Shown: positions 1 to 42,080 of the stretch, in pieces
Numbering within the stretch: position 1 is the stretch's first letter
How the letters are laid out: each line of letters opens with the position of its first letter
Assembly: GCF_938074695.1 (NCBI RefSeq)
Contig: NZ_CALJEM010000041.1
Location: 1-42,080 of the forward strand
Length of the DNA: 42,080 nucleotides
Direction of reading: 5' to 3'
From: an uncultured Thermosynechococcus sp.
GTDB lineage: Bacteria > Cyanobacteriota > Cyanobacteriia > Thermosynechococcales > Thermosynechococcaceae
Translations under genes and position numbers: made by a program
The notes under the pieces: model-generated
The model's database searches: none
What the model was told of the DNA's origin: nothing
Seen by the model: the letters and a program-made list of their open reading frames with translations, nothing else

Positions 1-426
1 GACGACCTGAAGAAAAAGCGCGCCAGTAATGAATTGTTCTGGCTGATTGGTGAGCCCGACGTGCAAGTGCGCAAAGAGAAAGACGGCAAATACAGGGTCG
101 CCGTCGGTGGTTTCGACTACTACAACACCAAGACCGGGCAAATCGAATCGGGAGGCAGCGACAAAATCGCGCTGTGGATGCTCGATACCGACTACGACGG
201 GCGCAGTCTCTACCCGCGCCAGGTGTTCTTCCCGATGGCCGGCGACAACGAAGCGTGGGCTAACTTGGCGCGCAACCTGAAAGCCGAAATCGACCTCGAA
301 CGCATTCGCGCCTACTGGGGCACCGAGTCGCTGCCCTTCGAGTTGGGCGAATACCGGCGCATCGCAGTCAAGATCGTGGACGACCGGGGCGTCGAGAGCC
401 TTAAGGTGATGGCCCTTTGCGAGTGA
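1..426 (+). CDS. C-terminal part of a DNA methyltransferase, probably type III Mod (partial)
   Basis: The frame is open from the window edge to TGA at 424-426, so only the last 141 codons are visible. The text (ELFWLIGEPDV, ALWMLDTDYDGRSLYPRQVF, AVKIVDDRGVESLKV) resembles the C-terminal domain of type III restriction-modification Mod subunits and related site-specific adenine methyltransferases. That match is from memory. The catalytic motifs would lie upstream of the window, so activity cannot be judged. The stretch is GC-rich and has no GCGATCGC site, unlike the rest of the window, and is followed by broken toxin/antitoxin-like fragments. I infer a horizontally acquired defence locus. It could instead be a solitary methylase. 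Confidence 0.6.
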   Translation, partial: DDLKKKRASNELFWLIGEPDVQVRKEKDGKYRVAVGGFDYYNTKTGQIESGGSDKIALWMLDTDYDGRSLYPRQVFFPMAGDNEAWANLARNLKAEIDLERIRAYWGTESLPFELGEYRRIAVKIVDDRGVESLKVMALCE

Positions 427-432
427 GGCGGC

Positions 433-495
433 ATGGATTAAGTTCTGACCGAACACGCACGCGATGCAATTGAGAAGCGACGAATAAAACCTTAG
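433..495 (+). pseudogene. DUF4258-like fragment with an in-frame stop
   Basis: Six bases after the methyltransferase stop, ATG GAT is followed at once by TAA. The frame then reads VLTEHARDAIEKRRI before a second stop at 493-495. The motif resembles the N-terminus of DUF4258 proteins, small toxin-like proteins often found in toxin-antitoxin or defence loci. Only about 20 codons remain, so this is a remnant or a badly decayed copy. It is very short, and the family assignment is tentative. Confidence 0.35.
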
Positions 496-644
496 CGGTC
501 AGCCCTGAGGATATTACTCTGGCAAAACTCGAATGGTATCGCCCGGACGGCGAAATCTCCGATCGTCAGTGGCAAGACATCCTGGGTGTGTTGAAAACCC
601 GCGCAGGCGAACTCGACCTTGACTATCTGTGGGTGCCGCAATAG
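495..644 (+). pseudogene. C-terminal remnant of a nucleotidyltransferase-like (DUF6036-type) protein
   Basis: The frame gives SPEDITLAKLEWYR, then GEISDRQWQDILGVLK and LDLDYL, and ends abruptly at TAG 642-644. This matches the C-terminal helical part of small nucleotidyltransferase-superfamily proteins, which usually continue with a further helix after 'LDLDYL'. The N-terminal catalytic half is missing and the C-terminus is cut, so it is a fragment. It sits in another frame immediately after the DUF4258-like piece, as if an intervening segment had been deleted. The family is recalled, not searched. Confidence 0.5.
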
Positions 645-750
645 AGCCGACTCCTCAAATCGTTTCTCAGAAAGAGTTTTAGCCGCCCCAGTTTGGACAA
701 TGGACTAAATTTGGCCTAAATTTCTTTACTGCTTAATCCCCACAGGCCAA

Positions 751-779
751 TTGAGGAAAAAGCCAGCAAATGCTATCCT
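751..779 (+). promoter_or_regulatory. Promoter of tRNA-Pro
   Basis: TTGAGG at 751-756 and TATCCT at 774-779 are separated by exactly 17 bases, a good sigma70-type arrangement. The predicted start of transcription falls a few bases before the tRNA at 791. Confidence 0.6.
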
Positions 780-790
780 AAATGAGTTAT

Positions 791-864
<74 letters not shown>

Positions 865-921
865 TTAGTCGGCTTTGAACTGTTAAGATAGGTAAGAAAT
901 ACCCTAGGATTGTGTTGTGCT

Positions 922-1575
922 ATGACCTCGGCTGCATCCTCAGTTGCCCGTTCCGACTTAGCGGAATTGCGCCGTCTTAAGTCTCTCTTGCCACCAGAGC
1001 TGCAAAGCTGGGTGATGATTGAACCAGCCAGTGGGGTAAATCCTCCCCTGATCACCTGCGAAGAAATTGGCAAGGATGAGGTGGAAATTCAAATTGATTT
1101 AGCACGCTGGGATCAGTTGGCCAAGGATCAACGCAACCTCCTCTTTTGGCATGAAGTGGCTCGCATCCAAAATGACACGATTCCTCGTGATGGCTGGGAG
1201 ATGGCTGCACTGGCCATTGGTTTGGGGGGTGCTGTGGGCGAACTCTGGGTACGGGACGGCCTGTTGCTCACACTTGCCCTTGGCCTGTGTGCTTTCTCGG
1301 GTTGGCGACTCTACCGGCGCAACAATAGTGAAAAGGTTCTCAAGGAAGCTATTGCTGCTGATGAACGGGCGATCGCCCTGGCGACCCGCTTTGGCTATGA
1401 ACTTCCCAACGCCTACAAAAGTCTTGGCAGCGCCCTCAAATTCCTCATTGAGCAAGCGCCCAACCGCCGCCAACGCAAACACTATGAACTGCGTCTGCAA
1501 GCGCTGAAAAAGAGTGCCGCCAAAGCCAAAGCCCGCATGCAGGCCATGCAAAACGAAACCCAAGCGGAATCTTAA
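922..1575 (+). CDS. Conserved cyanobacterial protein, DUF3318 type
   Basis: A 217-residue protein. The ATG at 922 is preferred to the TTG at 910. The first ~90 residues are soluble and include a metalloprotease-like HEVARIQ stretch (LLFWHEVARIQND). One or two hydrophobic segments follow (AALAIGLGGAVGELW, then LLLTLALGLCAFSGW), and the basic, helical C-terminus has many Lys and Ala. This architecture matches the DUF3318 family, which is widespread in cyanobacteria and has no established function. The next gene begins 2 bases after the stop, so the two are probably co-transcribed. The HE-x-x pair is suggestive but not a complete HExxH zinc site. Confidence 0.75.
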   Translation: MTSAASSVARSDLAELRRLKSLLPPELQSWVMIEPASGVNPPLITCEEIGKDEVEIQIDLARWDQLAKDQRNLLFWHEVARIQNDTIPRDGWEMAALAIGLGGAVGELWVRDGLLLTLALGLCAFSGWRLYRRNNSEKVLKEAIAADERAIALATRFGYELPNAYKSLGSALKFLIEQAPNRRQRKHYELRLQALKKSAAKAKARMQAMQNETQAES

Positions 1576-1577
1576 TC

Positions 1578-1781
1578 ATGGCATACCCAAAGCAGAAGCT
1601 GCTGTTGCCAGCAGTCATCCTCCTGTGGACAGTGGTCAGTCTAGGGGTCATGGCACAGTGGGATTTGCACCCTGTCCTGCGGTACTATGGCTGGGTCTTT
1701 ACAGCTCAAATTGCTTTTTTGATTTTCTTTGCGCCAGCGATCGCGCGACAGCTTAGGGGCGCCAAATATTCTCAAAAGTAA
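1578..1781 (+). CDS. Small two-helix membrane protein
   Basis: A 67-residue protein starting two bases after the preceding stop and probably translated from the same message. There are two hydrophobic helices, about residues 8-26 (LLLPAVILLWTVVSLGVMA) and 36-54 (YYGWVFTAQIAFLIFFAPA), with a short basic tail. I do not recognise a family. The tight coupling to the DUF3318 gene suggests a shared membrane role, which is inference only. Confidence 0.65.
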   Translation: MAYPKQKLLLPAVILLWTVVSLGVMAQWDLHPVLRYYGWVFTAQIAFLIFFAPAIARQLRGAKYSQK

Positions 1782-1803
1782 TGAAAGCCTTCCCTGAATT
1801 CAT

Positions 1804-1832
1804 AAAAAACCCTCGATCGCTGAGATCGAGGG
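1804..1832 (-). terminator. Intrinsic terminator of isiA
   Basis: CCCTCGATC (1810-1818) and GATCGAGGG (1824-1832) form a perfect 9-bp stem with a 5-base loop. On the minus strand the stem is followed by six T (A-run at 1804-1809). It lies between convergent genes and fits termination of isiA; on the plus strand it has no T tract. Confidence 0.85.
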
Positions 1833-1866
1833 CAGTAGCTAACACTCAAGAGCAGAACTGCTGCAA

Positions 1867-2958
1867 TTAATTTTCAATAACTGGATTGAGAAAGGCTTCC
1901 AGTTGCTTGAAATTAAATCCCATGGCTCGGAGCGCGTGCCAAAGATGCCCCTGGAGGAAGAAAAAGGCAAGGAAAAAGTGGGCATTGGCTAACCAAGCAC
2001 GGGGAGTATGCTGCCCCAGAGGCAAGTCGATTGTCTCTGCAAAGTAGGGAGCAATTCCCAACTTGACTTCTAAAGGTGGACCGTAAAACTCTACGGGATA
2101 GGCGAGCGTATTCACTGCACAGAAGTAGGCCGCCACAAACCCCGCTAGGGCAATGCCGCCTAGGGAGTAGGAGAGAATGGCTTCCGCATTAAACATCAGC
2201 ACTTGCCGTGCCCAATTCAGGGGCGGCACAAGAATATGCCAAATCCCACCTGTAATGAGCAAAATGGCAACATAGATATGCCCACCCACTAAGTCTTCCA
2301 GATTATCAATGCTGGCAAAGTGGGTTTGGTAGCCGTAGATAACAAAGGGATCCAGTGTGGGTTCAGTAACAAGGCGTACTGTTTGCAAATTTGCGTCATA
2401 CAGCCCCCCCCAAATTGTTGCCTTCAACACGAACAGCAGGGCACCCAATCCCAAAAAGAGCAAATGGTGCCCCAGAATGATTCCCAGTTGTTTCGGATCG
2501 TCCCAGCGGAAATGGAAGCGCCGCGCCCACCCTGAGGCGGTACTGAGATCGTGGGGGGCACGGAACGTATGGAAGAGAGCACCGGCACCGAGCACTGCCG
2601 AGGAAATGAGATGTACAGCGCCAATCACAAAGTAGGGGTATAAATCAACAACTTTACCCCCCTCGCCGATGCCAAATCCTAGTGTCGCTAAATGGGGCAA
2701 TAAAATCAAACCCTGTTCCCCCATGGGCAGATCGGGTTTGTACTGGGAAATTTCGTACAGCGTAAAAGCGCCAGCCCAAAATACAGTCAGGGCTGCTTGT
2801 GCCACATGGGCAGCGATAAATAACCCTGAAAGGCTGACAAAGCGGGCATTGCCTGCCCACCAGTCGTACTTGACGTTGGCTTGGCCGTAGGTTTGCAGGC
2901 CTGCACCTGTGGGGGATGGGGTAGTCGCAGAGGTTGGCGGTTCACTGGCGATCGCCAT
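1867..2958 (-). CDS. isiA: Iron-stress chlorophyll a-binding antenna protein IsiA (CP43')
   Basis: A 363-residue, six-helix chlorophyll protein of the CP43/IsiA/Pcb family. Typical motifs are [66 protein letters not shown] and [20 protein letters not shown]; the His residues are likely chlorophyll ligands. The long lumenal loop of true CP43 (psbC) is absent, which points to IsiA. IsiA forms rings around photosystem I and dissipates energy under iron limitation or other stress. The start is ATG 2958, behind AGGAGG; an upstream in-frame ATG at 3021 has no such site. Two things are odd. The protein carries about 20 extra Ser/Thr/Pro-rich residues before LQTYG, where IsiA usually begins MQTYG, and no flavodoxin gene (isiB) follows. 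Confidence 0.88.
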
Positions 2959-3001
2959 AACTCTTCCTCCTTGGATAAACGTATGGTATGAACAGGGAAG
3001 C

Positions 3002-3064
3002 TTATTGAGACTAAGACTCAATAATGCCTAGGCCTACTATAGCATTGCTGTTGAGAATTAATGG
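3002..3064 (-). promoter_or_regulatory. isiA promoter with Fur-like operator repeats
   Basis: An inverted repeat TTATTGAG-7-CTCAATAA lies at 3002-3024, downstream of a minus-strand -10 TATAGT (3036-3041). A further TTGAGAATTA (3051-3060) lies in the -10/-35 interval. TTGAGAAT half-sites resemble cyanobacterial Fur boxes, so iron repression through Fur is likely but inferred. The -35 (CCATTA) is weak. Confidence 0.5.
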
Positions 3065-3191
3065 CATTTAGTACCAGTGAAAACCTAAAGATATGTAACT
3101 CATCTGGGGGCAATCTGTATCCTCAAGAACTTGAGGAAGATTGAGAAAAAGCAGTAGGGTAGTGGATAGTCACAGGGGCTTGCACCTACAT

Positions 3192-4868
3192 ATGGCCATT
3201 TTGCTCTATCACGAGGATGTAGCAGCAGCGGCAACACTGGTCTCTATCCTCACGACTGTTGATCATCGAGTGGATGTAGTGGCACGCCCTGAAGATCTCT
3301 GGGAACTATTGGCCAGTTGTCGCTATCACCTGTTGATTGTGGATGAATCGCATTTGGGCACCGCAGTGGAGGTCTTTTGCCAGCAGGTGCGCGATCGCGG
3401 GTTTCAGGAGCCAATCTTGGTTCTCACCGCTATTGATTTAGCTACCCAGCCGGAAGCCCAAGTCATTTACTGCCACTACCCCTGTGCCCCAGAAGCCCTG
3501 CTGGGGATTGTGCAGCAACTTCTAAGCGCGATCGCCCCCGCCAAGCCAAAAAAGAACAATGATTCAGGATTGCCCTTGGTTCTCCACCTTGACCACGATC
3601 CTGAATTAGTTCACTCCCTTGAGGAGTGTTCTGCTGATCGGGGATTTCGCTACATTGCGATGGATAGCTGGCCGCTGGTCTGTGCCTTTCTGGAGGAGAG
3701 TCGGCCCAATGCCGTCATTCTCAATCCTGAAGTGATGCCCGATGAGGTGACCACCCGCGAGTTTTTGCAGCAATTACGGCAGCAGCGTCCGCCCATCCCC
3801 GCCCTCGTGTTTACCGCCCAGGACACGTGGCGCGATCGCCTCGCCGCCATTCGTCTTGGCTCACGGATGACCCTCAGTAAGCCTGTGGATGTCGAGCGGC
3901 TGTTGCAGGCTCTCGATCAGTTATTGCAACCCCAAGAAATCAACTCTGCCAGTATTTTGGCGGTTGACGATGATGCTATCACCCTGGCCATTTTGAAACG
4001 GCTCCTGGAACCTTGGGGCATGAGTGTTACCTCCCTGCAAAATCCCGATCAATTTTGGGATGTCCTAGAGGCCACCCATCCTGAACTGGTGATTCTCGAT
4101 GTGCAAATGCCCGGCATCAATGGCATAGAACTCTGCCAAGTTGTCCGCAATGATCCTCGCTGGAGCCAGCTCCCCATCCTCTTTCTGACTGCCACCACCG
4201 ATCCAGCCCTTGTCACACAACTCTTTGCCGCCGGTGCCGATGATTTTGTCAATAAGCCAATTGTGGGACCTGAGTTAGTGACTCGCATTATCAATCGCCT
4301 AGAGCGTACCCGCCTCCTAAAACGCTTGGCGGAGGTAGATCCCCTCACAGGACTGAGCAATCGCCGCAAAGCCACAGAGGATATTGAACGCTTTTTGACC
4401 CTTGCCAGCCGCCAACAGCGAAGTCTCTGTATCGTTGTTTTAGATTTAGACCACTTCAAACGCATCAATGATACCTACGGTCACGATGTTGGTGATCAGG
4501 TGTTGGTGACCACAGCCCGCATGCTGAAGCAGTCCCTACGGATGGAGGATATTGTAGCTCGCTGGGGAGGAGAAGAATTTTTAATTGCCCTCTACGATAT
4601 TTCCCTTGAGGTGGCCAAACATCGTCTTGCCATCTGTTTACACCGCCTGCGGAATCACACATTCCACGCCCCCAACCATGACAGCTTTAAGGTGAGTTTT
4701 AGCGCCGGTATCAGTCAATTTCCCACCCATGGGCAGACCCTACTCCAACTGGTGAAAAGCGCAGACGACGCCCTCTACGCCGCTAAGGCCGCAGGGCGCT
4801 CCCAAATTGTGATAGCCCCCAAGGAGACTGCCTCAGAGTTTGCTCATGCTTTCTCGCCGGAGGAATAG
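3192..4868 (+). CDS. Diguanylate cyclase with three receiver domains (REC-REC-REC-GGDEF)
   Basis: A 558-residue protein from ATG 3192; a TTG at 3141 would add 17 residues, but the first receiver fold begins at MAILLYHED. REC1 spans ~1-115, with a possible acceptor D51 in LLIVDES. REC2 spans ~127-247, with Asn178 where Asp is expected (VILNPEVMP), so it cannot be phosphorylated in the usual way. REC3 spans ~253-372 and is canonical: DDD at 259-261, D303 in LVILDVQMPG, K355. A GGDEF domain follows, with DPLTGLSNRR, the active-site GGEEF at 459-463 and an inhibitory-site RxxD at 450-453. It should make cyclic di-GMP under phosphorelay control. No histidine kinase is nearby. It is divergent from isiA and 87 bases upstream of another regulator. 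Confidence 0.85.
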   Translation: MAILLYHEDVAAAATLVSILTTVDHRVDVVARPEDLWELLASCRYHLLIVDESHLGTAVEVFCQQVRDRGFQEPILVLTAIDLATQPEAQVIYCHYPCAPEALLGIVQQLLSAIAPAKPKKNNDSGLPLVLHLDHDPELVHSLEECSADRGFRYIAMDSWPLVCAFLEESRPNAVILNPEVMPDEVTTREFLQQLRQQRPPIPALVFTAQDTWRDRLAAIRLGSRMTLSKPVDVERLLQALDQLLQPQEINSASILAVDDDAITLAILKRLLEPWGMSVTSLQNPDQFWDVLEATHPELVILDVQMPGINGIELCQVVRNDPRWSQLPILFLTATTDPALVTQLFAAGADDFVNKPIVGPELVTRIINRLERTRLLKRLAEVDPLTGLSNRRKATEDIERFLTLASRQQRSLCIVVLDLDHFKRINDTYGHDVGDQVLVTTARMLKQSLRMEDIVARWGGEEFLIALYDISLEVAKHRLAICLHRLRNHTFHAPNHDSFKVSFSAGISQFPTHGQTLLQLVKSADDALYAAKAAGRSQIVIAPKETASEFAHAFSPEE

Positions 4869-4955
4869 GCTATCCTAAAAAAGCAGCAAACGCCACCTCA
4901 AACTTGGTACCAGCAGTGTCAATGCTATAGGTAGTCCTAAAAATCCTCCCAATAT

Positions 4956-5600
4956 ATGCACCTTGAGGCATCCTCTGCGCAAAATGCCACCATTCTCTTG
5001 GTTGATGATGACCCCACCCTAGTTCTTTTGGTGAAAGATTACCTTGAGATGCAGGGGTATCGAGTGCTGACGGCAGGCCATGGCCAAGAAGGTCTGGCAA
5101 TTCTTCAGCAGCAAACCCCCGACTTAATTATTTGCGATGTGATGATGCCGCAGATGGATGGCTATAGCTTTGTCAGGGCAGTGCGACAACAAACCCACCT
5201 CAGTTGGCTGCCGGTGCTCTTTCTTTCGGCCAAAGGGCAAACCCACGATCGCATTAGGGGCTTGCAAACTGGTGGTGATGTTTACTTGGTCAAGCCCTTT
5301 GAACCGGAGGAACTCCTAGCCCAGATCCAAGCCCTCCTCAACCAGACGGCTCGCCTGCGGGAAGCCCAAGGACGGCAACCTCCTCCTGTGCCCAGCCCGC
5401 CCCGCGGTGTTGAACTCACCCCTACGGAAACGCGGATTCTTCAATACGTGGCCAGAGGCCTCTCCAACCGCGAAATTGCCGCAGAGTTGCACGTCAGTCA
5501 GCGCACTGTGGAAAGCCATGTCAGCAATATGCTGGGCAAAACAGGTTGCCATAATCGCACCGAACTCGCTCGCTGGGCAATTGATTACCACTACGTCTAG
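4956..5600 (+). CDS. rre1: NarL/LuxR-type response regulator, Rre1 (Ycf29) family
   Basis: A 214-residue protein with an N-terminal receiver (~11-128: DDD at 17-19, acceptor D61 in LIICDVMMPQMDGY, K113 in YLVKPFEPEEL) and a C-terminal LuxR-type helix-turn-helix (~152-205: LSNREIAAELHVSQRTVESH, then TELARWAID). A Pro-rich linker joins them. The length and both signature stretches match the Rre1/Ycf29 regulator of cyanobacteria and red-algal plastids, which acts with Hik2 or Hik34 on stress genes. The symbol is inferred from that likeness. No kinase gene is adjacent. The stop lies 7 bases from the convergent stop of sucrose synthase. Confidence 0.75.
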   Translation: MHLEASSAQNATILLVDDDPTLVLLVKDYLEMQGYRVLTAGHGQEGLAILQQQTPDLIICDVMMPQMDGYSFVRAVRQQTHLSWLPVLFLSAKGQTHDRIRGLQTGGDVYLVKPFEPEELLAQIQALLNQTARLREAQGRQPPPVPSPPRGVELTPTETRILQYVARGLSNREIAAELHVSQRTVESHVSNMLGKTGCHNRTELARWAIDYHYV

Positions 5601-5607
5601 ATGCCTC

Positions 5608-8034
5608 TTACCGCCGCATGTGTTCTGCCAACAGGGCTTGGGCGCGGGGTTTATAGAGGAGGTAGAAGAGTGCCTCCATGTAGCGCATCATGTCTTCGCG
5701 GTTTTCTTGGGAAGAGAAGTTCCAAAAGCCATAGATCTTGGCGAGGGAGAGCAGGCGGGTACAGTGAATTTTCCAAGTGTAGGTGCTATAGACCCGCTCG
5801 ATGCCCGCTTTGGAAATCCGTTGCCACTGGCTAGGATCGCGATCGCAAGCCTCCAGAAAGCGGACAATGGTTTCAGCCATTTCTTCTAAGTGGGTCGGGT
5901 TAATATGAAAACCATTCACCCCATCTTGGATAATTTCTAAAGGACCGCCAAAGCGAGTGCCAAAGGTGGGCAGACCACTGACCATTGCCTCCAAAATTGT
6001 CAAGCCAAAGGCTTCAAACAAAGCAGGCTGAACAAAAATCCCTTGGCGATCGGCAATGATGCGATAAATTTCTCCAGAGTCTGCCTTCGGCAAACGAATC
6101 CCCAGCCAGCGAATCTTACCGTGGAGGTTGTACTCGTGGATGATTTGGTAAAGCTTCTCAATTTCGGCAATTTCCTCGCGATCGCTAGACTCTTCGGTGC
6201 GCAGCTTGCCTGCCACCAAAATTAAATTACAGCGCTCTTGCAGTTCTTTACTACGACCAAAAGCTTCTGCCAGCCCCGTGAGGTTTTTGATCCGATCCAA
6301 GCGCGCCATTGAAAAGATTGGGCGTTTGTTTGGGTCTTCGAGGTAGCCGTAAATGTGCTGCGCATCTTCAAGGGTAAAGAGCAGTTCCTCTAACCGCTGG
6401 CGATCGTCCTCCAGTCGCTCTGTATGGCGGTAATAGGGAAAGTACACCTGCTCATTGACCCCCGGTGGCACCACATTAAATTTCGGACTAAACAGTTCAA
6501 TGCCATTAACCACATGGTAGAGGTCAGGCATAGTAAAGGATTGGTATGATTCGTATTGGCCGATACTATCAGGTGTTCCCACAATCTCTTGATAGGTACT
6601 GCTAATGATAAAGTTGGCGGCATTCATGGCAATTAAATCTGCCGTAAATTGCATTGAGAAGTGATACTTATCCTCTAAGTCCTGCCAGTAGAGGTTACTA
6701 AAGAGGTATTTAGACTTCTCCAAAGCGTGGGCAATGTTGCACTGGGTTACCTTGAGTCGCCGCGCCAGCAAGAAGGCCACCAAATTGCCATCGGAATAGT
6801 TGCCAATGATCAGGTCGGGGACATGACCAAATTCTGCCCGCAACTCTCGCTCCGCATCAATGGCAAAGGTTTCTAAATAGGGCCAGATTTCAAACCGTGA
6901 AATCCAGTTTTGCGTCACCTTGGGATTAAACTCCCGAAAGGGTACCCGCAAAATCCATGCATCATCGGTGCCATAAATTTTTTCAAGGCGTTGGTTGCAC
7001 AGCGTCCCTTCCGCATTGGGAATTAGGCGAGTCAGGACAATAATTTTAGGCCGTGCCTCCAGTACTCCCAGCCCTGCCAGTTGCAAATCCTCGCGCATTT
7101 GTTTTTCCAAGCTTTTCACTTGGTCGAGGATATAGACCACCTGCCCACCGGTGTCGGGACGCCCCAGCACCCCCTCTTGACCAAACCAGCCGTGGGGAGA
7201 AATCAGGGCAATGCGAAAGATCATCGGGATCCGCGAGACAAAGGCCTCCAGTACTTGGTGATCCGGAGAATCCAAGAGTTGATCGAGAATTTCTAGGGTG
7301 TCCCGCACTCGCGCAGCAGTATTGCCCCAACCCGGTTCAAAGCCGAGATTTTGCAGTTCAAAGCGAAAGTCACTATAGGCCTCCTCGGCGGCGCGATCGC
7401 TAAGAGCCACTAAGGCCTGTTTCACCTGCTCCGAGAGCTGCTGCGGAGAGCGAATACGCTCATTGATCAAGAGTTGATAGCCGTTGTAGCGATGAATTCG
7501 CAGAAAGTTAAAGAGGTTTTGCTGCCACTGCCGTGGATCTTGGAAGAGCTTACTGGATAAATAGCGGTTAAGAAACTCCACCCCCTTACCAATGTTTTTG
7601 GCATCGCGGATGATGGGCGAGTAATCGTAGAAGGGTTGAACGTCAATCTCAAAAATATCCCCTTCGTTGGGGTGATAGCGATTCACCAGGCGATCGCGCA
7701 GATCCAGTAGTTCTGGAATCGTCATTGGCACGATCGTCAAATCCTCCACCAACAGCCGACACACCTCCTGCTGGGCAATCCGTGGCCGAATAATCCAACA
7801 CAGACTTTCGTTGTCAACAATGATCTCTTGGGTATAGAACACCAGCTTGCTGAGGCGCGATTCTGAGGGGGGAGGCACAGGGCGATCGTGTTCCCGACAG
7901 TACTCCGCAAAGGCCGTCAAAATTTCATTGCGCAGAAGATAGCGTTTTTCCCCCAGTTGTAGGATGCGTGAAAACTGACGCAGATCGGTGCGTTCATCAC
8001 TCTCAACAACGGATTGCAGGAGTACAGAGGTCAT
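5608..8034 (-). CDS. susA: Sucrose synthase
   Basis: An 808-residue GT-B glycosyltransferase catalysing the reversible reaction sucrose + NDP = NDP-glucose + fructose. The N-terminal part (ESDERTDLRQF to ~260) is the sucrose-synthase regulatory region. The GT-B core begins near LISPHGWFGQE with DTGGQVVYILDQ, then DLIIGNYSDGNLVAFLLA and the nucleotide-sugar motif FEAFGLTILEAMVSGLPTFG (E-x7-E). Sucrose-phosphate synthases have a different N-terminus. The start is taken as the Met of MTSVLLQ (8034), where homologues begin; an in-frame Met at 8082 would add 16 residues. No clear Shine-Dalgarno precedes either. No sucrose-phosphate synthase or phosphatase gene is nearby. Confidence 0.93.
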   Translation of the reverse strand: MTSVLLQSVVESDERTDLRQFSRILQLGEKRYLLRNEILTAFAEYCREHDRPVPPPSESRLSKLVFYTQEIIVDNESLCWIIRPRIAQQEVCRLLVEDLTIVPMTIPELLDLRDRLVNRYHPNEGDIFEIDVQPFYDYSPIIRDAKNIGKGVEFLNRYLSSKLFQDPRQWQQNLFNFLRIHRYNGYQLLINERIRSPQQLSEQVKQALVALSDRAAEEAYSDFRFELQNLGFEPGWGNTAARVRDTLEILDQLLDSPDHQVLEAFVSRIPMIFRIALISPHGWFGQEGVLGRPDTGGQVVYILDQVKSLEKQMREDLQLAGLGVLEARPKIIVLTRLIPNAEGTLCNQRLEKIYGTDDAWILRVPFREFNPKVTQNWISRFEIWPYLETFAIDAERELRAEFGHVPDLIIGNYSDGNLVAFLLARRLKVTQCNIAHALEKSKYLFSNLYWQDLEDKYHFSMQFTADLIAMNAANFIISSTYQEIVGTPDSIGQYESYQSFTMPDLYHVVNGIELFSPKFNVVPPGVNEQVYFPYYRHTERLEDDRQRLEELLFTLEDAQHIYGYLEDPNKRPIFSMARLDRIKNLTGLAEAFGRSKELQERCNLILVAGKLRTEESSDREEIAEIEKLYQIIHEYNLHGKIRWLGIRLPKADSGEIYRIIADRQGIFVQPALFEAFGLTILEAMVSGLPTFGTRFGGPLEIIQDGVNGFHINPTHLEEMAETIVRFLEACDRDPSQWQRISKAGIERVYSTYTWKIHCTRLLSLAKIYGFWNFSSQENREDMMRYMEALFYLLYKPRAQALLAEHMRR

Positions 8035-8116
8035 CGGCAAACTCACAACACGGCCTTTACTTGAGACGGCACAGCAGCTCAAGTCGTTTCCATTCTAGGT
8101 TTCCCCTTGGATAGGG

Positions 8117-8656
8117 TCAATTTTGCCCAAGAGATCGCCGCAGTTGGCCATAGTTCCGGAAGCCAAACCACAACCACAGGGGGAATAGCCCACCTGTTAG
8201 TCCCAGCACAGGTAGTAGAGCAAATGCTGGATTAAAATCGCTGCTGCCACTGTAAATAAACTTCCCCTAAATCGGCTCAAAGAGAATTTGCTTGTAGGCA
8301 AAACCCTCTAGCGCCCCTAATTAGTGGTGGCGATCCAGCATAGGAATCAGCAATAGACCGGTGGGGGTGAGACCCCTGGATTGCCCCCTGTCGCCAATAC
8401 CCCGCTCAACCCAGAATCTGGGCAAAATTCGCAGTGCTCAATAGAGCATAACAAAGAGATTCCAAGCAATCCCCCCAGACTCAGAGGATGTGAAAAAAAC
8501 AGATTCGGCTGCAATTTGGTCGGCGATCGCCCCCAAAACGCTAGAACCAAGAAGCAGCCCCAATATGCCTGCAATCACTGAACTGGGCATATAAAGCGAT
8601 CGCATCAGTGCCCAACGCCGCCGCACCAGTCGTCCCAAGGGCAGCAAAACACCCAT
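8117..8656 (-). pseudogene. gltS: Decayed sodium:glutamate symporter gene (gltS)
   Basis: Reading leftward, 8656-8438 encodes GRLVRRRWALMRSLYMPSSV then IAGILGLLLG, typical of the GltS N-terminal region. Downstream, pieces in shifting frames read TGLLLIPMLDRHH, ALEGFAYKQILFEPI and NPAFALLPVLGLTGGLF with LWLWFGFRNY, ending at TGA 8117-8119; these match a GltS C-terminus. In-frame stops and frameshifts separate them, and most of the middle is missing: about 540 bp remain of a gene normally near 1.4 kb. The order of the pieces is preserved, so this is one gene decaying in place. The bases from 8657 to the next gene show only faint coding character. Confidence 0.75.
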
Positions 8657-8751
8657 AGGAATGAATGTCCAGAAAAACCGGAATCAGCCTAAACATCCGC
8701 TGTGCCAACTCCTAAAGATTGCCGTGACCATAGAACTTGCCCCAGTGGGAT

Positions 8752-9648
8752 TCAGCCTCTGGAAAGTGAGTGGCTGCGCAACCAATCTAAAACCAGCGTA
8801 TTCACGCGATCGGGCTGCTCATCGTGGGGGCAGTGACCTGTGTGATCTAACTCCACCACCTGCATCCTCGGTTGTATCTGTTGAAACCGCTGGCTGAACA
8901 GCGGGGGGATGAAGCGATCCTGTTTGCCCCAAATGAGCAATAGGGGCTGGGACACCTTTTTGAGCATGGTCTTGGCACTGGGGCCAAAGCCTCTCCGACT
9001 CATGGCACGGGTAATTTGCACAAAGGCGCGATCGCTATCACGGTCATAGGCAGGGGTGAGTAAGATTTCCAACAATTCCTCATCCACACAGGTGGGGTTG
9101 GCGTAGGCCAATTGTGCCCAGCGTTTGACAATGAAGGGGCGGCGAACGAGGTAAAAAAGAGGGCGCAACAACCAAGGAGCCGTGAAAATCTGTTCAATTC
9201 CACTCACAAGGGGGGCGATCGCCCTGGGAATCAGTTCCTCGCGCACCGCCGGATCCGGCAGACTCAGCATCACCACCCCCGCTGCCATCTGGGGATAGCG
9301 ATAGGCACAGGTGAGGGCAATCAATGCGCCAATGGAATTGCCAACAATCACCGCCGGTTGCCCGACAATTCCTTGCCAAAAGGCATGAACCTGAGCCGCC
9401 CAAAATTCAGCACCGTAGGCAGCACTAGGCTTTTCCGCTGCCCCCAACCCTATTAAATCAAGGGCATAGGTCGGCTGATAATCTCCTAAGACCCGAAGAT
9501 TGTATCGCCAGTGCCGTAGGGATGCCCCAAAGCCGTGGAGTAGGATCAGCGGTGTTCCCCCAGGGGAAGCGGGCTGCCAAAAACTGTAGCGACTCTGCCA
9601 CCCGCGCCAGCACCAATCTCGCTGCACACCGTAGCGATAGAGATCCAC
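8752..9648 (-). CDS. Alpha/beta-fold hydrolase
   Basis: A 298-residue protein with the alpha/beta hydrolase layout: oxyanion loop [15 protein letters not shown], nucleophile elbow GNSIGA (Ser), acid region [14 protein letters not shown] and catalytic His in [17 protein letters not shown]. Proteins of this kind in cyanobacteria and plastids act as esterases or lipases, some on chlorophyll or lipid substrates; the substrate here cannot be told. It has no signal peptide. It is divergent from ATP sulfurylase, with about 90 bases between the two starts. An ORF running antisense through its N-terminal part into sat is not a gene. Confidence 0.8.
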
Positions 9649-9737
9649 CCGTTGTCTCCTGCACCCATTCGTCCAATAATGACTTCTATCTTATGAAGTT
9701 TTGCAACGCGTTCATTTTGCCCAAAAGGAGTTCGACC

Positions 9738-10934
9738 TTGAGTTCATCCGTAACCGTACAAACAAAGGACGCGATCGCCCCCCACGGCGGTATTCTCGTG
9801 AATCGCATTCTCTCCCCTGAACAAAAACAGGCTTGGCTTGCCCGCGCCGATGAATTGCCCCGCGTGACTCTTGATGAGCGAGCCGTTTCTGACTTAGAAC
9901 TCATTGCCATTGGTGGGTTTAGTCCCCTAACCGGATTTATGGGACAGGCCGACTACGAGCGAGTGGTCGAAGAAATGTACCTTGCCAATGGCCTGCCGTG
10001 GTCTATTCCCATCACTCTCTCTGTCAGGGCTGAAGTGGCTGCCCCCTTAGAAATTGGCCAAACTATTCGTCTTGATAACGCAGCGGGTCAGTTTTTGGGG
10101 ATTCTCGAACTCACCGAAAAATACACCTATGACAAACGCCGTGAGGCTCGTTGTGTCTATCGCACCGAAGATGACAAACACCCCGGCGTCAAGGTGCTCT
10201 ATGAACAGGGAGAAGTTAACCTAGCAGGCCCCATTTGGCTCCTAGAGCGGCATCCCCATCCCCAATTCCCCAACTATTGCATTGATCCGGTAGATTCCCG
10301 TGCCCTCTTTCGCCAAAAAGGCTGGCGGACAATTGTTGGTTTCCAAACCCGCAACCCCATCCATCGCGCCCATGAATATATCCAGAAATGCGCCCTTGAA
10401 ATTGTGGATGGCCTTTTTTTGCATCCCCTCGTGGGTGCCACGAAGGAGGATGACATCCCCGCCGATGTGCGCATGCGTTGCTATGAAATTGTGTTGGAAC
10501 ATTACTTCCCTAAGGATCGGGTAGTGCTGGCCATTAACCCAGCAGCCATGCGCTATGCCGGACCGCGGGAGGCCATTTTCCATGCCCTAGTGCGCAAAAA
10601 CTACGGCTGTACCCACTTTATTGTCGGTCGCGATCACGCGGGCGTGGGGGATTACTATGGCACCTATGATGCCCAGCATATTTTTGATGAATTTGACCCG
10701 GCAGCCCTAGGGATTATTCCTTTGAAGTTTGAGCATGCCTTCTACTGCACCCGCACCCAGTCCATGGCCACCAGTAAAACCAGTCCCAGTAAACCGGAAG
10801 AGCGCATTCACCTCTCCGGCACCAAGGTACGGGAAATGCTGCGGCGCGGAGAATTGCCACCCCCAGAGTTTTCGCGCCCAGAGGTGGCGGCAGAACTGGC
10901 ACGAGCAATGCGACAACCGCAACTAGCACCATAG
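9738..10934 (+). CDS. sat: Sulfate adenylyltransferase (ATP sulfurylase)
   Basis: A 398-residue single-domain ATP sulfurylase making adenosine 5'-phosphosulfate from ATP and sulfate, the first step of assimilation. Active-site motifs are present: [12 protein letters not shown] (Q-x-R-N-P-x-H-x-x-H), [18 protein letters not shown] and [17 protein letters not shown]. No APS-kinase domain follows. The most likely start is TTG 9738 ([17 protein letters not shown]), which sits 8 bases after AAAGGAG. ATG 9693, in frame, would add 15 unconserved-looking residues and has no ribosome site. A hairpin terminator follows directly. Confidence 0.93.
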
Positions 10935-10937
10935 CCT

Positions 10938-10982
10938 AAAAATAAAACGAGGGGGTCAAGCTGACGGCAGCAAGACCCCTTT
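10938..10982. terminator. Bidirectional intrinsic terminator after sat
   Basis: GGGGTC-AA-GCTG (10952-10963), a 4-base ACGG loop, then CAGC-AA-GACCCC (10968-10979) make a 10-bp stem with a symmetric internal AA/AA loop. On the plus strand only TTT follows. On the minus strand the stem is followed by CTCGTTTTATTTTT, a better T tract. It could therefore also end a minus-strand transcript coming from 11395 downward. Confidence 0.75.
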
Positions 10983-10985
10983 ACA

Positions 10986-11395
10986 AGTTAGCAACGACGA
11001 TGTTTAACTCAACAACTAACGTGGACAAAACGTGGTTTTAGCTGGCGATCCAACCCCCTTTGCGATCTCAACCGATCAAGCTTGGAGCATGGACACTAGG
11101 TAATAGATTGCTGTCAACGTTGACGACTCTAGAGACTAGGAGGTTACCTAGTAGTGCCTTAACTCCCATGGACGACAGGATGGGGACTCGGCAGTAACCA
11201 CACGAACGATAAGGCTGGATAAAGCAAGAGAACAAAGATACAACGCTGAAGCTCAAAGGATTGATTTTGATGTTACTCGCAAGACAGGCGTGAGATTTAT
11301 CTTGGAGTAACTTTGCTTTATCCTGAACTCAAGGACTGGGAGGCACAAGCCTTAAGTTCACTCTTATCGTTACCCTTTCTTTCTGTGCCTACTTT
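10986..11395. ncRNA. Candidate structured non-coding RNA locus (strand unsettled)
   Basis: No convincing ORF lies here, but inverted repeats are dense. They are: ACTAGGTAA (11095-11103) with TTACCTAGT (11144-11152), enclosing the palindrome GTCAACGTTGAC (11113-11124); GGATAAAGCAA (11217-11227) with TTGCTTTATCC (11313-11323), enclosing GTTACTC-g-CAAGA / TCTTG-GAGTAAC (11272-11311); and TGAACT-c-AAGG / CCTT-a-AGTTCA (11324-11360). AGGCACA (11341-11347) can also pair with TGTGCCT (11384-11390). A minus-strand transcript is my preference: TATGCT at 11402-11407 could be its -10, and the hairpin at 10952-10979 gives a T-rich terminator, for an RNA of about 450 nt. Motifs of tmRNA, RNase P RNA and SRP RNA were looked for and not found. 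Confidence 0.4.
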
Positions 11396-11574
11396 TAGGC
11401 TAGCATAGGCATTCGAGAATCCTCAAATGTTAACCGAAAATTCAATATCTGAAATATTCCTTAACTAATTCTGCAATATGCTGTTAAATTTGCCGGTTGC
11501 ACCCTTTTAGGAGTACTTTTAGCACTGAACATTATCTCTGGATTTTGACAGTTTTGGCGATCGCCCCAAGCTCA

Positions 11575-11621
11575 TAAAAAACTGCACCAGCCCCCTACTT
11601 GCCGCTTTGGCGGAGCTGATG
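11575..11621 (-). terminator. Intrinsic terminator downstream of the 47-codon gene
   Basis: On the minus strand CATCAGC (11621-11615) pairs with GCTGGTG (11591-11585; one G-T pair), with an inner CCGCC/GCGG hairpin, followed by CAGTTTTTT. It lies about 70 bases beyond the stop of the small gene at 11694 and would give a short monocistronic message. Confidence 0.7.
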
Positions 11622-11693
11622 CGGAACTAATACTAGTTTAGTGATTTTTACCTGCAAGGTCTTTACAGGGATTCTGCTTGTGGAAGACAGTAA

Positions 11694-11837
11694 CTAACTC
11701 TTACGGGCGGGCGTTCCCGTGAAGGGCTGTGCCCCCGTGGAAGGATAGTGATCGTTGCGAGGGGTGAAGATGCGCCCAAATGCCTCCATCAAAAAGACCA
11801 TCATCCCTTGTAATTTCTCACGTAGTGCTTTTAACAT
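11694..11837 (-). CDS. Small 47-residue protein with a YP-x-TG-x-QPF-x-G motif
   Basis: ATG at 11837 is preceded at 7 bases by AGGAG (11845-11849) and the frame runs 47 codons to TAG. The N-terminal half is an amphipathic to hydrophobic helix (LKALREKLQGMMVFLMEAFG). The rest is polar with HYPSTGAQPFTGTP and a basic end. I have a sense of similar short cyanobacterial proteins but cannot name one. A -10 element, a hairpin leader and a terminator surround it, so it looks like a complete single-gene transcription unit. The amphipathic helix suggests membrane or partner-protein association, which is inference. It is too short for most gene finders. Confidence 0.7.
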   Translation of the reverse strand: MLKALREKLQGMMVFLMEAFGRIFTPRNDHYPSTGAQPFTGTPARKS

Positions 11838-11869
11838 AGGTCAACTCCTAAAGAAAGCGATTTAGGCTC

Positions 11870-11943
11870 CAGCCTTTGGCTTAATGATTGAACACCGCAG
11901 CAACGGAATCGAACCTCACCTCACCATCATTAGGTAAAGGCTG
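11870..11943 (-). promoter_or_regulatory. Structured 5' leader of the 47-codon gene
   Basis: CAGCCTTT (11870-11877) pairs perfectly with AAAGGCTG (11936-11943), and TAATGAT (11882-11888) with ATCATTA (11926-11932). Together they form a 15-bp stem broken by one small internal loop and capped by about 37 bases. A short alternative hairpin AGCC-TTT-GGCT (11871-11881) competes with the stem near the ribosome site. The long stem would start almost at the predicted 5' end. It may be a stabilising leader or a regulatory switch. No known riboswitch core was recognised. Confidence 0.55.
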
Positions 11944-11950
11944 TACTTTT

Positions 11951-11956
11951 AGTATA
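11951..11956 (-). promoter_or_regulatory. -10 element for the 47-codon gene
   Basis: The minus strand reads TATACT, a near-perfect -10. Transcription would begin about 11944, at the outer end of the leader stem. No good -35 was found at 17 bases, so an activator may be needed. Confidence 0.5.
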
Positions 11957-12058
11957 AAAAATCAGATAAGTTGCCTGAGGGAGTTTGAGACAATTTTTTA
12001 TATGCTGAATAAGGAAATTATTGATTTGTGAAATTTTGTTCTGAATGAGATTACACCC

Positions 12059-13621
12059 ATGACATTTATTCCCCCTCTTTCTGATCTTTCACTACGGGCA
12101 CAGGTGGCACAAATGGTGGTTGTACGCGCCAGTGGCTACCTCTACGATCGCCAGATTCAATATCCTGCTTGGGAACCGCCCCAAGACACCCTAAAACACT
12201 GGATTAAAGACTGGGGCGTGGGGGGGGTGATTCTCTTGGGGGGCAGTGCCGTTGAAGTGGCAGAGCGCTGTCGGCAACTCCAATCTTGGGCAACAATTCC
12301 CCTGCTGTTGGCGGCTGACATTGAGGAGGGGGTTGGTCAACGCTTTAGCGGTGCAACACAATTTCCGCCCCCGGCAGCTTTAGGAGCCATCGCCCAAAGG
12401 AATCCACAACGGGCAGTGGATCTGGCAAGGGCAATGGGAGCATCCACGGCAGCAGAGGCCTTGGCCATCGGCTTGAACTGGGTTTTAGCTCCCGTGGTGG
12501 ATGTGAATAACAATCCCGCCAACCCGGTGATTAATGTGCGCGCCTTTGGTGAGGAGCCAGAGGTGGTGAGTGCCCTTGCAACGGCGTTTATTCAAGGGGC
12601 AAAAACCTATCCAGTGCTAACAACAGCAAAGCACTTTCCCGGCCATGGGGATACAGCAACCGATTCCCACTTGCAACTGCCTGTGATTCCCCACAATCGC
12701 GATCGCCTGCAAGCCATTGAATGGCCGCCCTTTGTTGCTGCAATTCAAACAGGCGTGGATGCGGTGATGAGTGCCCATGTGCATCTCCCTGCCTTGGATG
12801 CCGAGCAACCCGCAACCCTGTCGCCCCAAATTCTCACAGGCATCCTTCGCCAAGAGATGGGGTTTAGGGGGCTAATTGTGACCGATGCCCTAGTCATGGG
12901 GGCGATCGCCCACAGCTACGGTACTGCGGAAGCTGCTGTCAAAGCCGTAGCAGCGGGTGCCGATATTCTGCTCATGCCCTTGGATCCCCCCGCCGCCATT
13001 GAAGCGGTGGTTGCGGCTGTTGAGTCGGGGCGGATTCCCTACGAGCGGATTCAGGCCTCTGTAGCTCGAATTCAAGCAGCAAAGGCGCGTTTGCTGCCCC
13101 TTTCGTTACAGTTGGACTATCTCCAGACCACCCCGGCCGTTGAAGTGGCCACCGCCATTGCCCAAGAAAGTATCAAGCGGGCTGGCCAAGCTTGGCAACC
13201 CGTTACCTCAGGGGTGAATTGTCTGGTGGTGGATGATGCGCTAAACGCCGGCTTTTTGAACTGCACCTGTCCAGCATTGACACTGCCTCCCACTTGGGGA
13301 TTTGACCAACGGGTGGTGATTGATCAGCAAACACCCCTGACAATGATTGAGGGCTTCTCCAGGGCACCGACCTTAGTGCAGGTATTTTGCCGTGGCAACC
13401 CCTTCCGCGGCAAAGCAGGGTTAAGTGTGCCAGCGATCGCCACCCTAGAATGGCTCCAAACCCACAATCAGTTGATGGGTCTGGTGGTCTATGGCAGTCC
13501 CTATGCCTACCACGAGATTGCCCAGCAGCTCCATCCCGATTTGCCCCGCGTCTTTAGCTATGGCCACGACCCCATTGCCCAAAGGCTGGCTCTAGGGTGT
13601 TTAGTGAAGGGAATCTTCTAA
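12059..13621 (+). CDS. nagZ: Glycoside hydrolase family 3, beta-N-acetylhexosaminidase (NagZ-like)
   Basis: A 520-residue GH3 enzyme. The (beta/alpha)8 domain covers ~1-345 and has the NagZ signature KHFPGHGDTATDSH, whose His/Asp pair acts as acid/base, and the nucleophile Asp in LIVTDALVMGAI. Such enzymes remove GlcNAc from muropeptides in cell-wall recycling. The C-terminal ~170 residues (from about VEVATAIAQES) are extra compared with the ~340-residue enterobacterial NagZ and resemble the second domain of longer GH3 proteins. No signal peptide is seen, which suits a cytoplasmic recycling role. No ribosome site precedes ATG 12059. The substrate is inferred from the motif. Confidence 0.82.
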   Translation: MTFIPPLSDLSLRAQVAQMVVVRASGYLYDRQIQYPAWEPPQDTLKHWIKDWGVGGVILLGGSAVEVAERCRQLQSWATIPLLLAADIEEGVGQRFSGATQFPPPAALGAIAQRNPQRAVDLARAMGASTAAEALAIGLNWVLAPVVDVNNNPANPVINVRAFGEEPEVVSALATAFIQGAKTYPVLTTAKHFPGHGDTATDSHLQLPVIPHNRDRLQAIEWPPFVAAIQTGVDAVMSAHVHLPALDAEQPATLSPQILTGILRQEMGFRGLIVTDALVMGAIAHSYGTAEAAVKAVAAGADILLMPLDPPAAIEAVVAAVESGRIPYERIQASVARIQAAKARLLPLSLQLDYLQTTPAVEVATAIAQESIKRAGQAWQPVTSGVNCLVVDDALNAGFLNCTCPALTLPPTWGFDQRVVIDQQTPLTMIEGFSRAPTLVQVFCRGNPFRGKAGLSVPAIATLEWLQTHNQLMGLVVYGSPYAYHEIAQQLHPDLPRVFSYGHDPIAQRLALGCLVKGIF

Positions 13622-13716
13622 AGGTTTTTGAATCTTTTGCGAGGGAAACCCTAGGGAACTCCTATCCTGCTTTCACGTCCCTACAGATACCTCCCAGAAT
13701 TCGGTCTTTCCTCACC

Positions 13717-15030
13717 ATGATTAAGTTTCCCGCTGCCGCTGGCTTGGCAACCTTCTCCATAGCTGCAACAACGCTGGCGATCGCCCCGATCAGTTTTGCT
13801 GCACCCCCATCTTGGCTCGATCAACCGCCACGCAACTGGAATCCCAGCCTGCCGATCCTAGAGATTCCCCCACGGGGCAATCTCAATCCTGGGGAGTTGA
13901 ACCGCTGTCGCAGTACCCTGCGATCGCCCCAATCCATGGCAGATCGCCTAATTCAACAGCGGGGCTGGTATCTGGTGGGTACACCCATTCGCCATCAGAA
14001 CGTGGAAATTATTCTTGGCAATAGTGGTTTTGATGGCATGTGTCGCCCGATGGGGTATCAAGCCTTTGTCTTCTATAGAGGACTCTACTTGGGAACCTTA
14101 TCCCCGAATCTGATGGATTCCCGCGCTGATGGCTCGTTTCTTGGTGAGGTCAAGTTCCAAAACGACGGTACATTCACGGCAGAGTTTGCCCGCTATAGCC
14201 CTAATGATCCCCTCTGCTGTCCTAGCCGCATCAGCACCGTGACCTATCGCCTCGAAGGGGGGCTTTTGCCTTTGCCGCGCTTGGTGCCTGTGGCCATTTC
14301 CACCCAACCAATGGCGAATAACACTCCCTCCCAGCCTTCGGAACTGAGCCTCAGCGGTCAGCGGTGGCACCTCAGAGGCATAGGTAATCAAGCCTTTCCG
14401 GTGGATACCGCCTTTATTGAGTTTGATAGTGCCAACCGCCGTGCCGGTGGTTTTACCGGCTGTAATAGCTTTAATGGTGGCTACACCGCCAACGGCCCAC
14501 GCCTCCTTTTTGCCCCCTTAGCCACCAGCCAACGCCTATGTAGTCAAGAGCTGCTTCAGAGTGTGGAAACTCAGATGCTACAGGGGCTGAGCCGCACCAA
14601 CCGCTACCGCATTCAAGGAAATACCCTACAACTGTTTGAGGAGGATCGCCTGCTGTTGACCTTTGAAGCGGGTGCGACGGAAAGTCCCCTCAGTGGCCGC
14701 TGGCAACTTCAGCGCCTCGCCAATATGCCGCCAATGCCACCGCGCAATCCGATGAATACTGTGTTTATTGAGTTTGATGGCAGGGCCCAGCGAGCAACGG
14801 GCTTTAGTGGCTGTAATAACTTTAACGGTGGCTACAGCGTCAATGGCCAACAATTGCGGTTTTCGGCAGTTGCGACAACACGGCGAGTCTGCATCGGTCA
14901 GCGGGCTCAAAGGATAGAGATGTCATTTTTGCAGAGTCTTGAGCAAACCAATCGCTACCGCATTGAGGGAAATACCCTGACGTTTTATGATGGCGATCGC
15001 CCCCTTGCGATGTTTCAGCGAACGCCCTAG
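13717..15030 (+). CDS. Secreted protein with an LppP/LprE-like domain and two META (HslJ) domains
   Basis: A 437-residue protein starting at ATG 13717; the frame is open further upstream, but a signal peptide begins here (~1-28, ending ISFA/APP). Residues ~75-195 resemble the LppP/LprE domain, with Cys pairs (GMCRP, PLCCPS). Two META domains follow, ~212-325 and ~332-437, each with a near-identical core: GGFTGCNSFNGGY and TGFSGCNNFNGGY, then RLC or RVC and RTNRYRIQGNTL or QTNRYRIEGNTL. The strong likeness of the two copies suggests internal duplication. META domains occur in heat-shock lipoprotein HslJ and in protease-inhibitor-like proteins; the role here is unknown. No lipobox is seen, so it is probably periplasmic. 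Confidence 0.72.
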   Translation: MIKFPAAAGLATFSIAATTLAIAPISFAAPPSWLDQPPRNWNPSLPILEIPPRGNLNPGELNRCRSTLRSPQSMADRLIQQRGWYLVGTPIRHQNVEIILGNSGFDGMCRPMGYQAFVFYRGLYLGTLSPNLMDSRADGSFLGEVKFQNDGTFTAEFARYSPNDPLCCPSRISTVTYRLEGGLLPLPRLVPVAISTQPMANNTPSQPSELSLSGQRWHLRGIGNQAFPVDTAFIEFDSANRRAGGFTGCNSFNGGYTANGPRLLFAPLATSQRLCSQELLQSVETQMLQGLSRTNRYRIQGNTLQLFEEDRLLLTFEAGATESPLSGRWQLQRLANMPPMPPRNPMNTVFIEFDGRAQRATGFSGCNNFNGGYSVNGQQLRFSAVATTRRVCIGQRAQRIEMSFLQSLEQTNRYRIEGNTLTFYDGDRPLAMFQRTP

Positions 15031-15059
15031 GGGAGAGTTGCTACCCTAACGACGCTTCG

Positions 15060-15947
15060 ATGACCGAGAAACCTCGTCCCCGCAAAAAAAATCGCCTGAC
15101 TGCGACCCGTCCTCCTCGCTCCCCACGGCACACACCGGCCAAACCCGTTAGGAAATCTCCCCCACCTGCCCCCACTGAGGATGCCCCCGAACTCCTCTAC
15201 GGTCGCCATGCAGTGCTCTCAGCCCTTGAGAGTGGCCGCCCCTGCAACCGTATCTGGGTGATTCCCTCTCTGCGCTACGATCCGCGCTTTCATCAACGCT
15301 TGAATGAAGCCAAACAGCAGGGCGCCGTTATTGATACCGTGACCCCCGAACGTCTTGACCAACTGTGCCAGCGGGGGCGCCATCAGGGGATTGCCATGCA
15401 GGTGGCGGCCTACAATTACTGGTCTTTAGAGGATTTATTGGCCAAAGCGGCTACTGTGAATCAACCCGTGCTCTTGGCGGCCGATGGGATTACCGATCCG
15501 CAAAATCTCGGTGCCATGATCCGCACAGCAGAGGCGCTGGGGATGCAGGGAGTGATTATTCCTCAACGGCGCGCCGTCGGTATTACGGCAACCGTAGCTA
15601 AAGCAGCCGCAGGGGCATTGGAGTATTTGCCCGTGGCACGGGTGGTCAACCTCAACCAAGCTCTTGAAACCCTGAAGCAGGCAGGCTATTGGATCTATGG
15701 TCTTTCGGAGCGGGGAGCGGTGCCCCTGCCCAAGATCACCTTCGATCGCCCCACCGTCTTTGTGGTTGGCAGTGAGGGGGAAGGGATTAGCCTGCAAACC
15801 CAGAAGCACTGCGATGAAATGGTTGCGATTCCCCTTGCGGGGCGCACCCCGAGCCTCAATGCCTCAGTGGCGGTGGGCATTGCTCTCTACGAGATCAGTT
15901 GCCAGCGATCGCCCGCTTGGGATTTGACTCAGGAATCTCCAACTTAG
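15060..15947 (+). CDS. rlmB: 23S rRNA 2'-O-methyltransferase of the TrmH/SpoU (RlmB) family
   Basis: A 295-residue protein. A basic, Pro-rich extension (1-~40) is followed by the SpoU substrate-binding domain ([16 protein letters not shown]) and the knotted SPOUT domain with its three motifs: [26 protein letters not shown] and [22 protein letters not shown]. RlmB methylates G2251 of 23S rRNA; close relatives modify other rRNA or tRNA sites, so specificity is by family resemblance. The stop overlaps the convergent ispH stop by 4 bases (15944-15947), leaving no room for a separate terminator. Confidence 0.88.
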
Positions 15948-17152
15948 GAAACAGCAGCCACAGAGCGCAGGGCAAAAATTTTATTGAGCACTTCCTCGAC
16001 CACCTTGTCGGGGGTAGAGGCACCGGAGGTAATGCCAATGGTGAGGGGGCGATCCGGCAGCCAGTTTTCAGTCACCGTGGGGGGCTGATGCAGGGGTTTG
16101 TGCTCAATGCGATTCCCCGGCCCAATACGATCCGCAGAGTCAATGTGATAGGAAGGAATGCCATGCTCAATGGCAATTTCTTGAAGGTGGGTGGTATTCG
16201 AGGAGTTGTAGCCCCCAATTACAACCATTAAATCTAGCGGTTCCTTGACTAAATTCAGCATTGCATCTTGGCGCTCTTGGGTGGCATCGCAAATCGTGTT
16301 AAAGCTCATGAAGTGCTCATTGAGGCGATCGGGGCCGTATTTTTGGATCATCGTGCGCTCAAATAATTTGCCGATTTGTTCTGTTTCCCCTTTGAGCATG
16401 GTGGTTTGATTGGCAATGCCGACGCGCACCAGATCGCGATCGGGATCAAAGCCCACAGAACAGGCCTTGGCAAACTTGGCCATGAAGGCCTCGCGATCGC
16501 CCCCCTTGAGGATATAGTCGCAGACATAGCGGGCTTCCTCTAGGTTGAGGACGATCAAATAGGTGCCCGCAAAGGAACTGGTGGCAATTGTCTCTTCGTG
16601 GTTATACTTGCCGTGAATAATCGAGGTGAAGCTCACCTTTTTGTGCTTTTCCACACTGTGCCACACCTTTGAGACCCACGGGCAGGTGGTATCCACAATC
16701 GTACAGCCGCGCTCATTCAGCAGTTGCATCTCTTGGACACTGGCCCCAAAGGCGGGCAAAATCACCACATCCCCTGGGCGCACGTCACTAAAGTCCTTGA
16801 CCCCGTTGACCACCGGAATAAATTCCACGGCCATTTGCCGCAGGCGCTCATTCACCGAGGGATTATGGATAATTTCATTCGTGATCCAGATGCGCTCCGT
16901 GGGAAAGTGGGTGCGAGTTTCATAGGCAAGGGCCACGGCCCGCTCCACTCCCCAACAAAAGCCAAAGGCCTCCGCCAAGCGAATCGTCACATCCCCCTCT
17001 TGCCAACGATAGCCATTGGCACGGATTTGCTGAATCAGAGAACTTTGATACTCCCCTTGGAGTTGCCGGTTCACTGACTCACCGTGGCCAAAGCCCTTGC
17101 GGTGGTAGTTTTCTGAACTGTGGAGCGATCGCTTGAATGCACGGGTATCCAT
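15944..17152 (-). CDS. ispH: 4-hydroxy-3-methylbut-2-enyl diphosphate reductase (IspH)
   Basis: A 402-residue IspH of the longer cyanobacterial/plant type, catalysing the last MEP-pathway step (HMBPP to IPP and DMAPP) with a [4Fe-4S] cluster. The three ligand Cys lie in [23 protein letters not shown] and [14 protein letters not shown] of [11 protein letters not shown] and the SGASTPD motif are also present. The start is ATG 17152 behind AGAGGAGAG; an upstream in-frame start at 17206 lies inside the end of dxr. dxr ends 43 bases upstream on the same strand, so the two are probably one operon. In plants and cyanobacteria electrons come from ferredoxin. Confidence 0.95.
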
Positions 17153-17195
17153 TGGCTCTCCTCTGAAGCAATCTGATGGTATTTTGGCACAACTC

Positions 17196-18383
17196 CTAGA
17201 GAGCAACCATCGGGCTGGCTCCCCGTTGCGCCAATTCCTGTACTGTCTGCCGTGCCCAGCGATCGGCGGCCAAAATGTCCTCTAAGTTGGGGTTGCGAAT
17301 GTTTTGGCCAGAGTAGCGATCGCAGGTCATCTCAATCAGCCGCGGAATCTCCAAGAAGGAAATGGCCTCGGCAATAAAGAGGGCCACTGCCTCCTCATTG
17401 GCTGCATTGAGCACCGCCGGCATCGCCCCGCCGGCACGACCCGCAGCATAGGCCAGCCCCATACAGGGATACTTCTGGTGATCCGGCGATCGAAAGGTCA
17501 GACTTCCCGCCTTCACCAGATCCAACGCTGACCAATTCGTAGGAATCCGCTCTGGCCACGAGAGGGCATACAATAACGGCAACCGCATATCCGGCCAGCC
17601 CAACTGCGCCAGTACGGAGGTATCCTGCAACTCAATTAGCGAGTGAACAATGCTTTGGGGATGGATGACAATCTCAATGTTGTCGTAGTCCACGCCAAAA
17701 AGGTAATGCGCCTCAATCACCTCTAGACCCTTATTCATCAGGGTCGCCGAGTCCACGGTAATTTTTGGCCCCATTGACCAGTTGGGATGTTTGAGGGCAT
17801 CGGCCACCGTGACTTGGCAGAGTTTCTCCACGGGCCAATCCCGAAAGGCGCCCCCTGAGGCAGTAAGAATAATCTTCCGCAGTCCGCCTTCCGGCACCCC
17901 CTGCAAACATTGAAAAATAGCCGAATGCTCAGAATCGGCGGGCAAGAGCCTGACACCGTACTCTTGAAGTAGCGGCAAAACCACCGGACCACCGGCAATG
18001 AGCGTTTCCTTATTGGCCAAGGCAATATCCTTGCCCGCTTTAATGGCGGCAATTGTGGGCACCAGACCCGCACAGCCGACAATACCTGTCACCACCACAT
18101 CGGCATCCCCATAGGCCGCCACCGCCGCAATCCCTGCTTCGCCAGCCACCAAGTGCGGTTTTTGGGGCAGATCCGCCAATGCCGCCTCCAGTTCGGGCAG
18201 TTGATTGGGGTCGGCAATACTGACAATCTCCGGCTGAAATTGGCGAATTTGGGGAATGAGTCGCCCTAGGTTGCGTCCGGCGGCAAGGCCAACGACCCGA
18301 AAGCGATCGGGATATTGGGCAACAATGTCAAGGGTTTGGGTACCAATGGAGCCGGTGGAGCCAAGGAGATTAAGTGCCTTCAC
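17196..18383 (-). CDS. dxr: 1-deoxy-D-xylulose 5-phosphate reductoisomerase
   Basis: About 395 residues; it converts DXP to MEP with NADPH, the committed step of isoprenoid synthesis. Motifs are the NADPH-binding [13 protein letters not shown] at the N-terminus, [37 protein letters not shown] and [20 protein letters not shown] with EVIEAH. The start is uncertain. No ATG is present. GTG 18383 (VKALNLLG) matches where homologues begin, while GTG 18437 would add 18 residues; neither has a clear ribosome site. It is divergent from the NurA-domain gene, and ispH follows 43 bases after its stop. Confidence 0.92.
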
Positions 18384-18501
18384 AGTTTTTGGGGGAGGGT
18401 CAGTGGACACCTTAATATTTACTGCAGGAGGGGACACAAGGCAAACCCATACTTATTCTGATGAGAATAGCAACAGGCGTTTCTCGACTCTATTCTTGGT
18501 T

Positions 18502-19680
18502 ATGGTGTTACCCCTTTCCCAACTGGTGCAGCAACTAAATCACAAAAAGGCTGACTTTCTCAACTATGACACAGCGCTTGCTCAAGTGCGACAGGACTAT
18601 CAACAGGCTCTAGGGACATGGCAACAAAAAACGCTTCCCGACATCACCGCTGCCATGGATCCGCAGATCACCGATTGGGGAGCCTGTCCCATTGAACCGT
18701 GGCCTCAGGGGTGGCGCATTCCTTTGGGGGTAGAGTGGCCCCATCGTCAGGCGGCGCGGGAGTGGGCAAGAACTCAACTCATGGATGTCACCACTGTGGC
18801 GGTGGATGGCTCCCAGATTCTGCCCAGTGAAGAGCTCTCCTTACCCGTGGCAGTAGTGCAGGCAGGTTGGTTTCTCAATCCCCACCGGGGAAATGGCTCC
18901 TATGCCAAAGAAATTGCCTTAGAACTGATTACGCCGGCGGAACTGCGCCAAGCGGAAGAACAGTTGCGCCAGCCCCAAATTTACCGCTTCCACGAACGCT
19001 ATGTGCACCTACGCCGCTTTGAACTGGAATTGAAAACTCTCCAGGAGCGCATGGCTGAAGTAGCTGCCCCGGCACTGTTATTGTTTGACGGCTCCTTTGT
19101 GGCGACCTTTGCGGAGTCCTACGCCCCAGAATGGCAAGCACGATATGTTGCGGCTCTTTGCCAAACCCTAGAGACCAGCCTGAAACGTCGGATTCCCCTC
19201 GTGGCTTACATTGATAGCTCCCAAGCGCGGGATTTAGTAACCCTTTTGGGGCATCTAGCAAATCTGCCGCCTAGTCCACACCTCTCAGATGCCCAACTGT
19301 TAAATACCGTTTTGACCCAGTGGGGCGATCGCTCACCGGTTTTTGTCTGCGATCGCGGCGGCATCCTTGGAAGCTATGGCTCTTGGGCAAAGGGTATTGG
19401 CTTTTGCTACCTCAAGGCCCATCACGGGTATCCGGTGCGCTTGGAACTGCCCCTGTGGATCTACAGAGAAGGATTACTGGATCCGGTGATTCGCTGGCTC
19501 TGTGGGGAACTGATTACCGGCCAGGGCTATCCCTATGCCCTCGAAGCTGCCGATCAATTGGCCGTTCTTCAAGGGAGCGATCGCCAAGCTTTCCTCAAGC
19601 AATTACAAGTCTGGGCAGAAAGCGTCGGCATGGAACTGCACTTTAGCCGCAAGTGGGTCAGCAAACAGCAGCGGCGTTAA
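18502..19680 (+). CDS. NurA-domain nuclease-like protein
   Basis: A 392-residue protein from ATG 18502. It has the two acidic NurA motifs: TVAVDGSQILPSEE (~96-110) and LLLFDGSFVATF (~193-205), each with a metal-binding Asp, plus later FVCDRGGILGSY and a C-terminal DPVIRWLCGEL region. NurA is a 5'-3' nuclease that in archaea works with the HerA helicase in DNA-end processing. Cyanobacteria carry NurA-domain proteins of unclear role. No herA, mre11 or rad50 gene lies within the window. The reading frame is open upstream, antisense to dxr, but that part is not coding. Confidence 0.78.
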   Translation: MVLPLSQLVQQLNHKKADFLNYDTALAQVRQDYQQALGTWQQKTLPDITAAMDPQITDWGACPIEPWPQGWRIPLGVEWPHRQAAREWARTQLMDVTTVAVDGSQILPSEELSLPVAVVQAGWFLNPHRGNGSYAKEIALELITPAELRQAEEQLRQPQIYRFHERYVHLRRFELELKTLQERMAEVAAPALLLFDGSFVATFAESYAPEWQARYVAALCQTLETSLKRRIPLVAYIDSSQARDLVTLLGHLANLPPSPHLSDAQLLNTVLTQWGDRSPVFVCDRGGILGSYGSWAKGIGFCYLKAHHGYPVRLELPLWIYREGLLDPVIRWLCGELITGQGYPYALEAADQLAVLQGSDRQAFLKQLQVWAESVGMELHFSRKWVSKQQRR

Positions 19681-20060
19681 CTTTACCGAGGTGATTTTTT
19701 TAATGCCTTCAGTGCCTCTTCCGGTTCCCGCTGCGTTTTTGCCCCGCAATCGGCGCAACAGTTCTAGGGCTTCTTCGCGGGTTTGACCGGTATTTTGTTG
19801 GTGCCGTTGCCAAAAGTCCTCCCACCAGCGGGGGGGTGAGGATCAACCCGCCAACCGGCCAATCAACGCCATTCCCATCCCCGCCGCTAAGGGACAACTG
19901 CTCATTGAGCTGACGGCTTCATTTCTTCATTGCTTAGCGAGCGATCGCCCTGCCCCTCAGGGCATAACTGCTCCCCTAGACTTCTGCAAAAACCCTTAAT
20001 CGTCGCTCTTTTGGGAAATAGCCCTGATATAATCGCAACGATTCTCTGGTTGACGACGTT
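19681..20060. other. Intergenic stretch with a possible gene remnant
   Basis: Between the NurA-domain gene and argJ there is no intact gene. On the minus strand, from about 19840 down to 19690, a frame reads SPPRWWEDFWQRHQQNTGQ and then TREEALELLRRLRG, which looks like real protein but has no start and no identifiable family. On the plus strand about 19855-19965 another frame reads NRPINAIPIPAAKGQLLIEL. Both may be pieces of decayed genes. Nothing else was seen. Confidence 0.3.
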
Positions 20061-21320
20061 ATGGGTCACTGGCAACGGATTACAGGTGGGGTCACTGCCC
20101 CCAAAGGATATCGGGCTGCGGGAATGGCAGCAGGATTAAAAGCTTCAGGGGCAGCGGATCTAGCATTGATTGTTTCCGACGTGCCGGCGATTGCCGCTGG
20201 GGTATTTACAACGAACCACGTGTGTGCAGCCCCTGTAACCTACTGTCGTCAGCGGTTACAAACGAAGGGAACAGCGCAAGCCATTTTGTGTAATTCCGGT
20301 CAAGCCAATGCTGCCACCGGCGAACAGGGCTGGCAGGCAGTTTTAGCCCAAGCGGAGATGGTGGCAACGGCCTTAGGAGTCAGTCCAGAGATGGTGCTGG
20401 TGGCGTCAACAGGGGTCATTGGTCAGCCGATTCCCCTGGAGAAAATACGCCAAGCTTTGCCCACCCTGACGGCAAGCTTAAGCCCCAACAATGGGGAGGC
20501 TGCTGCCCGTGCCATTATGACGACAGATTTAGTGCCTAAGCAAATTGCTCTTGAAGCCATCTGGGAAGACCAACCCGTTCGCATTGGCGGCATCGCTAAG
20601 GGTTCAGGAATGATTCACCCAAATATGGCGACGATGCTGGCCTTTATTACCTGTGATGCCGCCGTATCTCCCCATCTGTGGCAGGAGATGCTGCAACGCG
20701 CCTGCGATCGCTCCTTCAATCAAATTACGGTTGATGGCGATACCAGCACCAATGACAGTGTCATTGCTTTGGCCAATGGCCAATCCCGCACCCCGGCAAT
20801 TACAGAGCCAGGACCTGCGGCAACTCGTCTGGAGGAAATGTTGACCGCAGTCTGTGTCCATTTGGCAAAGGCGATCGCCCGTGACGGCGAGGGAGCAACC
20901 TGCCTCATTGAAGTGCAGGTGAGCGGTGCCAGTGATGATGTAGCCGCACGCCAAGTGGCCAGAACCATTGCCGGCTCCATGCTGGTGAAATCCGCCATCT
21001 ATGGCCGAGATCCCAATTGGGGACGTATTGCTGCCGCCGCTGGTCGCGCCGGGGTGCCCTTTGATGCCAGCAATCTGGCTATTTCCCTTGGCGGGATTCC
21101 AATGATGTGCCAAGGTCAACCTCTGCCCTTTGATCGCGCCGCTGCCAATGCCTACTTGGTGAACCAAGCCACTGCCAGCGTGGATGCCAGCGGCCAACAA
21201 TCCATTGAACATCCCGTGGTTATTGAAGTGAGTATCGGCCACGGCCATGGTCGTGGTCTCGCTTGGGGCTGTGATCTTAGCTACGACTATGTGAAAATCA
21301 ATGCCGAGTACACCACTTAG
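20061..21320 (+). CDS. argJ: Bifunctional ornithine acetyltransferase / N-acetylglutamate synthase
   Basis: A 419-residue ArgJ, recycling the acetyl group from N-acetylornithine to glutamate in arginine synthesis. The start is ATG 20061 (MGHWQRITGGVTAPKGY), matching the family N-terminus. The self-cleavage and nucleophile site lies in HPNMATMLAFIT, where the chain is cut before the Thr to give alpha and beta subunits. Other signatures are NSGQANAATG, VASTGVIGQPIP, VDGDTSTNDSV and DPNWGRIAAAAGRAG. Whether it is bifunctional or only transfers acetyl cannot be read from the sequence. It stands alone, with no other arg genes adjacent. Confidence 0.95.
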   Translation: MGHWQRITGGVTAPKGYRAAGMAAGLKASGAADLALIVSDVPAIAAGVFTTNHVCAAPVTYCRQRLQTKGTAQAILCNSGQANAATGEQGWQAVLAQAEMVATALGVSPEMVLVASTGVIGQPIPLEKIRQALPTLTASLSPNNGEAAARAIMTTDLVPKQIALEAIWEDQPVRIGGIAKGSGMIHPNMATMLAFITCDAAVSPHLWQEMLQRACDRSFNQITVDGDTSTNDSVIALANGQSRTPAITEPGPAATRLEEMLTAVCVHLAKAIARDGEGATCLIEVQVSGASDDVAARQVARTIAGSMLVKSAIYGRDPNWGRIAAAAGRAGVPFDASNLAISLGGIPMMCQGQPLPFDRAAANAYLVNQATASVDASGQQSIEHPVVIEVSIGHGHGRGLAWGCDLSYDYVKINAEYTT

Positions 21321-21333
21321 TCCCTTGTTAGAC

Positions 21334-21498
21334 CTATTGACCTCCCCGCAGAAAATCAAGTTTTGTACCCATCCCATGACTGCTGCTGCTCTTCTCAAGG
21401 GAGGTGGCAAGAGCGGCCACCTGTTTGCGATCGCGAGGGGTAGCTAGAATACCTCGATTCAGGCCAGCGATCGCCATTAACAATTCTGTTTTCGCCAC
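21334..21498 (-). pseudogene. N-terminal remnant of a PAP/fibrillin-like protein
   Basis: GTG at 21498, preceded by AGGAGG, opens a 54-codon frame. It reads MAKTELLMAIAGLNRGILAT followed by PRDRKQVAALATSLE, then loses resemblance and ends at TAG 21334-21336. The first ~35 residues match the start of plastid-lipid-associated (PAP/fibrillin) proteins, which normally run to about 190 residues or more and sit at thylakoids or plastoglobules. The rest is missing. It is either a decayed gene with its translation start still intact or, less likely, a new short protein. It diverges from sqdX. Confidence 0.5.
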
Positions 21499-21602
21499 TG
21501 TTTACCCCTCCTTAGGAAGGAAACTTTTTGGCTCCGACGGGTTGCGCCAAGACCCCCCTGATTCGAGAATGGGAAAAATCCCTCTCCATTCAGGTTACCG
21601 AA

Positions 21603-22742
21603 ATGCGGATCGCGCTATTTACCGAGACATTTCTGCCCAAAATTGATGGCATTGTTACCCGTTTGTGTCAAACTGTACGCCATCTGCAACGCCATGGGCA
21701 TCAGGTGTTGGTGGTGGCTCCTGAGGGTGGGTTAGATCATTATGAAGGCGCGCAGATCTACGGTGTCTCCGGTTTTCCCCTCCCATTGTATCCTGAACTC
21801 AAATTAGCCCTGCCGCGACCCGCCATTGGTAAAGCCCTAGCCACCTTTGAACCCGATCTGATCCATGTGGCCAATCCGGCTGTTTTAGGGTTGGCGGGTT
21901 TGTACTATGCGGAGAAATTGCAATTACCCTTAGTGGCCTCCTACCATACCCACCTGCCCCAATATCTGAAGTACTATGGCCTAGGGTTTCTTGAGGAAGT
22001 CCTCTGGTCACTGCTGCGCTGGGGGCATAACCGCGCTCAATTGAATTTGTGTACCTCGACAGCAATGGTGGCGGAACTGAAAGCCCACGGGATTCGCCAT
22101 CTCCATCTCTGGCAGCGGGGCGTGGATGTGGAATTGTTCCATCCCCAACGCCAAAGTCAAGAAATGCGACATTTTCTCAGTCAAGGGCATCCAGATGCTC
22201 CCCTGCTCCTTTACGTGGGTCGCCTCTCGGCTGAAAAGGAAATTGAGCAAATTAAACCCATCCTAGAGCAGATACCGCAGGCAAGACTGGCCCTAGTGGG
22301 CAATGGCCCCCATCGAGATGCCCTAGAAAAACACTTTGCCGGTACACCCACCCATTTTGTCGGCTATCTGCGGGGTGAACGCTTGGCGGCGGCCTTTGCC
22401 TCGGCGGATGTCTTTATTTTTCCCTCACGCACGGAAACCCTTGGCTTGGTTCTCTTAGAGGCGATGGCGGCAGGCTGTCCGGTGGTGGCGGCCAATAGTG
22501 GGGGAATTCCCGATATTGTCACTGATGGAGTGAATGGCTTTTTGTTTGATCCAGCGGATCCTACGGGAGCGATCACGGCTTGTCAACGTCTTTTTGACTC
22601 GCCGGGTGACCGCGAGACCCTCCGCCAAAATGCCCGCCAAGAGGCAGAACGCTGGAGTTGGGCTGCCGCCACCCAGCAACTGGAGGAGTACTATCGGTCT
22701 CTTTTGCCAGCTCCGCAACGGGATGTGGCTCTCAGTCGTTGA
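21603..22742 (+). CDS. sqdX: UDP-sulfoquinovose:diacylglycerol sulfoquinovosyltransferase
   Basis: A 379-residue GT-B, GT4-family transferase adding sulfoquinovose to diacylglycerol to make the thylakoid sulfolipid SQDG. It begins MRIALFTETFLPKIDGIVTR, the conserved start; the frame is open upstream to 21528 but that part is not conserved. Signatures of SqdX/SQD2 are ASYHTHLPQYLKYYGLG, LCTSTAMVAELKAHGI, LLYVGRLSAEKEIE and FIFPSRTETLGLVLLEAMAA with GGIPDIVTDGVNG. It is a peripheral membrane enzyme. The partner sqdB (UDP-sulfoquinovose synthase) is not in the window. The last 11 bases overlap the convergent midA-like gene. Confidence 0.93.
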   Translation: MRIALFTETFLPKIDGIVTRLCQTVRHLQRHGHQVLVVAPEGGLDHYEGAQIYGVSGFPLPLYPELKLALPRPAIGKALATFEPDLIHVANPAVLGLAGLYYAEKLQLPLVASYHTHLPQYLKYYGLGFLEEVLWSLLRWGHNRAQLNLCTSTAMVAELKAHGIRHLHLWQRGVDVELFHPQRQSQEMRHFLSQGHPDAPLLLYVGRLSAEKEIEQIKPILEQIPQARLALVGNGPHRDALEKHFAGTPTHFVGYLRGERLAAAFASADVFIFPSRTETLGLVLLEAMAAGCPVVAANSGGIPDIVTDGVNGFLFDPADPTGAITACQRLFDSPGDRETLRQNARQEAERWSWAAATQQLEEYYRSLLPAPQRDVALSR

Positions 22743-23925
22743 GCAACCTTGGGGAAGTCCCCCTCTGAGTTGCTCTGAATACCTGATCTGCTTCCTGTAA
22801 GGGCGGCAGTTTTAGGGTGGCCTGTTTGCCCTGAAGAACGACGTAGAAGCCACCGAGGCCTAGAGGATCAATGAGTTGGTGTAGGGATTGATGGCGGTTT
22901 AAGGCGTGGAGGAGATGGCCATTACTCTGTTGTTGGGCAAGGAGGCGATCGCCCAAGCCTAGGGCCATGAGAAACAAACTCTGACGGGTGATATACAGGG
23001 TTTCAAGGCCAAACTTTTCCCCGTAGCGAGTCAAGGCAGTCACATCCACATGAGCTGTGATGTCCTGCTCGCCAACAAAACTATAGGGATTGTTGTGGCG
23101 GCGATGGCGGTAGTAGCACTGTAGGGTGCCCTCACAGCGGGCAGGATGGTAGTACTGATGTGCGGGATACCCATAGTCAATGGTAAGAACAAAGCCCTGC
23201 TCAAGGCGCTGGCTGAGGTCTTTTAACCACGGGATAAGGCGCAGATTGACTTCAGTACGGTAGCCGTCGGCATAGCCCTGCTGCTGTGGATCAATGCCGA
23301 TAGTGGCAAAGTACTCATGGATGCGATCCTCCCTCAGGGGGCGCAACACCTCTTGAAAGGCTCCTTGCTTATCGAGGGTTACATAAATTTCCTGCCAGTT
23401 GCCCCCCTGCCATTGCAGCCGATGCACCGGAAAAGCATCGATCAGTTCATTGCTAAAGATACAGCCGATGATCGATTCCGCAGGGGTCTCAGCACCTTGC
23501 CAGGACAGGCGATCGCCCCAACGTGCCAAGCGTTGCTGTTGGCGCTCCCGTAAACTGGGGGATTGTTCTTGAATCTGATACTTTAGGGCGGCAAAGAAAT
23601 CGGGATAGGTGGCTTGACTATAACCTAAGACAACATCAGCAAACTCCCCCTCACCAGCGCCCATTTCCAGTAGTGTAAACCGTTGGGGACAATCCAAAGC
23701 GTGCCACATCTGAACAAAGGCCTCGGTGAGGAGTTCGGCAAAATCTCTAGTCAGACTACCGGAGGTGATAAAGTCGCCCCTTCGGCCGATTTGCATTTGA
23801 GGTCGGTTATAGTAGCCCCCCTGTGGGGCATACAGCGCCAAATCCATAAACTCACAAAAGGAAATGGCGCCCACTGCCCTAATGCGCTCCTGAATTTCAA
23901 CAAGTAGCGGATTGCCCGTCGGCAT
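22732..23925 (-). CDS. SAM-dependent methyltransferase, MidA/NDUFAF7 (DUF185) family
   Basis: A 397-residue protein with the family's N-terminal signature (ISFCEFMDLALYAPQGGYY, GRRGDFITSGSLTRDFAELL), the SAM-binding LLEMGAGEGEFADVVL, the substrate-side FSNELIDAFPVHRLQW and FVLTIDYGYPAHQYYHP. In mitochondria NDUFAF7 methylates an arginine of a complex I subunit. The bacterial substrate is not known to me; NDH-1 would be a natural guess. ATG 23925 overlaps the stop of the upstream putA remnant (TAATG). The C-terminus overlaps sqdX by 11 bases. Confidence 0.85.
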   Translation of the reverse strand: MPTGNPLLVEIQERIRAVGAISFCEFMDLALYAPQGGYYNRPQMQIGRRGDFITSGSLTRDFAELLTEAFVQMWHALDCPQRFTLLEMGAGEGEFADVVLGYSQATYPDFFAALKYQIQEQSPSLRERQQQRLARWGDRLSWQGAETPAESIIGCIFSNELIDAFPVHRLQWQGGNWQEIYVTLDKQGAFQEVLRPLREDRIHEYFATIGIDPQQQGYADGYRTEVNLRLIPWLKDLSQRLEQGFVLTIDYGYPAHQYYHPARCEGTLQCYYRHRRHNNPYSFVGEQDITAHVDVTALTRYGEKFGLETLYITRQSLFLMALGLGDRLLAQQQSNGHLLHALNRHQSLHQLIDPLGLGGFYVVLQGKQATLKLPPLQEADQVFRATQRGTSPRLLND

Positions 23926-24574
23926 TAATTATCCAGTCCAGCAATGGGTGCAAAGCCTTGGCGCTGCACATTCTCGGTAATGACGCGCGGCTCAGGAAAT
24001 TGTAGCAGGTAGGAGTAGAAGGCCGTCAACTTCACGGAAACCTGTACCGGGTTGACTCCCGCCCGCTGCCCTAAGGGGCTGAGTTGCGCCATTAAGTCAA
24101 GGTAGCGTCGCGATACTGCTGCGCCTCGGCCTCTGTAATTACCGCCTCCCCTAGAATATCCATGGTCACCAGCATGCCCTGCTTGCCCAAATGGCCAATG
24201 GTTTTCAGCACCTGTTCGGTGGTTTCGCCGGCAATGTATTTGTGGGCAAGGGCTTGCACGGCAGTCATAAATGTGGTGGCCGCTGCTTGCGCTGGCAGTG
24301 AATCGGGTTGGGCAAAGTTGAGGAGCTTTTTCAAGCGTTCCGGCAGTTCCACAGCGGGGTCACTGAGGTACTCTTGGAGATGGCGAGCCACCTCGCTTTT
24401 GCTGCGCAGGCTAGGCAGACAGTCAATGGGCCGAAAAAGTTGTACCCGCAGGCACGGCTGTTCCATAGCCCAACCGAGCAGCTTGTTTTCTATGCGGATT
24501 TGCTCCCGCAATTGGCTCAGGAAGTTTCGGGAAGTTTGGCTTGCTGCCCACAGTTGACGGGCGATCGCAATCAT
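23925..24574 (-). pseudogene. putA: Remnant of putA/rocA (proline dehydrogenase / P5C dehydrogenase)
   Basis: 24574-24092 encodes 160 residues like the N-terminal arm of cyanobacterial PutA: FLSQLREQIRIENKLLGWAM, CLRVQLFRPIDCLPSLRSKS, then ALAHKYIAGETTEQ and ILGEAVITEAEAQQY. A frameshift follows, and the next frame continues YLDLMAQLSPLGQ and VNPVQVSVKLTAFYSYL. It then jumps to PRVITENVQRQGFAP, which resembles the extreme C-terminus, ending at TAA 23925-23927. About 650 bp survive of a gene normally near 3 kb, and all catalytic residues are lost. The proper start codon is also missing. Proline catabolism through this enzyme would be absent unless another copy exists. Confidence 0.75.
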
Positions 24575-24670
24575 TTGTGCTTCGTAAAGATCATCGAAAA
24601 ACAGAGGGGTGAGGAGGCGTTTCCTTTATCCTCCCATGTTCCCCAGAAAGACAAGGGTCTCAGCCCCTTG

Positions 24671-25069
24671 CTAGCGCGGACGAATAAAATGGCGGTTGGC
24701 TCGCACCAAGCAAATCTGATTGTCCTTCCCAAGGGTCACCTTCAGCCAAGGCAGACCACGATCATCAGGGATCATGGCAAAACCGGCTGGGGCAAGATTT
24801 GCCTTCAACACCGTGCCGCGTGGAAAGCGACGCACCACAGGCCAGCGCCAAATGTCTGTCCGCGGCCACTTGGCCAGGGGACTATACCACGCCTTTGGGA
24901 CTTGGGGTGACCACCGACAGTTGAGGCCTTGCCTATCTGAGTCCACCACCACCCAAGTGCGATGATCAGTGCGGAGAGGGTAGTCTCCATGGCGGTTGGC
25001 TTGGGGTAAATTGGGGTTCTGGGCAAGGAGCGGTAGGAGTAGTAAAGTTGTCCAAACCCTTCGAGGCAT
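24671..25069 (-). CDS. Small secreted protein with an SH3-like C-terminal region
   Basis: A 132-residue protein. A signal peptide covers ~1-24 (RRVWTTLLLLPLLAQNPNLPQA). The mature part has SDRQGLNCRWSP, RRFPRGTVLKANL, DRGLPWLKVTLG and ICLVRANRHFIRP, a layout typical of short cyanobacterial SH3-like (bacterial SH3_3) periplasmic proteins, with two Cys that could form a disulfide. The start is ATG 25069; the frame is open far upstream, antisense to priA, but that part is not coding. It is divergent from priA with 12 bases between starts, so the promoters must lie within one another's coding regions. The function is unknown. Confidence 0.65.
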   Translation of the reverse strand: MPRRVWTTLLLLPLLAQNPNLPQANRHGDYPLRTDHRTWVVVDSDRQGLNCRWSPQVPKAWYSPLAKWPRTDIWRWPVVRRFPRGTVLKANLAPAGFAMIPDDRGLPWLKVTLGKDNQICLVRANRHFIRPR

Positions 25070-25081
25070 TTTTTTCCGCCT

Positions 25082-27526
25082 ATGAGCCTTGTTAGTTCTA
25101 CCCCTGTTATGGCACAGTGCCCGGCCTATGCTAAGGTCTTGGTAGATTGTGTGGGGGCGACTGACGCCTACACCTACAGTGTTCCCAAGAATTGGGCGGT
25201 GCAGGGGGGCGATGTGGTGGAGGTGCCCTTTGGTGCCCAAGTGGTGCGGGGAATTGTTCTGGAAGTCCAAGCAGAGCCGCCCCCGACAGTGGAGCCAGCG
25301 CGCTTGCGATCGCTCCTAGAAATTGTTGACCAGCAGCTTTTTCCAAAAGATTATTGGGCGTTCCTAGAGCAGATTGCCACCTACTACTGCACGCCTTTGA
25401 TCCAAGTGGTGCGCACTGCCCTGCCGCCGGGGGTTTTGGGGAGAGCACAACGGCGGGTACGTCTGCGCCGCCAACAGGGCATTCCTCCCCTGTCTGAGCA
25501 GGGGCAACATCTGCTGCGCTTTCTCCAGAGCAAAGGCAGTGGGGACTACAGTGTGCGCTACCTCCAGCAACACTTTCCCAAAGTGCGGCGAGCCCTCAGT
25601 GAACTCGAACGTCTCGGCTTAGTGGAGACCTATCTGGCAGCACCCAGCGCTCAACAGCCTAAACACCAACAGGTGGTGGTGCTCCTGAAGGGGAAGGGAG
25701 GGGAGGAGCTAACGCAGCGGCAGCGGCAGATCCTGCACTATCTTCAGCAACAGGGTCGCGACTGTCCGCTGCAGGAGGTACTCACAGCAATGGGCACCAC
25801 CTCCCAAACCCTGCGGCGTCTTGCGGACAAGGGGTATCTTACCATTGTCGAGCAGCAGTCTTGCCGTCTTGAACAGGGAGTAGCGGTTCCGCCAGAGGCG
25901 CCTAAAACGTTAACGCCTGCCCAAGCCACTGCCTTAGCACAAATTTTGCAGCATTTAGAAACGGGGGAAACCTTTTTGCTCCACGGGGTCACCGGCTCCG
26001 GCAAGACAGAAGTCTATCTACAGGCCATTGCCGCCTGTCTAGAGCGGGGGCGATCCGCCTTGCTGCTCGTGCCGGAGATTGGCTTAACACCGCAGTTGAC
26101 AGATCGGGTGCGGGCGCGGTTTGGACAGCGGGTGTTGGTTTATCACAGTGGCTTGAGTGAGGGGGAGCGCTATGACACTTGGCGCTTGACGCTCCTGCAG
26201 GAGCCGCGCGTGGTCATTGGCACACGATCTGCTGTGCTTCTGCCCCTGGTCGGGCTGGGTCTGATGATTCTGGATGAAGAGCACGACAGTAGCTACAAGC
26301 AGGATCAACCCCAGCCCTGCTACCATGCCCGCACGGTGGCGGAATGGCGATCGCGCCAACAGTCCATTCCCTTGATTTTGGGAACGGCTACCCCTGCCCT
26401 GAGCACATGGCAAGCAGCGCAAATGGGGCGGATTCACCCTCTGTCCCTGCCGGAACGCATTCACGGTAGCCCCCTGCCCCCCATTACCGTTGTGGACATG
26501 CGCCAAGAGCTGCTCCGCAAGAACTACTCCATGCTCAGTTTTCCTCTTCAGGAAGCGTTGGCAAATCTAGGGGGTCAGCAGGCCATTCTCTTTGTCCCGC
26601 GGCGTGGATATAGCACGTTTGTGTCCTGCCGCAGTTGTGGCACGGCTCTGTACTGTCCCCACTGCAGTGTCTCGCTTACCGCACATCTGTTTAGCGACCA
26701 CCTAACGGTTCTGTGCTGTCACTACTGTGGTTACCAGCAGGCTTTTCCTCGGCGGTGTCCCAGCTGTGACTCTCCCTATCTCAAACCCTTTGGCGGCGGT
26801 ACGCAGCGGGTAGTTGCGGAACTCAATCAGCGGTTTCCCCAGTTGCGGGTACTGCGCTTTGACAGTGACACTACGCAACGTAAAGGATCTCATCGCCAAC
26901 TGTTGAGCCGGTTTGCCGCCGGCGAGGCGGATGTGATGGTAGGGACGCAAATGTTGACCAAGGGGATTGATTTGCCCCAGGTGGCCTTGGTGGGAATTTT
27001 AGCTGCCGATAGCCTGATCCATCTACCGGATTATCAAGCTACGGAACGAGCATTTCAGGTGCTCACCCAAGTGGCGGGGCGATCCGGGCGGGGCAGTACG
27101 CCAGGGCAAGTTATCCTCCAAACCTATGTTCCTGAGCATGGGGTCATCCAAGCGGTAAAACAGTACGACTGGGAAACCTTTGCCACCCAGGAGCTGAGCA
27201 ACCGCAAGCCTTTGGGCTATCCTCCCTATGGCCAACTCATCCTTCTGCGCCTCAGCAGTCCTGATCCAGAGCAGGTGGCCACCACAGCCCAGGCGATCGC
27301 CCAGCAGTTACAGGCACTCCCACCCGTTGCAGAGGGCACGTGGGAAGTTCTCGGTCCAACACCGGCGGCGATTGCCAAAATTGCCGATCGCTACCGCTGG
27401 CAAATTCTCCTGAAAGGTTCACCCACAGATTTTCCGCGGCTGAGTCAAGCCCTCAATGGCCTTAGGACGCACTGTCCCGGCTCCACGCGATTCAGTATTG
27501 ATGTTGACCCCTTTAATTTCCTTTGA
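25082..27526 (+). CDS. priA: Primosomal replication-restart helicase PriA
   Basis: An 814-residue superfamily 2 helicase that reloads the replisome at stalled forks. The N-terminal DNA-binding domain (YAKVLVDCVGATDAYTYSVP) is followed by the helicase core: Walker A GVTGSGKTEVYLQ, LLVPEIGLTPQL, DEEH in LILDEEHDSSYKQ and VIGTRSAVLLPL. Zinc-binding Cys clusters (SCRSCGTALYCPHCS, CCHYCG, RRCPSCDSP) follow, then helicase motifs V and VI (GTQMLTKGIDLPQV, QVAGRSGRG). ATG 25082 and ATG 25109 are both possible starts. The length is usual for PriA. The gene is convergent with cruF. Confidence 0.95.
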   Translation: MSLVSSTPVMAQCPAYAKVLVDCVGATDAYTYSVPKNWAVQGGDVVEVPFGAQVVRGIVLEVQAEPPPTVEPARLRSLLEIVDQQLFPKDYWAFLEQIATYYCTPLIQVVRTALPPGVLGRAQRRVRLRRQQGIPPLSEQGQHLLRFLQSKGSGDYSVRYLQQHFPKVRRALSELERLGLVETYLAAPSAQQPKHQQVVVLLKGKGGEELTQRQRQILHYLQQQGRDCPLQEVLTAMGTTSQTLRRLADKGYLTIVEQQSCRLEQGVAVPPEAPKTLTPAQATALAQILQHLETGETFLLHGVTGSGKTEVYLQAIAACLERGRSALLLVPEIGLTPQLTDRVRARFGQRVLVYHSGLSEGERYDTWRLTLLQEPRVVIGTRSAVLLPLVGLGLMILDEEHDSSYKQDQPQPCYHARTVAEWRSRQQSIPLILGTATPALSTWQAAQMGRIHPLSLPERIHGSPLPPITVVDMRQELLRKNYSMLSFPLQEALANLGGQQAILFVPRRGYSTFVSCRSCGTALYCPHCSVSLTAHLFSDHLTVLCCHYCGYQQAFPRRCPSCDSPYLKPFGGGTQRVVAELNQRFPQLRVLRFDSDTTQRKGSHRQLLSRFAAGEADVMVGTQMLTKGIDLPQVALVGILAADSLIHLPDYQATERAFQVLTQVAGRSGRGSTPGQVILQTYVPEHGVIQAVKQYDWETFATQELSNRKPLGYPPYGQLILLRLSSPDPEQVATTAQAIAQQLQALPPVAEGTWEVLGPTPAAIAKIADRYRWQILLKGSPTDFPRLSQALNGLRTHCPGSTRFSIDVDPFNFL

Positions 27527-27559
27527 AGGAATTGCCCCTTCTCCCCCCAGGAATCATCT

Positions 27560-28453
27560 CTACCGAAGATCTACTGCCGTCTTCCCCAGAGAAGTTTGAG
27601 CAAACCACCACAGCAGCGTGACGGGTACGACACCTAAAACAAAGCCTAGGGTTGCGGGAATCCAAAAACGCTGATCCAAGGAGGTAAGCGTAATCACCGC
27701 GCCAAAGGCAAAGTTGACCAGATAGACCAGCAGGGGGGTAATCAGTTGCCTGCGGTTGACCACCACCGGCTTTGGCCACCAGGTGATCATTGCCAGCCCC
27801 ATAAACATTGCCCCTGTCCCTGTCCACCCCAAAATGTTGCGGTAGGGCATGCCAAAGAACTCACCCACATCCTGAAATTGCCAGAAGGGGACTGCCGTTT
27901 GACTCATGGCCGGATCCAAAACAAAGTCCCAGGCCGTCAAAAAGATTGCTCCTAAGCCCACGGTGCTCAGGACTGCCCCAAAGCCCAGCGGTTTGCCTTC
28001 CCGCAGAGGACGACTTATGAAACCGCTATAGGCGAATAGAAATGTGACCAGCCCCATATAAAACCAAGAGAGGGGAATCGTAAAAGGAACAAGGCCAGCA
28101 ATTTTGTACCCCAAGCCACTGAGGTAACCGTAATGGCCAAAGGGAAAGCCGGTACTGGTACCCAACAGTTCACTGGTGAGGGAAATTCCCACTGCTGGCA
28201 GCAGAAAGCCGAGAAGTTTGCCAAGGCCAAAGTGGCGATAGGTATGGAGAGCGATCGCCAGCGCCCCGAGGACAATATAAACTACCCCGCCGTTCGCCAT
28301 GCTCCACTGAAAGAGCTGCTGACCCCAGGGGGGCAAGGCCAGAATAAACTCAGGATGGGGTACCACGAGAAGTAACCCCGCCAAACCAAAGGCCATTGCC
28401 AAGATGTGACCAATCAGGCACACCTGCTCCGCAGTGTAAAGCGCGTTCTTCAT
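27560..28453 (-). CDS. cruF: Carotenoid 1',2'-hydratase CruF
   Basis: A 297-residue integral membrane protein with seven or eight hydrophobic helices, belonging to the DUF422/CruF family. CruF adds water to the psi end of gamma-carotene-type intermediates in myxol and 2-hydroxymyxol glycoside (myxoxanthophyll) synthesis. Conserved stretches include SLTSELLGTSTGFPFGHYGY and TAWDFVLDPAMS, which carry the acidic residues. The start is ATG 28453 (MKNALYTAEQ); upstream frame to 28555 is not conserved. The usual partner glycosyltransferase cruG is not adjacent. The short repeat GAGTG-TAT-CACTC at 28502-28514 upstream could be an operator. Confidence 0.85.
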   Translation of the reverse strand: MKNALYTAEQVCLIGHILAMAFGLAGLLLVVPHPEFILALPPWGQQLFQWSMANGGVVYIVLGALAIALHTYRHFGLGKLLGFLLPAVGISLTSELLGTSTGFPFGHYGYLSGLGYKIAGLVPFTIPLSWFYMGLVTFLFAYSGFISRPLREGKPLGFGAVLSTVGLGAIFLTAWDFVLDPAMSQTAVPFWQFQDVGEFFGMPYRNILGWTGTGAMFMGLAMITWWPKPVVVNRRQLITPLLVYLVNFAFGAVITLTSLDQRFWIPATLGFVLGVVPVTLLWWFAQTSLGKTAVDLR

Positions 28454-28619
28454 AGGGGCAATCTCAAAGGGTAGGGGGCAATTGTTTACAAATGTTAATA
28501 TGAGTGTATCACTCTTCTGCCTGCTGTCTGCGACCCCCCAAAAGGGAGCCAGCATTGGCTAAGGGCGTCATAGCAGTGTGAGGCGGTTCTGGTCTAGGGA
28601 AACAAGCCCTCACCCCCTG

Positions 28620-29333
28620 CTAGTGAATGTGCTGACTGCGCAAAAAGCGGTCAATGTCCTCATTGGCACCAATCACCACCATAACGTCCCCCTTCTTGAG
28701 CTTTTGGCTAGGACTGGGATTGATCTCAAACTTGTCATCAAAGCGCAGGGCAATCAGGTTGAGGCCATAGCGACTGCGAAGTTCCACCTCCGCAACGGTG
28801 CGATTGTGAAATACCTCGGGAACCTTGATTTCCACAATACTTTTTTCAGGGTCGAGATCAAACCAATCGAGAATGGCCGGTCGGGTGAGGGATCGCGCCA
28901 AGTCGCAACCCGCCTCATATTCCGGGAAGACCACGCGATCTGCCCCGACGCGCTCTAGCAGTTTTTTGTGAATCTCCGAGGAAGCCTTGGCAACGACATT
29001 GGGCACGCCCCCTTCCTTTAGGTTAAGCGTAGTGATGATACTGGCATCCACATGATTGCCAATGGCGACAATCACTGTTTCAAATTCCAGCAGACCTGCT
29101 TCCTTCAGGGCTTGGGGATCTGTGGAGTCCAATTGAATTGCATGATCCACAATGTGATCCTGCAGGACTTGATTGACTAACCGCTCTTGGTTGTCACTCC
29201 CTAGCACCTCGTAGCCCATGCCGTGCAGGGTTTCACATACCCCTCGGCCAAAGCGCCCCAGACCGATTACGGCAAACTGCTGGGAGATCTTGACCCCGCG
29301 CCCGCGAAAGAACATCGCTCCCAAATCCACCAT
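28620..29333 (-). CDS. ktrA: Potassium-uptake regulatory subunit (KtrA / TrkA family)
   Basis: A 237-residue RCK protein. The Rossmann NAD/ATP-binding fold begins FAVIGLGRFGRGVCETL, with AIQLDSTDPQALKEAG, VIVAIGNHVDASIITTLNLK and VVFPEYEAGCDLARSL. A C-terminal TrkA_C domain (FDLDPEKSIVEIKVPE to VMVVIGANEDIDRFL) follows. Such proteins form octameric rings that gate KtrB-type potassium channels in response to nucleotides. AGGAAA lies just before ATG 29333. The channel gene (ktrB) is not in the window. Confidence 0.85.
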   Translation of the reverse strand: MVDLGAMFFRGRGVKISQQFAVIGLGRFGRGVCETLHGMGYEVLGSDNQERLVNQVLQDHIVDHAIQLDSTDPQALKEAGLLEFETVIVAIGNHVDASIITTLNLKEGGVPNVVAKASSEIHKKLLERVGADRVVFPEYEAGCDLARSLTRPAILDWFDLDPEKSIVEIKVPEVFHNRTVAEVELRSRYGLNLIALRFDDKFEINPSPSQKLKKGDVMVVIGANEDIDRFLRSQHIH

Positions 29334-29372
29334 AGGTGAGTTTCCTGTTGGCGTACTACGCTGATTATCCCC

Positions 29373-29651
29373 TCAATCGGCAGCCTCCGATTTGCTCCCA
29401 CCCGCCAATTGCTGGAGGCGCTGCCGAATCTGTTCAGCACTTGCACGGGGAGAAAAGCGCGGCACGGGAATGACCTGTTCGCCGATGACCAAATAGAGCA
29501 GCGGAATTTCGTACTGATAGGCTTGCCACCACTCTTCGCAGCGAGTAATGTCGCGTACTTCAAGGGTAAATTCCCTCAGAGTAGCCAGCTTTTCCTGTAG
29601 CCCTTCACACAAGTGACAGCCGGGCTTGCTATAGAGAATGAGATGACTCAC
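29373..29651 (-). CDS. Glutaredoxin-like thioredoxin-fold protein (DUF836 type)
   Basis: About 92 residues from GTG 29651 (SHLILYSKPGCHLCEGLQEK). The thioredoxin-like fold has a redox CxxC (GCHLC) near the N-terminus, with the cis-Pro region YEIPLLYL. This is the DUF836/glutaredoxin-related family, short proteins of uncertain redox role. The frame is open to 29708, but that extension overlaps the preceding VOC gene and is not conserved-looking; with GTG 29651 the overlap is 23 bases. Translational coupling with the VOC gene is likely. Confidence 0.72.
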   Translation of the reverse strand: MSHLILYSKPGCHLCEGLQEKLATLREFTLEVRDITRCEEWWQAYQYEIPLLYLVIGEQVIPVPRFSPRASAEQIRQRLQQLAGGSKSEAAD

Positions 29652-30114
29652 AGGGGGAGACAGATGCAGGGGAGGTATCGCCAATGGAAGCGTGATTCCG
29701 CAGGCCAAAAATGGCTTCTACATTGCGGTAGTGCTTGATTTCAATGAGATTGTGGAAGGGGTCTGCCAAAAAGAAGGTTTGATGCTCTAGGGGGGTGTTG
29801 GGAAAGCGGGTGCGCGGCGGCTGATAAAATTCCAGCCCGTTTTTGACCACGCGATCGCGCAGATTTTGCCAGTCGGCCTGAGCCAAAAAAATCAAACCAA
29901 AGTGGCGCGGATAGATGTTTTTGGGTGGGGTTAGGGGTTCAGCGGTGACATGGGCCACCAGTTGATGGCCATACAGCTTGAGGATTAGACAGTGGGCGTT
30001 TTCCCGCCCTGGTTCGCAGCCCAAGCCGTCAATGTAGTAGGCTTTGGTGTCCGCTAGATTGTTGACCGGAAATGCCAAGTGAAACAATACAGGCGCGATC
30101 GCTAAGTGCGCCAT
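29629..30114 (-). CDS. VOC-superfamily (glyoxalase/dioxygenase fold) protein
   Basis: A 161-residue protein from ATG 30114, behind GAGAGG; a TTG at 30126 is also in frame. The two beta-alpha-beta-beta-beta modules are visible: FHLAFPVNNLADTKAYYIDG (first, metal-ligand His) and TFFLADPFHNLIEIKHY (second, metal-ligand Glu near the end). PRHFGLIF contributes a further His. Members include glyoxalase I and extradiol dioxygenases; many small cyanobacterial ones are uncharacterised. It overlaps the glutaredoxin-like gene, which suggests a shared redox or detoxification context (inference). Confidence 0.8.
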   Translation of the reverse strand: MAHLAIAPVLFHLAFPVNNLADTKAYYIDGLGCEPGRENAHCLILKLYGHQLVAHVTAEPLTPPKNIYPRHFGLIFLAQADWQNLRDRVVKNGLEFYQPPRTRFPNTPLEHQTFFLADPFHNLIEIKHYRNVEAIFGLRNHASIGDTSPASVSPCESSHSL

Positions 30115-30179
30115 ACCCCCTCTCAAAAAAGCTAAATTATCCGCTATTGTAGCAGGATCGCTCCTCCGCAGCGCCCACT

Positions 30180-30503
30180 TTACCTACACCGAAAGGGATA
30201 ACAAGGATAGGGAAAGTGGGGGGAATAAACAGGTGCGCCGTAGGGCAAGTAGTAAATCACAGGGCGAGCTGGATAGGGCACCGGTACGATAATGTAGGTC
30301 TGGGATTGCCCCGGCGGACGGTAAAAGATGGGGTTGTAGGGAGTGTATTGCGGGGTCTGTGGCCGCCCAAAAGACTCGAGGCCGGGGAAGAAGACATCTA
30401 CCCCCGGCTGATTGGGAAAGAGAGGATAGGCCGCCCGCATTGGGGGAGCGATCGCCAGGAGGGTCACGACACTCCCGATGGCCAGCGACAGGAAGCGTAA
30501 CAT
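30180..30503 (-). CDS. Small secreted Pro/Tyr-rich protein
   Basis: A 107-residue protein with GGAGG just before ATG 30503. A signal peptide covers ~1-24 (LRFLSLAIGSVVTLLAIAPP, then MRAAYP). The mature part is rich in Pro, Tyr and Phe (QYTPYNPIFYRPPGQ, PVPYPARPVIYYLPYGAP) and ends with two Cys. I recognise no family. Low-complexity exported proteins of this type are common in cyanobacteria and may be envelope components. It follows the aminotransferase on the same strand after 43 bases. Confidence 0.65.
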   Translation of the reverse strand: MLRFLSLAIGSVVTLLAIAPPMRAAYPLFPNQPGVDVFFPGLESFGRPQTPQYTPYNPIFYRPPGQSQTYIIVPVPYPARPVIYYLPYGAPVYSPHFPYPCYPFRCR

Positions 30504-30546
30504 ACAAGCCTCCGGTGAGAGAGTGCTTTTGCTGACGCTCAGCCAG

Positions 30547-31872
30547 CTAAGGAAGTTCCCGCAGAACGCGACTTAAAATCTCCATCATTTGATCAATGTG
30601 CGATCGCTCCACAATTAACGGAGGCGAGAGGGCAATAATATCCCCTGTAACTCGAATCAGCAGCCCCGCCTCAAAGGCACGGCAGAGGGCATCATAGCCA
30701 CGGGCACCCCCTTGACCTTCCCGCGGCGCCAATTCAATGCCCGCCACCAGGCCCAAATTGCGAATATCAATGACATGGGGCAGCCCCCGCAAGCTGTGGA
30801 CGGCCTCCTGCCAATAGGGAGCAAGGGCAGCCGCCCGCTCAAATAGGGCTTCCTTTTCGTAGATCTCTAGGGTGGCTAAGGCAGCGGCACAGGCAAGGGG
30901 ATGTCCCGAATAGGTGTAGCCATGGAAAAACTCAATTTGCCCCAAGGGCCCTTGCATAAAGGTTTCATAGATTTCATCGCGCACAATGACCGCCCCCATG
31001 GGCACAGCCGCATTGGTCAACCCCTTGGCCACAGTAATCAGATCCGGCGTCACGCCAAAGTATTGGCCGGCAAAGGGAGCACCCAGACGGCCAAAGCCGG
31101 TGATCACCTCATCAAAAATCAACAGGATGCCATGGCGATCGCAAATGGCGCGCAGGCGTTCCAAGTACCCTTGGGGCGGAATCAATACCCCCGTAGAACC
31201 CGCCAAGGGTTCGACAATTACAGCGGCAATTGTTGAAGCATCGTGCAGAGCCACCAACCGCTCTAGCTCATCGGCTAAATGTGCTCCCCACGTTGGCTGC
31301 CCCTTGCTGAAGGCATTTTGCTCAAGATTGTGGGTGTGGGGCAGATGATCTACCCCTGCCAAAAGAGGACCAAAGAACTTGCGATTGGCGGCAATGCCTC
31401 CCACGGAAATTCCCCCAAAGCCAACCCCGTGATAGCCCCGCTCACGCCCAATGAGCCGTTGGCGACTGCCTTCCCCCCGCAAGCGATGGTAAGCTAGGGC
31501 AATTTTCAAGGCTGTGTCCACCGCCTCAGAGCCAGAATTAGTAAAAAAGATATGGTTGAGAGGCTCAGGGGTAATGGCACGCAGGCGATCGGCAACCTGA
31601 AAGGGTCCCGGATGCCCCATCTGAAAGGTGGGGGCAAAATCCAGGGTAGCAGCCTGTTGAGCGATCGCGCTGCGGATTTCAGGGCGGCAGTGTCCGGCAT
31701 TAACACACCACAGCCCCGCTGTGGCATCGAGAATGGAGCGGCCATCAATACTCGTGTAGTACATCCCCGCCGCTGACACGAGAAGGCGAGGGCTTTGCTT
31801 AAACTGCCGATTGGCCGTAAAGGGCATCCAAAAGGGGTCGAGGTTAATCTCTGCAAGGGTAGGCAGCGTCAT
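30547..31872 (-). CDS. Class III aminotransferase, omega-amino acid:pyruvate (beta-alanine) type
   Basis: A 441-residue PLP enzyme of the class III (subgroup II) aminotransferases. Motifs are DATAGLWCVNAGHCRPEI near the N-terminus, FFTNSGSEAVDTALKIA for phosphate binding, ERGYHGVGFGG, LIFDEVITGFGRLG (PLP-pairing Asp) and the Schiff-base Lys in LITVAKGLTNAAVPMGAV. The opening LDPFWMPFTANRQFK is typical of beta-alanine:pyruvate aminotransferase. The exact amino donor cannot be read from the sequence. It lies downstream of a membrane protein gene, 18 bases away, on the same strand. Confidence 0.85.
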   Translation of the reverse strand: MTLPTLAEINLDPFWMPFTANRQFKQSPRLLVSAAGMYYTSIDGRSILDATAGLWCVNAGHCRPEIRSAIAQQAATLDFAPTFQMGHPGPFQVADRLRAITPEPLNHIFFTNSGSEAVDTALKIALAYHRLRGEGSRQRLIGRERGYHGVGFGGISVGGIAANRKFFGPLLAGVDHLPHTHNLEQNAFSKGQPTWGAHLADELERLVALHDASTIAAVIVEPLAGSTGVLIPPQGYLERLRAICDRHGILLIFDEVITGFGRLGAPFAGQYFGVTPDLITVAKGLTNAAVPMGAVIVRDEIYETFMQGPLGQIEFFHGYTYSGHPLACAAALATLEIYEKEALFERAAALAPYWQEAVHSLRGLPHVIDIRNLGLVAGIELAPREGQGGARGYDALCRAFEAGLLIRVTGDIIALSPPLIVERSHIDQMMEILSRVLRELP

Positions 31873-31890
31873 TACACTAAAACTAGAAAG

Positions 31891-32718
31891 CTAATTTGTA
31901 TCTCTGATGGAGGGAATTAGGCCAATAATATCGCGGTAGGCTGCTACAATGACACAACTACTCCAAGGAATTGTCACCAACAGCCCCACACCGCAGAGGC
32001 ACAAGCCTAAAATATGGAAGAAAATAATTGACACGTTGAGAAAAAAGAAGCTCCACCAGCTACGGGAGATCAAGCGGCGACTGGTTTCTAGGGCTGGCCA
32101 CACGTCAAACCGGTGCTCCACCACCAAAGGCAGGGCAAATAGATAGGCTACCCCAAAGTAAATCCCCAACAGCAGCAGGAGAATCCCCCCCAAGATTAAA
32201 ACGGGTGTCAGCACCTCAGGAAAACGGGGGAGTTGATCGAGGAGGGTTAACAATTGTCTGGTATCTGCCTCTGAGGCAGCACCTTCAACGGCGCCCTGCT
32301 CTAATACACTTTGCAAAAACGGCAACCCTGCAACCAGAAATAGGACACCGGCACTGAGAACAAAGAGATTAGTTATCAAACTAATGATTAAATTTGTCAA
32401 AAAGACAGGCAAAAAGTAGTTATTCTTGAACGCCCCGAAGAAGTGAGTAAATTCGGGTCTTTGGTTACGGGCAATCTGAAAACCAAAAAAGTAGTAGCCT
32501 GCGGAGAAAAGTCCTGCCAGAATAGTGCTAACAACTAGACCAGCCCCTGGAATATTGTTGAGCACAACATTAACCATGGAAACAAGAATAAAGAAGCCAA
32601 TGTAAGCAAGGGGCTGGGTGCTGAAAATTTGCCAACCCTCCGTCAGGTACTGGCCAATCCGCACTTGGTAAGAACGGCCAGCGATCGCTTGGGGGGTATG
32701 TTCTGACTCACCGTACAT
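31891..32718 (-). CDS. Integral membrane protein of unknown function
   Basis: A 275-residue protein with about five or six hydrophobic helices (for example YIGFFILVSMVNVVLNNI, AGLVVSTILAGLFSAGYYF, LITNLFVLSAGVLFLVAGL, VLILGGILLLLLGIYFGVAY and LFALPLVV, HILGLCLCGVGLLVTIPW). The layout resembles the DUF975 or 'glycerophosphoryl diester phosphodiesterase membrane domain' families found in many bacteria, but I cannot assign one. The N-terminus is cytoplasmic and has a YLTEGWQIF motif. It ends 18 bases before the aminotransferase. Confidence 0.65.
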   Translation of the reverse strand: MYGESEHTPQAIAGRSYQVRIGQYLTEGWQIFSTQPLAYIGFFILVSMVNVVLNNIPGAGLVVSTILAGLFSAGYYFFGFQIARNQRPEFTHFFGAFKNNYFLPVFLTNLIISLITNLFVLSAGVLFLVAGLPFLQSVLEQGAVEGAASEADTRQLLTLLDQLPRFPEVLTPVLILGGILLLLLGIYFGVAYLFALPLVVEHRFDVWPALETSRRLISRSWWSFFFLNVSIIFFHILGLCLCGVGLLVTIPWSSCVIVAAYRDIIGLIPSIRDTN

Positions 32719-32946
32719 GATGGCGGCTCCAGGGATTTGCCTTGAGCTTAACGACTGTTCTGTCTTGCGCCAATCTTTAGTGTGGCACTTTTTGAACTTT
32801 TTGAGATTTTGTAAGCACTATTAAGCGGTTGGCAACGAAATTTTACCTACACAGCTCAGAGGCCAAGAACAGGCGATCGCTCGGCCAGAGAATCCACTTT
32901 ATTGACTCCGAGGGAATAAAACGCGACTCAATCGAAAAAATGCAAA
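32719..32946. other. Gap between cysteine synthase and the membrane protein gene
   Basis: No gene, tRNA or clear hairpin terminator was seen. It is AT-rich near 32790-32850 and contains one GCGATCGC. Confidence 0.4.
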
Positions 32947-33984
32947 TCAAAAGGGTGATCCGCTGGAATTGGTATTAGACATTGTTCCCAAGGCTTCACG
33001 TTTTTTAATCTCTGGCACCCGTAGCCCTTTGCTGGCCAGCCACGCCGGGTTAAAAAGCCGCGATTGATAGCGGGAACCCCCATCGCACAGCACGGTGACA
33101 ATCGTGTGGCCGGGACCCAGTTCCTTAGCAAGGCGTACCGCTGCCCCCACATTAATGCCCACAGAGCCACCCATGAAAAGGCCATCGTAGTGGAGTAGTT
33201 GATAAATAATCTCAAGGCACTCTTGATCCTCAATTTGAATCGCATCATCAATGGGAGCGCCTGCTAAGTTTGCTGTAATGCGGCTATTGCCAATGCCTTC
33301 AGTAATGGAACTACCCCTGCTGCTGAGGGTGCCTGTTTTTACATAGCTATAGATGGCACTGCCCATGGGATCGGCAATCACGGTGCGAATGGCCGCATTT
33401 TTTTCCTTGAGGTACATGGCCACTCCTGCATAGGTGCCCCCAGTACCAGTTGCCGCTACCCAGGCATCAATTCGGCCATCGGTTTGCTGCCAAATTTCAG
33501 GTCCTGTGGTTTCGTAATGGGCTTGGCGATTGGCAAGGTTATCGAACTGGTTTGCCCAGATGGCATTCTCCATTTCAGCAGCAATACGCCCGGAGAGCTT
33601 CACATAGTTATTGGGATCCCTATAGGGTACGGCAGGAACCGGGCGCACCTCGGCACCCAGAGTACGCAGCAGGTCAATTTTTTCTTGGGATTGGGTATTG
33701 GGAATAACAATCAGACACTTGTAGCCCTTAGCATTGCAGATGTGGGCTAGGCCAATGCCCGTATTGCCCGCTGTGCCTTCGACCACGGTACCGCCGGGTT
33801 TAAGGAGACCTTTTCTTTCAGCATCTTCAATGATGTAAAGGGCTGCCCGATCCTTGACAGAGCCACCGGGGTTGAGGAACTCTGCCTTCCCGAGAATTTC
33901 ACAGCCTGTGAGGTCACTAAAGTAGTTCAGGCGAATTAGCGGCGTCTGACCGACGGTGCCCACAAAACCCTGTTTAATATCCAT
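32947..33984 (-). CDS. cysK: Cysteine synthase (O-acetylserine sulfhydrylase) family
   Basis: A 345-residue fold-type II PLP enzyme. Signatures are GQTPLIRLNYFSD, the Schiff-base Lys in LNPGGSVKDRAALYI, substrate loop GTAGNTGIGLAH, phosphate loop ATGTGGTYAGVA and GGSVGINVGAAVRLAKELG. It joins sulfide to O-acetylserine. The protein is somewhat longer than typical CysK (~310-325) and has a C-terminal tail PEIKKREALGTMSNTNSSG, a form seen in cyanobacteria and some proteobacteria. CysM-like or cystathionine-synthase-like activity is possible. No serine acetyltransferase gene is adjacent. Confidence 0.88.
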   Translation of the reverse strand: MDIKQGFVGTVGQTPLIRLNYFSDLTGCEILGKAEFLNPGGSVKDRAALYIIEDAERKGLLKPGGTVVEGTAGNTGIGLAHICNAKGYKCLIVIPNTQSQEKIDLLRTLGAEVRPVPAVPYRDPNNYVKLSGRIAAEMENAIWANQFDNLANRQAHYETTGPEIWQQTDGRIDAWVAATGTGGTYAGVAMYLKEKNAAIRTVIADPMGSAIYSYVKTGTLSSRGSSITEGIGNSRITANLAGAPIDDAIQIEDQECLEIIYQLLHYDGLFMGGSVGINVGAAVRLAKELGPGHTIVTVLCDGGSRYQSRLFNPAWLASKGLRVPEIKKREALGTMSNTNSSGSPF

Positions 33985-34107
33985 GCCGTCGTTGTTTGAA
34001 GTTGACTGAATACTTTTATGGTAAAGGGGTTTGCCGCCAGAATTTCCTTGAGGAGGCGATCGCCAAGCGTGCCTTTAGCATTTGCTTTTGCTATGATTAC
34101 AGATCTT

Positions 34108-34194
34108 GGAGAGGTGGCAGAGTGGTTGAATGCGCTTGACTCGAAATCAAGTTTAGGGTAACACCTAACGGGGGTTCGAATCCCCCCCTCTCCG
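34108..34194 (+). tRNA. tRNA-Ser (anticodon CGA)
   Basis: 87 bases with a class II long variable arm. The acceptor arms GGAGAGG (34108-34114) and CCTCTCC (34187-34193) pair, with G34194 as discriminator. The anticodon stem CTTGA/TCAAG surrounds loop CTCGAAA, giving CGA, which reads UCG. The T arm has GGTTCGAATCC. The 3' CCA is not encoded. TATGAT at 34092-34097 is a likely -10. Confidence 0.95.
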
Positions 34195-34234
34195 TTGACT
34201 TTCCCAATGGTTTAGAAAAGGGCCGACTCTTGCC

Positions 34235-34660
34235 TTAGCCAGCTCCACAGGAGGGGCACGACCGGTTTATCGTTGAGCTAAAAAAGTTGTGAAGAGGAAA
34301 AATTTCTGAATTGACTCCATCAAATAGCGTAATCTCATTCAGGAGGCTCTTCTTAGCTAGTTGCGCATATCGAGGATCAATTTCGACAGGCCTGCACCAC
34401 CACTTCTCTTTGTCCAACACCGCAATTAACCCGGCACGAGCAATTCCATAGGGGGTTGAGGGCACTAGCCATGATCCACTAGCCGTCCGCCCTGAGATGC
34501 TTCCCTCCTTCCAGACAATGGTGCACTGGTATTTCCAGCCAAGCTCCTGAGCCAAAACCGTCAAATCTGCATCTTGTACTGCGCGATATTCAAGACCGAC
34601 CTCATAGGGGCAGTCACAATCAAGTTACTAAAAGGCTCAGCAAATAAATGAGACTAATTC
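34235..34660 (-). pseudogene. Degraded beta-class (N4/N6) DNA methyltransferase
   Basis: Read leftward, the motif-IV region is LIVTAP broken by a one-base loss (expected TSPPYE), continuing in another frame EVGLEYRAVQDADLTVLAQE. The frame starting at 34564 then gives ELGWKYQCTIVWKEGSISGR and ASGSWLVPSTPYG, typical of the region after the catalytic motif. It then jumps to RPVEIDPRYAQLAKKSLLNE, the motif-I-end region of permuted beta-class methylases. A TAG interrupts the start, and the FxGxG SAM-binding loop is deleted. Thus it is a dead gene, lying between pyrR and tRNA-Ser. Confidence 0.7.
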
Positions 34661-34676
34661 CGTTGATCTTCCTGAA

Positions 34677-35219
34677 TCAATAGGGTTTCCGCAACTCTAC
34701 TCCATCCCGCTGATCAATCTCTTGCAAAAGTACCTTCACCACTTCATCGCGAGCTGTGGGCAGCACTTTACCGGTAAAGTCGGGGTGAATGGGCAATTCC
34801 CGATGCCCGCGATCAATCAGCGCCAGTAACCAAATGGCACTGGGGCGACCATAGTCGTGGACAGCATTCAAGGCGGCGCGAATCGTGCGGCCACTAAAGA
34901 TCACATCATCCACCAAGACCACAATCCGCCTAGAGAGATCGACCGGAATCAGGGTCTGCTGTGGTGTGCGCGGGCCAATGCGATCCAAGTCATCGCGATA
35001 AAACGTAATGTCCAACTCACCGATGGGCAAGCTCAGCCCTTCCAGTTGTTCAATGTGTTGCCCCAAGAGCTTGGCAAGGGGAACGCCACGGGTATGAATC
35101 CCCAACAACACCAATTTGTCGAGGGCATCGCGAGCCTTCTCCACCACTTGGGAGGCTAAGCGGGTTACAGTGCGCCGTAGATCGTCGGCGCTTAGAATTT
35201 CAATGACTTCACCAGCCAT
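34677..35219 (-). CDS. pyrR: PyrR: pyrimidine-operon regulator / uracil phosphoribosyltransferase
   Basis: A 180-residue protein from ATG 35219 ([20 protein letters not shown]), matching the PyrR start; upstream frame to 35408 is not conserved. The PRPP-binding motif is [20 protein letters not shown], with [17 protein letters not shown] and [11 protein letters not shown] also typical. In Bacillus, PyrR binds pyr mRNA to cause attenuation and has weak UPRTase activity. No pyr biosynthetic gene or PyrR-binding loop was seen nearby, so its targets are elsewhere or it acts mainly as an enzyme. Confidence 0.92.
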
Positions 35220-35582
35220 GGCCGTCACGGTAGGGAATTCCCAGATTTTAGCGAAATTCCCGCAAAAAGAAACCCTACGCCAAGCGGGTAGGGCCAAGGA
35301 CGCAGTTAGGAGGTATCTTGTTTCCCTACGATACTGCCGATATTTTGGGGGAGCCAAAGCTTTTACCAATTCTTTAGATTTGGCGCAATTAACTGTTACA
35401 ATACACAAGAAGCTGTTATCTAGAATACTAAATTCTCAGCCCTTTTCTAAAATGGGTGGGAATCTAGTTTGGGCGGTTTCAAGTGCCTTCACCCCTTCTG
35501 AAAAGGACTGTGGGGGGCTTGCTCCTCTGTCCCTCGACTACCCTAAGAGCTAGGAAAGAATTCTTTAATTTAGTATTGGGCA
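35220..35582. other. Intergenic region between divergent pyrR and uvrB
   Basis: 363 bases without a convincing gene. It should hold both promoters. AT-rich 35380-35435 has candidate -10 elements for either direction (TACAAT at about 35398, TAGAAT at about 35421), none with a clear -35. CCCTTTTCTAAAATGGG near 35440-35456 is a weak hairpin. No LexA-like box was recognised before uvrB. Confidence 0.4.
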
Positions 35583-37592
35583 ATGACCAGCACTCCGTTT
35601 CGCATTCACGCTCCCTTTGAACCCACCGGTGATCAACCCCAAGCTATTCAAAAACTGGTCGCTGGGGTACGGGCAGGACATCGCTTCCAGACCCTGCTAG
35701 GGGCAACGGGCACGGGTAAAACCCACACAATCGCCCGCGTGATCGAGGCTATTGGTCGCCCGACCCTAGTCTTGGCTCACAACAAAACCTTGGCGGCGCA
35801 ACTGTGCAATGAACTGCGCTCCTTTTTTCCGGAAAATGCGGTTGAGTACTTTATCTCCTACTACGACTACTACCAGCCTGAAGCCTACATTCCCGTTACC
35901 GATACTTACATTGAAAAAAGTGCTTCGATTAACGAAGAGATTGATATGTTGCGCCACTCTGCTACTCGCTCCCTCTTTGAACGGCGGGATGTCATTGTGG
36001 TTGCCTCGATTAGCTGCATCTACGGCTTGGGCATTCCAGCGGAGTATCTAAAGGCAGCCATTCCTCTAGAAGTGGGCTGTGAAACGGATCTGCGGCAACT
36101 CCTGCGGCAGTTAGCCACGATTCAATACACTCGCAATGATGTGGAGTTAGGACGGGGGCGTTTTCGGGTCAAAGGGGATGTCTTAGAGATTGGGCCGGCC
36201 TATGAAGATCGCATTATTCGCGTCGAGTTTTTTGGCGATGAAATTGAAGCGATTCGCTATGTGGATCCGCTGACGGGGGAAACCCTGCAAAGTGTGGAAC
36301 GCCTGAATATCTATCCTGCGAAGCACTTTGTCACCCCTGCGGAGCGTCTTGAAGCAGCCTGTGCCGCTATTGAGGCAGAACTTAAAGAGCGAGTTGCCCA
36401 GTTAGAGGCAGAAAACAAGCTACTGGAGGCACAGCGCCTCAGTCAACGCACCCGCTATGACTTGGAAATGCTGCGGCAAGTGGGTTACTGCAATGGAGTC
36501 GAGAATTACTCGCGTCACTTGGCGGGCCGGGCAGCGGGGGAACCGCCGGAGTGTTTGATTGATTACTTTCCTGAGGATTGGCTCCTGGTGGTGGATGAAT
36601 CCCACGTTACAGTGCCCCAGATTCGCGGCATGTACAATGGCGACCAAGCCCGCAAAAAGGTGCTGATTGACCATGGCTTTCGGCTGCCCAGTGCGGCAGA
36701 TAATCGCCCCCTCAAGGCGGAGGAATTTTGGCAGAAGGTGAAGCAGTGCATTTTTGTCTCGGCTACCCCCGGCGATTGGGAATTAGCGGTATCGCAAGGG
36801 CAAGTGGTGGAGCAAATTATTCGCCCCACAGGGGTGGTGGATCCAGAGATTTTTGTCCGCCCGACCCAAGGACAGGTGGATGATTTGTATGGAGAGATTC
36901 GCCTGCGGTGCGATCGCCAGGAGCGAGTACTGGTGACCACCCTCACCAAACGCATGGCCGAGGATCTCACAGAATACTTCCAAGAGCGGGGCGTGCGAGT
37001 ACGCTATCTGCACTCAGAAATTAATGCGATTGAGCGCATTGAAATTCTGGAAGCCCTGCGCCAAGGGGACTTTGACGTGCTGATTGGGGTGAACCTGCTG
37101 CGGGAGGGACTGGACTTACCAGAGGTGTCGTTAGTGGCAATCCTGGATGCCGATAAAGAGGGCTTCCTGCGGGCGGAGCGATCGCTCATTCAAATGATTG
37201 GCCGCGCAGCCCGCCATGTGCGGGGACAGGCCATTCTCTATGCCGACACCCTCACCGACAGTATGCAAAAAGCAATCCAAGAAACAGAGCGGCGCCGCGC
37301 CATTCAACTGGCCTATAACCAAGCCCACGGCATCACCCCCCAACCCATTGTCAAGAAAACCAGCAACGCTATTTTGGCCTTTTTGGAGGTCTCCCGCCGT
37401 CTGAATACCGAGTCGGTACCTCTGTTATCTGCCCAAACCTTACAGGAACTGAGTTTAGAGGACATTCCCCAACTGATCCAAGACCTGGAGGCAAAAATGA
37501 AGGCAGCCGCTCAAGAATTGGCCTTTGAGGAGGCCGCTCGCTATCGCGATCAAATTAAGCGTCTGCGCGATCGCTTGCTGGGACACGTCTAG
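35583..37592 (+). CDS. uvrB: Excinuclease ABC subunit B
   Basis: A 669-residue UvrB, the damage-verifying helicase of nucleotide-excision repair. The start is ATG 35583 ([20 protein letters not shown]). Walker A is [14 protein letters not shown]. The beta-hairpin that clamps DNA is [24 protein letters not shown] is in [13 protein letters not shown], and motifs V/VI are [17 protein letters not shown] and [14 protein letters not shown]. The C-terminal UVR domain ([20 protein letters not shown] in slightly varied form) binds UvrC. The length is standard. Confidence 0.96.
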
Positions 37593-37747
37593 AATTATGA
37601 ACTTTTGTAATAGTTCGCAACAGTCCGTAAACGAAAGCCAAGGGGGGGAAACCCGCCCATGGTAAGCTAAGTACGGTTTTAGTCCGCGCATTTTGGCTGG
37701 CGTTCGGGTTAACGCTAGTTTTACAGTTCTAGGAGTAAGAAAAACCT

Positions 37748-38257
37748 ATGCGTGATGCCGTCACCACACTGATTAAAAACTATGACTCCACCGGTCGCTA
37801 CCTCGATCGCGATGCTGTTGAGCGCTTGCGCTCCTACTTTAATTCCGGTGCGGCGCGGGTTAAAGCAGCGGCAGTAATCAATGGCGATGCCGCAGCCATC
37901 GTTAAGGAAGCCGCTTCTGCCCTCTTCACAGAGCAGCCGGAACTGATTCAACCCGGCGGCAACGCCTATACCACCCGCCGCTATGCCACCTGCTTGCGGG
38001 ATATGGACTACTACCTGCGCTATGCCAGCTATGCCATTGTGGCCGGGGATGTGGATGTCCTCAATGAGCGCGTCCTTGAAGGGTTGCGGGAAACTTACAA
38101 CTCCCTTGGGGTTCCCATTGGTCCAACGGTGCGGGGCATTCAAATCATGAAGGAGATTGTGCGCGATCGCGTCACCGCCGCTGGCATTGAAGACACCAGC
38201 ATTGTTGAACAGCCCTTTGACTATATGTGCCGCCAACTGAGCGAAGTGAATATTTAA
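37748..38257 (+). CDS. apcF: Allophycocyanin beta-18 subunit (ApcF)
   Basis: A 169-residue phycobiliprotein, a minor core subunit that pairs with ApcE next to the terminal emitter. The chromophore-binding Cys lies in TTRRYATCLRDMDYYLRYA. The 169-residue length and the start MRDAVTTLIKNYDSTGRYL separate it from ApcB (161 residues). GGAG sits just upstream of ATG 37748. As usual for apcF it stands alone, away from apcABC. It should be expressed with the phycobilisome core. ispF follows after 80 bases on the same strand. Confidence 0.93.
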   Translation: MRDAVTTLIKNYDSTGRYLDRDAVERLRSYFNSGAARVKAAAVINGDAAAIVKEAASALFTEQPELIQPGGNAYTTRRYATCLRDMDYYLRYASYAIVAGDVDVLNERVLEGLRETYNSLGVPIGPTVRGIQIMKEIVRDRVTAAGIEDTSIVEQPFDYMCRQLSEVNI

Positions 38258-38337
38258 GTTGGCCAAGGTAGAAGACTCTGCAACAATAGAGGGCGGTAGT
38301 ATCGGCGATCGCCCCTTCGTTATTTTATACAGCAGCC

Positions 38338-38820
38338 ATGAAAATCCGCATTGGCAATGGTTACGACATCCATCAATTGGTGGCGGGGCGGCCTCTCATT
38401 TTAGGCGGTGTCAAACTAGAACACTCCCTAGGACTCTTGGGACATAGTGATGCCGATGTCCTAACCCATGCAATTATGGACGCCCTCTTGGGTGCCCTCA
38501 GCCTGGGGGATATTGGCCATTACTTTCCCCCCACTGATCCGCAGTGGGCAGGGGCAGATAGTCAAGTCCTATTGGCAAAAGTGGCGGCACTGATTGCAGA
38601 ACGGGGCTGGCAAGTGGGCAACATTGATGCGGTAGTTGTGGCGGAGCGCCCCAAACTCAAGCCCTACCTTCACCAGATGCGCGATCGCCTGGCAATGACC
38701 CTTGGTATTGATCGTGACCAGATTAGTATTAAAGCCACCACCAATGAAAAACTAGGGCCTGTGGGGCGCGAAGAGGGGATAGCTGCCTATGCGGTTGCCC
38801 TACTCCAGTCAGCGGCTTAG
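38338..38820 (+). CDS. ispF: 2-C-methyl-D-erythritol 2,4-cyclodiphosphate synthase
   Basis: A 160-residue IspF, cyclising CDP-ME 2-phosphate to MEcPP in the MEP pathway as a zinc-dependent trimer. The zinc ligands lie in [10 protein letters not shown] (Asp, His) and in the [20 protein letters not shown] stretch; further signatures are [23 protein letters not shown] and [20 protein letters not shown]. It is the third MEP gene of the window, about 20 kb from dxr-ispH. Confidence 0.95.
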
Positions 38821-38829
38821 GATGAATCA

Positions 38830-39576
38830 TTACCTGACGTAGAGGCTGTGGTGAAAATTCGTTTGCTCACACCGACTTTCCTCTAAGTTGGCATGGCGAA
38901 AGTTGGCCCAGCAACACGTCGCCCCCTGTAGGTTAGCGCGCACAAAAAGGGCACGGGCAAAGTAACCCCGCGTCAGCCCCGCATGGGCGAGGTTGGCCCC
39001 ATAGAAGTTGCAGCGATAGGCTTGCACCCCCTCAAGGGAAGCCTGCACCAGTTGCGCAAAACGCAGCGTGGCCTCATTTAGACTCGCTCCCATGAGCAGA
39101 GCAAAGGAAAAGTCACTGGCAGCGGCGCGGGCATGGCTGAGATCGGCTTCACACCAATTACTGTGGCGACAATCTGCCTGCTCAAGGGTAGCCCAAGAGA
39201 AATCGGCATAGCTAAACCGCGCGTGCTGTAAATTGGCCAGTTGAAAATTTGCCCGCTGGGCAGTGGCGCGATCGCCCACCGTTTTCAAAAACAACGCGCC
39301 GCGACAATCAGCATCATTGAGGTTGGCTGCGGTTAAATCTGCCTCATGAAGGTTGGCAAAGCGCAAATCCCCATGGGCAAGGTTCACTTCCCGCAGACAG
39401 GCCCGGCTCAGGTTACACCCCCGCAGATCGTAACCCCGCAGATCCATGCCCGTCAAATTCATGTCACTTAAATCTACAGTAAGCTGAGGATAGGTTTGCC
39501 GCCACTCGTTCCAGAGGTGTCTACCCCCCCGCAGGCGATCGCCGACTACCTGAGTCGAGTCCCCTTTGATCATCAT
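38830..39576 (-). CDS. Pentapeptide-repeat protein
   Basis: About 248 residues from ATG 39576 (MMIKGDSTQVVGD), behind GAGG; the frame extends to 39597. From residue ~45 onward it is made of A(D/N)LxX-type repeats (for example MDLRGYDLRGCNLSRACLRE, NLHEADLTAANLNDADCRG, ANLAHAGLTRGYFARALFVR), predicted to form a right-handed quadrilateral beta-helix. No signal peptide or membrane helix is seen. Some such proteins mimic DNA or act as scaffolds, and cyanobacteria have many of unknown role. It is convergent with ispF and divergent from the LysR gene. Confidence 0.82.
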   Translation of the reverse strand: MMIKGDSTQVVGDRLRGGRHLWNEWRQTYPQLTVDLSDMNLTGMDLRGYDLRGCNLSRACLREVNLAHGDLRFANLHEADLTAANLNDADCRGALFLKTVGDRATAQRANFQLANLQHARFSYADFSWATLEQADCRHSNWCEADLSHARAAASDFSFALLMGASLNEATLRFAQLVQASLEGVQAYRCNFYGANLAHAGLTRGYFARALFVRANLQGATCCWANFRHANLEESRCEQTNFHHSLYVR

Positions 39577-39623
39577 TCTTGCCTCGAGATTCTTCACATT
39601 TCGTTATCCTGCCGCCAAATTTG

Positions 39624-39639
39624 ATAGAATTCAATCTAT
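39624..39639. promoter_or_regulatory. Inverted repeat upstream of the LysR gene, possible operator
   Basis: ATAGA-ATTCAA-TCTAT forms a 16-bp imperfect palindrome in the divergent promoter region, overlapping the plus-strand TAGAAT (39625-39630) that could be a -10. LysR proteins usually bind such T-rich/A-rich dyads near their own promoter, so autoregulation is plausible. Confidence 0.35.
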
Positions 39640-39671
39640 GTAGCCCTATCGCTGACGAAAGGAGAGTGGGT

Positions 39672-40628
39672 TTGAAACAGGCAACCCTACATCAGCTTAA
39701 GGTTTTTGAGGTCACTGCTCGCCACGGAAGTTTTACTCGTGCTGCTGAGGAACTCTTTCTGACGCAGCCCACCGTCTCCATTCAAATGAAGCAGTTGACC
39801 CGTGCCGTTGGCATGCCCCTCTTTGAACAAGTGGGCAAACGGCTCTATCTCACTGAAGCTGGCAAAGAACTGTTGGCCACCTGTCAAGACATTTTTGAGC
39901 GGCTTGAGCGGTTTGAAATGGCCATTGCCAACCTCAAAGGTCTGAAGCAGGGACACTTGCGGCTGTGTGTAATTACCACGGCCAAATATGTGATTCCCCG
40001 CCTGCTAGGCCCCTTTTGCCAGCGCTATCCTGGGATTGATGTCGCTCTAACGGTCACTAACCACGAACAGGTGGTGGAGCGCATCCGAGGCAATATGGAT
40101 GATCTTTATATTCCCAGTTACCCACCAGACAATGTAGATGTGGAGTGCCACCGCTTTTTGGATAACCCCTTGGTGGTGGTTGCCCCCAGTCACCATCGCC
40201 TCAGTGGCCGCAGTAAAATTCCAATTCAAGAGTTGGCAGGAGAACCCTTTATTATGCGGGAGCAGGGGTCGGGCACCCGTCAAGCAGTGGAGAAACTCTT
40301 CGCCCAGCACGGTGTACCAATCAATATCCGTCTTGAATTGGGGAGCAATGAATCCATTAAGCAGGCGATCGCGGGCGGTTTGGGAATTTCTGTGCTTTCC
40401 CATCACTGCTTAGCCCTTGACCGTGAGTCCGGCCAATTGACGATTCTCGATGTGGAACACTTCCCAATTCAGCGGCACTGGCATCTGGTTTATCCTGCGG
40501 GCAAGCAGCTGTCGGTGGTGGCCCAAGCCTTCTTTGACTATGTCTTAACGGAGGGGCGGCAGATGATTGAATCCAGCCTCACCTACCCCGGTGGGGCGGC
40601 TCCTGCCAAGGAACTCAACCCGGTCTAG
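39672..40628 (+). CDS. LysR-family regulator of the CmpR/NdhR (carbon-limitation) group
   Basis: 318 residues from TTG 39672 (LKQATLHQLKVFEVTARHGS), 7 bases after AAGGAG; GTG 39666 is too close to that site and the longer frame to 39579 is not conserved. The winged helix-turn-helix lies at ~1-65 (RAAEELFLTQPTVSIQMKQL). The effector domain has LCVITTAKYVIPRLLGPFCQ, PFIMREQGSGTR and AIAGGLGISVLSHH. This closely resembles CmpR and NdhR/CcmR, which control bicarbonate uptake and NDH-1 genes and sense 2-phosphoglycolate, RuBP or 2-oxoglutarate. Which of the two cannot be settled from the sequence. Its gene targets are not adjacent. Confidence 0.85.
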   Translation: MKQATLHQLKVFEVTARHGSFTRAAEELFLTQPTVSIQMKQLTRAVGMPLFEQVGKRLYLTEAGKELLATCQDIFERLERFEMAIANLKGLKQGHLRLCVITTAKYVIPRLLGPFCQRYPGIDVALTVTNHEQVVERIRGNMDDLYIPSYPPDNVDVECHRFLDNPLVVVAPSHHRLSGRSKIPIQELAGEPFIMREQGSGTRQAVEKLFAQHGVPINIRLELGSNESIKQAIAGGLGISVLSHHCLALDRESGQLTILDVEHFPIQRHWHLVYPAGKQLSVVAQAFFDYVLTEGRQMIESSLTYPGGAAPAKELNPV

Positions 40629-40629
40629 C

Positions 40630-41274
40630 ATGGTCAAGCTGCAATTTCTTGCCCTTCCCGATCCGCCGATCGCGGCAGCGCACAGTCTTTTACTGCTCCA
40701 CGGCTGGGGGGCCAATGCCGCAGACTTAATCTCCCTTGGGCCATTACTGGCGCCCCAAGCCCAAACCTATGCCGCAGAAGCCCCCTTTCCCCATCCCTAC
40801 GTTGCCCAGGGGCGGATGTGGTATGACCTGAATCAGCACGATGCCCCCAATGGGTCATTATTGCTGGATGAGCGGGCAACGGATTTAGCCACCAGTGAAG
40901 CTGCACTGCGGGAGTGGATTGCCAGCTTGCCCATTGATCTAAGTCGCACAATTTTGGGGGGATTCTCCCAAGGGGGGGCACTGACCTTGGCCGTGGGCTT
41001 AACGTTGCCCTTGGCGGGACTAGTGGTCTTTAGCGGCTATGTGGTACGCCCGCCGGTGGTCGCAGCCACCTCACCACCCGTGTTGATGATCCATGGCACA
41101 GCGGATCCGGTGGTACCCTTTGCCAGTGCCCAGGCCAGTTGGCAAGCCCTGCAAGCAGCCGGTGTCAAGGGAGAGTTTCATGCCCTACCCATGGCCCATG
41201 AAATCAACGGAGAAGCGATCGCGATCGCCCGCCAGTTTATTGAAAATGCCCTTTCTCAAATCAACTCAAACTGA
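40630..41274 (+). CDS. Carboxylesterase/phospholipase (YpfH/esterase-like alpha/beta hydrolase)
   Basis: A 214-residue protein from ATG 40630, one base after the LysR stop (40628), so the two are probably translationally coupled. The alpha/beta hydrolase motifs are HSLLLLHGWGANAADLISLG, the nucleophile elbow GGFSQGGALTLA, the acid in MIHGTADPVVPFASAQ and the His in HALPMAHEINGEAIAIAR. It fits the phospholipase/carboxylesterase (Abhydrolase_2) family. The substrate is unknown. The C-terminus overlaps the convergent phytol-kinase-like gene by 14 bases. Confidence 0.82.
   Translation: MVKLQFLALPDPPIAAAHSLLLLHGWGANAADLISLGPLLAPQAQTYAAEAPFPHPYVAQGRMWYDLNQHDAPNGSLLLDERATDLATSEAALREWIASLPIDLSRTILGGFSQGGALTLAVGLTLPLAGLVVFSGYVVRPPVVAATSPPVLMIHGTADPVVPFASAQASWQALQAAGVKGEFHALPMAHEINGEAIAIARQFIENALSQINSN
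41215..41228. repeat. Two overlapping HIP1 palindromes
   Basis: GCGATCGC occurs at 41215-41222 and again at 41221-41228, sharing two bases. HIP1 is found throughout the window (for example near 2949, 3833, 7692, 22952 and 38164) except in 1-644. It is a cyanobacterial genome signature, probably linked to methylation and not to this gene. Confidence 0.85.
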
Positions 41275-41911
41275 GCAAGCCGTAGCCGAGTAGAGCGCTG
41301 CCAATTGGAACTGTGAGATTATCAATTCCCCGCCAAGCAATCAGTTCCAAGAGGGTAGCACCCAGACCCACTAGGGGGGCAATCCAGAGCAATTCCACAG
41401 CGGCAATAGGGCTGAGAGATAGAGCCGCCACGAGGGTACTCACCCAGAACATTGTCAGCGTTCCTTCCCAGCTTTTACCCGTTCGCAGCAAAGGGTGTTG
41501 TCCCCAATGAATCCCCACAAGGGCAGCTAGGCCATCTCCCCAAGCCATCACCAAAATTCCCAGAACTACAACTTCCGGCAGCCTGTCCCAAAAGAGCGCC
41601 ATCAATGTGCCAATACTCACGGCATAAAAAAAGGTGCCCCAGCTTTGTCGCCCCACCCCGCTAATACTGGGAAAAATAGGCACCCAATGGGAAAGAAGGG
41701 TGATCACACCGGCGATCGCTGCGGCAACAATGCCCCAACTCGTGGGAACCCCTAGGACGTAGGCAATGAGGATAACTTGACCGGCACCGATGTGAACCAC
41801 TTTCCGTGACCATTCTTTGGCATTGGGAAACCCAGCGTGAATGAGTTCTGCTATGACCAGCACTAAGCCCAGCCAACCTGTGACCAAAATACCTGCCCAG
41901 AACATTCTCAT
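41261..41911 (-). CDS. Phytol kinase-like (CTP-dependent, dolichol kinase family) membrane protein
   Basis: A 216-residue protein with about six or seven hydrophobic helices. GAGGAG precedes ATG 41911. The family motifs are NAKEWSRKVVHIGAGQVILI (near the N-terminus) and LVMAWGDGLAALVGIHWG with TGKSWEGTLTMF, as in phytol kinase (VTE5) and related kinases that use CTP. Phytol kinase phosphorylates phytol released from chlorophyll for tocopherol synthesis and chlorophyll recycling. Other lipid-alcohol substrates are possible. It begins 8 bases after the stop of the epimerase gene, so they may be co-transcribed. Confidence 0.78.
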   Translation of the reverse strand: MRMFWAGILVTGWLGLVLVIAELIHAGFPNAKEWSRKVVHIGAGQVILIAYVLGVPTSWGIVAAAIAGVITLLSHWVPIFPSISGVGRQSWGTFFYAVSIGTLMALFWDRLPEVVVLGILVMAWGDGLAALVGIHWGQHPLLRTGKSWEGTLTMFWVSTLVAALSLSPIAAVELLWIAPLVGLGATLLELIAWRGIDNLTVPIGSALLGYGLLSLS

Positions 41912-41919
41912 TGCTCTCC

Positions 41920-42080
41920 TCAGTTGGCGGTGGCCTTTTGCTTTGGGTGCTGGGCAAAAAACTGTGTCACAATTTCCAGAATGCGATCGCTCGCCTGACC
42001 ATCGCCAAAGGGATTAATTGCCGTTGCCATACGCTTGTAAGCTTCTGAATCCGTGAGCAGCTCAATTGCTGCCGCTGCAA
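41920..42080 (-). CDS. wecB: UDP-N-acetylglucosamine 2-epimerase, C-terminal end (partial)
   Basis: The frame runs from the right edge of the window to TGA 41920-41922. It reads AAAIELLTDSEAYKRMATAI then NPFGDGQASDRILEIV, matching the last ~50 residues of UDP-GlcNAc 2-epimerase; the NPFGDG-A-S-RI motif is diagnostic. The enzyme makes UDP-ManNAc for cell-surface polysaccharides. The rest lies outside the window. Confidence 0.75.
   Translation of the reverse strand, partial: AAAAIELLTDSEAYKRMATAINPFGDGQASDRILEIVTQFFAQHPKQKATAN

Follow-up and report, generated by a model that had tools for sequence, protein, structure and literature searches.

The minus strand of the window (the whole 42,080-nt stretch of Thermosynechococcus DNA analysed here) carries at 11837–11694 a frame of 47 codons (144 nt including the stop). 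Its product, MLKALREKLQGMMVFLMEAFGRIFTPRNDHYPSTGAQPFTGTPARKS, has an aligned core and homologues in other cyanobacteria, and a bridge through Synechocystis salina ties it to the published literature; on these grounds, the best reading of the gene is atpT (formerly norf1), which encodes AtpTheta, the described inhibitor of the cyanobacterial ATP synthase. Upstream on the same strand lie a ribosome-binding site, AGGAG (11845–11849), seven bases before the ATG, a predicted leader that includes a hairpin region of 74 nt (element 1, 11870–11943), a −10 box, TATACT (11951–11956), and an AT-rich block, CATATAAAAAATTGTCTCA (11986–12004), roughly 43–61 nt upstream of the predicted start. An intrinsic terminator, GCATCAGC..GCTGGTGC followed by six T residues (11576–11622, minus strand), is located downstream, outside the interval 11694–11956 that holds the gene, its leader and the −10 box. 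Between a 470-aa frame (end 10934) and atpT there is a long gap (10935–11693). Elsewhere in the window, the stretch 2328–2505 on the plus strand matches IsrR, the antisense RNA of isiA, in Rfam (103.9 bits).

We compared these features at 13 loci of the genus, representing 11 genomes (L070 and L071 being duplicates of L046 and L047). The AT-rich block is conserved across the genus, and all 13 loci have the same or a near −10 box, the variants being AAACT in L010 and TATAGT in L048 and L049; AGGAGTTGACCTATG is an anchor common to 13/13 loci. The terminator stretch has a folding energy of −22.5 kcal/mol and is recognisable by eye at 11 of the 13 loci (not in L048 or L049). A simple consensus scan returned no promoter at TATACT and no terminator within 11000–12200, so that the promoter call rests on TATACT and its conservation. 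The −10 box, AGGAG and terminator that the initial annotation had assigned to the gene are all present in the sequence, and the predicted anatomy is monocistronic, with the gene's own transcript bearing a 5′UTR and a terminator. In the leader of L047 (also L071), a small duplication has given rise to CTTTAGGACTTTAGGAG, two ribosome-site-like repeats 5′ of atpT.

The 47-codon gene is real. Homologues are present in all 11 genus genomes, as a single copy in each, and in 28 of the 29 family genomes. Third codon positions are the most variable among the 13 genus loci (240, 98 and 880 pairwise differences at positions 1, 2 and 3, respectively), and synonymous codon differences exceed non-synonymous ones (725 vs 344). 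Taken with the homologues found across the class, this excess places the frame beyond chance and bears out the annotated 47-residue gene with a conserved frame. The gene had also been described as overlooked; judged by its sequence, it is not new but a member of the published AtpTheta/norf1 family. It is also found, at 93 % identity, on the Thermosynechococcus contigs M98_K2018_005 and M46_R2017_013, where the leaders do not differ from those in two of the genus genomes.

Phylum-wide, 77 of 194 genomes contained a homologue at E ≤ 0.1, including 73 of the 89 genomes of the same class; four weak matches (E 0.003–0.08) lay outside the class. Most of the 16 same-class misses (12/16) belong to one small-genome family, which we took to be picocyanobacteria. 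This distribution agrees with the published spread of AtpTheta, which is cyanobacteria-specific with picocyanobacterial gaps: norf1 is described as specific to cyanobacteria, present in 138/202 genomes and absent from picocyanobacteria (PMC5126843).

Good evidence for AtpTheta membership is provided by the size of the S. salina homologue, the register and span of the published primers, the leader length and the match to L030, the link to Synechocystis 6803 AtpTheta running through S. salina and those primers. The norf1 product of Synechocystis sp. PCC 6803 is reported to comprise 48 aa, and primers for a 168-nt probe were published with it (PMC5126843); the homologue in S. salina LEGE 00031 (L074) is likewise 48 aa long. 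Read in frame, the primers encode EMLQDLM and VNSTEE plus stop, which align in register with QMLQDLV and VKNAEE of S. salina. The primer sites in S. salina are 144 nt apart, equal to the published 168 nt minus a 24-nt T7 tail, with base matches of only 18/24 and 18/28. With the published 5′UTR length of 143 nt, the transcript in S. salina would start six bases after a GATAAT box. L030, a second genome of the S. salina group, has the same primer span, and 46 % of residues are identical between its homologue and the window protein in a 37-residue alignment (BLASTP, E 3e-14). The 6803 gene itself was not found: a search of the genome collection for the exact norf1 primer was negative, as was one of 386 phylum genomes at ≤ 2 mismatches; three near matches were returned from 50 genomes of one family, none of them within a verified homologue.

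The gene organisation also resembles that of Synechocystis atpT, for which a 143-nt 5′UTR, a 144-nt coding region and a 101-nt 3′UTR with a terminal stem-loop have been described (PMC9241938). The coding region including the stop is likewise 144 nt in the window, and the proteins (48 aa in Synechocystis, 47 in the window) are alike in core and tail, as judged via S. salina. Both genes have a promoter of their own that lacks an evident −35 box, a leader and a terminator hairpin in the 3′UTR, and the AT-rich elements reported at −58 to −48 of the Synechocystis promoter (PMC9241938) are paralleled in position by the AT-rich block of the window. There are also differences. The window leader, at about 106 nt, is unlike the 143-nt Synechocystis leader in sequence, and the HLR1-like motif that RpaB binds, which characterises the Synechocystis promoter rather than the protein family, is not evident in the window; HLR1 scored at chance in 9/11 genus promoters, with 0.047 and 0.07 in L048 and L049, respectively.

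At the protein level, the YP-x-TG-x-QPF-x-G tail picked out in the initial annotation proved to be the family signature. Eight residues (R22, F24, D29, Y31, P32, G35, Q37 and P38) are invariant in 21/21 aligned members, whose core aligns without gaps. For the helix described there as hydrophobic, amphipathic is the better term, as the best 19-residue Kyte–Doolittle mean is only 0.72. A fraction of 0.10 of shuffled sequences equalled or exceeded the window helix in amphipathicity, so that this helix taken alone is not above shuffles at the 5 % level, whereas three relatives are (S. salina, 0.0025; L048, 0.014; L014, 0.0045). The window protein had no match in NCBIfam or Pfam. Weak hits of family members to MoaC (0.13, one member), DUF362 (0.22, one member) and DUF7563 (3/21 members, best 0.0065) were taken as chance. 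No solved structure matched the window protein, and the family profile returned one irrelevant match (E 0.56). Phage records gave no match to the protein, and IMG/VR gave one locus with a match of 11 residues only.

The leader contains three potential hairpins. The first is a long interrupted stem, in which CAGCCTTT (11943–11936) pairs with AAAGGCTG (11877–11870) and TAATGAT (11932–11926) pairs with ATCATTA (11888–11882); both parts are present in the sequence, at 11943–11870, in agreement with the annotated stem beginning at the predicted 5′ end. The second is a short hairpin, AGCC-AAA-GGCT (11871–11881, minus strand), which forms part of the fold predicted for the window leader. The third, a CCTAAA/TTTAGG hairpin (11847–11866, minus strand), would cover the ribosome-binding site; its two arms occur in all nine distinct long leaders, among which the pairs never vary. 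For L043 and L044, the minimum-energy fold pairs these arms; both short leaders (L048 and L049) lack the hairpin.

The long stem is missing from the minimum-energy fold of the window leader, the folding energy of which is ordinary (z −1.24; 22/200 shuffles fold as well). It does form in the minimum-energy folds of three congeners, L043, L044 and L047, again with ordinary energies (z 0.25, −0.65 and −0.35, respectively). The window contains 54 perfect 8-bp inverted repeats with loops of 40–110 nt, compared with 47 ± 8 in 20 shuffles, and the leader stem is not beyond chance expectation.

In five genomes (L042, L045, L046, L010 and L011), an extra piece of ~100 nt, element 2, is nested inside the stem. 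A DNA search with the L042 copy found the piece at atpT in four of the five, the L010 copy being seen only by leader comparison, and returned matches in 8/11 genomes, with up to nine in one. Searching by the end pattern instead identified 12 elements in 6/11 genomes, one of the 12 being the atpT copy itself, and the reversed end pattern, used as a control, returned none in the 11 genomes. From eighteen dispersed copies, we built a profile for this family, which is defined here by its TACAGCCYTTT ends. Element 2 matches the profile (62.4 bits for the nested copy of L042), whereas element 1 shares the ends and length only. Examples of dispersed ~100-nt copies are L042:1276–1373, G000:C60:9224–9323 and G000:C35:46033–46130, and the window itself has two weaker profile matches, at 35437–35511 (plus strand, 19.7 bits) and 34186–34223 (minus strand, 13.2 bits). 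Our literature search returned, in the portions of the texts accessible to it, no paper to the point on miniature inverted-repeat (MITE) elements in Thermosynechococcus.

Element 1, the leader hairpin region itself, is probably what remains of a transposon-like element of ~100 nt. It is 74 nt long in the window and 102 nt in L043, and its ends are the long stem, with perfect 8-bp terminal inverted repeats in the window. On this reading, the element would have inserted at the transcript start in an ancestor shared by nine of the eleven congeners examined. The −10 box is followed by 38 nt in L048 and L049 and by 113 to 250 nt in the other congeners, and L050, from the next genus, has a short leader as well. 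In an atpG tree, L048 and L049 group together (98/98) and fall outside the clade of the remaining nine strains, for which support is modest (86/77). The 20 nt following element 1 match the short-leader sites better than 2000/2000 shuffles; a gap exactly at the ends of element 1, as expected for an empty site, appeared in only 1/4 automatic alignments. The dinucleotide TA, a candidate target duplication, stands before element 1 only, with GA or AA after it.

Element 1 begins TACAGCCTTT, like the dispersed family, and its length in L043 is within the family range. Dispersed copies of it were not found, as matches at E ≤ 0.01 occur only at the atpT loci of the 11 genomes, and it has no significant score with the dispersed-family profile. 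Given the lack of dispersed copies, we have not filed element 1 as a member of the family and regard it as only probably derived from it. We then compared its interior with 200 shuffles that preserve the ends: 0–1 scored at least as well as the interior of L043, the least decayed copy, 0–5 as well as that of L011 and 3–18 as well as that of the window, for which this control is weak. A full-shuffle control (0/200) was set aside in favour of these end-preserving shuffles because it destroys the ends and is therefore too easy. For the hairpin of the window itself, a transposon origin is likely, as judged from these sequence comparisons.

The same observations can be read the other way, with the hairpin as an old native atpT leader that was lost in L048 and L049 and whose likeness to a transposon end is a coincidence or an effect of the second insertion. 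This would explain why element 1 lacks both dispersed copies and a significant profile score, and long leaders do exist elsewhere, the 143-nt leader reported for Synechocystis (PMC9241938) being one. A native origin sits less easily with the short leader of L050 and the position of L048 and L049 in the tree, with ends in TACAGCCTTT and a length of 102 nt as in the family, and with the interior of L043, which beats 199–200 of 200 end-preserving shuffles. We consider it rather unlikely.

A further reading, and the one implied by the initial annotation, in which the short hairpin competes with the long stem, takes the leader for a conserved RNA switch. In this scenario, the long stem would alternate with the short or the CCTAAA/TTTAGG hairpin and so control translation or mRNA stability. 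The short hairpin is indeed present, but the switch is not supported. Its appeal lies in the arms of the long stem, which are identical in six of the nine leaders, in the invariance of CCTAAA and TTTAGG in all nine, and in the best folds of L043 and L044, which contain both the long stem and the ribosome-site hairpin (that of L047 has the long stem). In addition, the Synechocystis atpT 5′UTR together with the promoter was reported to be needed for dark induction of a reporter (PMC9241938). When we counted the stem pairs by script in the nine distinct leaders (15 pairs, 135 cells), 122 cells paired and 13 were broken; three contained one-sided compatible changes and none a two-sided, compensatory change. 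The stem thus lacks covariation, one of the signs that the initial annotation had named as counting against it. Arms picked by anchor were used for this count because automatic alignment had set the end of the nested element against the outer arm. With identical arms in six of the nine leaders, the covariation test has limited power, while the three leaders with varying arms argue against the long stem. The folding energies of the four leaders given above are ordinary, and the long leader is absent altogether from L048 and L049 (2/13 loci, 2/11 genomes). No Rfam family was matched within 10900–12100 at E up to 1, and hence no known riboswitch or sRNA. Finally, the Synechocystis authors assign the effect on mRNA stability to the coding region or 3′UTR rather than the 5′UTR (PMC9241938). 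We therefore hold a conserved switch to be improbable, and favour an origin of the hairpin in a transposon-like insertion. It is a long shot that this hairpin and the CCTAAA/TTTAGG hairpin have since been recruited to set the stability or translation of atpT mRNA, with the nested second insertion, apparently lost in some strains, retuning this strain by strain.

As for function, AtpTheta is described as a small amphipathic protein that prevents ATP hydrolysis by the ATP synthase and, in Synechocystis, builds up in the dark, where the atpT mRNA has a half-life of 33 min compared with 1.6 min in the light (PMC9241938). Mitochondrial IF1 and alphaproteobacterial zeta are likewise small proteins that limit F-type ATP hydrolysis (PMC9241938, PMC9317440); we saw no sequence relation between them and the window protein, and neither the protein nor the family profile has a relevant solved structure. 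By analogy with Synechocystis 6803, we infer the expression, dark induction, binding, inhibition and regulation of the window protein. The protein may build up in darkness or when energy is low. Through its putative amphipathic N-terminal helix and conserved proline/glycine-rich tail, it would bind the F0F1 ATP synthase of the thylakoid and impede reverse rotation or wasteful ATP hydrolysis, while light would remove the atpT mRNA and protein again. An ATP synthase gamma subunit is encoded in the window genome; the 292 residues that were read contain a single cysteine and thus no chloroplast-type redox pair.

AtpTheta-like sequences were also observed in other settings. At L148:7779–8090 (minus strand, genome G431), a 103-residue protein combines a Nif11 domain (Pfam, E 8.2e-12) with an AtpTheta-like tail; its gene is on the opposite strand to an alternative ATPase operon, 29 nt beyond the gamma gene of that operon. 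At least residues 1–91 of a 96-residue version of this protein were matched in 6/194 phylum genomes, and the stretches examined in those six contained no ATPase genes. Three other stretches with an alternative ATPase had no AtpTheta-like neighbour by motif, and alternative ATPase or hydrogenase-type genes were near 0/81 homologue loci within the stretches examined; both results speak against a general link. A literature search found no paper joining Nif11, ATP synthase and cyanobacteria. At L150:4671–4862 (plus strand, genome G419), a 63-residue atpT paralogue is situated between hydrogenase or complex-I type genes, with 51K flavin and 2Fe-2S subunits before it and 2Fe-2S/4Fe-4S and 20K subunits after it. 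AtpTheta-like frames also occur on plasmids of Nostoc (three) and Acaryochloris (one) (NZ_CP040275.1, NZ_CP117772.1, NZ_AP023442.1 and NZ_CP071719.1), and 2/4 of their best places have no annotated gene.

That the window protein is a family member by descent with another job, for example as a membrane-binding helper of another complex, is very improbable. In favour of such a job, it was in Synechocystis, according to the papers, that AtpTheta function was tested, and paralogues lie beside an alternative ATPase, between hydrogenase-type genes and on plasmids; against it, the gene is single copy in the genus and its length and signature are closely conserved.

We thus read the gene as Thermosynechococcus atpT, with a leader hairpin that is most likely a transposon-like remnant and not a proven switch (probability about 0.83 for this reading as a whole). 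A known energy-saving brake would thereby be placed in a thermophile; the ATP synthase of this organism lends itself to biochemistry, and because the enzyme is stable, the inhibition could be tested on it. The leader suggests more generally that a hairpin with conserved arms can originate in a transposon-like insertion and is not necessarily a riboswitch. The control of atpT mRNA is still termed an unknown post-transcriptional mechanism in a 2026 review (PMC13421787). Should the insertion affect expression, strains that carry no insert, a single one or two nested ones would constitute a natural test series for the control of atpT mRNA.
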